A stretch of 64,000 nucleotides of DNA. Origin: Halichondria panicea. Lineage: Eukaryota; Porifera; Demospongiae; Suberitida; Halichondriidae. Below the pieces are notes generated by a model, which saw only the letters and a list, made by a program, of their open reading frames with translations, searched no databases and was not told the origin of the DNA. The DNA lies in NCBI RefSeq assembly GCF_963675165.1, contig NC_087382.1:1612001-1676000 (forward strand), given 5' to 3'. The translations under genes and the position numbers were made by a program. This document shows, one piece after another, positions 1-64,000 of the stretch (positions within the stretch are counted from its first letter, which is position 1; each line of letters starts with the position of its first letter).

Positions 1-91
1 CAGTGCATGAAAAACAAACAAAACAACAGTGCAAATTAACAGTGTATAAACAAAAACAGCTAGTGGAAGATAACGAAATGCTAAAAAAATT

Positions 92-3000
92 CTATCTAGA
101 TCTACAAGTAGGACAAAACCAATCTCCAAGTGGAGATACTTTAATACGAACACATTTATAATGATACCACACAGTACATGTGTCGCACTGGACCATTTCA
201 TCATAACAGTCAGGGCGGAGACAAGGGCAGTATATCGTAATTACTATGCTGGAAAATCTTTCTGGTCTCTTGCGGCTACTAACATCTTTTGACTTTGGAA
301 ATCTTCTGAGTTTCTCATTTTCAAAGCAACGCACAAGATGTGGCCTCATTTTGTCTTCATTTAGGGTGATGGTATCCAGATTGTCTCCTTGCAATGCGTG
401 GTATGCAGCGGCAATTGCAAACAAACCACAGTTGTTACTGCCACTGCTCTGCTGTTGAATGGAGGCCACAGATAGTAACAGCCCATTGTGCGCTATTAAA
501 GGCTTATACATCTGTGCGATTTGCAGCTCAGCACTTGGCTCCAGGTCTTTCCCATATTGGAAGCAGCTATCAAAGAGGAAAAGTTCCCCCTTGATCTTGA
601 TGAGTGCTGTCGCAATCCAGTGATGCCTCTCTGTTACAAAGAATATCTGCACGGCTGTATAGGATATATATGATATAATTATTATACGGTACGGCCAAGG
701 ATGAGGATGAGGTATAATTATACCAATACTATAATAATACTACTATTAATTTAAGTAGAAATTATACCTGTGGCTTCACTACTAGTGACTGCAGGAAAGG
801 ACATCTTCTGAACCAGAAGAGTAGAATAACAGCCTTCAATATTTGGAAATTGCATTCGCATCAGTTTGTGCGCAGCATACATATGACGGTCAGAAAGCAT
901 CCCGCTCTCAGCAAGAACTACATCCTTGTCTCCCGTCCTCAGGTCCAAATCCTTCACCCAGTAACTTGAATTCTGTCGAATGTGCACACAATAATAATCA
1001 TAATGAACGGTTTATAGTGTGCATGCACATAATTATTAATAATAATTGTAATTAACGATAGCTCCTGTTAACAAGTATATAACTATATACCTTTCTTGTT
1101 ACAGATTGAGTAGTCCTTTGCTTCTTCAAAGGTGGCTCCATAGAGGATGCAGTCTTAACCTGAGAGAAGGGGGCGTCTCGCTTGCGAGAGGAGTGAGCAT
1201 CTGGCTTGTGAGAGGAGGGGACGTCTGGCTTGTGAGAGGAGGGAGCGGCTGGCTTGTGAGAGGAGGGGACGTCTGGCTTGTGAGAGGAGGGAGCGGCTGG
1301 CTTGTGAGAGGAGGGGACGTCTGGCTTGTGAGAGGAGGGGACGTCTGGCTTGTGAGAGGAGGGAGCGGCTGGCTTGTGAGAGGAGGGGACGTCTGGCTTG
1401 TGAGAGGAGGGAGCGGCTGGCTTGTGAGAGGAGGGGACGTCTGGCTTGTGAGAGGAGGGAGCGGCTGGCTTGTGAGAGGAGGGGGCGTCTGGCTTGTGAG
1501 AAGAGGGAAAATCACAATTTTTTTCCCACAGCTTCTAAAAATGGAGTGTATAATTATAAAGAAACATGAAACATTAAATTAATATCGTAAAGAGAAATGT
1601 AATGTAATTATAATTAGCTTCAAAATCTAGAGACACATGCATTATACCTTGCTTGGGTCTTTCATAGGAGTACTCGTCAAAGAAGGGTTAAACTGATCGA
1701 GAGATTCATCGTGATGGTTGTCTGATAATTCGGAAGGATCCGAGAGAGAACTATGTTGATCAAAGATAGGTTTTTCGGAGTCTGAGCCATGGTAATGCTT
1801 TAACCGCTGTTGGTTAACAGCCTTTTTTAAGGTCTTTCCAGTCTTAGGGTTGGCAATCTTAAAGACTCCCTTGTCCAAGCACTCCACCACCGTGTATGGG
1901 CCTAACCACCGAGGCTTCAGCTTGTCTCCCTTCTTACATTCCCTGGCTGAATTCCTCAGCCAGACCAAAGTCCCAGTCTTAAACACCTATATAATTAGAA
2001 AAATGACATGGCTATGACATTAAACGAGTAATGAAAATAGCCATGCTACGCTCATACAATGATATAGCCTGCTCACCCTCTTGTCTGCATGCTTCCGATC
2101 ATAGTACATCTTGTCCTTTTCTTGGGCATTGTCAATGTTCTTCTTGGCTTTGCTGTGGATATCATCCTTTAACTTTGTAACAGCTCGAGCATGGGTCATA
2201 ATGGCACTAATGTCCCAGCTCTGCTCAAGTTCACCCTCGCTGCCTAACTCCAGTTGAATAGGGAGTACAGGTTTCCTGCATGTGGAATGTTATAACAATA
2301 ATGCATGCATGCCAGATTATCATGTAATTATTATAATAATTATAATTATGAACAACTCACCGACAGAACATCAACTCGAAAGGTGAATACTTCGTTGCCT
2401 TTTGCTTACTCGTCCTATAAGCAAAGAGAATAGCGGGCAAGTGGTAGTCCCAGTCGGTCTGTGAGTCATTCACATATTTGAGTAGTGCTGTTTGAAGTGT
2501 TTGATTGAAACGTTCAGTTAGCCCGTTGGTTTGTGGGTGGTAAGCTGAAGTGACCCTGTGCTCTGTTCCAGTGAATCGAAAAAGCTCTGTGTTGACCTGA
2601 TTAACAAACTCACGGCCTTGGTCCGATATCAGCACCTCACAAAACCCAAACCTGCGTGCATGTATAACCATAATCATTAAATACGTGTTATTATAATTAT
2701 GTGTAGAGATGCATGTGATTACAATTTCACACACATGCATAGCTTACCGACAAAACAAGTTGTACAGGAACATTGCCACTCCAAATGCAGTTTTGTCAGG
2801 GAGTGGGGCTGCTTCAGCCCATTTGCTAAAATAATCGACCAATGTTACCACATATTTGCTGCCATTGGGTGTAATCGGCAAAGGTCCTATCAAGTCTATG
2901 CCAACCTATAAAGTGAATTACATAATTATAATTAATATATGATTGTGCTCAAAACAAATAATTATTATGCAATGCCATAAAAATTATAGTGTACATATAC

Positions 3001-3525
3001 CTGATGCCAGACTTTGGGTTGTACAGATATCGGATGGAGTTTGGCATTTGTCTTTACAAATGCTGGGTTCATTCTCTGGCACTGGCTGCAGTTCTTTACA
3101 TACTCTCGAATCTCCTCCACCATCGACTTCCAGTAGAATCTAGAACATATCTTGTCTATAGTTCTATCTCTTCCAAAGTGGCCACCAGCTGTTCCTGCAT
3201 GCATGCGTATAATAGATTACAAGCATACATAATTACATACATGCTCTATTACCTACTATTATCATTTTACCAAAGCCATAATAATTATTATACCTGCATG
3301 GCAATCTTCGAGGATTCTTGATTTCTCCTCATTGCTGCGCACACATATCCTCCAGTCAGCTGCATCAGCAGCTTTGGTGTGCTTCTTGTAATATAGGCTA
3401 CCATTTTCAAACTTAAAGTTCTGCCTGCATTTTCTTCTAAAGTTTGCCTTCTCTGTTTTGCTGTTAATAGTAGGAGGGTATTCTCCTTTTCGTAAATAGT
3501 TTTCAATCTCTTGTAAATTCTCCAT
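92..3525 (-). CDS. Ginger1-type DNA transposase: integrase, GPY/F, Ulp1-like protease and PHD finger, nine exons
   Basis: I read nine minus-strand exons: 3525-3294, 3194-3001, 2905-2748, 2651-2361, 2275-2077, 1986-1648, 1534-1091, 972-768 and 654-92. All have GT/AG borders and matching phases, totalling 2625 nt, or 874 residues plus stop. Domains in order: an N-terminal block with the EYPP and FRRK motifs seen in Ginger1 proteins; an H2C2 zinc finger (GGHFGRDRT to NCSQCQRMN); an integrase core with GIDLIGPL, SDQGREF and NGLTERFN (D,D,E); a GPY/F module (RWLGPYTVVE); a Ser/Pro repeat; a C48/Ulp1-like protease with RHHW (His), LFDSC (Asp) and SGSNNCGLF (Cys); and a C-terminal PHD finger (QCDTCTVWYHYKC, WFCPTC). 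There is no reverse transcriptase, RNase H or gag, so this is a cut-and-paste transposon rather than a Ty3/gypsy element. The uninterrupted frame suggests recent activity. The start is the first in-frame ATG before EYPP. I did not find the terminal inverted repeats; the left one may lie outside the window. Confidence 0.9.
1180..1507 (-). repeat. 24-bp coding minisatellite inside the transposase gene
   Basis: About thirteen 24-bp units lie inside exon 7 of the transposase gene. In the frame that joins the neighbouring exons they encode alternating SSHKPDVP and SSHKPAAP, followed by a basic stretch MEPPLKKQR that could be a nuclear localisation signal. The repeat separates the GPY/F module from the protease and looks like a flexible linker. 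Longer open frames over the same bases on either strand are repeat shadows. Confidence 0.85.
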
Positions 3526-3954
3526 TTCTTGCTGCCTTCTTCAAATGACATGACTGTGAACGATCACTGGTTTTATACCATAGATCTAGCTGTCACTTGC
3601 TGTCAACTACAGGATAGAACAATTAACCTTGCAACTCTGCTCTTCACACATTTATAGGTCTACATTCCAGCTGTCACTTGCTGTCTACTACAGGATGAAC
3701 ACTTGCTTCATTGCTACCTTGCATGCTACTACTAACCTTGCTCTTCATCCTGCATGGCTCTTCATTCTCTACTATATGTCTATGAGGAGTGCATGAATGT
3801 ACTCTTGCTACTATATACTTACATTGATGGCAACATTGGCGGAACAAACATGCGCATAGGGGAGTCATTTATTCCTGGGGGAGTCACCCACACCTTAGGC
3901 AGGAATGACCGGGGAGTCACTCCCACCGGGGAGTCATTCATTCCTCTGACACCG
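3526..3954. other. Transposon 5' flank with imperfect repeats
   Basis: This stretch upstream of the transposase start has no gene. Two imperfect copies of a CTGTCACTTGCTGTC...ACTACAGGAT segment lie at about 3588-3620 and 3670-3700. A similar sequence in reverse orientation occurs near 33085 and 57305. At 3857-3950 a GGGGAGTCATT/CATTCCT motif recurs several times. The Ginger1 end should lie here, but I could not pick a terminal repeat without the opposite end. Confidence 0.5.
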
Positions 3955-4045
3955 GTCCAGGGAGAGCTAGCCTGTATGGTCATTGTGGTGTACTCAGTGT
4001 ACTGTAAGTCTGTAGCTAGCTGTAGGATGATGAATACTCTACTCT

Positions 4046-4318
4046 TCAATCTATGGTGCAACGTATAGAGCTCTTGTGAAAATGCTAAAGAAATAATTTT
4101 TTATGTTAATTTTTGTAACTATGAAATAACATTTTGTAACTTGCAATAATAGAATTGGCGATCTTTACCAAATCACCAAACCAGCAAAGGGACCCTGCAT
4201 GCTGGTGCAACTTAACTTACAGAGCTCTTGTAACTACTCGATCCTAAGAATGAGGAAATATGACATTGCTAGTAAAGTATTGAAACATTGCCAAGAGAAT
4301 GGTAAACTTACATAGTAC
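4046..4318 (+). pseudogene. Two death-domain 3' tail remnants
   Basis: Two short stretches, at about 4046-4075 and 4212-4318, resemble the end of the last exon of the ankyrin-ZU5-death gene (ATYRAL..., then MRKYDIASKV and KHC in other frames). A deletion in the second breaks the reading frame here and in block B; the copy at 45560-45660 is still open. They look like the 3' end of a lost upstream gene copy left at the duplication joint. Confidence 0.7.
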
Positions 4319-4561
4319 ATGTGTAGCGTAACATAATCTGTTTTGTGATGGATCCATGCTTGTGAGTAGAATTTGAATGCTCCTAATTTATACTAGGGAT
4401 GCATTTGTGAGTCAGAAGTATGTGATCCTCTACCTGCCTACATTGTACGAGAGCTTAGCTTACAAGCCCCCTCATAACAATGACCTCAAGGACTGATAAT
4501 GCATTTATCATACACATGAATTGTGTCACATGACTATGTGCTACTGTTTCAATGTTACAGT

Positions 4562-5475
4562 ACGTGTTGTACAGTGCGTGAGGTGTGTGCCAAGTGTTCA
4601 CCTCCATGCCATTGTCACTGAGGTGACGAGTACTGTCTCAATACTAGCCCTTTAAAATGTACACATTTACAATCTGACCACTTTAATTACAAGTGGTTGT
4701 TAACGTGAGCTAGTTTTGTAGGAGGAGGTCAAGGCGAGGATGGGATTGGTGAAGTGTGTCAACCACAACCTAGTGGAGCCCTACCATCATCTACGAGAAA
4801 CACGGTGACTATGTACTCTGAACCTTCATACCTTGGTTACTACACAGCTAACAAGTGTTTAAATCTAGTGCCTGGATAGTCTGTATCAGCAGTTGTATTA
4901 TATAAAGTGAAACCTCCGAAAATGTGTGCAGCATTTATTTGTGACGTTTGTTCTCTGTATTGAGCCTGAGGTGGTCCTTTATTCAGTGGTACCTATAATG
5001 TAGGAAAGTGATTTTGTAGACTGAAGCAGTGTCTTTTGTAGCTACACAGAGAGATGTTTAATTGAGTGTCCTTTATTCAAAGGGTCCTTTATCAGAGGTT
5101 CCACTGGTATTCATATTGATGTTGGTACTGTGTTTCCTGTGTAGGTGAGTATGTTGCACAGATGAAGTTCACTCTGCTGCTAATGCCCAATGGACCACAA
5201 AGATGAACATCTGAAACTCTCCTGCCTGTACAATTCATGTTGTGTAGTGCAGGCTGTGTGTATGACAGCGTTCTGTAGTGCATCAAGTTTGAGGTGTACG
5301 TACGTATGACATCATTGCCATTGTTTGTCTGGTGTGTTCATGCACTGTATTGGTTTGATTGTGTGTACACTACAACATTCAGTGATTGTCATTCCCCACA
5401 GACTCACCAGTGGCTCCTTTGACCCTGCATGAGCTAGTGTCTTCACAGCTGAAACTGGAAGACCCTCAACTGAAT
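4562..5475 (+). pseudogene. PA2G4/EBP1 3' gene fragment, copy A
   Basis: Four exon-like segments (about 4562-4631, 4721-4804, 5145-5202, 5402-5475) correspond to the C-terminal part of proliferation-associated protein 2G4 (EBP1, a methionine-aminopeptidase-fold protein without peptidase activity). Visible peptides: VKARMGLVECVNHNLVEPY, EYVAQMKFTLLLMPNGP, LTSGSFDPA and HELVSSQLKLEDPQLN. The order matches the human protein as I know it. The frame breaks at CTACGAG in segment 2 and at GCATGAG in segment 4, and both breaks are shared by all three copies. Copy A also has a 2-base insertion in segment 1 and lacks the start of segment 2. There is no aminopeptidase-fold N-terminus, so this is a dead gene fragment that travels with the duplication. 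Confidence 0.75.
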
Positions 5476-5589
5476 GTGAGTACATACAAATTAGCTCTAA
5501 TAATTAGGACAGTCAGTTATTTCATGGGAAATTCCTTTAAACCTGTTCCAAGGTCTGTTTCAAAGCTTTCAGAAAATCATAAAAATTGG

Positions 5590-6170
5590 GAAATTAGATC
5601 AATGATACTAGTTACGGCCATTGAAACCCCCCCCCTCTGTTTAATTGCTCCTTGGAGGGTGAGCCGGACCATGTTTAATGACTGGTTAGGCAGCCCCTCT
5701 AATTAATTAGAGGAATGCAACCCGCTAGTTAAATAATAATCAGGCGTTTCTATTGCTCCCCTAATTAAGTACTTGGGGGTAAAGACGTGGCCTAGCCACC
5801 AGTCATAGCTTCAGCTCAGTCATGCCCTAACCACATGCAGAGAAGCTTTTAGAAAATCATTGACAACGATGCTTATTTATGGCAAGAGCACTTATCTACT
5901 CTTGGTTACGGCAATTAAACTGCACAACCCTCCCCCATCCGTTAATTAATGGTTCGGGGACTCTTTTAGCTGCCATGCATAACTTGAATTCCCTGTATTT
6001 AATGTTTAGAAAGTATGAAGGTCTCTTTAAAAAATTGTGAAATTGGATCAGTTACGGCCATTGACAGTTGTTCAACCCTCTCTCCATTTAATCAATGGTT
6101 GGGACTCTTTTAGCTGCCATAACTTAAATTCTTTGGTACTTAATTTTTAGTGTATAGAAAATAGCTAATG
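5590..6170. repeat. Degenerate tandem repeat (GTTACGGCCATTGA family)
   Basis: Three diverged units of about 200 bp share GTTACGGC(C/A)ATT, a run of C, (G)TTTAATTAATGGTT and GACTCTTTTAGCTGCCAT. The same array is present in blocks B (37220-37770) and C (47830-48390), and a related piece lies at about 44457-44530. No coding potential is visible. Confidence 0.6.
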
Positions 6171-6374
6171 CTTACTCTTCAAATCTGTCGTTCCATATTC
6201 TGTTCCATTCCGCATTCCTCATTTTATAACATGCCTTTCCATTTCCTCCTATTGTGTACTACCAGCCATATACAGTGTATTGTACATGTACTGAGTCTAT
6301 TTGTTCACATTACATATACTTAGGTCTCCAGTGTGTGGGCGTATCATGCTCTAACTATTTCCTCTCTCCTGCAG

Positions 6375-6670
6375 GTAACGCTAGCTACAGTGTGCTGGTG
6401 AGCTGCAGTGAGAAGATAGTCCAGTCACTCTCTGAGGACCCAAAGGCCTTGGCCCTCCTCCTGTCAGTTGGGCTCATCACTGTGTCCATTCTTGAGAAAA
6501 CCAACGAGTATGTGAATGAGACCAAGAGAGAGAAGGCCACCAGACTGTACACTGCCCTGCTGGGTGTGGTCAAACACCACCCCCACAAGTACCACGAGTT
6601 TGTCTCCACTCTCAGACTCAACCCACTACACACTGACTTGGTCACACAATTAGATAGCAAGTACACGTAG
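6375..6670 (+). CDS. CARD-like terminal exon, copy A
   Basis: The exon starts after the acceptor TCTCCTGCAG and runs open to TAG at 6668-6670, giving about 98 residues. The helical spacing resembles a CARD: EKIVQSLSEDPKAL, GLITVSILEKTNE, KREKATRLYTALL, KYHEFVSTL, then DLVTQL. CARDs mediate homotypic contacts in signalling complexes. An acceptor at the front and a stop at the back suggest a terminal exon, but the upstream exon is not identified: the nearest exon-like segment, ending at 5475, joins it out of frame and belongs to the PA2G4 remnant. The fold call is by eye, and another death-fold domain is possible. It may be an orphan exon. It ends about 210 bp before the ankyrin gene. Confidence 0.55.
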
Positions 6671-6883
6671 TTTGTCTACACGTACGTACAATACATAATT
6701 ATGATTGTGCGTACCATCATTCTTTTTGTACTTGAGATTGACCTTGAATTTATACATGTACTCACTTAATTGTTGCATGTTTGAGCTGAAGCTGTGAAAG
6801 TGTAATTATTATTGTATATTGATCAAGCATGAATGTCAGTAAGGAGGGGTCCAAACAAAGGGGTGTGGCTACTATCCAAGAAA

Positions 6884-9800
6884 ATGGACATACACAATGC
6901 TGCCACGTTTGGTAACTTGAGTGCTTTAAAAAGTGCCATCAGGAGGGGAGAGGATGTCAACAGTGTGGATGAGGTAAGCTGGTTTGTGGGTATGTAGAGC
7001 TGAAGCTGTGAAAGTCTGTTTTTGCTACTGTCATGCTAATTAATAATAATATACGAATGTACGATATCCCTTGATTCCATGCTTTAGTCTTGTCCCCAAA
7101 TATTGTCTGTCTATCTCAAATGAGAGGTAAGGTTGTCGGTCACCATACAGCTGTATTTCAGGCTATAGTAATGAGGGAGCAAACCACTTCAGAACCATAC
7201 TGTGGTGATAGATAGTTGATGCATGTGCTCTGTCACCAGAATAACTGTGGACATGGAAAATTGAATTTGATTCGACTATTATTTTCAGTCGTGTGTAGAT
7301 TTTAATCTGCTGTCGCTCAACTACGAGCTAGCTTGCTGAAAGGTTAGAGTTAGTGTTATGTACTTTGGTGTGTGGGTGGATGATGTCAGATGCAACCACT
7401 CTCTATTATGCCAATCCCCCTTACCGTCTATCACACAGATGTGTTTTCAAAAGTTACATATACTCTCACTCTTGTAGGATGACTGGACTCCACTCCATAG
7501 GGCAGCCAGTGAAGGTCACACTGACTGTGTTAAAGAGCTGCTCTCCTCAGGAGCCGTGGTGGACCTGGCTAACGAGGTGAGTATCTGATACTAAACTGAT
7601 GTGTCTATAGTACGGTGGCCCTGAGGTACACACATAGTAGGCTCGAGGCTACGGCAATTCTCTACGTCAATTCAACTGAGGTCAGCTCCATTGAACTGAG
7701 GCTATGGCAATTCACTAAACTGATGTGTCTATAGTTATATAGGCAGCATGTTCGTGACCATCACATCATTAGGAATTATTTACAATTATTTCTTCAAATT
7801 TACTCCCCCCTAGCCAGAGCAGGAAATGTATTGCAGAGGTATTTTCTATCTCAATAATACGCCCCCTAACTCCATCTCAATCTGCACAAGGTCAAAGGTC
7901 ATTGATTCATGTCTGCATTCTAATTAACGCAACGTACACTGTACTTACTTTTGTTGAAGTGACCATTGATGCAGGTGGGTTGGTCCTACTATACTATCCT
8001 GTAGTGATTGTGCATCGATGGCCATATTTCAGCAAAAGGAATACGTTGCGTTAATTCGAATGCAGACAAGATTATTTTATCTATGGTCTATCATACAGAT
8101 GTGTTGTCAAAATGTACTGTATGCTCTCACTCTTGTAGGTTGGGCGGACTCCACTCCAGTGGGCAGCCAGGGGAGGTCACACTGACTGTGTTAAAGAGCT
8201 GCTCTCCTCAGGAGCCGTGGTGGACCTGGCTACCAAGGTGAGTATCTGATACTAAACTGATGTGTCTATAGGCAGCATGTTCGTGACCATCACATCATTA
8301 CATGTACCGTACTCACCCGAAAATACGCCCCCTTTGAATTTACGCCCCCCTAGCCAGAGCAGGAAATATATTGCAGAGGTATTTTCTACCTCAATAATAC
8401 GCCCCCTAGCCCCATCTAATTATGGCAGGTTCAATAATAGCTCCTGTTAGATATAGTTTTATCAGAGGAGATTGGCCATGCGTCATCATTCATGCGACAT
8501 CTCTGCTCACGTTACCATAGATACTGAACAACTGTAAAGAAAGTTATGACTACTCTTGCTTTGCTGAGCTTATAACACCTGACTAGCTGTGTCTGTTGTC
8601 TGGTTGGACCAGGATTAGCTAGACTATAGGGTAGAGTGTAGTTCAGCGGTGCTGTATGTAGCTTGCACTGTACTGGCTGGCAAGAATCTAGTAAACACTG
8701 TATGCACTGATAACTCATCAGAATAGAGGGGATCACTGGGGATCAGGTCGGTTAATGAAAGCTCAAAGTAGCCAGAGTTGTGTAAATTTTGCCTTCAGTC
8801 TCCAATGACCGTGCAACACCAGCTAGAAGTTTACATAGAAAATCATTGTCAATAAGCTGTGCCAGCTCAGCAAAAAGTGGTGCACGTGATCGTGTCCAAC
8901 CTCCTCTGTAGTTTTATATAGTAGCTGGACGAGCAAGAGTTAGCTAGCTACAGATCTACCGACAGTTAGTGTTCCTACGGTGGCCGAGAAGAGTCATCCG
9001 CCTCCGCCTACCACCACAATTAACCGCGCTCTTTAAAACTAATGTCAATCTGCACAAGGTCAAAGGTCAATGAATGATGTCTGCATTCTAATTAACACAA
9101 CGTATTACTTTTGTTGAAGTGACCATTGATGCAGGTGGGTTGGTCCTACTATACTATATCCTATAGTGATTAGACACTCTTCAAGAGTAGCTCTTGGACC
9201 AAATCCAACCTACCACCATTTCAGCAAAAGGAATACATTGCATTAATTTGAATGCAGACAAGATTCTTTGACCTTGTGCAAACTGGCCTGAACATGTTCT
9301 TTGTTTCTTTATCCTCTCACTCTTGTAGATTGGGAACACTCCACTCCAGAGGGCAGCCAGGGAAGGTCACACTGATTGTGTTAAAGAGCTGCTCTCCTCA
9401 GGAGCCGTGGTGGACCTGGCTAACAAGGTGAGTACAGTAGCCCTCATATAAAAGTTCCCGTTCCGTACCGTTCAATTTGCGTACAACGGTTCGCGTAGAA
9501 ACGGAATGAAAACGGAAGCCAGCTCATTAAAATTTAATACGGTACGGAAATAACCGTTTTAATTCTGAAATAACGTTCGCACGTGTAGCTGCATGATTTG
9601 CTCCGTAGCTAGCTGGCTAGTGTTCCAAGAAATCAAGCTGGTGAACTGTTCTACTAAACAAAGAATCCTCATCCTTCACAAACAGCTACGGAGCAAGTAC
9701 AGAATCCCTAAGAAGCAAGGTCAAGGCGAGCTAGATCTAGTTAGAATAATTACTGACATTTAGTTTGAACATTAAATTTTATATTTATATTTATAGCACT

Positions 9801-12800
9801 GTACATGAATTTGTTATTCTTCATTTGACATGATCTTTTAATGATACAGGACATTGTATACGATAGTGTATAATTTATAATGAAGTGTTCAACAAAAGTA
9901 ATAGTACAATCAGATCATAATATAATGTAGCTTGTATCTAAGATTCCAGACTGAGAGATCGGGTTGACTTGCTACTACCAACTTTCTCATCTTCTTCCAG
10001 CCTTGCATGTAAGTTCTGCAGTATTCCCAGTGCTATTTGTATGCCCCTGGATTACACTAGAGAAGTTAGTACATTTGTAGCTTGCTTAGTACATACAGAA
10101 TAAATAAAAATTATTATTGCTAACTCAGCAAATTCCACCCGTTTTTTCTCCTAGAACGGTGTAGGTAATTACGGTGCGTTTATGAATAATACGCTACCGT
10201 TTAGTTAGCGTTTTCTGACTCCGTAAAAACGGGAACGTTACGTGCAACTGAAACGCAACGGGAACTTTTATATGAGGGCTACTGTATCTGATACAACTGA
10301 TGTGTCTATAGTACGGTGGCCCTGAGGTACACACATAGTAGGCTCGAGGCTATGGCAATTCTCTACATCAATTCAACTGAGGTCAGCTCCATTGAACTGA
10401 GGCTATGGCAATTCACTAATGTACTTTTATAAGAAGAGGTCTTCAATGTTATAAAATCAGAAATGAGTCTCCAAGCTTCTCCAAGCAAGTTTGTGAAGAA
10501 CTAAGGGGGTGGATTAGTGCTAACAGAATAGTTACCTATAGGCTAGCTAATGACTCTATATACCGTTGAGGTCTGTAGCCTCTGCTTTAGCCATGACAGA
10601 CAGATAGAGTGTGATTTTCTATTTAAAACACACCTGACATAATTATTTCTAGGGAGTTGAATTGACGTAAGGAATTGCCGTAGCCTCGAGCCTACTATGT
10701 GTGTACCTCAGGGCCACCGTACTATAGGCAGCATGTTCGTGATCATGCATGTACGTACAATTATGGACATTGCCGGCATTTAAAACCCTTATTATGTTTT
10801 GCCTATAAGATATACTATTAATTTGTGTACAAACTGGGCTACATACATTTTCTTGCATGTTGTACACTATTACTGGCATTTTCATAGACTATAATTATAG
10901 TGATACATTGTACAGTATATACTAGCCTCGTTCTCAGGCCGAGGTGTCTCTAAAATAACGCTAGGTCGCCATGCAACTAGGCCTGGTGAAGATTGCATAT
11001 GGGCAAGGGCGTATACAGAGAAGAGGGCATGCAACTCACCCTATTCTCAGAATCATCTGACTTCGTATTGAGCTATTTTTAGAACTGCCCACAAAAACGC
11101 CCACGCATAACCTTTGACCGCACAAGGTAAATCAAAGTCTTTTTTTATATATCTGCAGGTACTAGGTAGCTAGCTAGCTTAATTGCAGAATAGTAAAACT
11201 AGTTCTCAGCAGCAGTATGACTCGTACTAGCAGTGTCAAAGGCAAAGGCAAACCATCCAACAGTTGCAACTCCAAGAAGATGAAACCTAGGTACCTGTCT
11301 TCCTGAGTCTCTGGTACTTAACAATGCGCCCAGCACTTAACTTCCCGCTCGAAGGGGTTGTCTTAGACTTGGCTGGACTAGGACTGGTCATGACACTTCT
11401 CTAAAATAATACTGCACTGTTAATATTAGCTAGCTAGTTAGCAAAGGCAGCTCTGATGTATACGCCCATAATTATAACTCCGTAAACAACACCGCCCACT
11501 TCTTCACGTCCGTATACTGGATTCTATTTTTAGCATATCCGGTCTCTGATACGAAGTTGGATGAGTACGTACGGTACATAGTGAGTTGCATGCCCTCTTC
11601 TCTGTATACGCCCTTGATATGGGCGTGGTTTCAGATCTAACAAATTTCAATTATTTCTCCGTAAAAGCTGCCGTAATCACAAAAATAGCTCCGTGTTACA
11701 AAATATCTCTTGAAGAAAGCTAACCTAGCTAACTAGCTAACTAGGTATTAGATCTAGGTGGTAGCTATCAAGTTATGTTAAACAAGAGGCCCCCCTCAAT
11801 GAGCGTCAGGTCCATGCAAGCTGTCAACTCCAGTGTGAAGGAAGGGACATTTTGTGTGGTTCCCTACTGTGCTACCAGTTGCTGCAGACAATGAACTTGG
11901 AAGCCATTAGCTCGATCTATACCTGGACATATAGCATAGGTGTATTTTGTGTTGCTAGGGTTATAAACTAGTTATGACACGTGCACTCGGGATGCATGGT
12001 GTGTATTGCACTCAGCCCTCGGGCCAATATCATATTTCTTTGTCATTTCTCTAGCTGTATGTATTCGTTATGGACAATAATTATACAATTTATACCAGAT
12101 ACAATCTATCCCAGGCCTAGTTGGCGACCTAGCATTATTTTAGAGACAATTAACTCTGCCTGGGAACGAGGCTAAGTGTATACATGCAGTTGTAGATGTA
12201 CTATTATGAACTTACGTGTGCTGACAATTACATTTCCCTGTGGATTTTAGTGCTTTAAACTGACGTACTAGCCGGTTTATTTACATGTACTGTACTAGCT
12301 GGCTTAATACGTATGACTGTTGTGCTTGTGTTCTCACTCTAGGATGTGGTTGGAAATGTAGAGCAGTGAATGTCTGTATTGTTCAATGTACATTCATATT
12401 GTGTTGTCACTGTCTCCACTCTTGCAGAATGGGGACACTCCACTCATACAGGCAGCCTTCTGGGGACAGGAAGATACTGTGAAGGAGCTTCTCTCATCAG
12501 GGGCTTCTCCTCTCTGCACTAATAAAGTGAGCACATGTACTTTATAGAGTACATAGTTGCGTAGTTATACTTAACAAACAGCTTTACATGTACTGTACAC
12601 CTATACCTCTTACAGTAGTTAATGACTGAACAGAGCTGTCATTTGTACCTGAACAGATATACCCAACCTCTTAATATGCAATTACCGTTGCCAGTATTGC
12701 TCTGTCAGCAAAGTACATGTCATACGCATTAGACCACTTTACCTCTTACAATGTACGTCTCATCCCTTCATATGATCATCATCACAGTATGGAAATACTG

Positions 12801-13105
12801 CTCTGATGGTGGCCAAGGGATCATATTCCCTTAACCCTTCAATAATCAAATTGCTTGAGGAAGCTGCTGCATCACATGTGAGTCCATACCTCAATAATGC
12901 ACACACTGCATGATCATGATGGTGTTTTAGTTTATTGTGCCAAATAATTAAATAGTGCATACATTATTATATGTACATCGAATAAACATTCTTTTTTACG
13001 AGTATTTTGCTATTTTGACAATTTAACTGTATGGAGTGCAAACTACAGTTCCAATATTACACACACCCAAACAAGCATGAATACCATTACATGTGCCCCC
13101 CCCCC

Positions 13106-13178
<73 letters not shown>

Positions 13179-16100
13179 AGTCACGTCCGCAGTCTGTTCC
13201 AGTCCTACCCAAGAACTGGACTGTCGTTACTGACACAGAAACGTGAGTGAATATTGCACAGTTGAGTCACTAGCTTTATGAATGTGAGTCTACTTTAGGA
13301 AGAAGCCAGTCTACCAGAACAAGGCAGCAGGGGAAACTCTGTCCACACCACCTGGATGTAAGTGTGTGCTTGTGCTGTATCCAGCACATGGTTCTGTGTT
13401 TTACCTCCTGTGTAGATCCCCTGCACCAAACCTCCGCACACCCTGATGTCACTTTTTACGACGAGCCTCAAGAGAAGGAGTTCACCTCCAGTGGTGGCCA
13501 TGCTGACTTTGACAATGGAGTTCAAGTGACTGTTCCAGCTAATGCTGTCCCAGCAGGGACCTCTGTGGGCATTAAAGTCCAACCCAGCCTTGCTTCCAAT
13601 GACGTGTTTGTGATCCCTGAGGGCATTCAGTCTGCCAGTCCGTCCTACTTGATCTCTGGTGAAGGTCTAAACGGAGAGGTGACCCTGAGCATGGAGCATC
13701 ATGTACGAGTGTCCACCCAACAAGAAGCTGATGACCTCCTCTTTCTCCAAGCTGACTCGTCTCCTAAGAGATCTGGTTCTCATAGTGTCTATGAGTACCA
13801 GGAAATACCAGAGGGGAGGTCAGAGTTCACTCCTGGAGGGAACACTGGGAGACTGACGCTCGGCACACGGCTGAAGAACTTCTTCAAAATTGGACGGAAA
13901 AATAGAGGTTAATACTTAGAAAAATGAATGACTTCCAATTGACCGATTATAATTATTATATGTACAGGCAACACAGACAGTAACCTCTACACTGTCAGAG
14001 TCTACCGGTCTCCTCCACAAACAACTGAGGACAGGATAGCCATCATTGTAGCCAGTCTCTGTGGGAGCTTATACGCTAAGGTAGGATTGCTCAATTGAAG
14101 TGTGCTCATTTTATGTACCTAAATCTACAGTTTCTAAAGAAACTTGATAATGTGATCATCCCACGAGACTATCCCAATGTGTCGAGAGAAGTGGCTGACA
14201 GGACGACTCAAGGACCACTGACGTTTGTTGATATGTGTGCTACTCTCAACATTCACCCAGTGCTGGGATGGTCTGTGGAACCAGACAAGGAATTGGTAAA
14301 ATGTGAAGTTGGAAACACGTTTAAAATCACATTCTCTTCATTTTCAGATCTTACGTAGTGGAGTGGATCAGCCTGAGGTGGAGAAGTTCAGACCTGAGGA
14401 TCTCCACGACTACCCTCCCAGGATAATCTGCAGGCTCTTCCCTGAGAAGAATGCTCCCAAGAGAACCACCTGTACCATCTCCTTGTCTGGACTACTGCCA
14501 CAGGTCAAAGTTAACCTACCATTGAAAATACTCACCCCCAAAGTTGCTGTGGATACTACTAAACTACAGGTATTCACGTTTGTACAGTGTAGCCTCTTGA
14601 AATGGTGTAGTGGGTACCTTTGGCAAACTAAATTTTACTCCTAGATAGATTTGTCCTCTTTGTAGATTCAACTTGCACAGTCATGTATAAGTTAATTAAT
14701 GCACACACAGTGTTTGTTTACAATGTACATTGTAGTTAAGTCTCATTCCAACTTGTTTAGGAGACCACTGATGAGTTGAGAAGGTCTGCCCGGGCAGTGA
14801 GTGACACACAACTTGGCTCTACTGTGAAGAGTGTAGTGTCTCTGATGGAGAGAATGACTGCTGCTCTGAGGTACCACTCAATTGTCTAGTGGAAGTCTGA
14901 TAATTGGTTTTTCTTCTTCTAAAGGGCATCTTCTCTGAGTGATCTGACAGGCCACACTGACTCCATACGGACAGAGATAAAAGCTGTCCTTGTAGTGACC
15001 AGGAGGGTTGTCGAGGAGTGCACAGTACAGAGCATCAGTGAGAACATGGGAGCCAGTCTCTCTAAGATGGAGACTTTATCTCACCAGCTTTGTCATGTGG
15101 CCAAGGTTAAAATCAGATATTGTCTAGGTGAGAACGTGTGTTTATGATATCAAGTGTTAGCTCTCATTCTCAATGGTACAGACCAGTCAGAGGAGACAGC
15201 TGCTCTTGTTGACCTGGTGGAGAATGGAGCTAATCTGTTGAGAGCTGTGGACTGTCTACTCAGGGACATCCACACACTCAGTGGAGTCAGTGGTGAGTGT
15301 ACATTGTCAGCTGTGTATTGAGTATTAAAGGTACCTACCTATTATGTGCACATTGTTAATCCTCCATTTGTTCAATACCACATTCCCTATTCTTGTGTAT
15401 ACCGTATAAGCTCTATTTAAGACGGCAGATTAAAATAGTTACGTTGGTAAAGGTGGCTCTATTAGGAGGTTGGTTTCGAGGCTGGATGGCGCGTCTTTAG
15501 AGGGGTGCCTTCTAATTAGAGGTAAAACAGCTTTGCAAAATGGACTGTGAATGTAGAACCCCTGCAGCAGGTTTTTTGGTCTTCCATGCAACAAACCTGT
15601 GCATAGGTTGCACACGTTAAAGAGGTACTGTGGTTCGTTTTGGCTTGAGGGCTGCCAGATGTGGAAGAAAGAATTCTGTGATCTGTTTGCTCATTTTACC
15701 TCAACGCGCACGCGTTGAAAATAATTACTCACACATGTGGAGCTTTATTTGGAGTTTCAAAAATTACTTTGGAGGCTTCATGGTGCATCTTTAGAGGGGC
15801 GCCTTAAAAAGAGCTTATATACGGTATATACTGTAAGCCATGTACTGAGTCTGTTAGTCTGTTAGTCTCATTTCTTGTGCATATGCCATATTCCTTCCGC
15901 TATTGAGTCTATTTGTTCACATTACGTGTACTTAGTGCTACATGTGTGGGCGTATCATTTCCTCTTTCACACAGATATAGTATTGTAATCCACGTACACC
16001 ATTTCCTTTGCTGACCCTCACCCTATCCACACTACAGGCCTGGCAGAGAGGATAGACATTGAACACCCTCTACTCAACAACGAGATTGAGACAACAGAGT

Positions 16101-16360
16101 TCATACATTTGGCGGCTTATTTCGACAACGTGATAATGTACTCTCTAGCGTTGGGTCTCACTCCTGCTCAGCAAGCTGATGTGAGGCAGATTAAAGTTTT
16201 AGAAGACACACAAACGGCCATGATGCAATGCTTGTCCCTATGGCAGAGGAGTAACCCAGCTGCTGCAACATATAGAGCTCTAATTAAATTACTCCAAAAG
16301 ATAAGAAAAAATGAAATTGCTAATAAAGTGTTTAAACATTGCCTAGAGAAGGAACAATGA
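6884..16360 (+). CDS. Ankyrin-ZU5-death domain protein, copy A (811 residues, 16 exons)
   Basis: Exons: 6884-6973, 7478-7576, 8139-8237, 9329-9427, 12428-12526, 12788-12877, 13181-13242, 13299-13357, 13416-13907, 13968-14080, 14131-14295, 14348-14569, 14761-14870, 14925-15127, 15182-15292 and 16038-16360. All borders are GT/AG and all phases agree (2436 nt). Residues 1-30 (MDIHNAATFG...) form an ankyrin-like cap. Exons 2-5 each encode one 33-residue ankyrin repeat (TPLHRAASEGHTDCVKELL and similar), and exon 6 a 30-residue repeat. Exon 9 carries a ZU5 domain (EFTSSGGHADFDNGVQVTVP). The middle (exons 10-15) is unassigned and could include a UPA-like region. The last exon is a death domain (MMQCLSLWQRSNPAAATYRA). 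ZU5 plus death domain is the plan of UNC5, PIDD and ankyrins, so an intracellular signalling adaptor is likely. No transmembrane segment is seen. Confidence 0.85.
7611..7735. mobile_element. Partial copy of the TACGGTGGCC miniature transposon
   Basis: This is the left part of the element found complete at 10312-10721 (starts TACGGTGGCCCTGAGGTAC), ending in a second copy of the target context (ACTGATGTGTCTATAG). The right terminal repeat is missing, so it is an internal deletion or a truncated copy. Confidence 0.65.
8262..8760. repeat. Intron 3 repeat fragments
   Basis: At 8262-8280 lies the unoccupied version of the CTATAG insertion site. At 8305-8420 there is a fragment beginning ACCGTACTCACCCGAAAATACGCCCCC, related to the end of the TA-flanked element at 46470. 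At about 8500-8740 there is a diverged copy of the sequence also found at 50800-51010 and, inverted, at 63880-64000. A copy of the 8340-8420 piece also lies at 7800-7880. No coding exon is visible. Confidence 0.55.
9435..10284. mobile_element. TA-flanked miniature DNA transposon in intron 4
   Basis: The 850-bp element has inverted ends (CAGTAGCCCTCATATAAAAG and its complement) and TA on both sides (9433-9434, 10285-10286). The other ankyrin introns read GTGAGTATCTGATAC without interruption, giving an exact empty site. A TA duplication points to the Tc1/mariner superfamily. It carries no transposase. It inserted six bases after the exon 4 donor and leaves GTGAGT intact. Confidence 0.85.
10312..10721. 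mobile_element. 410-bp miniature transposon with 6-bp target duplication
   Basis: Inverted ends of about 50 bp begin TACGGTGGCCCTGAGGTAC and are flanked by CTATAG on both sides. The empty site GTGTCTATAGGCAGCATG is present at 8262. No coding sequence is visible. Block B has the same insertion at the matching place, so it predates the duplication. Confidence 0.85.
10923..12174. mobile_element. TAGCCTCG-ended (Mutator-like) non-autonomous transposon, copy A
   Basis: Terminal inverted repeats of about 60 bp (TAGCCTCGTTCTCAGGCC... and complement) bound 1252 bp. The flanks AGTATATAC and AGTGTATAC match at 8 of 9 bases, consistent with a 9-bp target duplication as in the other members at 56713, 60621 and 61403. 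There is no transposase frame. It sits in intron 4 of the ankyrin gene and is shared with block B (39853-41077). Confidence 0.8.
11005..11615. mobile_element. Nested miniature transposon (AAGGGCGTATAC ends)
   Basis: About 34-bp inverted ends (AAGGGCGTATACAGAGAAGA... and complement) lie inside the larger TAGCCTCG element, flanked by CATATGGGC and GATATGGGC (8 of 9 bases match). In block B the left inverted repeat has been lost. A left end of the same family also lies at about 25849. Confidence 0.75.
13106..13176. repeat. (AC)n microsatellite
   Basis: A run of about 35 AC dinucleotides ends directly at the TTAG acceptor of exon 7 of the ankyrin-ZU5-death gene, so it replaces the usual polypyrimidine tract. 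The matching run in block B has a different length. Confidence 0.95.
15410..15826. mobile_element. Miniature transposon with TACCGTATAAGCTC ends
   Basis: Inverted ends of about 28 bp (TACCGTATAAGCTCTATTTAA and complement) bound 417 bp in the last intron of the ankyrin gene. TA lies at both borders. The element is absent from block B, which has a different insertion in the same intron. Confidence 0.7.
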
Positions 16361-16990
16361 ACTGTACACTTTATCATAATTATAATTATTGTTATTTTAG
16401 CCTTATTTGTTTTGTGCTTGTTATTTATGAATCGGTTTGTTTGTATTATAATTTGTGAATGTCTTGATCATAATTTGTATAATTATAATTATGTGTAGTA
16501 CCAGTAACGCATTGATCTTAATGATATCCTCATGCCATGCATGGATTATTGGCTGTGTAATAACAGCTAGTAGTATGTTTAATGTTCACCTCATGTAATT
16601 CTGTCTACATTCCTTGTATGTACCATAATCATTCTAACCAGCCTCAGTTATAGGGCGCCCTCTTTTAATTTGTTTCATGCATTAATTGTTTCTAGAAAAA
16701 TAATTATTTTTTACTGGTTCTATAATTAGAACGATTACGGTATGCATGTATAAGTATACATTACCCTGCAGGTCAAAATTGTTAATTTAAATTGTTAATT
16801 CATAATGCCAAGACACAATAATGTCATCAGCTAGCTACTAAACACATACAGCTCTCAAAATGACAACTGAACCATCTACTAGTAGCTACACGATAACAAT
16901 AATAAACTAGATAGCTGGCTAGATAATCACTCGCTAAAATGCTGATACTAGAGCTAATAGCAGACAACTCAATTGAAATGAGGTTAAGTT
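16361..16990. other. AT-rich intergenic spacer
   Basis: This is the 3' flank of the ankyrin-ZU5-death gene. It contains AT palindromes (ATAATTATAATTAT) and, at about 16674-16740, a TTGTTTCTAGAAAAATAATTATTTTTTACTGGTTC motif that recurs at 31636, 55757 and, inverted, near 28740 and 53135. From about 16795 it matches 50245 onward. No coding sequence is visible. Confidence 0.6.
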
Positions 16991-16997
16991 GAAATCG

Positions 16998-17243
16998 TTA
17001 TCCAAAATTCATAGTCCAAAATCGTTGCAGCAGTAGGTCAGAGGGGGCTTTACTCAGTCTTGAACTATCAACGTTGCTCAGGTTCCAGATACTTTGGTTC
17101 TCAAAGAGGTCATAGGTGGTGGTTGAGAGTGTGGTCTCCTTGGAGGGTGAGGTTGGGTCGGTGGTGCCACTGCTGATAGGTAGGGGGCTCATATCGGAGG
17201 TGATGTCATTACTGTAGAATGGAGCAGTGTCTGTTGACCACAT
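16998..17243 (-). CDS. Ser/Thr-rich hypothetical exon, copy A
   Basis: The open frame begins MWSTDTAPFYSNDITSDMSP and is rich in Ser, Thr and Pro (81 residues). A second copy at 50494-50763 keeps most of the peptide but has a different end (SLTLLSWAQQKSEPSQSKTE). A possible acceptor (CCCTCTGTAG) lies at about 17277, which would make it a terminal exon. It is next downstream of selenoprotein K on the same strand; joining it after the GR codons of that gene uses a different frame, so I do not assign it there. Function unknown. Confidence 0.35.
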   Translation of the reverse strand: MWSTDTAPFYSNDITSDMSPLPISSGTTDPTSPSKETTLSTTTYDLFENQSIWNLSNVDSSRLSKAPSDLLLQRFWTMNFG

Positions 17244-17510
17244 GTTGGGGCTGTCTCAGTTAGGACTGGTGCTCTACAGAGGGGAGAGAGAGATCATGAT
17301 CAGATAACACACACAGTGTGCAGTGTAGGTCTGCTGAAACATACAGTACATTGCATGCAGTACAGTACAAGTTTGTGTGTGGTCAATGTACACTATAAAA
17401 AAGGATATCATAACACGTGTATCAACTTCCTATCACAAAACACACATCACACACACACACACACAATACCTTCCTCATCCACCGCCCACACACACACACC
17501 CACACAATAC

Positions 17511-17952
17511 CTTCCTCATCCACCGCCCATGGGGGGAGGTCCAGCACCACCACCAGCACCCTTACCAACACGACCAATACGTCTCCCTTGATCAGCACTG
17601 CACACACAAAGGTAGGCATAAAATTGGCAACACAAAACAAAACAGAACAGTACAAGAGACACTATAAACGTACACTCCAGATCGCCTATAGTCTGTGCTG
17701 CGTGATGGTCCAGTAGCACTAGCTCCAGGGCTTATTAGAGTCTTGAAGCTGTGAGAGCAGGGAGGGTTGAAACACACTGGCATGATCAGGGTGTGTGTAA
17801 CTTACAAGAAGTTAATGACAGCCCAGAACAAGTCAACGATACCGTCCACACTCAGCCATGACCTGTTCTAAAGGACTTTACCTGCACACAGTAGAGTATG
17901 GAGTGTGTCAGCTAATATCACACTCACACTTACCTCCTGATAAATTCACCAT
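17511..17952 (-). CDS. SELENOK: Selenoprotein K, four exons, with UGA Sec codon and an in-frame TAG
   Basis: Exons 17952-17934, 17881-17806, 17748-17674 and 17597-17511 have GT/AG borders and consistent phases and give about 86 residues: MVNLSGGKVL at the start, a hydrophobic segment DLFWAVINFLFKTLI, then DYRRSG, RRIGRVGKG and GPPPMGGG followed by TGA (17518-17516) and GR. The PPPM..GG-U-GR end is the hallmark of selenoprotein K, a small ER membrane protein linked to ER-associated degradation, and the length fits the family (about 90-95). Odd: codon 11 is TAG (17870-17868), where family members have a sense codon, so this is a null allele, a recent pseudogene or a base error. A second copy of the end of exon 4, with its own TGA, lies at about 17465-17490. 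I found no convincing SECIS element. A minisatellite starts one base upstream of the ATG. Confidence 0.75.
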
Positions 17953-18830
17953 AGCTTCCTTGAATCTTGTTGTATGGAACCACTTGCACCACTAGTCTAC
18001 ACTCAGCTCTTCTATTGTATAGAACCACTTGCACTCAGACACTCTGACTTGCACTAGTCTACACTCAGCTCTTCTATTGTATAGAACCACTTGCACTCAG
18101 ACACTCTGACTTGCACCACTAGTCTACACTCAGCTCTTCTATTGTATGGAACCACTTGCACTCAGACACTCTGACTTGCACTAGTCTACACTCAGCTCTT
18201 CTATTGTATGGAACCACTTGCACTCAGACACTCTGACTTGCACCACTAGTCTACACTCAGCTCTTCTATTGTATGGAACCACTTGCACTCAGACACTCTG
18301 ACTTGCACCACTAGTCTACACTCAGCTCTTCTATTGTATGGAACCACTTGCACTACTAGTCTACACTCAGCTCTTCTATTGTATAGAACCACTTGCACTC
18401 AGACACTCTGACTTGCACTAGTCTACACTCAGCTCTTCTATTGTATAGAACCACTTGCACTCAGACACTCTGACTTGCACTAGTCTACACTCAGCTCTTC
18501 TATTGTATGGAACCACTTGCACTCAGACACTCTGACTTGCACTAGTCTACACTCAGCTCTTCTATTGTATAGAACCACTTGCACTCAGACACTCTGACTT
18601 GCACCACTAGTCTACACTCAGCTCTTCTATTGTATGGAACCACTTGCACTCAGACACTCTGACTTGCACTAGTCTACACTCAGCTCTTCTATTGTATGGA
18701 ACCACTTGCACTCAGACACTCTGACTTGCACTAGTCTACACTCAGCTCTTCTATTGTATGGAACCACTTGCACTCAGACACTCTGACTTGCACTTGTCTA
18801 GTCTACACTCAGCTCTTTGTGGTGGTTTAG
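17953..18830. repeat. About 62-bp minisatellite, 13-14 units
   Basis: Tandem units read CTTGCACTCAGACACTCTGACTTGCAC(CAC)TAGTCTACACTCAGCTCTTCTATTGTAT(G/A)GAACCA. Units differ by presence of CAC, by A/G at one position, and one unit lacks the central part. There are no unique spacers. The array abuts the 5' end of the selenoprotein K gene and may contain its promoter. Confidence 0.95.
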
Positions 18831-18884
18831 ATCTCAGTTGTTGAGAGGAAATAAGGGAAAAGGTGTCTATAATTATGAAGAAGT

Positions 18885-19060
18885 TGTAGGAGGGGTCCAA
18901 ACAAAGAGGCGTGGCTACTATCTGAAATCGAATACCTTTATTAGAGGGCGTCGACACACTTAGACTATTATCATTTAGAGGGAGGCGGCTAATTAATCCC
19001 TTCATTTAGAAGGCGGCGGCTAACTAATTCCTTCATTTGAGGGCGGCGACACATACACCC
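18885..19060. repeat. Short interspersed repeats (GGCGGCGACAC family)
   Basis: At about 18888-18925 there is a piece like the sequence just upstream of the ankyrin genes (GGAGGGGTCCAAACAAAG). At about 18935-19055 three GAGGG(C)GGCG(A/G)C units follow, spaced by ACTATTATCATTTAG; the same family lies at 60048-60140. No gene is visible. Confidence 0.5.
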
Positions 19061-19073
19061 TATATTTCTACAG

Positions 19074-19299
19074 TTAACAACTTGTGTCGCAGTATCGGGT
19101 ATAATTCTACGAGTATATCGTTATGCAGAATTACTTGCTAATAATATTATATGCAAACCAATAGCATAATGATATTGGTTGGGGTTCAAGAGCATTGTTC
19201 ATCTGAATGGGCATCCCCGCCTAGGGGATTAACCCCTCAGCCTTTCGGGGGTTATATTTTAGCCAGATCTTGTTTTCTTTAAAATGGTATTTTACCACA
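19074..19299. repeat. 226-bp direct repeat, first copy
   Basis: It begins TTAACAACTTGTGTCGCAG and ends GGTATTTTACCACA. It contains two GC-rich inverted pairs, CCCCGCCTAGGGG and AACCCC...GGGGTT, unlike the AT-rich surroundings. It is nearly identical to 19663-19888. Confidence 0.95.
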
Positions 19300-19395
19300 G
19301 TAACCTATTACTCAATCTGGTGCCCATGCACATGATTTGCTCTTGTCACAGTGCCGGACAGGGTGCAAACTGACCGACACTGGAGATACAAAAAG

Positions 19396-19509
19396 AACTA
19401 AAAGAACTAAGCATAATTATAAGTACAAGGGGTGGGAATGAGGAGGGGAATGAACTAAAAGAACTAAGCATAATTATAAGTACAAGGGGTGGGAATGAGG
19501 AGGGGAATG
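19396..19509. repeat. Two 57-bp tandem units
   Basis: Two consecutive copies of AACTAAAAGAACTAAGCATA...AGGAGGGGAATG lie just before the segment shared with 24896-25054. Confidence 0.9.
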
Positions 19510-19664
19510 AATGATGGACGTCTGATATGCTCACAAAGTGACTGCTAATAGTTCTGAGACTGCCACGAGGCTTCAACTTTAGTGCACATGCGTTGAGATG
19601 AGTGACGTCATTGCGGCCTGCTCCTTGTTGTTAACCCCATTTAATATGCTATTAAATTCCATTT
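19505..19664. repeat. 160-bp segment repeated at 24896
   Basis: It runs from GAATGAATGATGGACGTC to TTAAATTCCATT and matches 24896-25054 almost base for base. Confidence 0.95.
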
Positions 19665-19888
19665 AACAACTTGTGTCGCAGTATCGCGTATAATTCTACG
19701 AGTATATCGTTATGCAGAATTACTTGCTAATAATATTATATGCAAACCAATAGCATAATGATATTGGTTGGGGTTCAAGAGCATTGTTCATCTGAATGGG
19801 CATCCCCGCCTAGGGGATTAACCCCTCAGCCTTTCGGGGGTTATATTTTAGCCAGATATTGTTTTCTTTAAAATGGTATTTTACCACA
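19663..19888. repeat. 226-bp direct repeat, second copy
   Basis: Near-identical to 19074-19299, with differences at CGGGTAT/CGCGTAT and GATCTTG/GATATTG. The few changes imply a recent or homogenised duplication. Confidence 0.95.
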
Positions 19889-22600
19889 TATCTTTACGTC
19901 TATCTTTTGTTTGGGTGAGGAATGAGTCCCTTCGACTCACAAATACTCCCAAGCTGAGCCCAAACAACCCTTTATTGTCATTTATGTACCTTTTATTTAC
20001 TCAGTCTGACGTATGTTATATTATCTCCATGATATTACAGATCTTTCTTTAGTTAGTGTATATAGGAAGCCTATCTTGATTTCATGTATACCGGTATAAT
20101 CATCATTATATAGATAATGTACTAAGGGCATGACGGAATTAGCTCCATAATTCAGACACAAGACACAACAACCAAAGTTAGAGAAGAACGATTACTTCTC
20201 GGCTCTTTCTATAATTATGATGCTGGGAAAAACGTAGCCAAGGAGTGCATGTGCATGCAGAGCTTGACCATGCAAATAACGCTTGCTGTTAGCACTATTG
20301 CTCTGATTCTAAAGGAGTGGCCAGTATAGTAAAGAGGATTCAGGCCAATTGTGGATATGCGTGGACAAAGCGAGATTTTCTGAGTAGTCTACCGTCGTTG
20401 AACTGACTAAAACGCCATGTAAGCTAATATAACATAGCATATGCAGAAGTGATTGTTGCGAGAGAGAGCGTCGGCTAATTAGTTATGTATTCCTCTAATA
20501 TGGGATGCCAACACTGTAAAGTTAAATTTGGCTGTAATAGAGACCAGACATCTCTCCTCATGAGGCTATACCACGGCTGAGTTATCTGATTGGAAACGAA
20601 CCGAATGTCTAACCCAGCGTTTGCCTGCTGCTATGATCATTTCTTTTATCGATATATAACTATATGGCAATCCTCCCTTGGGTTAGGCCATTGGAGTTGG
20701 AACCATTGTCCTGCTTCATAGGCACCGCAGCCCCATGTATAACAGTGAAACTATAGGGTTGTCCTTGATGCAGCGAACGAGCAGGAAGTGGCATGTATTC
20801 CACTGTGAAGCAAATGTTGACCACCATTGAATGTCAGAACGTGCAGCGACATTCAGGCGGCGAAAGCCGTCTAAGTGATGGAATGTGGTAGATGCATCAA
20901 TCAGTCACAAACATGCTGAGGTATGTCCAATGAGGGACAGCAACCCCTTGTCCTCCCCGCCTTTATTTAGTTTAGTGCTCTACAATATTATAGTGAATTC
21001 CAATTTAATTGGCCATCCGCCCATCCCTGAGAATTTGCTAAGCTCCAAGAGGGGGGGGGGGCCGTTGCCTGTTCCGCGGTTGTTTCATTATATCCACTGT
21101 ATAACGCCGTCTGCGGGAGATGAGCACTTTACTATTCCATTGCATGCGCACCTATATAATATAGCAATCATATAATACTGATACGATAATTATACTGCAA
21201 CATATCGTTGTTGATTCTATCATTGACGCTGGCGTTATAATAGATCAATAATAAGCTGCCATGCCATTTGCCTTTTTGCAATGTTAATATATGGGACCTG
21301 TCCCTGAGGTTTTATCACCATGCATGCTGCTGCAGGTGTAGTCTTTGGGCGGAAATTTCATGTAATTTGTAAGGAGCCTTTGACTATATCCCAATCTGTT
21401 TACGACATACTAACTACATTGGGTATTATCTGGGTGGTGGCTCGGTTCTGCCTCCCAGGTTTCGGCTTTTAATGGTGTGCATGCATTACCGCGCTTCCAG
21501 CTGTTGAGTGTAAATGGTACCCTTTAGTTTTTGGCCTGCAGATCATGCATGCATGGTAATGTCTTTTGTAGGCTGGCCCCTTGCTGCCAGGCATGTTGCA
21601 GATAGATATAGGTTACCATTAAAGTTAGGAAATACGGGTAAATTAAAAATGATTGTGGTGAATGTAGTGATAACATGGGGATGAACTAGAAAATGTAAAC
21701 AAATACCTGAGAAGTGGAGTAAGTATACTAAACGTGCACAAGCTAGCTGTTTCATTGTTTTTGTGCAAGAGAGTATATCGCTCTCTTTGGGGTTATACAT
21801 GCACTTGTGGGCAGCATGGTTTAATTTATTTTGGTTTGCACATAATTATATATACATACAGAAATCGGAGCTGTAGGTTTCTAGTCCCACCAGCCGTAGC
21901 TGCTTTGGGGGGTGGAGTCGACAACACCGAGCGACGCTAGTGCCCCTTATACTGGGCTATTTTGGAGCGGCTGCATGCTTGGGAATGGGTCTGAGGAGTT
22001 GCAAATGTGACACCAGCCCGACATATAATATTCCAGCCTCCATTTTTTTTTTTTTTTTTTTTACCAATCACGCTGTCCTATATTGCTGCTGCGTCCTCCC
22101 GAAGGTTGTGGTCATACGTGGTCCATGATGGAATTTTACTTTTTGCTGAGCTTGGCAATTGTATATAGCCGTGTACATTAGTAAGCATAAGGGGCATGGC
22201 TTGCATGGCTGAGAATAACGGCTGTGCATGTATGCCTAGTTCCAATGTGTTTATACCCTATAATAGTGCCACTAGCAATGTATATTATAGTGGCTTGCTC
22301 AGCCCTCAGCCCCCCCCCCTTCATGATGGCAATCGATTCCACCATGGAGCGTTTGACTATAATGATAGTGTTAGATCGAGACTACTTTCTTCTTTGTTGG
22401 GTAGGAAGCTGAGTATCCGTAGTTGAGAACTCCTGATTGTCAGGGTGTTTAGCAGGCGGGGCATTGATCCGGTACCTGCGGTGAGCCGTGTATAATTTAA
22501 AAGTGCTCTTTGCTTGCTTGCTGTAGGGAGGTGCACTTATATCTCCCATGGCTGTGATGGGTGGCGACCATCGTTTAAGGCCATTACTATCAAGACATGT
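19889..22600. other. Element interior, no recognisable gene
   Basis: This 2.7-kb AT-rich stretch has only short open frames without family motifs. It includes a T-run at about 22044-22062 and a G-run at about 21051-21061. I see no retroelement or cellular coding sequence. Confidence 0.5.
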
Positions 22601-24600
22601 AGGTTTGCCAATACCGCCTACCCTGCCATTTTATTGAGTTTGCTGCCAGTTACCATAACCCGCCTTTTGTCGGTGCCATTTTCTGAGTTTGCCCTGCACT
22701 TGTTCCTAAATGTTGTTGAGTTTGCCATACCCCTCCTGTTGTTGGTACCATTTGTTGAGTTTGCCATAGCTATACCCTACTGAGTTTTGCTGCGTTTGCC
22801 ATACTCAGAGTTTTCCATACCTGCGAACTTTGCGAGATACCTGTGGTGCGTGCAGGAGCAGTTCATAAAGTGTACTGTGGCTCTTTGCTTGCTGAGGTGT
22901 ATATTGTGTTTGATTGACCTGCCCCGACATTTATTTTGGGGGATGGGCCCAGGGGGGTAAATATGCCATACCCCGCTACTTGAGGTTAACTTGCAATACC
23001 AGGGTTTGCCACACCCTACTCGGCTATATTTGTTGAGTGTGTTGCCATTTGTTGAGTTTGCATTTGCTATACTCTGGTTTATTAGTATGCCATTTGTTGG
23101 GTTTTGCCATACTCGCCATTATTGTGCCTCGGTGCACATGCGCAAGCGAGGTATACGGTAGTATGTTTGTGTGTGTGTGTGTCAGTGTAGACTGCTAAAG
23201 CTGTTCAAGGATCAATGAAGTGCAAGTAAGAGTTTCTCTATAGGCTTCTAGTCATGTTTTCTTGGATTTGCACAATAATCAGTGCTTCGTTCTCGAGTTA
23301 TGCCTAGTTTTGCTTACTTGGAATGCCAGAGCATGTATCCAAACTTGTTTACCGAGTGTTGCTACTCTGCGAAGTAGTTAGCTCTGAACTAGAACGCTAG
23401 CTAATTGGTAGCTGCACGAGTGAGAAGAGAGCTGCAAGGCTCTGCTGATGGCAGTCATTAATTTTCTGACAGAGAGATTAATTTTAGACTTGAACTTTTT
23501 AACAACAACCTTGGTCGATCATTACCCACTCTGAGTTTGCATGCAGCAAAAATGTTCACCAGACCAGGCAAAGCAGACCAGCAGCCTCCCACCACCACAT
23601 GGTTTTTTAAAAATTGATGAGGCCATAAGGGGTCACTAATCACTCTTCATTATGCTGACAATGCAATATTTCGGTACACAACCATTACATCATCAGTAAT
23701 CGGTTTCTAATTTGCCGTGTGGGCTGGGTGTAACTCATTAATTGTAGACCACTGCCTAATATACAGTGGGTGTGGCTCATTAATTTAGGCCACACCTAAC
23801 AAATAATGAATAATGAACTTTTGGGGGGAAGGCTAAAAGTGATGAGGGGGCTGATGAGAAATTACTGATCTAGTCTGCCTGGTATAATAACTTTGTGTCT
23901 CCTGTGGTGCTTTCATTTGCTGGGTTTGCCACGCCCTGCCAGTTGTTGCGTTTGCTACAGTCGGCATTTATTAACATGCACACTCGGCAGTTTGTTAGTA
24001 TGCCATTTGTTGGGTATGCCATCACCCTGGCATTTGTTGGGTCTGCCATTTGTTGGGTATGCCATCACCCTGGGTCTGCCATTACCCTGGCATTTGTTGG
24101 GTATGCCATCACCCTGGGTCTGCCATTACCCTGGCATTTGTTGGGTATGCCATCACCCTGGCATTTGTGGGTATGCCATCACCCTGCCGGTACCTGGCAT
24201 TTGTTGGGTCTGCCATCACCCTGCCATTTGCTGTGTTTGCCGTACCTTGTTGAGTTGGCCGCTGTCCGTGGAGCGACATGACATGTACTGTATATAGCTA
24301 GGTACTTAACTACGTATAAAGCATTTGATCCTACACCACCTTGGCAGTGGTTTGCTATACCCTGCCATTGTTGAGTTTGCCATACTCTGTTGCTATTTGT
24401 TGAGTTTGCCATACTCATACTCTTATCTGTTTGAGTCCATGCAGCGACATGATCATTATAGGTATTGTCTATACAGGTATACGAATAAAGCATCTATATG
24501 CACGTACATAGGCTTACTCTGTTGCTATGTTGATTTTGCCATACTCTGTTGCTACTTGTTGAGTTTGCCATACTCTCCATGCAGCGACATGATATAATTT
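22600..24600. repeat. Degenerate satellite based on TTGAGTTTGCCAT
   Basis: Dozens of loosely spaced copies of TT(G)GAG/GGTTTGCCATAC occur here, becoming a regular roughly 27-bp tandem array at about 24000-24230 (TGCCATCACCCTGGCATTTGTTGGGTA). Open frames across the array in several phases are repeat artefacts. Confidence 0.8.
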
Positions 24601-24895
24601 ATTAATTTATTGTCTATAGCTACATGCACTGAGCATGAGGTACGTATAAGGCATGGTTAGCGACTATATGTATTGATCCTACACCACCTTGGCAGTCAAT
24701 TGTGCCCCTGATTTTTCACATTCGTATTAGAATGGAGAGGGGTTATCGACGTGCCAGCTGCGGTGGTGTCTAAGTAACTTTTGGCTAAAGGCTTAGGTGT
24801 TCTGTACCTGCCAACTGAGGGGGGGGGGGTCCATGGCCGATGACCGGGCACTAATCGGTAGAGAGAATTGGTAGACAGAAGATGAATGAATGAAT

Positions 24896-25054
24896 GAATG
24901 AATGATGGACGTCTGATATGCTCACAAAGTGACTGCTAATAGTTCTGAGACTGCCACGAGGCTTCAACTTTAGTGCACATGCGTTGAGATGAGTGACGTC
25001 ATTGCGGCCTGCTCCTTGTTGTTAACCCCATTTAATATGCTATTAAATTCCATT
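24896..25054. repeat. Second copy of the 19505-19664 segment
   Basis: Near-identical direct repeat, preceded by a short GAAT/GAATGAATG run. It would be the right end of the split-repeat element. Confidence 0.95.
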
Positions 25055-25098
25055 ACATTAGTCTGGCCCCAGACCACTCCCTTGCACGTGATCTGACA

Positions 25099-25172
25099 TG
25101 TACTGTTAGTCTCGAGGCCAGACACTCTCTCCCCCCCCCCGGGAGGAGTCTGGCCTCGAGACTAACAGTACA
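25099..25172. repeat. Perfect 25-bp inverted repeat (hairpin)
   Basis: Arms 25099-25123 and 25148-25172 (TGTACTGTTAGTCTCGAGGC... and complement) enclose a C-rich loop. It lies directly before the helicase-bearing transposon. Likely a minimal foldback element. Confidence 0.85.
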
Positions 25173-25262
25173 GTAGCCTCGACCCCAGGCCGATCCGTCT
25201 CCAATTGAACGCTAGGTGGCCTACTGGTATTGATTGTTTGGGCGTGATCTGGGCGTCGTTTT

Positions 25263-25735
25263 TTAATACATAAAACAAATTGACTCGTGGTACAACAAAA
25301 AATGAATCCTCCAACAGTGGTCTTCAACAACAGCCTCTGGGGCAGTATACAGCAGGAAATACTTCCCAGAAGACACTTCTTTGGCAGTGGCAACCAAATC
25401 TTTGTCGATTCCTTTATTGCTACTGAGGATGGCAGCAGAAACACCTCTATTGTTTAGACTCCTGATCTGGTCAATCATGAGTCTCATGATGAGAGATACA
25501 AGGGGAGAGACAATTAACAAGAACAACACTTTTGTCAACAGGAGGAGCCTTGGTCCTACCTAGCTTGTAGTCCATTAAAAAGGGTAGCAACTGATATAGC
25601 AGAGAGACTTGCCATACCCCGTTGGGAACCAGATAAACACGTCCCTTCCCTCAAACAGGAGCTTGAGAGCCTGGGCGTGTTCTGCCATGAGAGTGAGGCC
25701 ATCTTGCTTCAAACAAGACAACGCGTTGCATGCCA
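25263..25735 (-). pseudogene. RecQ-like DNA helicase N-terminal fragment, broken
   Basis: On the minus strand I read RDVFIWFPTGYGKSLCY (Walker A, helicase motif I), then after a one-base loss in a T-run MDYKLGRTKAPPVDK, then after another shift IVSPLVSL..IDQIRSLNNRG (motif Ia) and KYFLLYTAPEAV. That order is typical of RecQ-family superfamily 2 helicases. Motif II and everything after it are absent, so no active helicase is encoded. The fragment lies between the ends of a transposon and could be transposon cargo. Confidence 0.7.
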
Positions 25736-25867
25736 TAGCTAGCTAGCTATAAATTGAGAACATGACACGGAGCTAAATATAATTACTGTAACTTTTACGG
25801 GAGTAAAATGCCTCTACGTACACCTTTAGAATTACCAAGGGCGTATACAGAGAAGAGGGCATGCAAC

Positions 25868-26776
25868 CATAGATAGTAGAGGAAGGGGATTGGAAACACA
25901 GGCAATTAGCACTATTTCACACGGACCGTCCTCAATTATAGCCACGACCATGGATGCAGCTTAAAGTGCTGAGCTTGCAATAAACTTTTTGTGCACTAAT
26001 GGCAGTTTATGCTAAACTAAAAGCTTAAGCAAGCTTATGATCATGCATAGACAACAATGAACAATCAATAAAAGGTATAAGCAGGATCTAAACATAATTA
26101 TACATGAATTATCAATGTTCTCCAGTGATTTCTCAGTCCAAGTTCTTGCCACACATCGACACGTACACTGCGGTGACAAAATCAGAGCATGAATAGTGAT
26201 TTTCAAAATCTAATGGATTGGAAGCAATAATAAGGACATTGATCTTTAATATTGCCGAGTCTCGAATATAAATTCAGCTTAGTTATGGAGATGCTACCCC
26301 GCAATGATGGCTAGTGGAAATCAACAAATCGGTCAATAACTCAAGAAGTATGATATCCCCACTTCCAATATATAGCTGAAGCAATAAACTACTATCATGT
26401 ACTACTACTGTGACCATTCAATTACAATAGATGCAATTCATAAGTCAGTTCTTACCCCACAAATAAAAAGAAGAAGCTAAGTGTTGTAAAATCTTCAAAT
26501 TTTGTGTGCTACCAAGAGTGAACATGACTTCTAGCTAGTAATAATGTTTCATTTTGTACCTAGCCATGCCTCAAGACAAATTTTAGGGCTATTCATACAT
26601 TTACTTACCTAGTATCCTCTCATTTGCTTCTTTTCAAAAGCTTCTCTTGACCTCAAAACCAGTAAAATCACACCTCAAGGTGTCTATTGTTGCCACGCGC
26701 ACGGTCCCAGAGGCCTTACGTTGCAAGCATAAGCTCACGTGATCCCGTTTCCAATCCCCTTCCTCTACTATCTATG
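25868..26776. mobile_element. Nested 909-bp element with 7-bp target duplication
   Basis: Inverted ends CATAGATAGTAGAGGAAGGG... and complement are flanked by ATGCAAC at 25861-25867 and 26777-26783. Removing it restores the GGCATGCAACTC...CAATTCTCAGAATC context seen at 11030. No transposase is visible. Confidence 0.85.
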
Positions 26777-27212
26777 ATGCAACTCGCCCAATTCTCAGAA
26801 TCATCTGACTTCGTATTGAGCTATTTTTAGAACTGCCCACAAAACGCCCACGCGTAATCTTTGACCGCACAAGGTAAATCAAAGTCTTTTTTATATCTGT
26901 GCTAGCTAGCTAGCTCGATTGCAGCATAATAAAACTAGTTCTCAGCAGCAGTATGGGCCCTTGGTATTACAGAAAAAAAGCAGGAAACAAAATGCATGTA
27001 AAGAATCTCTGCTTTTGTTTCCTGTTCCTGCCACGCCCAGATACAATCAATACCAGGCCGTATTTTTCAACTTCGTTCTATTAAAAAAAAATCGGCCTGG
27101 GACCGAGGCTACAGTACATGCTGTGTATGTTTATATATATACTCACAATTAATTTTTACCAACAAACTCTACATGAATATTCTCATCAATAAGTTGTGTA
27201 TGCAGACATAAA

Positions 27213-28328
27213 TTAAAACGGGCGAATAATGATGTGTAAAAGTGTGCACAGACTACTTGGTTCTAAAAGTACATTATAACCTATCACTTTGAAATTCAAG
27301 TCTGATGCTCCATCCTTCAAATGAACACTGAGAATGCAATGAATCCCCCCATACACTTTGCTGAGTAGAAGTCCTTTCACTTTGAATTCTCTAAGGACAT
27401 CCCTTCGTTTACCGATTTTTCTCAGGATTTTGCTGACTAAGAGGATATACAAACCTGAAAATACTTCCCCTAATTTCTCGGGGAAAGCTGAATCACTTAT
27501 ACCCTGCATTGGATTAGGTTGACGGCTGTTTTCCACTAATCCCTCTTCTCCATTGCTTTCCTCTAACTCTAACTGTGTTGCATCACCTGAAGAGACCATT
27601 CTGTTCTTAGTGATCACAACATCTAGGGAGCCACAGAAAAGGAATTGACGTTTCGTAGCAATGTCTCCAATTTTGAGACACACCTTAAGCAAATCAGTGG
27701 TCCATGAGAGCCCCATAGTAGCTGTAAACGTAACTGTCCTATCGGGAAATAGCTTTTGAATGCAAGGTACAAGTCTCTTTGTCCAATCATTTTCTTGCCA
27801 ATTAAAAGCAAAGGAAGATATAGGAGTGACGTACGGTGTGCCTTCAGAGGATTCTTCACCTCGAATAATTTTCTGTAGTTTGGTAACTTCAGACTGGATG
27901 CCTGCATTACTTATGTGTGCCTTGTATTGACTCAAAACAGCTTTATTACCAACAAAGAAAGGCAACAAGCTTGCATGAGCTGAACACGTACAATTGACTA
28001 AATCATCTTCGCATCTATCAACACGCACACAACCACTCAACTGTGATAACGTAGTACTTGAACATGTTGCATGCTCGCTGTGTTCATACACATATATATT
28101 TTTGTCGTCTAGTTTTACAAATGACCCATTCAACTTGAATCCTTTCTTTCCACCTACCAAATTTGAATTCAACTTCCGTATGTCTTGCTGTATAACCTTT
28201 CCTATTTCTTCACTAATATCCTGTTTGAAGATAGAAAATGGAATTCGACTCAAAACTGTATCAGATATTCTTGTTTTTAAATGACAGAATGAAAGACCAA
28301 AGTAGAAAAACTCTGCTTCCAAGCAAGA
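27213..28328 (-). CDS. Hypothetical protein terminal exon, block D copy 1 (intact)
   Basis: An open frame of about 370 residues begins after an acceptor (TTTTTTTGCAG at about 28329), so it is the last exon of a longer gene; no upstream exon was found. Features: SDTVLSRIPFSIF, a cysteine cluster (CVRVDRCEDDLVNCTCSAH), NDWTKRLVPCIQKLFPDRT, FCGSLDVVITKN, an acidic linker (LELEESNGEEG) and SGLYILLVSKILRKIGKRRD near the end. GSLDVVI followed by a helix faintly resembles a PD-(D/E)XK nuclease core, but I see no clear E-x-K. The family is not recognised. A copy at 51625-52736 is frameshifted and a fragment lies at 62556-62700. It lies convergently downstream of nothing obvious and on the same strand as the membrane gene at 29662. 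Confidence 0.6.
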   Translation of the reverse strand, partial: SCLEAEFFYFGLSFCHLKTRISDTVLSRIPFSIFKQDISEEIGKVIQQDIRKLNSNLVGGKKGFKLNGSFVKLDDKNIYVYEHSEHATCSSTTLSQLSGCVRVDRCEDDLVNCTCSAHASLLPFFVGNKAVLSQYKAHISNAGIQSEVTKLQKIIRGEESSEGTPYVTPISSFAFNWQENDWTKRLVPCIQKLFPDRTVTFTATMGLSWTTDLLKVCLKIGDIATKRQFLFCGSLDVVITKNRMVSSGDATQLELEESNGEEGLVENSRQPNPMQGISDSAFPEKLGEVFSGLYILLVSKILRKIGKRRDVLREFKVKGLLLSKVYGGIHCILSVHLKDGASDLNFKVIGYNVLLEPSSLCTLLHIIIRPF

Positions 28329-28349
28329 CTGCAAAAAAACAAAAAACAA

Positions 28350-29384
28350 TCACACACTTCATAATAGTTATTACATAATATAGACTCCACCAACAGTACT
28401 GCCTATACCATCTTTCTTCTAATTACAGCGCCACTAAAAATTATAATTTAATTTCCAGCGGCGCACAAATAGAACAAGAGAAAAAAAACAGTTTGGCGCT
28501 TAGCAATAGAACATAAAGTACTACTAGCTGTTTCTACGAGGCTACGAGATCAGTTGTGCAAGTGGCCAGCCTTGATTTAAGGCTACCTTAAATCAAGGTA
28601 GCCTTTAAACCTAAGCACCAGCAAAAAATAATTCCAGAATTTACTTGGCGCTCAATTGGAGTATGTGAACTTGACGCTGTAATTGGAAGGAGCTAGGACA
28701 GTACTGCCTATAATTTATACCGTAATTGTTCTAATTATAGAACCAGTAAAAAAATTCTAGAAACAATGGGTCTATTTACTTGGCGCTCAATTGGAGTAAA
28801 ATTAATTGTGAACTTGGCAATTCTAATTTAATAGAGTGGCGCTGTAATTACTGCTTTAATTAGAATTATCTGCTATAACGTGCAAAGATTTAAAGGTGTG
28901 GCTTCCAGTAAGCAGTCATTCTGCGAACATTGTGCAACAAAACGTTTTTACATATACATGTAGAGGCCATTTTTGGATAAATCATTATATTGTAGTTGAG
29001 TCATTCATCTACACACGGGTATCAACACCATTTCTCTTAGAAATGCTCCAATCAAAAGATATTTACATTTAAGTACAACTACTCACACATTTGTGGTAAT
29101 CTATACTCTCTACAGACTAAATGTATTTATTTTACAATGCAAGTATACTACACATATTAAAGGTTGCGAATTGGCAAGTTGTGTCAATTCACTCGATCGT
29201 CTTTATATGCATAGCATATCATAATTATAAAAGGAAGGTTAACTTCGTAAGGTGTTTGAATTGGAGTTCGTTCTTCCAAAGTAATCATAGATTAATTTCT
29301 CCATTTCCTCTTTTTCAGTCTCTTTCTCCAGGCAGGCTCGATTTTATCTTTTGCATTGATGAGAATCTGAACAAGTTCGTGTTT
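28350..29384. other. Intergenic spacer with hairpins
   Basis: No gene is visible. A hairpin at about 28570-28606 pairs CTTGATTTAAGGCTACC with its complement. GGCGCTCAATTGGAGTA is repeated at about 28649 and 28780. Block D copy 2 keeps the same spacer (52740-53780). Confidence 0.5.
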
Positions 29385-29639
29385 CACAGGAAAAATATCT
29401 AAATTTCCTATACTTTCAGGATAGTACAAAATTTCCTGTAGACTTTCCTTTATGAATCGTACACATGTCCTGATCTTCTTCAGGAATAGTAAAGGAAACT
29501 ATACAGGAAACGTTGCACTATCCTTTGTAAGTAGGTTGCAGGACACTTGCAGGACACCTGCCATTTTTCAGGAAATGTGCAGATTTTAAGGGCTGCACTG
29601 TAGCAGCACTGTAGCAGGAAATTCAATATTTTCCCTGTG
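29385..29639. mobile_element. 255-bp insertion with CACAGGAAAAATAT ends
   Basis: Inverted ends CACAGGAAAAATAT and ATATTTTCCCTGTG are flanked by TTT on each side. Copy 2 (about 53780) has the uninterrupted site GTTCGTGTTTGTCGTGC, so the insertion is newer than the duplication. Many internal CAGGA(C/A) motifs are present. Confidence 0.8.
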
Positions 29640-29661
29640 TTTGTCGTGCTTGAAAAACAGT

Positions 29662-31189
29662 TTATAGGTCACAGCCGTAGTAATCAGTGCCAATAATGGT
29701 TTGGTTAATACTGTTGATTCGAGTGGGACCATCTTTAGTAGCTAGGTTGATAGGCACAAACAGGAGAAGAAGATATATGATTACGAAGCCAGCAAAAACG
29801 ATAACAGACAACACTATTAACCATAGTATGACACAGGGTTTGCTCTGAACACATTTTCCTAAGCAGTGATATGTGGATCTCATAGCAAAAATGTACACAA
29901 AAAAAGCCACAGAATACAGCACCAAGATGCTCGTTGCATGGTACGGTGCATGGATGAAACCAGCAAGAATATGAAATGAATGAACAATAATGCAAGAGAC
30001 AGGACCGAGAATAACATAAGCATTGCTAACCTTAGCACAACACAGACAAAACTTGAAACAAGCAAAAGCAATAGTTAGTGCTGTAATAAGAAGGTCTTCA
30101 TGCAAGCAGCATTAAGATAGGGATGCCTAATTGCACACCAGCATAGTACCCTCGTAAACCTGAGAACCAATTGAAAATGTTCCCTCTGGTTACAGCTGCA
30201 CTTCTCCATAGAGCAGCAATATCCAAGCCTATATATATAGCACATATTATATTATTAGACAACAACCGTGCAAGAGCAAACACACATAATAATGCCGTTC
30301 ATCCTATTACTAGCTGAATCATGATCACTCTTAGGTGTTGTATTTTGTTCACTGGCAATAATTGTAGGAGATGCAATATTTGTAACGTCACTTGGATTTA
30401 TAAGATACAAGAAAAATATGCTGCTACAAAAAACCAAGATAAGAGGAAATACAACTTGAAAACCAAACGCATATCCAGAGCTAACGTCCCCAAACATCAC
30501 CGACTGACCAGAATAGTAGCGAGTTATTGTACTTACGCTCGCTGCTTTTGGGCTGTATCCATCATTAATCACAACAGAAGTGCTCAGTGGCCGTATTGCA
30601 AATAGCTTCAACTGTGAAAAAGGAATCAGACAGATAATAAACATGACATAAAATTATGTATTGTACAGCTGCAGTATATAATCATAGAAAGTTATATTAT
30701 ATACCCCATGCATTCACAGGCTTACCCTTTGAGTTAGAAGTTGTATGACCTTTCAATGTCGTTCTCTTTGTAGCAGTTACGTGGCATATAGAGAGTTAAA
30801 AATTCCTTTCGCAGTTGGTTGTCCGTGAATAGTAGAGATGTGAACTGAAGAGACTCAATTGGTTGAAAAAGATAGAATGTAGATTCGGACCAATACCAAG
30901 CTTCACCTAATGAAGTATCAGAGCAGTTTGTACTACCATTCGCAAGATCATTCAGAGAAAAATAGTACATAATCTCAATAAACACAGGATTTGCTTTGTT
31001 GGGAGGAAAGAAGACCTTTTGCATGTTGTACTGATTTCTACCGTTCGTTATAACGTCCTTGACAAGCTGAGGGAAGCAACGGCAATCTTCTATCTCTTCA
31101 GAGGTACATGGCGTGGAAGTAGCACCACATCCTAATATCAACAGGGTTACGGCAATCACAAATTCGAGAACAATGCGTCGTGAGCTCAT
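29662..31189 (-). pseudogene. Multi-pass membrane protein gene, block D copy 1 (frameshifted)
   Basis: The start MSSRRIVLEFVIAVTLLI is a signal peptide, followed by an extracellular part with a CRCFP cysteine motif and possible N-glycosylation sites (NGSTNCS), then about seven hydrophobic segments (FPLILVFCSSIFFLYLI; IIMCVCSCTVVV; LGIPILMLL; TIAFACFKFCLCC; VSCIIVHSFHILAGFI; ILVLYSVAFFVYIF; WLIVLSVIVFAGFVII). The tail ends IIGTDYYGCDL. An ectodomain followed by about seven segments is receptor-like, but I recognise no family. Relative to copy 2 there is an 8-base loss near 30755, inserted AT bases near 30235-30255 and an extra 4 bases near 30105, so the frame is broken. A short intron at about 30500-30535 is possible and would change the exon count. 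Confidence 0.55.
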
Positions 31190-31749
31190 CTTGGTTGAGT
31201 GAGATCAAAATGTCTATTGCAACTATATTATAATAGCTGCAAGCTAACCACATACAACAGACTATAGTATTGATCTAAGCACTGGAACAAAAATCGAACT
31301 AAGAATTTTAAACAGAAACTGAAATGCGAAATTCTATTTTCTTTGTCAACACACGCTGCTAGAGTAGGGGGAATACCAGGGAAAATCCTCAGGCATACAT
31401 ATACACTTCCGCAACACTGAAGGTAATCAGTACATGCATGTAATTGTATATACTGGAATCAGTCACTGGTCAAGCACTACACAGAAGGCTTCAAGGAAAG
31501 CAACTTACAGTACCTATATGTTACAGGAATGAATGACTCTCTCCGGTTATTCCTATTATAGAAAAAGCCTCGGTTAGGACGCCCTTTTTTATAACGCCCA
31601 TATACCACCATATAAAATCTTTTTTTTTGGTACATTGTTTCTAGAAAAATAATTATTTTTTACTGGTTCTATAATTAGAACGATTACGGTAGTAGAAGAA
31701 AGAGCCAGGATGAAGAACAAGGTTAGTAGCAAGGTAGCAATGAATCAAT

Positions 31750-32955
31750 ATGGAGCGGTATCCGTGCCAGTATTGGCGAGGCAATAGGTGAGCCAAAAAC
31801 CGAGCCGGGACAAGCGGGGCACTATCTCGACTTGCGCATGCGCACAAGGGCAATTCTAGCTGGAACACAATCCGAGCCGGGACAATAACTGAGCCAGTAA
31901 CTGAGCCACATGGCAGGCCAATAAGTGAGCCACATGGCGGGCCATATCCTGGGACACAATCTAGGGCACATGCATGTGTATACAGGGCCGGGGGAACCGG
32001 TCAGGTTGGTCAGGCAAAACCTGACCACTTTTTGCGCATTCACTTATATATTTGGTAACGGTCGTTAACATTAAAAATGAAAAATTAATCATAATCCTTA
32101 CTCAAAGGTGCTGGTAATAGCTAATAGACTAGTAGTACTGCAGGATCAGACTATCTACTGTCAGATCTAGCTGCAAGCCAGAAGAAAATGTCTCTCTCCA
32201 AACTGCAATCGAGTTCCTTTCAGTGTCCTCACATTGGTGCCTCTCCAAACCAGCAGAAGAACATCTCCTTCCTTTAAGGTATCATTCACCGTCACAGGAA
32301 AATTTTAGGTGCAACCTCATATACCTGTACCAATATTAATTTTTGTGATTGTCTCAATTAAAATGTCAATTTTCAAATTCATTAAAATATTACTCAAAAT
32401 GCACCAGAATGCACCAGCAAGCACCATTAAAAAAATTTTCCCGGGGGAGGACCCCCGGGCCCCCCCTTTATGGGTCCGGCCTGACCACTTCATATTTGCT
32501 TCCTCCGGCTCTGGTATAATATAAAATATAAACCAGAGAGAGTTGCTGATTATTTCATTCTGCCAAAGTGCTTCCATGTTCTATAATTTAGAGGACTTTT
32601 GTATAAGAAAAGAATGGGTGCATTAATAGTGTGCAATGAAGACTGGTTGGAAGTGCATAACTAGGCTACACTGCTGCAAGTTCACTAAGTTATATAGCGA
32701 TCTTTACCCACTATTAAACAGGAACTTTTCTAATAAGGCAATCTTTTTACCTCTCTAGGCAGATCAAACAGTGATGTATTTTGTGCTCAGGAGGAACATT
32801 TTATGACTCTCTCTTTGTTGGCTCAGGTAGTATTGTCCCGGCTCAGATTGTGTCCCAGCTAGAAATGCCCTTGTGCGCATGCGCAAATTGAGATTGTGCC
32901 CCGCTATTGTCCAGGCCTGGTTTGGCCAATACTGGCACGGATACCGCTCCATAAA
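31750..32955. mobile_element. Long inverted-repeat element (GGAGCGGTATCCGTGCCAG ends)
   Basis: The left part, from GGAGCGGTATCCGTGCCAGTATTGGC with repeated (C)GAGCC(G/A) motifs, returns in inverted order at 32815-32955. Copy 2 (55873-56672) is 0.8 kb because it lacks 31985-32515. The extra segment contains AACCTGACCAC and CCCGGGGGAGGACCCCCGGG and looks like a separate insertion. No coding sequence is recognised. Confidence 0.6.
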
Positions 32956-32956
32956 G

Positions 32957-33095
32957 CAAGCTCCATAATATTCATCCTGCATGTAGTAGCATGTCAAGCT
33001 CCATAATATTCATCCTGCATGTAGTAGCATGTAGTATCCTAAAGCAAGCTCCATAATATTCATCCTGCATGTAGTAGCATGTAGTAGATACAAGT
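32957..33095. repeat. Tandem repeat CAAGCTCCATAATATTCATCC
   Basis: Three units of CAAGCTCCATAATATTCATCCTGCATGTAGTAGCATGT occur with spacings of 38 and about 59 bp. Copy 2 has only one unit (56689-56710), interrupted there by a transposon. Confidence 0.9.
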
Positions 33096-33633
33096 GACGG
33101 CTGGAATGTAGACCTATCTGACTAGAAAAATATTTGCAATGCGTTGAAAAATTGCAGGATTGGCCGGGGGAACCACCAAAAAGCGTGGAAACAAGAAATC
33201 AGACGAGAGCAATCCATTACAATGTTATTCACATGTACTGGTAGTTTTCCATGTTTTCCCGGCCAATCCAAGCAATTTTTACTGGTGGGGTGATGACCGA
33301 TCTTATATATTATTAGCCTCGATCCCAGGCTGAGTTTTCGCTTTTATAACGGTTAGGCGAACAGCTAATATATAATATATCAATTTTGGAATGTGCGGGC
33401 ATATAATCATGATGATTTGTGATGAATTGATGTTCCTAATACACCCGTTGGGGTAGAATAATTTCATACTTGTAACTTTCGTATGATGTTTTACATCACG
33501 AAAATTTCTACCATACGAAAATAACCGGTGTCACAAAAACTCAATTCATTTCAAAACTGAAACTACAGTCATGTAAAAGCACAACACAAAATCACACATT
33601 TCTAAAATATCCTTTATCAAGTTGTTATGGTAA

Positions 33634-34490
33634 CTACTGGTCGCTAGGGGTGTCAGGTGACCTCGCTGGATTGGCCCCACCAGCCGAGCAATGAGAATGA
33701 ACATACTTCCAATATCCTGCCAGATCCTGGTCTCTGGAATACTCACTGAGTGAGCCACGCCTTCCCTGCACAAAATACAAGTCATGTGATATCACAGCTC
33801 ACCATACACTCAGAGGAGGTTTGACACGAGTACCTCGATTAGGCTAAAAAAATTGAGTTAATTAGTCACATGCAACAATGACTTTACTGTTGATTTTGCA
33901 CGTGACCAATCGTAATCGAGGTGCTCATGTCGCACCAGTACACTATACATGATATGTACATGTACATTATTATATAAAGTTATTTTAAACAGACCTTTCG
34001 AAAAGCTCTACAAAATGCAAAATTAGACAATACTTATCAAGTTACGGGCACTCAAATGGAAGTTACCTCTCAAAACAGGCCATTTTTCGACAACAAAAAA
34101 AACACCATGGACTGTGAGAAAATTATATGATTGTGCTTACTTGTCGACTGTTTGGATGAGGCGGATGTAGGCACAATAAGCGCCTGAGTCCCCCAACATC
34201 TGAACCTTGGGTGTGATCATGGACTGTTGTATGGCAGAGGGGGACGCAGGCACAGCGTGTGTGTGGGTGGGTGGGTGGGTGGAGTGTGTTAAGGTAGGGG
34301 TGGACAGTGTGTAAGGTGTGTGGAGAGTGTGGGGGTGGACAATGTGTGTGTGAGAGGTGTGCATGTGTGTGGAGAGTGTGGGGGTGGACAGTGTGTGTGT
34401 GTGTGTGTGGGGGGGGTTGGAACTTACAATGATGGTCAAAGTAGAACTTGTGGAACTCCATTCCAGTGACTAGTTGAGTGTCCACCGTTG
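33634..34490 (-). pseudogene. CaMKII association (hub) domain fragment, copy 1
   Basis: Three exon-like pieces: 34490-34428 (TVDTQLVTGMEFHKFYFDHH), 34223-34141 (SMITPKVQMLGDSGAYCAYI then RLIQTVDK) and 33765-33634 (EGVAHSVSIPETRIWQDI, then in another frame KYVHSHCSAGGANPARSPD and stop). They match in order the association domain that assembles CaM-kinase II into its ring. Pieces 2 and 3 join in phase; piece 1 to piece 2 is out of phase, with a G/T-rich low-complexity run between them. One base is missing at GATATTGGAAG. The kinase domain is absent. I treat it as a 3' gene fragment. Confidence 0.7.
34255..34425. repeat. GT/GGGTGG low-complexity tract
   Basis: Repeated GTGTGTGTGG and GGGGGTGGACA(G/A)TGTG units lie in the intron of the CaMKII-hub fragment. 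The proline/histidine-rich open frames on the minus strand here are artefacts of this tract. Confidence 0.85.
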
Positions 34491-34934
34491 CTACGGGGAG
34501 GCGGAAACATAATAAATATATACTCCCGTAGCTATATTAATAATAATATAAAATCAGAGATGGTTGGAGGTGGTTGGTACTAACCACCCAGGGTGTCATA
34601 CAGGATTTTGAAGAAGTACAGGGGGGAAATAAGAAAAGTAACTAGAAAATTTTGCTAAAAAAAAGGTCAACTGTTATTTCAATACCCTGTTAGTATGTAA
34701 AATTGCCAGCTAGGACTCCAACTAGTACCTAAATGCAAATTTTAGGGGGTGGGAATGTCCCCCCCTGTATGACACCCTGCCACCTCTACACGTATGCAAA
34801 AATAACCTTCTAGGCCTAGCCTGTCTACTATAATAATAGGCATACATTTGTGTTAATTGAGATTAAGGATTGAAAAATAGCCACCACTTTGAAAATTCTG
34901 GGCACATCATGATCTGTTACTATTAAATACGTAC

Positions 34935-35294
34935 ATTGGGTTGCCGTAGTAGCCGTGATTACAGGTTTGACAAGTATCCCCAGTGTATGGTTCCTGGCAC
35001 ACACACAGAGTGGAGTTACCAGGTCCCCCTCTAGCCGTACCGTGACCATTGCAGACTAGGACCGCTGTACAGGGACGGGGGAACAAGCATACAAACGTTA
35101 ACATTTTATTAATAATATCAATGATATTCACATTCGTGACGCATGAATACAGATAGCTACTTACCAGGTACGTATGTATATACATGTAAGATCTAGGAAC
35201 TCCACTAAGAGGTGATCGATCACACACACTTGTATAGGTACGTACCTCCAGTTAGTGCTTTAGTAGCAAGCAATGAAGACAAAGCCGTCCACAT
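34935..35294 (-). CDS. Signal peptide plus laminin-type EGF exons
   Basis: Exon 35294-35246 encodes MWTALSSLLATKALTG, a short signal-peptide-like start. Its GT donor joins in phase with exon 35064-34935, which encodes VCNGHGTARGG...LCVCQEPYTGDTCQTCNHGYYGNPM. The CNGHG and GYYGNP motifs and the cysteine spacing are those of laminin-type EGF modules of secreted or cell-surface proteins. A donor follows (CCAAT|GTACGT), so more exons should exist, but the next same-strand exon (34490) is out of phase and belongs to a CaMKII-like fragment. The gene is therefore partial. In copy 2 (near 59800) the first exon survives with ATG changed to GTG, and the EGF exon is deleted. Confidence 0.55.
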
Positions 35295-35520
35295 CAACAG
35301 ACAGGTCCGGTCCAGGGAGAGCTAGCCTGTATGGTCATTGTGGTGTACTCAGTGTACTGTAAGTCTGTAGCTAGCTGTAGGATGATGAATACTCTCAGTG
35401 GCCGGCAAGAATGGAGCAGTTCTTCCATTGTCGACAGTGGCTAGGAGAAATGGTTCCCAAGAGGTAGTTAGGTTAGGTGTGGGGTTAGAGCTTGAACACT
35501 GAAGATATCTCAGATGGAGC

Positions 35521-35815
35521 CTGTGCTTGTCCCTGTGGCAAAGAAGTTATTCAGCTGCTGCAACGTGCAACGTATAGAGCTCTTGTGAAAATGCTAAGGA
35601 AATATGTTAATTTTTGTAACTATGAAATAGCATTGTGTAACTTGCAATAATAGAATTGGCGATATTTACCAAATCACCAAACCAGCAAAGAGACCCTGCA
35701 ACTTAACTTACAGAGCTCTTGTAACTACTCGATCCTAAGAATGAGGAAATATGACATTGCTAGTAAAGTATTGAAACATTGCCAAGAGAATGGTAAACTT
35801 ACATAGTACATGTGT
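35521..35815 (+). pseudogene. Death-domain tail remnants, block B
   Basis: At 35521-35600, CLSLWQRSYSAAAT and YRALVKMLRK appear in shifted frames, and at 35708-35815 the MRKYDIASKV...KHC tail appears after a frame-breaking deletion. They parallel 4046-4318. Confidence 0.7.
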
Positions 35816-36051
35816 AGCGTAACATAATCTGTTTTGTGATGGATCCATGCTTGTGAGTAGAATTTGAATGCTCCTAATTTATACTAGGGATGCATTTGTG
35901 AGTCAGAAGTATGTGATCCTCTACCTGCCTACATTGTACGAGAGCTTAGCTTACAAGCCCCCTCATAACAATGACCTCAAGGACTGATAATGCATTTATC
36001 ATACACATGAATTGTGTCACATGACTATGTGCTACTGTTTCAATGTTACAG

Positions 36052-37085
36052 TGTTGTACAGTGCGTGAGGTGTGTGCCAAGTTCACCTCCATGCCATTGT
36101 CACTGAGGTGACGACTACTGTCTCAATACTAGCCCTTTAAAATGTACACATTTACAATCTGACCACTTTAATTACAAGTGGTTGTTAACGTGAGCTAGTT
36201 TGTAGTAGCTAATAGCAGATTTACTTCTGTTGGAAGGTCACATTTCATTGCTACCATTTGCTCACTGTACATGCAGGCGTATAAGTCGGTTGTCATTTGA
36301 ATATTCCTTCTCTTAATTAGAGTGTGTGAGGAGGAGGTCAAGGCGAGGATGGGATTGGTGGAGTGTGTCAACCACAACCTAGTGGAGCCCTACCATCATC
36401 TACGAGAAACACGGTGACTATGTACTCTGAACCTTCATACCTTGGTTACTACACAGCTAACCAGTGTTTAAATCTAGTGCCTGGATAGTCTGTATCAGCA
36501 GTTGTATTATTATAAAGTGAAACCTCCGAAAATGTATGCAGCATTTATTTGTGACGTTTGTTCTCTGTATTGAGCCTGAGGTGGTCCTTTATTCAGTGGT
36601 ACCTATAATGTAAGAAAGTGATTTTGTAGACTGAAGCAGTGTCCTTTGTAACTACACAGAGAGATGTTTAATTGAGTGTCTCTTATTCAGAGGGTCCTTT
36701 ATCAGAGGTTCCACTGGTATTCATATTGATGTTGGTACTGTGTTTCCTGTGTAGGTGAGTATGTTGCACAGATGAAGTTCACTCTGCTGCTAATGCCCAA
36801 TGGACCACAAAGGTGAACATCTGAAACTCTCCTGCCTGTACAATTCATGTTGTGTAGTGCAGGCTGTGTGTATCACAGTGTTCTGTAGTGCATGAAGTTT
36901 GAGGTGTACGTACGTATGACATCATTGCCATTGTTTGTCTGGTGTGTTCATGCACTGTATTGGTTTGATTGTGTGTACACTACAACATTCAGTGATTGTC
37001 ATTCCCCACAGACTCACCAGTGGCTCCTTTGACCCTGTATGAGCTAGTGTCTTCACAGCTGAAACTGGAAGACCCTCAACTGAAT
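36052..37085 (+). pseudogene. PA2G4/EBP1 3' gene fragment, copy B (most complete)
   Basis: Exons 36052-36107, 36321-36413, 36755-36812 and 37012-37085. The first two join in phase as VREVCAKFTSMPLSLR then VCEEEVKARMGLVECV. After the shared frame break at CTACGAG, the third joins in phase as EKHGEYVAQMKFTLLL and the fourth as LTSGSFDPA, before the second shared break. This is the copy from which the family identification is clearest; the human protein has closely similar text (ARMGVVEC, FVAQFKFTVLLMPNGP, ITSGPFEPDLY). Confidence 0.8.
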
Positions 37086-37219
37086 GTGAGTACATACAAA
37101 TTAGCTCTATTAATTAGGACAGTCAGTTATTTCATGGGAAATTCCTTTAAACCTGTTCCAAGGTCTGTTTCAAAGCTTTCAGAAAATCATAAAAATTGGG
37201 AAATTAGATCAATGATACT

Positions 37220-37770
37220 TAGTCTAGTTACGGCCATTGAAACCCCCCCCCCTCCGTTTAATTGCTCCTTGGAGGGTGATCGAGCCGGACCATGTTTGAT
37301 GACTGGTTAGGCAGCCCCTTTAATGCAACCCGCTAGTTAAATAATAATCAGGCGTTTCTATTGCTCCCCTAATTAAGTACTTGGGGGTAAAGACGTGGCC
37401 TAACCACCAGTCATAGCTTCAGCTCAGTCATGTCCTAACCACATGCAGAGAAGCTTTTAGAAAATCATTGACAACGATGCTTATTTATGGCAAGAGCACT
37501 TATCTACTCTTGGTTACGGCAATTAAACTGCACAACCCTCCCCCATCCGTTAATTAATGGTTCGGGGACTCTTTTAGCTGCCATGCATAACTTGAATTCC
37601 CTGTATTTAATGTTTAGAAAGTATGAAGGTCTCTTTAAAATATCATAAAATTGTACATGTAAAATTGGATCAGTTACGGCCATTGACAGTTGTTCAACCC
37701 TCCCTCTGTTTAATCAATGGTTTGGGACTCTTTTAGCTCCCATATAACTTAAATTCTTAGGTATTTAATT
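37220..37770. repeat. Degenerate tandem repeat, block B copy
   Basis: Same three-unit GTTACGGCCATTGA array as at 5590-6170. Confidence 0.6.
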
Positions 37771-37999
37771 TTTAGTGTATAGAAAATAGCTAATGCTTGC
37801 TCTTCATATCTGTTGTTCCATATTCCGTTCCATTCCGCATTCCTCCTTTTACAACAAGCCTTTCCACTTCCTCCTATTGTGTACTACCAGCCATATACAG
37901 TGTATTGTACATGTACTGAGTCTATTTGTTCACATTACATGTACTTAGGTCTCCAGTGTGTGGGCGTATCATGCTCTAACCATTTCCTCTCTCCTGCAG

Positions 38000-38298
38000 G
38001 TAACGCTGGCTACAGTGTGCTGGTGAGCTGCAGTGAGAAGATAGTCCAGTCACTCTCTGAGGACCCAAAGGCCTTGGCCCTCCACCTCCTGTCAGCTAGG
38101 CTCATCACTGTGTCCATTCTTGAGAAAACCAACGAGTATGTGAATGAGACCAAGAGAGAGAAGGTCACCAGACTGTACACTGCCCTGCTGGGTGTGGTCA
38201 AACACCACCCCCACAAGTACCACGAGTTTGTCTCCACTCTCAGACTCAACCCACTACACTCTGACTTGGTCACACAATTAGATAGCAAGTACACATAG
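38000..38298 (+). CDS. CARD-like terminal exon, copy B
   Basis: Begins after TCTCCTGCAG and ends at TAG (38296-38298), 99 residues. It differs from copy A by one extra residue (ALHLLSARLITVS against ALLLSVGLITVS) and a few substitutions (KVTRLYTALL, PLHSDLV). Open and conserved, which argues that the exon is, or recently was, under selection. It ends 214 bp before the ankyrin gene start. Confidence 0.55.
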
Positions 38299-38512
38299 TT
38301 TGTCTACACGTACGTACATATACATAATTATGATTGTGCGTACCATCATTCTTTTTGTACTTGAGATTGACCTTGAATTTATACATGTACTCACTTAATT
38401 GTTGCATGTTTGAGCTGAAGCTGTGAAAGTGTAATTATTATTGCATATTGATCAAGCATGAATGTCAGTAAGGAGGGGTCCAAACAAAGGGGCGTGGATA
38501 CTATCCAAGAAA

Positions 38513-41500
38513 ATGGACATACACAAAGCTGCCAATGCTGGTGACTTGAGTGCTTTAAAAGATGCCATCAAGAGGGGAGAGGATGTCAACAGTGTGGATG
38601 AGGTAAGCTGGTTTGTGGGTATGTAGAGCTGAAGCTGTGAAAGTCTGTTTTTGCTACTGTCATGCTAATTAATAATAATATACGAATGTACGATATCCCT
38701 TGATTCCATGCTTTAGTCTTGTCCCCAAATATTGTCTGTCTATCTCAAATGAGAGGCAAGGTTGTCGGTCACCATACAGCTGTATTTCAGGCTATAGTAA
38801 TGAGGGAGCAAACCACTTCAGAACCATACTGTGGTGATAGATAGTTGATGCATGTGCTCTGTCACTGGAATAACTGTGGACATGGAAAATTGAATTTGAT
38901 TCGACTATTATTTTCAGTCGTGTGTAGATTTTAATCTGCTGTCGCTCAACTACGAGCTAGCTTGCTGAAAGGTTAGAGTTAGTGTTATGTACTTTCGTGT
39001 GTGGGTGGATGATGTCAGATGCAACCACTCTCTATTATGCCAATCCCCCTTACCGTCTATCACACAGATGTGTTTTCAAAAGTTACATATACTCTCACTC
39101 TTGTAGTATGGGAGGACTCCACTCTTAAAGGCAGCCAGTGGAGGTCACACTGACTGTGTTAAAGAGCTGCTCTCCTCAGGAGCCGTGGTGGACCTGGCTG
39201 ATGAGGTGAGTATCTGATACTGAACTGATGTGTCTATAGTACGGTGGCCCTGAGGTACACACATTGTAGGCTCGAGGCTACGGCAATTCTCTACGTCAAT
39301 TCAACTGAGGCCAGCTCCATTGAACTGAGGCTATGGCAATTCACTAATGTACTTTTATAAGAAGAGGTCTTCAATGTTACAAAATCAGAAATGAGTCTCC
39401 AAGCTTCTCCAAGCAAGTTTGTGAAGAACTAAGGGGGTGGATTAGTGCTAACAGAATAGTTACCTATAGGCTATAGCTAATGACTCTATATACCGTTGAG
39501 GTCTGTAGCCTCTGCTTTAGCCATGACAGACAGATAGAGTGTGATTTTCTATTTAAAACACACCTGACATAATTATTTCTAGGGAGTTGAATTGACATAA
39601 GGAATTGCCGTAGCCTCGAGCCTACTATGTGTGTACCTCAGGGCCACCATACTATAGGCAGCATGTTCGTGATCATGCATGTACGTACAATTATGGACAT
39701 TGCCGGCATTTAAAACCCTTATTATGTTTTGCCTATAAGATATACTATTAATTTGTGTACAAACTGGGCTACATACATTTTCTTGCATGTTGTACACTAT
39801 TACTGGCATTTTCATAGACTATAATTATAGTGATACATTGTACAGTATATACTAGCCTCGTTCTTAGGCCGAGGTGTCTCTAAAATAACGCTAGGTCGCC
39901 ATGCAACTAGGCCTGGTGAAGATTGCATATGGGCAAGGGCACCCTATTCTCAGAATCATCTGACTTCGTATTGAGCTATTTTTAGAACTGCCCACAAAAA
40001 CGCCCACGCATAACCTTTGACCGCACAAGGTAAATCAAAGTCTTTTTTTATATATCTGCAGGTACTAGGTAGCTAGCTATAGCTCGATTGCAGCATAGTA
40101 AAACTAGTTCTCAGCAGCAGTATGGCTCGTACTAGCAGTGTCAAAGGCAAAGGCAAACCATCCAACAGTTGCAACTCCAAGAAAATGAAACCTAGGTACC
40201 TGTCTTCCTGAGTCTCTGGTACTTAACAATGCGCCCAGCACTTAACTTCCCGCTCTAAGGGGTTGTCTTAGACCTGGCTGGACTAGGACTGGTCATGACA
40301 CTTCTCTAAAATAATACTGCACTGTTAATGTTAGCTAGCTAGCTAGCAAAGGCAGCTCTGATGTACATGCCCATAATTATAACTCCGTAAACAACACCGC
40401 CCACTTCTTCACGTCCGTATACTGGATTCTATTTTTAGCATATCCGGTCTCTGATACGAAGTTGGATGAGTACGTATGGTACATAGTGAGTTGCATGCCC
40501 TCTTCTCTGTATACGCCCTTGATATGGGCGTAGTTTCAGATCTAACAAATTTCAATTATTTCTCCGTAAAAGCTGCCGTAATCACAAAAATAGCTCCGTG
40601 TTACAAAATATCTCTTGAAGAAAGCTAACCTAGCTAACTAGCTAACTAGGTATTAGATCTAGGTGGTAGCTATCAAGTTGTGTCAAACAAGAGGCCCCCC
40701 TCAATGAGCGTCAGGTCCAAGCTGTCAACTCCAGTGTGAAGGAAGGGACATTTTGTGTGGTTCCCTACTGTGCTACCAGTTGCTGTAGACAATGAACTTG
40801 GAAGCCATTAGCTCGATCTACCTGGACATATAGCATAGGTGTATTTTGTGTTGCTAGGGTTATAAACTAGTTATGACACGTGCACTCGGGATGCATGGTG
40901 TGTATTGCACTCAGCCCTCGGGCCAATATCATATTTCTTTGTCATTTCTCTAGCTGTATGCATTCGTTATGGACAATAATTATACAATTTATACCAGATA
41001 CAATCTATCCCATGCAGGCCTAGTTGGCGACCTAGCATTATTTTAGAGACAATTAACTCGGCCTGGGAACGAGGCTAAGTGTATACATGCAGTTGTAGAT
41101 GTACTATTATGAACTTACATGTGCTGACAATTACATTTCCCTGTGGATTTTAGTGCTTTAAACTGACGTACTAGCCGGTTTATTTACATGTACTGTACTA
41201 GCTGGCTTAATACGTATGACTGTTGTGCTTGTGTTCTCACTCTAGGATGTGGTTGGAAATGTAGAGCAATGAATGTCTGTATTGGTGTTCAATGTACATT
41301 CATATTGTGTTGTCACTGTCTCCACTCTTGCAGTATGGGGACACTCCACTCATGCAGGCAACCTACATGAAAAAGGAAGATACTGTGAAGGAGCTTCTCT
41401 CATCAGGGGCTTCTCCTCTCTGCACTAATAAAGTGAGCACATGTACTTTATAGAGTACATAGTTGCGTAGTTATACTTAACAAACAGCTTTACATGTACT

Positions 41501-42040
41501 GTACACCTATACCTCTTACAGTAGTTAATGACTGAACAGAGCTGTCATTTGTACCTGAACAGATATACCCAACCTCTTAATATGCAATTATCTTTGCCAG
41601 TATTGCTCTGTCAGCAAAGTACATGTCATACGCATTAGACCACTTTACCTCTTACAATGTATGTCTCATCCCTTCATATGATCATCATCACAGTTTGGAA
41701 AGACTGCTCTGATGTGGGCCAAGTCATCAGGTAACACTTCAATAATCAAATTGCTTGAGGAAGCTGCTGAATCACATGTGAGTCCATACCTCAATAATGC
41801 ACACACTGCATGATCATGATGGTGTTTTAGTTTATTGTGCCAAATAATTAAATAGTGCATACATTATTATATGTACATCGAATAAACATTCTTTTTTACG
41901 AGTATTTTGCTATTTTGACAATTTAAGATCATAAGCTCATACTTTTAAATACTGTCCATTAACTGTATGGAGTGCAAACTACAGTTCCAATATTACACAC
42001 ACCCAAACAAGCATGAATACCATTACATGTGCCCCCCCCC

Positions 42041-42105
<65 letters not shown>

Positions 42106-45100
42106 AGTCACGTTCGCAGTCTGTTCCAGTCCTACCCAAGAACTGGACTGTCGTTACTGACACAGAAACGTGAGTGAATATTGCACAGTTGAGTCACTAG
42201 CTTTATGAATGTGAGTCAACTTTAGGAAGAAGCCAGTCTACCAGAACAAGGCAGCAGGGGAAACTCTGTCCACACCACCTGGATGTAAGTGTGTGCTTGT
42301 GCTGTATCCAGTACATGGTTCTGTGTTTTACCTCCTGTGTAGATCCCCTGCACCAAACCTCCGCACACCCTGATGTCACTTTTTACGACGAGCCTCAAGA
42401 GAAGGAGTTCACCTCCAGTGGTGGCCATGCCGACTTTGATAATGGTGTTCAAGTGACTGTTCCAGCTAATGCTGTCCCAGCAGGGACCTCTGTGGGCATT
42501 AAAGTCCAACCCAGCCTTGCCTCCAAAGAGGTATTTGTGATGCCTGAGGGCATTCAGTCTGCCAGTCCGTCCTACTTGATCTCTGGTGAAGGTCTAAACG
42601 GAGAGGTGACCCTGAGCATGGAGCATCATGTACGAGTGTCCACCCAACAAGAAGCTGATGACCTCCTCTTTCTCCAAGCTGACTCGTCTCCCAAGAGATC
42701 TGGTTCTCATAGTGTCTATGAGTACCAGGAAATACCAGAGGGGAGGTCAAAGTTCACTCCTGGAGGGAACACTGGGAGACTGACGCTGGGCACACGGCTG
42801 AAGAACTTCTTCAAAATTGGACGGAAAAATAGAGGTTAATACTTAGAAAAATAAATGACTTCCAATTGACCGATTATAATTATTATATGTACAGGCAACA
42901 CAGACAGTAACCTCTACACTGTCAGAGTCTACCGGTCTCCTCCACAAACAACTGAGGACAGGATAGCCATCATTGTAGCCAGTCTCTGTGGGAGCTTATA
43001 CGCTAAGGTAAGATTGCTCAATTGAAGTGTGCTCATTTTATGTATCTACAGTTTCTGGAGACGCTTGATACAGTGTTGATCCCACGAGACTATCCTGAAG
43101 TGTCTTCAAAGTCAATTGACAGGACAAGTCAAGGACCACTGACGTTTGTTGATATGTGTGCCACTCTCAACATTCCCCCAGTGCAGGGATGGTCTGTGGA
43201 ACCAGACAAAGAATTGGTAAAATGTGAAGTTGGACATAGTATTACTCTTAAAATCACATTCTCTTCATTTTCAGATCTTGCGTAGTGGAGTGGATCAGCC
43301 TGAGGTAGAGAAGTTCAGACCTGAGGATCTCCACGACTACCCTCCCAGGATAATCTGCAGGTTCTTCCCTGAGGAGAATGCTCCCAAGAGAACCGCCTGT
43401 ACCATATCCTTGTCTGGACTACTGCCACTGGTCGAATTTTACGTATCATTGACAGCACCCACCCCCAAAGTTGCTGTGGATACTACTAAACTACAGGTAT
43501 TCACATTTGTACAGTGTAGCCTCTTGAAATGGTGTAGTGGGTACCTTTGGCAAACTAAATTTTACTCCTAGATAGATTTGTCCTCTTTGTAGATTCTACT
43601 TGCACAGTTGTGTATAAGTTAATTAATGCACACACAGTGTTTGTTTACAATGTACATTGTAGTTAAGTCTCATTCCAATTTGTTTAGGAGGCCACTGATG
43701 AGTTGAGAAGGTCTGCCCTGGCTGTGAGTGACACACAACTTGGCTCTACTGTGAAGAGTGTAGTGTCTCTGATGGAGAGAATGACTGCTGCTCTGAGGTA
43801 CCACTCAATTGTCTAGTGGAAGTCTGATTATCCTTTTTTTCTTCTGAAGGTCATCTTCTCTGAGTGAGCTGACAGGCCACACTGACTCCATACGGACAGA
43901 GATAGCGTCTGTCCTTGTAGTGACCAGGAGAGTTGTCCAGGAGTGCACAGTACAGAGCATCAGTGAGAACATGAGAGCCAGTCTCTCTAAGATGGAGACT
44001 TTATCTCACCAGCTTTGTCAAGTGACGAAGGTCAAACTCAGATACTGTCTAGGTGAGAACGTGTGTTTATGATATCAAGTGTTAGCTCTCATTCTCAATG
44101 GTACAGACCAGTCAGAGGAGACAGCTGCTCTTGTTGACCTGGTGGATAATGGAGCTAATCTGTTGAGAGTTGTAGACTGTCTACTCAGGGACATCCGCAC
44201 ACTCAGTGGAGTCAGTGGTGAGTTTACATTGTCAGAGTCTGTGTATCGGTATCTACCTACCGTATAGCGGGTATATTTCTAAGGTATAAATTTTCGCGGA
44301 AATGCCTTTAGAAATTAATGTTTTCGCGGATTTGATTTTTGTGAAATAGCAGCCTATTTGCAGCATGCATGCATACGATATTAAATTCTCGGTACATGCT
44401 TAATCCATGACAACCACGAACATGTATACCCTCTATACGGTATTATGTTTTGATTTTAGATCAATGATACTCTGCTGCTCAACAGCAACCACCCTCCCTC
44501 CGTTTCTTTCAGCTTCCATAACATGGCAGTTACAGTAGGATACCATATTTGAATTGTCCAAGAGGGGCAAACCATATCCAACAGGAGGGTGGCAAAAGCC
44601 TCCCTAATTTCCCCTTGAGATTAATATCCACGTATAGTTTTTTGTCGAAATTTGCTGTTTTTTTTCTCCTCCCAAAACTTATAGCCAATGTATGTAGAGC
44701 TACAAAATGCATCTTTTAGTAGTTAAGTTATGACCTCCTGAAAGAAGCTAGCGTAATAGCTAGGTGCCATATTCCTTTCCACTTCCACTGTATTGTACAT
44801 ACTACATGTACTGTACTTAGTGCTCCAGTGTGTGGGCGTATCATGCTCTAACCATTTCCTCTTTCACACAGATGTATTGTCATTGTATTGAACTGCATGC
44901 AATCCACGTACACCATTTCCTTTGCTGACCCTCACCCTATCCACACTACAGGCCTGGCAGAGAGGATAGACATTGAACACCCTCTACTCAACAACAAGAT
45001 TGACAGAAAAGAGTTCGCATATTTGGCCGCTTACTTCGACGACGTGATATTGTACTCTCAGGCATTGGAACTCACTCCTCCTGAGCAAGCTGATGTGAGG

Positions 45101-45280
45101 CGGTTTCTAGTTTTGTATGACACACGAACGGCCATGATGGAGTGTTTGTCCCTGTGGCAAAAAAGAAAGCCTGCTACTACAACATACATCGCTCTTATTA
45201 AAGTACTCCAAAAGACAAGAAGAGATGACATCGCAAGTAAAGTGTATAAACATTGCCTAGAGAATAGTAAACTTACATAG
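38513..45280 (+). CDS. Ankyrin-ZU5-death domain protein, copy B (745 residues, 14 exons)
   Basis: Exons: 38513-38602, 39107-39205, 41334-41432, 41694-41777, 42108-42169, 42226-42284, 42343-42834, 42895-43007, 43052-43216, 43275-43496, 43688-43797, 43850-44052, 44107-44217 and 44952-45280. Phases agree throughout (2238 nt). The layout is as copy A but with one SSGAVVDL-type ankyrin exon instead of three. Divergence is uneven: the ZU5 exon is almost identical, while the ankyrin cap (MDIHKAANAGDLSALKDAIK), ankyrin exons and death domain (TAMMECLSLWQKRKPATTTY) differ at many residues. That pattern suggests changing partner surfaces around a constant core. The death domain ends HCLENSKLT, like the remnant tails. 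Confidence 0.85.
39240..39651. mobile_element. CTATAG-flanked miniature transposon, block B copy
   Basis: Same element and same site as 10312-10721, with CTATAG at both borders and TACGGTGGCC / GGGCCACCATA ends. Confidence 0.85.
39853..41077. mobile_element. TAGCCTCG-ended transposon, block B copy
   Basis: Same insertion as 10923-12174. The left inverted repeat of the nested AAGGGCG element has been deleted here (about 39940). Confidence 0.8.
42044..42103. repeat. (AC)n microsatellite, block B
   Basis: Matches 13106-13176 in position, directly before the acceptor of the SRSQSVPVLP exon. Confidence 0.95.
44235..44880. other. Last intron of copy B: distinct insertion
   Basis: This intron shares little with copy A except the last part. 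It holds TACCGTATAGCGGGTATATT, repeated TTTTCGCGG motifs, a fragment of the GTTACGGCC-type repeat (about 44457-44530) and a Py-rich AAACCATATCC segment. No exon is seen. Confidence 0.5.
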
Positions 45281-45529
45281 CACATGTGTAGCGTATTATT
45301 TGTTTTGTGATCGTTCGTGGTGCTGGTTAGTAGAGTTTGAATGCACGTAATATTTTGTGGTTTTTTGGCGTTGTATTTTTTGGATACTATAATGTGACTA
45401 TGAATGGTGAGTCACTGGTGGGAGTGTACTGTCAGGATTGTAAATTATTATTATGCCTTGATTATTTCTGTAACATTGTGTAACTAGCAATAATAGAATT
45501 GGCGATCTTTACCAAATCACCAAACCAGC

Positions 45530-45660
45530 GAAGAGGAGAAGGGACCCTGCATGCTGGTGCAACTTACAGAGCTCTTGTGAAACTACTCCTAAGAATGAGG
45601 AAATATGACATTGCTAGTAAAGTATTGAAACATTGCCAAGAGAATGGTAAACTTACATAG
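45530..45660 (+). pseudogene. Death-domain tail, block C (open frame kept)
   Basis: Reads ATYRALVKLLLRMRKYDIAS, then KVLKHCQENGKLT and TAG at 45658-45660, without the deletion present in blocks A and B. There is no acceptor or upstream half, so it is still a fragment, but it is the best evidence that these tails come from a death-domain last exon. Confidence 0.75.
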
Positions 45661-45905
45661 TACATGTGTAGCGTAACATAATCTGTTTTGTGATGGATCC
45701 ATGCTTGTGAGTAGAATTTGAATGCTCCTAATTTATACTAGGGATGCATTTGTGAGTCAGAAGTATGTGATCCTCTACCTGCCTACATTGTACGAGAGCT
45801 TAGCTTACAAGCCCCCTCATAACAATGACCTCAAGGACTAATAATGCATTTATCATACACATGAATTGTGTCACATGACTATGTGCTACTGTTTCAATGT
45901 TACAG

Positions 45906-47692
45906 TGTTGTACAGTGCGTGAGGTGTGTGCCAAGTTCACCTCCATGCCATTGTCACTGAGGTGACGAGTACTGTCTCAATACTAGCCCTTTAAAATGTA
46001 CACATTTACAATCTGGTCACTTTAATTACAAGTGGTTGTTAACGTGAGCTAGTTTTGTAGTAGCTAATAGCAGATTTACTTCTGCTGGAAGGTCACATTT
46101 CATTTCTACCATTAAAAATTTTGCTCACTGTACATGCAGGCGTATAAGTCGGTTGTCATTTGAATATTCCTTCTCTTAATTAGAGTGTGTGAGGAGGAGG
46201 TCAAGGCGAGGATGGGATTAGTGGAGTGTGTCAACCACAACCTAGTGGAGCCCTACCATCATCTACGAGAAACACGGTGACTATGTACTCTGAACCTTCA
46301 TACCTTGGTTACTACACAGCTAACAAGTGTTTAAATCTAGTGCCTGGATAGTCTGTATCAGCAGTTGTATTATATAAAGTGAAACCTCCGAAAATGTGTG
46401 CAGCATTTATTTGTGACGTTTGTTCTCTGTATTGAGCCTGAGGTGGTCCTTTATTCAGTGGTACCTATACCGTACCCTCGCGAAAATACGCCCACCCTTT
46501 TCTTCAAGAAGTCTAGGCTTATTAGGGGACTGGGCGTTTAATCGCGAACGGCGAGTTTTCATTCAAATATACCCCCACCCGCGGCCTCAAATCGAGGTTT
46601 ATACTTTGCTCTATTGTATTTTCATTTTAATACATAGTATGAACATTTCATTGACAACAACAATGTTATAAACTAATGCATGAGTATGATAAAGCAAGAC
46701 AAGAGAATGAACAAGAAGAAGTGAACTCTGACTCTATTCGTTGCTTGTCACTTGTGTCGATGTCAGATGTACGTAGCAGAAACTTCCCAAAGGATGATAG
46801 GTCATACTCCTACAGAGCAGCTATCAGGTACTTTGTTTCAGAAAACCAAGGCAAGGTAACCTGCAAAATTGGCCTGTGTGATAACTTTCTTGGACTTTGT
46901 GTTTTCTTTTCTCTGCATATAGGACTACTTGTTCCCTGCATATACATCTTCAGGGGCAAACAGATCCATACAGAGAAAGTTATATGTCTGATCTTGGTCC
47001 AGCAAGGAGTATAGTCTTACTAGCTACTACCTAAAACTTCCTTTCTTCACTAAAATTAATGGTAAACATGTGGCATTTAGCTACTGCGCATGCTCAAACT
47101 CTTCATTCTAGGTGGGCTTATAATCCAGTGAAAATACCCTCGTGCAAGAACTTCGAAGCAAAAGAGGGGATGGGCGTTTATTCAAGATGGGCTTATTTTC
47201 GAGAGGGTACGGTAATGTAGGAAAGTGATTTTGTAGACTGAAGCAGTGTCCTTTGTAGCTACACAGAGAGATGTTTAATTGAGTGTCTCTTATTCAGAGG
47301 GTCCTTTATCAGAGGTTCCACTGGTATTCATATTGATGTTGGTACTGTGTTTCCTATGTAGGTGAGTATGTTGCACAGATGAAGTTCACTCTGCTGCTAA
47401 TGGCCAATGGACCACAAAGATGAACATCTGAAACTCTCCTGCCTGTACAATTCATGTTGTGTAGTGCAGGCTGTGTGTATCACAGCGTTCTGTAGTGCAT
47501 GAAGTTTGAGGTGTACGTACGTATGACATCATTGCCATTGTTTGTCTGGTGTGTTCATGCACTGTATTGGTTTGATTGTGTGTACACTACAACATTCAGT
47601 GATTGTCATTCCCCACAGACTCACCAGTGGCTCCTTTGACCCTGCATGAGCTAGTGTCTTCACAGCTGAAACTAGAAGACCCTCAACTGAAT
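45906..47692 (+). pseudogene. PA2G4/EBP1 3' gene fragment, copy C
   Basis: Exon-like segments 45906-45961, 46184-46276, 47362-47419 and 47619-47692, with both shared frame breaks. The intron between segments 2 and 3 is enlarged by a TA-flanked element (46470-47212). The third segment has lost its GT donor (AAGATG), as in copy A. Confidence 0.75.
46470..47212. mobile_element. 743-bp TA-flanked transposon
   Basis: Inverted ends CCGTACCCTCGCGAAAAT... and complement lie between TA duplications (46468-46469, 47213-47214). Blocks A and B have the empty site ACCTATAATGTA. Inside is an open frame (46676-47014, MHEYDKARQENEQEEVNSDS...) that I do not recognise; it lacks a DDE-type transposase signature. 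Inserted after the duplication. Confidence 0.85.
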
Positions 47693-47829
47693 GTGAGTAC
47701 ATACAAATTAGCTCTAATAATTAGGACAGTCAGTTATTTCATGGGAAATTCCTTTTTAAACCTGTTCCAAGGTCTGTTTCAAAGCTTTCAGAAAATCATA
47801 AAAATTGGGAAATTAGATCAATGATACTA

Positions 47830-48390
47830 GTTACAGCCATTGAACCCCCCCCCCCCCTCCGTTTAATTGCTCCTTGGAGGGTGAGCCGGACCATATTTGA
47901 TGACTGGTTAGGCAGCCCCTCTAATTAATTAGAGGAATGCAACCCGCTAGTTATTAATAATAATCAGGCGTTTCTATTGCTCCCCTAATTAAGTACTTGG
48001 GGGTAAAGACGTGGCCTAGCCACCAGTCATAGCTTCAGCTCAGTCATGCCCTAACCACATGCAGAGAAGCTTTTAGAAAATCATTGACAACGATGCTTAT
48101 TTATGGCAAGAACACTTATCTACTCTTGGTTACGGCAATTAAACTGCACAGCCCTCCCCCATCCGTTAATTAATGGTTCGGGGACTCTTTTAGCTGCCAT
48201 GCATAACTTGAATTCCCTGTATTTAATGTTTAGAAAGTATGAAGGTCTCTTTAAAAAATCATAAAATTATAAAATTGGATCAGTTACGGCCATTGACAGT
48301 TGTTCAACCCTCCCTCTGTTTAACAATGGTTTGGGACTCTTTTAGCTCCCATATAACTTAAATTCTTAGGTATTTAATTTTTAGTGTATA
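47830..48390. repeat. Degenerate tandem repeat, block C copy
   Basis: Same GTTACGGCC-type array as in blocks A and B. Confidence 0.6.
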
Positions 48391-48601
48391 GAAAATAGTT
48401 GCTCTTCATATCTGTTGTTCCATATTCCGTTCCATTCCGCATTCCTCGTTTTACAACATGCCTTTCCACTTCCTCCTATTGTGTACTATCAGCCATATAC
48501 AGTGTATTGTACATGTACTGAGTCTATTTGTTCACATTACATGTACTTAGGTCTCCAGTGTGTGGGCGTATCATGCTCTAACCATTTCCTCTCTCCTGCA
48601 G

Positions 48602-48924
48602 GTAACGCTGGCTACAGTGTGCTGGTGAGCTGCAGTGAGAAGATAGTCCAGTCACTCTCTGAGGACCCAAAGGCCTTGGCCCTCCACCTCCTGTCAGCTG
48701 GACTCATCACTGTGTCCATTTTTGAGAAAACCAACGAGTTGAATGAGAGCAAGAAAGAGAAGGCCACCAGACTGTACACTGCCCTACTGGGTGTGGTCAA
48801 GCACCACCCCCACAAGTACCACGAGTTTGTCTCCACTCTCAGACTCAACCCACTACACACTGACTTGGTCACACTAGTTATCAACAACATGATTATACAT
48901 GAGATTGTGTTGTGCATGCTTTAA
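48602..48924 (+). CDS. CARD-like terminal exon, copy C, with replaced C-terminus
   Basis: Starts after TCTCCTGCAG and runs open for 107 residues. It matches copies A and B up to HTDLVT, then switches to LVINNMIIHEIVLCML and a stop at 48922-48924, because block C breaks here. ELNESKKEKATRLY replaces EYVNETKREKATRLY. The domain itself is complete. No ankyrin gene follows. Confidence 0.5.
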
Positions 48925-49248
48925 TTGGTTCTTTGACTTATTTTTTACATTGACAATCTTTACTCAAATTAGCTTTTTTGTGCTTTGAATCTACATCGTA
49001 AATTTTGGCTAATAAAGTGATCTGCATGGGGTCCAAATAGCTTAGCAGCTCCAGTCCACCCTCATATGCATGTACCACAATCCAATTCATTGAGACACAC
49101 ATGTACATGGAACTGTTTCAGAAATGTCATTCATGGCAACAATTAAGGTATAAATTTAAAAAATGAACAAACAAACAAACAAACTAACTAGCTAGCTACC
49201 TTTCAATGCAGCTTCACTATAAACTGTTCACACACACAAACACCTCAA

Positions 49249-50110
49249 TCAATGCAACTCGACTTTGTAGATCTGGAACACCAGCGTGTCTTCATGCAGG
49301 TATGGTTCCAGTTCTGTGTGAGGAATGAATTTAATGTAACCCCACTCTCCTTTCCCCACTTCCCCATCTCTCACTCTCGTGCATACACTCTCAACCACGT
49401 TATCGTCATACATCACTGAACCATTTTTGTGGTTCTGTCTGTGCTGATCTAGCAGTCGCAATGAAATAATCCCACGAAATGGCCATTTTAGATGATCGTC
49501 AAACTCTCCTCTCATGAAGTGTAGAAACACAGACACGTGAGTTCCTTTTCCAAAACCGTTGCCGTTAGCAATCACCCTCAAGCATATCTTGTAGCCCTGT
49601 TGATTGGTGTATACTGGGTTGGATGTCCATCGATCGCTGTCTCTCTTGTGATCACTGAATCGTGTCATATTGAATGTTGGGGGATCCACATTGGACACAG
49701 TTTTGTACTGAATGGCCGCACAATTACTTGATGTGATACTCTCTTCGAGGTGCATCATAGTGTCCTTGATTTCGTCAAAAAAGTTCGCTGCCATTTTTCT
49801 TGCTCTTTAAACAAGGTGGATTTAAAACTAGAATTCGTAAGCCATAAGGCCAGAAATGATCCAATGACCACGATCAATATCGACCCGAAAGCTATATTCC
49901 ATCGCTGCTGATCATTCTTCAATCGTTGCTGATCATTCTTCAACTCAGTCTTCAATTGGTGCAGATCATTCTTCGACTCTGCTCTCTGGTTACTAATCCT
50001 TTGAATAATCTCCCTTTTCAGTGTCCTACTTGCTTCACAGTTCAGTGGGTGAATTCCAGTCTCTGGCTGTGCTTTCTGGAAACAATCTTCCTCATGATCA
50101 ACGTCCCATG
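49249..50110 (-). CDS. Coiled-coil, membrane and MATH (TRAF-like) domain protein
   Basis: The minus-strand frame from about 50110 reads DHEEDCFQKAQPETG, then a charged helix (LKTELKNDQQRLKNDQQRWN) and one hydrophobic segment (FGSILIVVIGSFLALWL). After a shift at an A5 run (about 49793) it continues from 49794 as MAANFFDEIKDTMMHL and a MATH domain: MTRFSDHKRDSDRW, SNPVYTNQQGYKICLRV, GKGTHVSVFLHFMRGEFDDH, WPFRGIISLRLLDQ, ending VFQIYKVELH. MATH domains of TRAF proteins bind receptor tails. One extra A would fuse the parts into a single frame, so this is a base error, a recent frameshift, or a separate 181-residue MATH protein. An acceptor-like AATAG precedes the frame at about 50110. Cysteine-rich text further up (VCGCDEECKQTQANH) could be an upstream TRAF-type zinc-finger exon. 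Confidence 0.65.
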
Positions 50111-50244
50111 GCTATTCTCTAATATGTGGTTTGCTTGGGTTTGTTTACATTCTTCATCACACCCACATACTCTCTTAGAGTGTGTCTACATTCGCATGTG
50201 AGTATTATTTCTCGGCATTTCACAAATGGTAATTTTATATTCAT

Positions 50245-50790
50245 AAAATTAATGCCAAGACACAATAATGTCATCAGCTAGCTACTAAATACATACAGCT
50301 CTCAAAATGACAACTGAACGATCTACTAGTAGCTACACGATAACAATAATAAACTAGATAGCTGGCTAGATAATCACTCGCTAAAATGCTGATACTAGAG
50401 CTAATAGCAGACAACTCAATTGAAATGAGGTTAAGTTCAAATCGTTATCCAAAATGCATAGTCCAAAATCGTTGCAGTAGGTCAGAGGGGGCTTTACTCA
50501 GTCTTGCTTTGTGAGGGTTCAGATTTCTGTTGGGCCCAGGAAAGAAGTGTTAAACTATCAGCGTTACTCAGGCTCCAGATACTTTGGTTCTCAAAGAGGT
50601 CATAGGTGGTGGTTGAGAGTGTGGTGTCCTCGGAGGGTGAGGTTGGGTCGGTGGTGCCACTGCTGATAGGTAGGGGGCTCATATCGGAGGTGATGTCATT
50701 ACTGTAGAATGGAGCATCTGTTGACCACATGTTGGTGCTCTGAGAGGGATCATGATAATACACACAGTGTAGAGTGTAGGTCTGTGAAGC
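50245..50790. repeat. Copy of 16795-17310
   Basis: A near-identical segment (AATGCCAAGACACAATAATG...) that includes the Ser/Thr-rich exon. The selenoprotein K exons that follow it in the first unit are absent here. Confidence 0.85.
50494..50763 (-). CDS. Ser/Thr-rich hypothetical exon, copy B
   Basis: Open frame containing MWSTDAPFYSNDITSDMSPL with a changed C-terminus relative to 16998-17243. The acceptor-like CCTCTCAG at about 50743 is in frame with STNMWST. Unknown function; conserved peptide text in two copies is the only support. Confidence 0.3.
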   Translation of the reverse strand: MYYHDPSQSTNMWSTDAPFYSNDITSDMSPLPISSGTTDPTSPSEDTTLSTTTYDLFENQSIWSLSNADSLTLLSWAQQKSEPSQSKTE

Positions 50791-50884
50791 ATACAGTACA
50801 TTGCATGCAGTATGTATATCAGTGCATAGGGTGCTTACTAGATTCTTGCCAGCCAGTACAGTTCAAGCTACACACAACACCGCT

Positions 50885-51560
50885 CAACTATTCTCTACCC
50901 CATTATCTAGCTAAATCTGGTCCAACTAGACAGCAGACACAGCTAGTTAATTCAGTAAAACCAGGGGTAGCCCTACTTCTACGGTTGTTCAGTACCCACG
51001 GTAACAATTCCTCTGGGCTGGGCTAACTAGTTGAGCCACGCCTCCCAATTCTCAAGGCTAGGTACATGTCTCTGTCTAGCTGCTTCTTCAGCTTCTTGCT
51101 CAGTTTTGTGGCTTAGAGAAAGGCCAGCTACTCAGGGGGAAGAGTCCAGATGAAAGTCTGGCAGCCAGGTGACGTCCAAACGGTCACTTATTCGTTCCAC
51201 CAACTTTTTAATCTAGTCTAGTCCTGCTTGCACTGCTATAGTTGGGCGGAGTCCAACCAACGCTGCGCTCTGGTTGGACTCCGCCCAACTAGCACTGCTA
51301 CTACTACTGCTACTCTTCCTACTACTACTGCTACTCTTCCTAGCTAGTCAAAGGTTTCTTTTTTTTTTTTTTTTTTGTAACTGCATATGCACAAAGAGAC
51401 ATCAAAGCTTACATCAAAGGACACAGATTTTTAGCCTACTTGACTGATAAGGCCGTTACCTAGACTACATTTTGTTTGTCAGGGAGGAGCTCACATACAA
51501 CTTCATCTATAACGATTCGTTACCGTTGTTGTAATTTCTACAACAGATTGCTAAGGAAAG
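50885..51560. repeat. Inverted duplicate of 63397-64000
   Basis: About 640 bp runs from TTCTCTACCCCATTATCTAG to GTTGTAATTTCTACAACAG, including a T-run (51358-51376), and recurs in reverse complement at the right end of the window, where the T-run is an A-run. Part of the family also lies at 8500-8740. Confidence 0.9.
51239..51291. mobile_element. 53-bp hairpin insertion with 9-bp target duplication
   Basis: Perfect arms TAGTTGGGCGGAGTCCAACC and complement enclose an 11-bp loop. GCACTGCTA flanks it on both sides (51230-51238, 51292-51300). The inverted copy near 63655 has the empty site (GTAGCAGTGCAAGCAGG). The TAG...CTA ends and 9-bp duplication match the larger TAGCCTCG family. Confidence 0.85.
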
Positions 51561-51624
51561 AGTTACAATTACAACAAACTCTACATGAATATTCTCATCA
51601 ATAAGTTGTGTATGCAGACATAAA

Positions 51625-52736
51625 TTAAAATGGGCGAATAATGTTGTGTAAAAGTGTGCACAGACTACTTGGTTCTAAAAGTACATTATAACCTATCACT
51701 TTGAAATTCAAGTCTGATGCTCCATCCTTCAAATGAACACTGAGAATGCAATGAATCCCCCCATACACTTTGCTGAGAAGAAGTCCTTTCACTTTGAATT
51801 CTCTAAGGACATCCCTTCGTTTACCGATTTTTCTCAGGATTTTGCTGACCAAGAGGATATACAAACCTGAAAATACTTCCCCTAATTTCTCGGGGAAAGC
51901 TGAATCACTTATACCCTGCATTGGATTAGGTTGACGACTGTTTTCCACTAACCCCTCTTCTCCACTGCTTTCCTCTAACTGTGTTGCATCACCTAAAGAG
52001 ACCATTCTGTTCTTAGTGATCACAACATCTGGGGAGCCACAGAAAAGGAATTGACGTTTCGTAGCAATGTCTCCAATTTTGAGACACACCTTAAGCAAAT
52101 CAGTGGTCCATGAGAGCCCCATAGTAGCTGTAAACGTAACTGTCCTATCGGGAAATAGCTTTTGAATGCAAGGTACAAGTCTCTTTGTCCAATCATTTTC
52201 TTGCCAATTAAAAGCAAAGGAAGATATAGGAGTGACGTACGGTGTGCCTTCAGAGGATTCTTCACCTCGAATAATTTTCTCTAGTTTGGTAACTTCAGAC
52301 TGGATGCCTGTATTACTTATGTGTGCCTTGTATTGACTCAAAACAGCTTTATTACCAACAAAGAAAGGCAACAAGCTTGCATGAGCTGAACACGTACAAT
52401 TGACTAAATCATCTCTTCGCATCTATCAACATGCACACAATCACTCAACTGTGATAACGTAGTACTTGAACATGTTGCATGCTCGCTGTGTTCATACACA
52501 TATATATTTTTGTCGTCTAGTTTTACAAATGACCCATTCAACTTGAATCCTTTCTTTCCACCTACCAAATTTGAATTCAACTTCCGTATGTCTTGCTGTA
52601 TGACCTTTCCTATTTCTTCACTAATATCCTGTCTGAAGATAGAAAATGGAATTTGACTCAAAACCGTGTCAGATATTCTTGTTTTTAAATGACAGAATGT
52701 AAGACCAAAGTAGAAAAACTCTACTTCCAAGCAAGA
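51625..52736 (-). pseudogene. Hypothetical protein terminal exon, block D copy 2 (frameshifted)
   Basis: Near-identical to 27213-28328, but two extra bases (CATCTCTTCGC against CATCTTCGC, about 52413) shift the frame after VHVDRCEE. The downstream part is still open from MRRDDLVNC for 265 residues. Copy 1 has LELEESNGEEG where this copy has LEESSGEEG. Confidence 0.7.
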
Positions 52737-53805
52737 CTGCAAAAAAAACAAAAAACAATCACACACTTCATAATAGTTATTACATAATATAGACTCCACC
52801 AACAGTACTGCCTATACCATCTTTCTTCTAATTACATCGCCACTAAAAATTATGATTTAATTTCCAGTGGCGCACAAATAGAACAAGAGAAAAAAACAGT
52901 TTGGCGCTCAGCAATAGAACATACAGTACTACTAGCTGTTTCTACGAGGCTATGAGATCAGTGGCCAGCCTTGATTTAAGGCTACCTTAAATCAAGGTAG
53001 CCTTTAAACCTAAGCACCAGCAAAAAATAATTCCAGAATTTACTTGGCGCTCAATTGGAGTATGTGAACTTGGCGCTGTAATTGGAAGGAGCTAGGACAG
53101 TACTGCCTATAATTTATACCGTAATTGTTCTAATTATAGAACCAGTAAAAAAATTCTAGAAACAATGGGTCTATTTACTTGGCGCTCAATTGGAGTAAAA
53201 TTAATTGTGAACTTGGCAATTCTAATTTAATAGAGTGGCGCTGTAATTACTGCTTTAATTAGAATTATCTGCTATAACGTGCAAAGATTTAAAGGTGTGG
53301 CTTCCAGTAAGCAGTCATTCTGCGAACATTGTGCAACGAAACGTTTTTACATATACATGTAGAGGCCATTTTTGGATAAATTATTATATTGTAGTTGAAT
53401 CATTCATCTACACACGGGTATCAACACCATTTCTCTTAGAAATGCTCCAATCAAAAGATATTTACATTTAAGTATACAACTACTCACACATTTGTGGTAA
53501 TCTACTCTCTACAGACTAAATGTATTTATTTTACAATGCAAGTATACTACACATATTAAAGGTTGCGAATTGGCAAGTTGTGTCAATTCACTCGATCGTC
53601 TTTATATGCATAGCATATCATATAAAAGGAAGGTTAACTTCGTAAGGTGTTTGAATTGGAGTTTGTTCTTCCAAAGTAATCATAGATTAATTTCTCCATT
53701 TCCTCTTTTTCAGTCTCTTTCTCCAGGCAGGCTCGATTTTATCTTTTGCATTGATGAGAATCTGAACAAGTTCGTGTTTGTCGTGCTTGAAAAACAGTTT
53801 ATAGG
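52737..53805. other. Intergenic spacer, copy of 28350-29660
   Basis: Same hairpins and GGCGCTCAATTGG repeats as in copy 1, without the 255-bp CACAGGAAA insertion. No gene visible. Confidence 0.6.
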
Positions 53806-55312
53806 TCACAGCCGTAGTAATCAGTGCCAATAATGGTTTGGTTAATACTGTTGATTCGAGTGGGACCATCTTCAGTAGCTAGGTTGATAGGCACAAACAG
53901 GAGAAGAAGATATTATGATTACGAAGCCAGCAAAAACGATAACAGACAACACTATTAACCATAGTATGACACAGGGTTTGCTCTGAACACATTTTCCTAA
54001 GCAGTGATATGTGGATCTCATAGCAAAAATGTACACAAAAAAAGCGACAGAATACAGCACCAAGATGCTCGTTGCATGGTACGGTGCATGGATGAAACCA
54101 ACAAGAATATGAAATGAATGAACAATAATGCAAGAGACAGGACCGAGAAGAACATAAGCATTGCTAACCTTAGCACAACACAGACAAAACTTGACACAAA
54201 CAAAAGCAATAGTTAGTGCCGTAAGAAGAAGGTCTTCAATCAGCATTAAGAAAGGGATGCCTAATTGCACACTAGCATAGTACCCTCGTAAACCTGAGAA
54301 CCAATGGAAAATGTTCACTCTGGTTACAGCGGCACTTCTCGATAGAGCAGCAATATCCAAGCCTAGCACATAGACAACAACCGTGCAAGAGCAAACACAC
54401 ATAATAATGCCGTTCATCCTATTACTATAGCTGAATCATGATCACTCTCAGGTGTATTATTTGGACTGTCGACGTTACTTGTAGGAGATGCAATATTTGT
54501 AACGTCACTTGGATTTATAAGATACAAGAAAAATATGCTGCTACAAAAAACCAAGATAAGAGGAAATAGAATTTGAAAACCAAACGCATATCCAGAGCTA
54601 ACGTCCCCAAACATCACCGACTGACCAGAATAGTAGCGAGTTATTGTACTTACGCTCGCTGCTTTTGGGCTGTATATATATATCCATCATTAATCACAAC
54701 AGAAGTGCTCAATGGCCGTATTGCAAATAGCTTCAACTGTGAAAAAGGAATCAGACAGATAATAAACATGACATATATTGTACAGCTGCAGTATATATAA
54801 TCATAGAAAGTTATATATACTCCATGCATTCACAGGCTTACCCTTTGAGTTAGAAGTTGTATCATTTCATCCCTTTCAATGTCATTCTCTTTGTAGCAGT
54901 TACGTGGCATATAGAGAGTTAAAAATTCCTTTCGCAGTTGGTTGTCCGTGAATAGTAGAGATGTGAACTGAAGAGACTCAATTGGTTGAAAAAGATAGAA
55001 TGTAGATTCGGACCAATACCAAGCTTCACCTACTGAAGTATCAGAGTAGTTTGTACTACCATTCGCAAGATCATTCAGAGAAAAATAGTACATAATCTCA
55101 ATAAACACAGGATTTGCTTTGTTGGGAGGAAAGAAGGCCTTTTGCATGTTGTACTGATTTCTACCGTTCGTTATAACGTCCTTGACAAGCTGAGGGAAGC
55201 AACGGCAATCTTCTATCTCTTCAGAGGTACATGGCGTGGAAGTAGCACCACATCCTAATATCAACAGGGTTACAGCAATCACAAATTTGAGAACAATGCG
55301 TCGTGAGCTCAT
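53806..55312 (-). pseudogene. Multi-pass membrane protein gene, block D copy 2 (frameshifted)
   Basis: Same protein as 29662-31189. Exon 1 is intact here (MSSRRIVLKF... to RDEMIQLLTQR followed by a GTAAGC donor at about 54839), and the last part keeps an open frame from MNGIIMCVCSCTVVVYVLGL through six hydrophobic segments. Lesions relative to copy 1: (TA)4 inserted near 54677, TA inserted near 54428 (IVIG then stop) and one A inserted near 53915, which replaces the normal C-terminus. Because each copy lacks the other's lesions, the parental gene was probably functional. Confidence 0.6.
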
Positions 55313-55872
55313 CTTGGTTGAGTGAGATCAAAATGTCTGTTGCAACTATATTATAATAGCTGCAAGCTAACCACACACAACAGACTATAGTATTGATCTA
55401 AGCACTGGAACAAAAATGAAACTAAGAATTTTAAATAGAAACTGAAATGCGAAATTCTATTTTCTTTTTCAACACACGCTGCTAGAGTAGGGGGAATACC
55501 AGGGAAAATCCTCAGGCATACATACACTTCCGCGATACTGAAGGTAGTCAGTACATGTAACTGTATATACTGGAATCAGTCACAGGTCAAGCACTACACA
55601 GAAGGCTTCACGGAAAGCAACTTACAGTACCTATATATGTCACAGGAATGAATGACTCTCTCCGGTTATTCCTATTATAGAAACAGCCTCGGTTAGGACG
55701 CCTTTTTTTATAACGCCCATAATTATACCACCATATAAAATCTTTTTTTTTGGTACATTGTTTCTAGAAAAATAATTATTTTTTATTGGTTCTATAATTA
55801 GAACGATTACGGTAGTAGAAGAAAGAGCCAGGATGAAGAACAAGGTTAGTAGCAAGGTAGCAATGAATCAAT

Positions 55873-56672
55873 ATGGAGCGGTATCCGTGCCAGTATTGGC
55901 GAGGCAATAGGTGAGCCAAAAACCGAGCCGGGACAAGCGGGGCACTATCTCGACTTGCGCATGCGCACAAGGGCAATTCTAGCTGGAACGCAATCCGAGC
56001 CGGGACAATAACTGAGCCAGTAACTGAGCCACATGGCAGGCCAATAAGTGAACCACATGGCGGGCCATATCCTGGGACACAATCTAGGGCACATGCATGA
56101 CTGTGCATAATATAAAATATAAACCAGAGAGAGTTTCTGATTATTTCATTCTGCCAGAGTGCTTCCATGTTCTATAATAATTATTTAGAGGACTTTTGTA
56201 TAAGAAAGGATTGGGTGCATTAATAGTGTGCAATGAAGACTGGTTGGAAGTGCCTAACTAGGCTACACTGCTGCAAGTTCACTAAGTTATATAGCGATCT
56301 TTACCCACTATTAAACAGGAACTTTTCTAATAAGGCAATCTTTTTATCTCTCTCGGCAGACCAAACAGTGTTGTATTGTGCTCAGGAGGAAAATTATGAC
56401 TCTCTCTTTGCTATTAAAACTCTGTTCATTTTATTGTTATAGTCGGAGGTATTGTTAATTGAACATTTTATAGAACAAAACAGTAAAACTTTTCTAGATT
56501 GTGTCCTAGGAAATGGCCCGCCATGTGGCTCACTTGTTGGCTCAGGTAGTATTGTCCCGGCTCAGATTGTGTCCCAGCTAGAAATGCCCTTGTGCGCATG
56601 CGTAAATTGAGATTGTGCCCCGCTATTGTCCGGGCCTGGTTTGGCCAATATACTGGCACGGATACCGCTCCA
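55873..56672. mobile_element. Long inverted-repeat element, block D copy 2
   Basis: Short form of 31750-32955, with both inverted arms but without the 530-bp internal segment. Confidence 0.6.
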
Positions 56673-56712
56673 TAAAGCAAGCTCCATAATATTCATCCTG
56701 CATGTAGTAGAC

Positions 56713-57302
56713 TAGCCTCGATCCCAGGCCGCACTTCCCACTTCACTTAGGGAAGTGGGCCTGGTATCGACTGCTTGCGCATGCGCTAATATCCCCCGGT
56801 ATCTGGGGGCTTTGGATAACATCGTAAATGCTCAGTAAAACTATGACATCACAACGAAAGGAAGTGGATTGAAGGAAGTAGATAGAAAGTTGCATTGAAG
56901 GTTTCTAGCCCATCGGATAGCATTCTCTGATAGCTACCCTTAGCCTGCTATGTTAACAAAAGACTCACAGCCTGCAACAGTGTGGATGACAATCGTCTGA
57001 ACGGAGTGAAAGCTGACAAGAGCCTATATGGACAGACCACGCCCATTTAACATTAACTTTGGTGAAAGTCTACTATACAACTGCTACTGATTCTATCAGA
57101 AGAAAATAGCTGTACAACAAACCTACGCAGCTCTGTCTCTAGCTAGCTAGCTCTATAGCTCTGTGTATGACTTTTAGGATATTTTCTCTGTTGAATTCTG
57201 TATTATAGGACATTTTACGAGAAAAAGTATCCAATAATTTGGTGCATGCGCAAGCAGTTGATAGTAAGCCTTCTTTTCTATGAAGGCTGGTGAAGGAGGC
57301 TA
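56713..57302. mobile_element. 590-bp TAGCCTCG miniature transposon
   Basis: Ends TAGCCTCGATCCCAGGCC and GGTGAAGGAGGCTA lie between GTAGTAGAC duplications (56704-56712, 57303-57311). Copy 1 of block D has the empty site at about 33082. Sub-terminal TATCGACTGCTTGCGCATGCG is also inverted within the element. Confidence 0.9.
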
Positions 57303-57710
57303 GTAGTAGACACAAGTGACGGCTGGAATGTAGACTGACTTATCCGACTAGAAAAATATTTGCAATGCGTTGAAAAATTGCAGGATTGGCCGGCCACCAA
57401 AAAGCGTGGAAACAAGAAATCAGACGAGAGCATAACTCCAATCCCTTACAATGTTATTCACATGTACTGGTAGTTTTCCATGTTTTCCCGGCCAATCCAA
57501 GCAAATTTTTACTGGTGGGGTGATGACCGATCTTATATATTATATATCAATTTTGGAATGTGCGGGCATATAATCATGATGATTTGTGATGTTCCTACTT
57601 GTAACTTTCGTATGATGTTTTACATCACGAAAAATATGAAAATTTCTACCATACGAAAATAACCGGTGTCACAAAAACTCAATTCATTTCAAAACTGAAA
57701 CTACGTTATG

Positions 57711-57823
57711 GTTAGAACATGGGCATGAGGTATCTATGTGTTATAGTGTCCCAAAGCTCGAGGGCTTTAGCCCGAGGGATGAGGGACACTATAACCATAG
57801 ATACCGAATGCACATGTTCTAAC
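57711..57823. mobile_element. Foldback element GTTAGAACATG
   Basis: Imperfect arms 57711-57755 and 57779-57823 (GTTAGAACATGGGCATGAGG and near-complement) enclose a GC-rich loop with GAGGGCTTTAGCCC. Confidence 0.8.
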
Positions 57824-58021
57824 TGATTTAGATCCCAAAACCTATTGGCTACTAGAAATGCACTAGCTTAGCAACAGTCAACCTATATAAACAGCCAACC
57901 TAGCAACTGCATCATTATTCTTTTGAAAACTAATATCTGAAGTTGGCATCTCTGTGTCTCTACTAAGTCTGTGGTCTCTATTCAAGTCAACCTGTACCCT
58001 GTTCCTCCACCTCAGTTTGAT

Positions 58022-58538
58022 CATAGATTGAAGAGTTAGAGGGATAGGAAACGGTTGGTATCTCGAGTAACATCCGCGCTACACTGCGGTTTAATCGAGG
58101 CCATCACAACAATATCTATTTTTACACTCAGTGCATAATAAACTACAAGTAACTGTGCTTAGTCCGTGCAACTCACTTATATTTCAAGGTCTATACCTAT
58201 TGTAGTAGTCATAACCAGCACGCTTACACGTTACATGTTCCAATAGCTCTAAAACAGCCTTGGGAACATATAACTTTATTGGAAAGTCTCTTTTTACTGG
58301 GTGTGGTCAGTCATTAGCAAGTACTACACGTGGCTCATGGACTAGGCGTGTTATAAGTTGCTGAAAGAGATGATGTCTGGAGGAAACACAGCTTTGGGAG
58401 TTACCCGGGAAAAATGTGGTTAATAGCCTCTTTCATAGGGCGTAGCGCGGATAATTTTCGAGGCTCCACTGCAGATTCAATGTAAAATCATCACGTGCAC
58501 CACTCCGTTTCCTATCCCTCTAACTCTTCAATCTATGG
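58022..58538. mobile_element. 517-bp miniature transposon, CATAGATTGAAGAG ends
   Basis: 33-bp inverted ends (CATAGATTGAAGAGTTAGAG...) are flanked by TTTGAT at 58016-58021 and 58539-58544. No coding content. Confidence 0.85.
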
Positions 58539-58584
58539 TTTGATGGACAAAATTATAGTCCTAGCTAGCTCCACCCACAAAACG

Positions 58585-58920
58585 GAAACAACCAGCTCCT
58601 CCCCCAGTTTTGCAGCAAACAAGAAGCCCAGCACACTTTCCAAGAAACGAGCGGCTCGTACTACTCTCACAAAGCGAAAGGAAGACACCTAAGCCATAAT
58701 TTGCAGCAAACAAGCCCAGCAAACGAGCGGCTCCTATACTACTCTTGAAAAAAGCGAAAGGAACTTTAGGAAGAAGCCAAAGCTAGAATCCCAGCACTTC
58801 CATACATCCAGCTCCTCCCCCATGCAGCCTTGCAGCAAAAAAGCACAGCACACTGCCCAAAAAACGAGCGTCTCCTACTACTCTCGAACAAAGCCAAAAA
58901 AAAGAAACTAGAGCTTCTCT
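58585..58920. repeat. Degenerate tandem repeat, three units
   Basis: Units share TTGCAGCAAACAAG, CCCAGCA(CAC) and AAACGAGCGGCTC(C)TACTACTCT, with spacings of about 110-150 bp. A short basic open frame crosses the first unit (KKRAARTTLTKRK) but is not continued in the others. Confidence 0.7.
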
Positions 58921-59099
58921 CTTTCATTCTAGTTCTGTTATTATATTGCATCTAGCTACAATAATTTTTATGTTATTACATGTGTATCTTCTTGTAAATC
59001 ACAATACAATGTACAATGTTGTAGTTTGTAGCCCAGAGCAATCTATAGTACCGGTACTATAGCTCATAGTTCCCTGCTAAATACACTCAAATGGGATCT

Positions 59100-59320
59100 A
59101 AAGTCATGTAAAAGCACAACACAAAATCACACATTTCTAAAATATCCTTTATCAAGTTGTTATGGTAACTACTGGTCGCTAGGGGTGTCAGGTGACCTCG
59201 CTGGAGAATGAACACACTTCCAATATCCTGCCAGATCCTGGTCTCTGGGATACTCACTGAGTGAGCCACGCCTTCTCTGCACGAAATACAAGTCATGTGA
59301 TATCACAGCTCACCATACAC
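59100..59320 (-). pseudogene. CaMKII association-domain last exon, copy 2
   Basis: Matches 33634-33785 (EGVAHSVSIPETRIWQDIGS), with a deletion that removes the ARLVGP part. The two upstream hub exons and the EGF exon of copy 1 are missing; 59660-59700 joins the hub region directly to the signal-peptide exon flank. Confidence 0.65.
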
Positions 59321-59689
59321 TCAGAGGAGGTTTGACACAAGTACCTCGATTAAGCTACAAAAATTGAGTTAATTAGTCACATACAACAATGACTTTACTG
59401 TTGATTTTACACGTGACCAATCGTAATCGAGGTGCTCATGTCGCACCAGTACACTATACATGACATGTGCATGTACATTATTATATTATAAAGTTAGGAT
59501 TTTTAAACAGACCTTTCGAAAAGCTCTACAAAATGCAAAATTAGACAATACTTATCAAGTTACGGGCACTCAAATGGAAGTTACCTCTCAAAACAGGCCA
59601 TTTTTCGAACAAAAAAACCACCACGAACTGTGAGATAATTATATATGATTGTGCTTACTTGTCGACTGTTTGGATGAGGCGAATGTACT

Positions 59690-60020
59690 TACCAGGTACG
59701 TACATATATAAGATCTAGAGACTCCACTAAGAGGTGATCACACACACACTTGTATAGGTACGTACCTCCAGTTAGTGCTTTAGTAGCAAGCAATGAAGAC
59801 AAAGCCGTCCACACCAACTGACAGGTCCAGGGAGCCGGAGAGCTAGCCTGTAGGGTCATTGTGTGTACTCAGTGTACTTAAGTCTGTAGCTAGCTGTAGG
59901 ATGATGAATACTCTCAGTGGTAAGAATGGAGAAGTCTTTCTATTGTTGACATTGGCTAGGATAAGTGGTTCCCAAGAGGTAGTTAGGTTAGGTACTAGGT
60001 GTGGGGTTAGAGCTTGAACA
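59690..60020. repeat. Start of a third tandem unit
   Basis: Contains a copy of the signal-peptide exon with ATG changed to GTG (about 59810), then GGTCCAGGG...CTAGCCTGTAGGGTCATTGTG, the same joint as at 35313. Homology to block B stops at about 60020, after GCTTGAACACTG. Confidence 0.8.
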
Positions 60021-60047
60021 CTGCTATTCTACATGTACATGTAAACA

Positions 60048-60140
60048 TTTAATAGAGGGCGGCGACACACAAGACTATTATCATAGTCGAGGGCGGCGGG
60101 TAACTAACATTCATTTGAGGGCGGCGACACTTACATACTC
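60048..60140. repeat. GGCGGCGACAC repeat, second locus
   Basis: Three GAGGGCGGCG units, as at 18935-19055. Confidence 0.6.
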
Positions 60141-60620
60141 TGTTTAATGACATTCCAGGCCAAATTGACCCAATGACAAAATTAGCCAGAGTAAATTTAG
60201 ATAGGCCTTTCAAAAATTGGACCCAAAAATGCTGACAGTGCAGAAAGTGATCCTCAGAAATCGATGCCCTCAAATAAAAATACACAAGGAAACTATACCC
60301 TCAGAAAATCATATATATACCACAAAGGGGAACTATTATACCCTCACCCATACGAGATAACTTTATAACCAGTAGGATACCTAGTTGGGCGGGAGGTCGG
60401 GTTTCAAGCCTATGGCAGCCTATATCAGGATTTGTCTTGCTGAATTATGTAACACGCTGATAAGCAGCTATGAATAATCATTTTATTCTATGAATATTAT
60501 TATTCTGAAGTGGGTGTTAACCAATTTTATCTTGCTTGAGGTTGCGCAACCGGACGTGACACAGACCACAGTAGAAATGCTGCAATCTGATTGCAACTAT
60601 AGTTGCAGCAAAGACAAATC
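60141..60620. other. AT-rich spacer
   Basis: Only short open frames. The stretch at about 60365-60430 (TTGGGCGG...GGTTTCAAGCCTATG) recurs inverted at 61210-61250 on the far side of the next element. No gene visible. Confidence 0.4.
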
Positions 60621-61201
60621 TAGCCTCCTTCACCGGCCTTCAGAGAAAAGGCCTGCTATCGACTGCTTGCGCATGCGCCAATTTATTGGATATTTTTTCC
60701 CGTACAATTTTCTATAATACAGAATTCATCAGAGAAAATATCCTAAAAGTCATACACAGAGCTATATAGCTAGCTAGCTAGAGACAGAGCTGCGTAGGTT
60801 TGTTGTACAGCTATTTTCTTCTGATAGAATCAGTAGCAGTAGTATAGTAGACTTTTCACCAAAGTTAATGTTAAATGGGCGTGGTCTGTCCATATAGGCT
60901 CTTGTCAGCTTTCACTCCGTTCAGACGATTGTCATCCACACTGTTGCAGGCTGTGAGTCTTTTGTTAAAATAGCAGGCTAAGGGTAGCTATCAGAGAATG
61001 CTATCCGATGGGCTAGAAACCTTCAATGCAACTTTCTATCTACTTCCTTCAATCCACTTCCGTTCTTTGTGATGTCATAGTTTTACTGAGAATATACTAT
61101 GTTATCCAAAGCCCCCAGACACCGGGGGATATTAGCGCATGTGCAAGCAGTCGATACCAGGCCCACAGTGAAGTGGGAAGTGCGGCCTGGGATCGAGGCT
61201 A
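60621..61201. mobile_element. 581-bp TAGCCTCG miniature transposon (inverted orientation)
   Basis: Flanked by AGACAAATC (60612-60620, 61202-61210). It is the reverse complement of the 56713 element. Confidence 0.9.
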
Positions 61202-61402
61202 AGACAAATCCCGACATAGGCTTGAAACCCTACCTCCGCCCAACTACAGGATACCCACACCACATAATTATATTTACTGTACCAACATCAATATTAAGCA
61301 TTGAAGGTATGAGTATGGTCCCCGGCTGTCAGTGTGTGCGTGGGTATGATTTTCTGATAGGTGATATCTTCCTGTTGTGAGCATGTGTGGCATGGGTATG
61401 AT

Positions 61403-61974
61403 TAGCCTCGATCCCAGGCCACACTTCCTCAAAGAGTGGGCCTGGTATCGACTGCTTGCGCATGCGCTAATCTTCCGCCGGTATCTGGCGGATTCGAATA
61501 ACAACGTGTATGGTCAGTAAAACTATGACATCACAACGAAAGGAAGTGGATTGAAGGAAGTAGATAGAAAGTTCGATTGAAGGTTTCTAGCCCATCGGAT
61601 AGCATTCTCTGATAGCTACCCTTAGCCTGCTATGTTAACAAAAGACTCACAGCCTGCAACAGTGTTGATGACAATCGTCTGAACGGAGTGAAAGCTGACA
61701 AGAGCCTATATGGACTGGCCACGCCCATTTAACATTAACTTTGGTGAAAGTCTACTATACTACTGATACTGATTCTATCAGAAGAAAATAGCTGTACAAC
61801 AACCTACACAGCTCTGTCTCTAGCTAGCTAGCTATATAGCTCTGTGTATGACCTTTAGGATATTTTCTCTGATGAATTTTGTATTATAGGAAATTTTACG
61901 GGAAAAAATATCCAATAATTTAGCGCATGCGCAAGCAGTCGATAGCAGGCTATAAAGGCCGGTGAAGGAGGCTA
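61403..61974. mobile_element. 572-bp TAGCCTCG miniature transposon
   Basis: Flanked by GGGTATGAT (61394-61402, 61975-61983). Same family and orientation as 56713. Confidence 0.9.
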
Positions 61975-62273
61975 GGGTATGATCTGCTGTTACTATAGTT
62001 TTCTTGTGTGAGCAGAGATTCTGAGGGCACCATTTTCTGTGGGTCACTTTTTGAGGGTCACTTTCTGCACTATCAGCATTTTTGGGTCCAGTTTTAGTAT
62101 GCCCCATCTAAATTTACACCACTGGCTAATTTTGTCATAGATTACGCACCATACATTTTTGCTGACTCAGCAGTAAAATATGACTGGATCTAGGCAGATC
62201 TAGCTAGTATGGCTATTATGTACTGATAGGGTTAGGTCCAGTAAACATCATAGACACCAAACACAACTAGCTA

Positions 62274-62554
62274 TCAACAAATTCAGCGACAGAAACCATG
62301 CAGAAATATTGTCTCATAAATCAGTCTCCCTCTATAACATAGACTCGTGATTAGGCCGCCCAACTTTTAGAGGGCGGCTAACAGTAGACGCTACTGCTGA
62401 GTCAGCAAAAACGAAAAGCAATTTGAATGTCATTAAAAGGTCATAATCAGTGAAAGTTCAAAGTGATATCCGACCTCGAGTCTATGTTATAGAGGGCGAC
62501 TGATTTATGAGACAATAATTATTTCTGCACGGTTTCTGTCACTGAATTTGTTGA
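62274..62554. mobile_element. Foldback element with 75-bp arms
   Basis: Arms 62274-62347 and 62477-62554 (TCAACAAATTCAG(C/T)GACAG... to AACATAGACTCG) are near-perfect complements apart from a small AATTATT insertion. The centre contains CCGCCC...GAGGGCGGC. Confidence 0.85.
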
Positions 62555-62555
62555 A

Positions 62556-62700
62556 TATTAAAAGTCTGATGCTCCATCCTTCAAATGAACACTGAGAATC
62601 CCCATACACTTTGCTAAGAAGAAGTCCTTTCGCTTTAAATTCTCTAAAGACATCCCAATTTTTCTCAGGATTTTGCTGACCAAGAGGATATACGAAATAA
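62556..62700 (-). pseudogene. Fragment of the block D hypothetical protein
   Basis: VFREFKAKGLLLSKVYG, then in another frame text matching LKDGASDLNF, corresponds to the C-terminal part of the protein at 27213-28328. Internal deletions are present. It abuts the foldback element, which may have shaped or moved it. Confidence 0.75.
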
Positions 62701-62964
62701 CCTGCTATATACGGTCCAAAAAACTCAATTCTAAAACTACATGTAAAAGCAAAATCGCACATTAATATCCTTTAGATAGCTTCGTTCCCATGCCGATGTT
62801 TTTCTAAGAAACGGATGGAAAAAATACGGTATGTTGCAGAGCGCATGCGCTCAATCGTGCTGTTGCAAACTTAACTGTCACTATAGCTGTTGTTTCATGG
62901 AGAACAACAGTACTGTTCTCGGGGTTTGCCGTGCAACATTGATGGCTTGCTAGTCTAGTTACTA

Positions 62965-63048
62965 GACTAAAGCCACAGCTAAGCTGCTTCACCAGAGTAG
63001 TGGACTTCTTTTTATCTCTGGTGAAGCAGCTTAGCTGTGGCTTTAGTC
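62965..63048. repeat. Perfect 33-bp hairpin
   Basis: Arms 62965-62997 and 63016-63048 (GACTAAAGCCACAGCTAAGC... and exact complement) with an 18-base loop. Size and perfection fit either a new foldback element or a small-RNA hairpin. Confidence 0.85.
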
Positions 63049-63396
63049 TTCTATTGTGTTGATTAAGAAGGCTTACACACACTAGTCTGAAGCCAGAAGA
63101 GAGGCCTTCGTCTACCTCAAGACAGTCGTATGGTACATGGTCGGGATGTCTCGAGCTTGGAAGGACAGGCTAAAGCAAGGCAACCTATAGATAAATCTAT
63201 GCTATAGTACACTGCCAGCAGCCCTTCTTCGTGACTGGCCTCATTGCAGATCCACCCCTTTTCTTATTGACAGGAAATGCAATAAACCTCTACATTTGTA
63301 TCATTGCATTGCTATGATTGTATATACATGTAAATATATACATGCTCCCTATCCTCTGGCATCAAGCCATCAGATAGTCCATTATCTCTTTCCTTG

Positions 63397-64000
63397 GCAA
63401 TCTGTTGTAGAAATTACAACAATGGGTAAGGAATCGTTATGATGAATTAGATGAAGTTGTATGTGAGCTCCTCCCTGACAAACAAACTGTAGTCTAGGTA
63501 ACCGCCTTATCAGTCAAGTAGGCTAAAAATCTGTGTCCTTTGATGTAAGCTTTGATGTCTCTTTGTGCATATGTAGTTATAAAAAAAAAAAAAAAAAAAA
63601 AAGAAACCTTTGACTAGCTAGGAAGAGTAGCAGCAGTAGGCAGCAGCAGTAGTAGCAGTGCAAGCAGGACTAGACTAGATTAAAAAGTTGGTGGAAAGAA
63701 TAACTGACCGTTTGGACGTCACCTGGCTGCCAGACTTTCATCTGGACTCTTCCCCCTGAGTAGCTGGCCTTTCTCTAAGCCACAAAACTGAGCAAGAAGC
63801 TGAAGAAGCAGCTAGACAGAGACATGTACCTAGCCTTGAGAATTGGGAGGCGTGGCTCAACTAGTTAGCCCAGCCCAGAGGAATTGTTACCGTGGGTACT
63901 GAACAACCGTAGAAGTAGGGCTACCCCTGGCTTTACTGAATTAACTAGCTGTGTCTGCTGTCTAGTTGGACCAGATTTAGCTAGATAATGGGGTAGAGAA
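63397..64000. repeat. Inverted duplicate of 50885-51560
   Basis: Reverse complement of the earlier segment, with an A-run at 63579-63602 and without the 53-bp hairpin insertion. It reaches the window edge, so the true length is unknown. Confidence 0.9.

Follow-up and report, generated by a model that had tools for sequence, protein, structure and literature searches.

Selenoprotein K (SELENOK, SelK) is, when intact, a small endoplasmic reticulum membrane protein with a selenocysteine (Sec)-bearing tail, and the known animal proteins terminate at or near the sequence UGR. SelK was present in five of six surveyed invertebrates, a sponge included, and regular annotation mishandles selenoprotein genes owing to the double meaning of TGA (PMC3473315). 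The sponge Amphimedon queenslandica possesses one SelK gene, and the GUGA_AA type accounts for 12 of the 21 SECIS elements detected in that species, that of SelK among them (PMC3473315). Among mammalian selenoproteins, SelK is the richest in pseudogenes, with 27 recorded in 11 organisms, and every mammalian UGA-to-SECIS distance exceeds the minimum of 51-111 bases (PMC3316567). In Drosophila persimilis, a one-base insertion in SelK removes the in-frame TGA and lengthens the frame by nine codons, with the stop lost and the SECIS degenerate (PMC2500217). By these cases, SelK copies die often.

A selenoprotein K gene is recognizable on the minus strand of a 64,000-nucleotide stretch of the Halichondria panicea genome (hereafter the window), where four exons separated by canonical introns read as 86 residues. 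Exon 1 (17934-17952) reads ATG GTG AAT TTA TCA GGA G and is followed by the donor GTAAGT; exon 2 (17806-17881) holds the bulk of the membrane segment as well as a TAG; exon 3 occupies 17674-17748; and exon 4 (17511-17597) encodes GRRIGR ... GPPPMGGG-U-G and terminates at a possible donor, AG/GTATTG. The introns, of 52, 57, and 76 bases, begin with GTAAGT, GTAAGT, and GTACGT and all end in CAG, such that the six splice ends are intact, and the exons carry no frameshift. The chain translates as MVNLSGGKVL*NRSWLSVDGIVDLFWAVINFFFKTLISPGASATGPSRSTDYRRSGVADQGRRIGRVGKGAGGGAGPPPMGGG*G. A TGA occupies the Sec position at residue 84 (17518-17516) and is followed by codons for GR (GGG-TGA-GGA-AG(G)), with the final R requiring one further base, supplied either by reading on from AG or by splicing. 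The highest 19-residue hydropathy of the read-through peptide, 1.52, falls at residues 20-38, a stretch of membrane length in the N-terminal half and past the TAG.

With the TAG entered as X and the TGA as U, the peptide matched the Pfam family SelK_SelG (PF10961) over profile positions 4-86 of 86, i.e., full-length, with 54.7 bits (cut-off 23.3) and an E value of 1.6e-14 that is somewhat flattering, the exon chain having been picked by eye. Parts of the chain were also scanned separately. Exons 1-2 alone gave 22.6 bits (E 1.7e-4), slightly below the cut-off, exons 2-3 minus the portion up to the TAG gave 29.9 bits, and exon 4 by itself gave no Pfam match with either U or C at the Sec position. 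Judged from its sequence, the locus is more than a chance match to SelK. An earlier sequence-only reading had named selenoprotein K, four in-phase exons, and a Sec UGA, and all three are upheld by the family score, the GT-AG introns with the full-length 86-residue reading, and the TGA at residue 84. The peptide resembles metazoan SELENOK/SelK/SelG, including Aq.SelK of A. queenslandica, in its full-length profile match, short N-terminus, membrane segment, basic Gly/Pro-rich tail, and a Sec-position TGA with GR behind it. Outside this family comparison, the Protein Data Bank returned a single match, to a ribosomal protein with an E value of 1, which was taken as chance, and a search for relatives in viral contigs yielded 37 stretches that fit the peptide pattern, none of which was confirmed.

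The frame from start to Sec is not open, since a TAG lies in frame at codon 11 (17870-17868, minus strand). The same reading had placed this codon correctly, ahead of the membrane segment. If the locus were transcribed and translated, a 10-residue peptide would result. Relative to Aq.SelK, which possesses a GUGA_AA SECIS (PMC3473315), the Halichondria locus differs in this TAG and in the lack of a recognizable SECIS; unlike in D. persimilis SelK, which is likewise disabled around the Sec codon (PMC2500217), translation here is halted ahead of the membrane segment. When nothing but the stretch up to the TAG was removed and an M was prefixed, the Pfam score fell to 47.1 bits, and it was 47.0 when this stretch and the final three residues were both left out. 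Because the residues ahead of the TAG add ~8 bits to the SelK_SelG score, the frame appears to have formerly run through codon 11, and the upstream segment looks like genuine SelK. Two of the seven domain ORFs in the window terminate in TAG; the absence of TAG inside domain ORFs is uninformative, as those ORFs were cut at stops.

Taken alone, the TAG would be compatible with gene death, an allelic variant, or a sequence error. A working SELENOK in which the TAG stems from a single-base error of sequencing or assembly, or from a rare null allele, and in which the SECIS went unrecognized or lies beyond a 3′ intron, is favored by the otherwise intact exons, phases, and splice sites and by the family membership of the residues ahead of the TAG (54.7 bits with them, 47.1 without). 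We nonetheless rate it as rather unlikely, given the 3′ evidence described below. The TAG might instead be bypassed by splicing, with a weak donor at the start codon (ATG/GTGAAT) joined to an acceptor made by the TAG itself (CCTTTAG/AAC). The resulting MNRSWLSVDG... would lose neither the membrane segment nor the tail with Sec; the phases fit on reading the sequence, and the product scores 47.1 bits for SelK_SelG. However, this donor would compete with a consensus GTAAGT donor, the splicing is predicted from sequence only, and decoding of Sec would still need a SECIS, none of which was found downstream; we consider such a bypass very improbable.

The 3′ end of the frame is also unusual. When the unspliced frame is read past Sec, it continues as GRYCVGVCVWAVDEEGIVCVCV before reaching another TGA, so that, in contrast to metazoan SelK, no stop directly follows GR. 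The Sec codon is spanned by a 41-bp unit present in two copies with 97% matches (17448-17529, minus strand), and the stretch containing GGGCGGTGGATGAGGAAGGTATTGTGTG accordingly occurs twice with a period of 41, a length that shifts the second copy into another frame. This out-of-frame duplication of the Sec codon counts against a working SELENOK, for which a 3′ splice at AG/GTATTG would place the SECIS in a later exon; the single A. queenslandica SelK with its GUGA_AA element (PMC3473315) speaks for such a gene.

A search for a SECIS element 3′ of 17511, suggested by the sequence-only reading, was negative: none was recognizable in the ~3 kb downstream by Rfam or by our own scans, which returned nothing beyond chance. 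Rfam at gathering scores gave no match in the whole window, and at E values up to 10 it gave no SECIS in 15000-18000 and only two unrelated chance matches there, with models whose sensitivity is not established for sponges. Our scan accepted both AUGA and GUGA forms, because the SECIS elements of A. queenslandica, that of SelK included, are often GUGA_AA; it was home-made, and its positive control (-51.5) was a made-up consensus rather than a real sponge SECIS. Within 14500-17560, it produced eight hits, among which the best values were -12.1 for the total and -6.6 kcal/mol for helix II. Hits in the whole window numbered 128 (plus strand) and 117 (minus strand), from which about six are expected per 3 kb. 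Four of the best 12 SECIS-like hits in the whole window fall in a repeat at 24.0-24.2 kb and two in ZU5 ORFs. Looser scans spanned only 16200-17512 and 16700-17512; in the former, the best total (-12.1) was reached by 16 of 20 shuffles and the best helix II (-5.1) by 19 of 20. The lack of any SECIS-like element above chance in 14500-17560 weighs further against a working SELENOK.

The sole return of a fold-based scan of 17512-16700 was a hairpin at 17383-17450 (minus strand) with GUGA and GA strands and without the unpaired AA. It starts 68 bases beyond the SelK UGA, and the TGA that closes the unspliced frame (17449-17447) shares bases with its GUGA. Its total of -25.4 was equalled or bettered by 14 of 60 random pieces, drawn from the entire window with the SelK 3′ region included. 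The 150 bases around it (17362-17511) fold with a z score of -2.52, a value attained by three of 200 shuffles, and that of 16800-17270 is unremarkable (z 0.47, equalled or bettered by 66 of 100 shuffles). As a SECIS, the hairpin was provisionally rejected, being non-canonical, devoid of the unpaired AA, and within the range of the random pieces. A real and tolerated TAG, serving as the acceptor of the first intron to give a shortened SelK whose Sec is decoded through this non-canonical GUGA hairpin, seems to us barely credible.

Two units arranged head to tail, at 4056-35501 and 35565-60023 (~31 vs 24 kb), span most of the window, and a partial third copy lies at 45471-48874. Self-comparison gave 19 matches of at least 300 bases, a tally that omits those starting in the minisatellite: 10 between the units, four with the partial third copy, and five from other repeats. 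Between the units, substitutions amount to 1.1-3.4% in eight of the 10 blocks and to 6.7% and 13.5% in the other two. The head-to-tail arrangement and the low divergence of the eight blocks are what would be expected if the assembler had placed the two haplotypes of a single locus end to end, one with the TAG-bearing SelK and the other without it; the two more divergent blocks and the partial third copy are better fitted by tandem duplication, and we entertain the haplotype explanation as a possibility with appreciable doubt. It concerns the setting of the gene and is compatible with a dead copy.

The SelK 3′ flank belongs to this duplicated setting. The segment 16803-17362 (minus strand) is common to 50250-50812, with 83% identity counting gaps and 2.7% substitutions, and contains a short ORF that is not SelK. 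The match ends at 17362, ~150 bases beyond the Sec codon, and the identity of the flank from this point on with a duplicated block is a third argument against a working SELENOK. From the flank to the next shared block (51572 in the second unit), the distance is ~760 bases in the second unit and ~9.8 kb in the first. No SelK exon was found in this interval of the second unit, and most of the interval (50891-51565) matches 64000-63383 in inverted orientation; compared directly, the intervals of the two units gave short matches only. A second SELENOK locus, which the earlier reading had proposed to look for, was not found within the 64,000-nucleotide window, the best of the listed tblastn matches outside the locus having an E value of 1.4. 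On the other side of the gene, a minisatellite of 62-65-bp units (17970-18817, minus strand) comes within 18 bases of the SelK ATG, and the near upstream region is therefore largely repeat.

The TAG, the missing SECIS, the duplication of the Sec codon, and the junction right behind it are, taken together, most economically explained by a dead or dying copy. We put the probability at roughly 0.6 that the locus is a SELENOK-derived sequence representing a recently inactivated, 3′-damaged copy or allele. SELENOK would have been separated from, or deprived of, its own 3′ untranslated region and SECIS, after which constraint would have been lost and the stop gained; any working copy in this animal would be located elsewhere in the genome. 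Two observations run counter to a dead copy. The coding exons are clean apart from the TAG, with no frameshift and a strong family score, which speaks for a recent inactivation or an erroneous TAG; more damage would be expected in an old pseudogene, and one wrong base could explain the TAG. The other is the hairpin at 17450-17383, which lies right behind the gene at a suitable place for a SECIS, carries GUGA and GA next to a helix, and is embedded in 150 bases that fold better than all but three of 200 shuffles. The sequence-only reading had offered a dead gene, a polymorphism, or a base error. The missing SECIS, the 41-bp duplication, and the duplicated flank without SelK tilt this choice toward the dead gene, with base error and polymorphism still in contention.

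The mammalian SelK pseudogenes are likewise disabled SelK copies (PMC3316567); the copy here is not processed, since its introns are kept. If this is the only SelK of the animal, the locus would record the loss of SelK in the lineage; alongside a second copy, it would be an ordinary pseudogene. Because SelK pseudogenes are common in mammals (PMC3316567), a dead SelK copy is in itself of low interest. With a TAG as well as a Sec TGA, such a copy makes a useful annotation test case, if one of modest importance. No description of this locus was found in the titles and opening lines of abstracts on SelK, sponge selenoproteins, SelK pseudogenes, SelS, and SECIS, a literature sample with few subscription papers.

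Several other features of the window were noted. Domains encoded in it comprise ZU5, Death, MATH, PHD, and laminin/attractin EGF. Together with the spliced SelK, they indicate an animal source, and the small introns and repeated immune-like ORFs would suit a sponge. A short Ser/Thr-rich ORF occurs in both units, at 16998-17255 and 50497-50862, and the copy behind SelK has 46 fewer bases, a changed frame, and 21 extra bases in front. This pair was considered as a last SelK exon and rejected: one ORF gave no Pfam match and the other only one with E 4.9, the 46-base gap between the copies is not divisible by three, and the SECIS scans of this region were negative. ZU5 and Death-domain ORFs are present on the plus strand of both units, at 13274-13909 and 15989-16357 in the first and at 42201-42836 and 44852-45277 in the second. 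The first Death-domain ORF scores 25.0 bits against a Pfam cut-off of 22.6, and the second, at 21.6 bits, falls just below it. The Death-domain blocks are those that differ by 13.5% substitutions, as opposed to 1.1-3.4% in most of the between-unit blocks (eight of 10), possibly reflecting fast evolution of an immune-type gene. A 378-aa ORF without a Pfam match above cut-off is open in the first unit (27216-28349), and its counterpart in the second (51628-52811) is split over the overlapping frames 52407-52811 and 51628-52422. A MATH (TRAF-type) domain ORF at 49252-49806 on the minus strand scores 103.6 bits.
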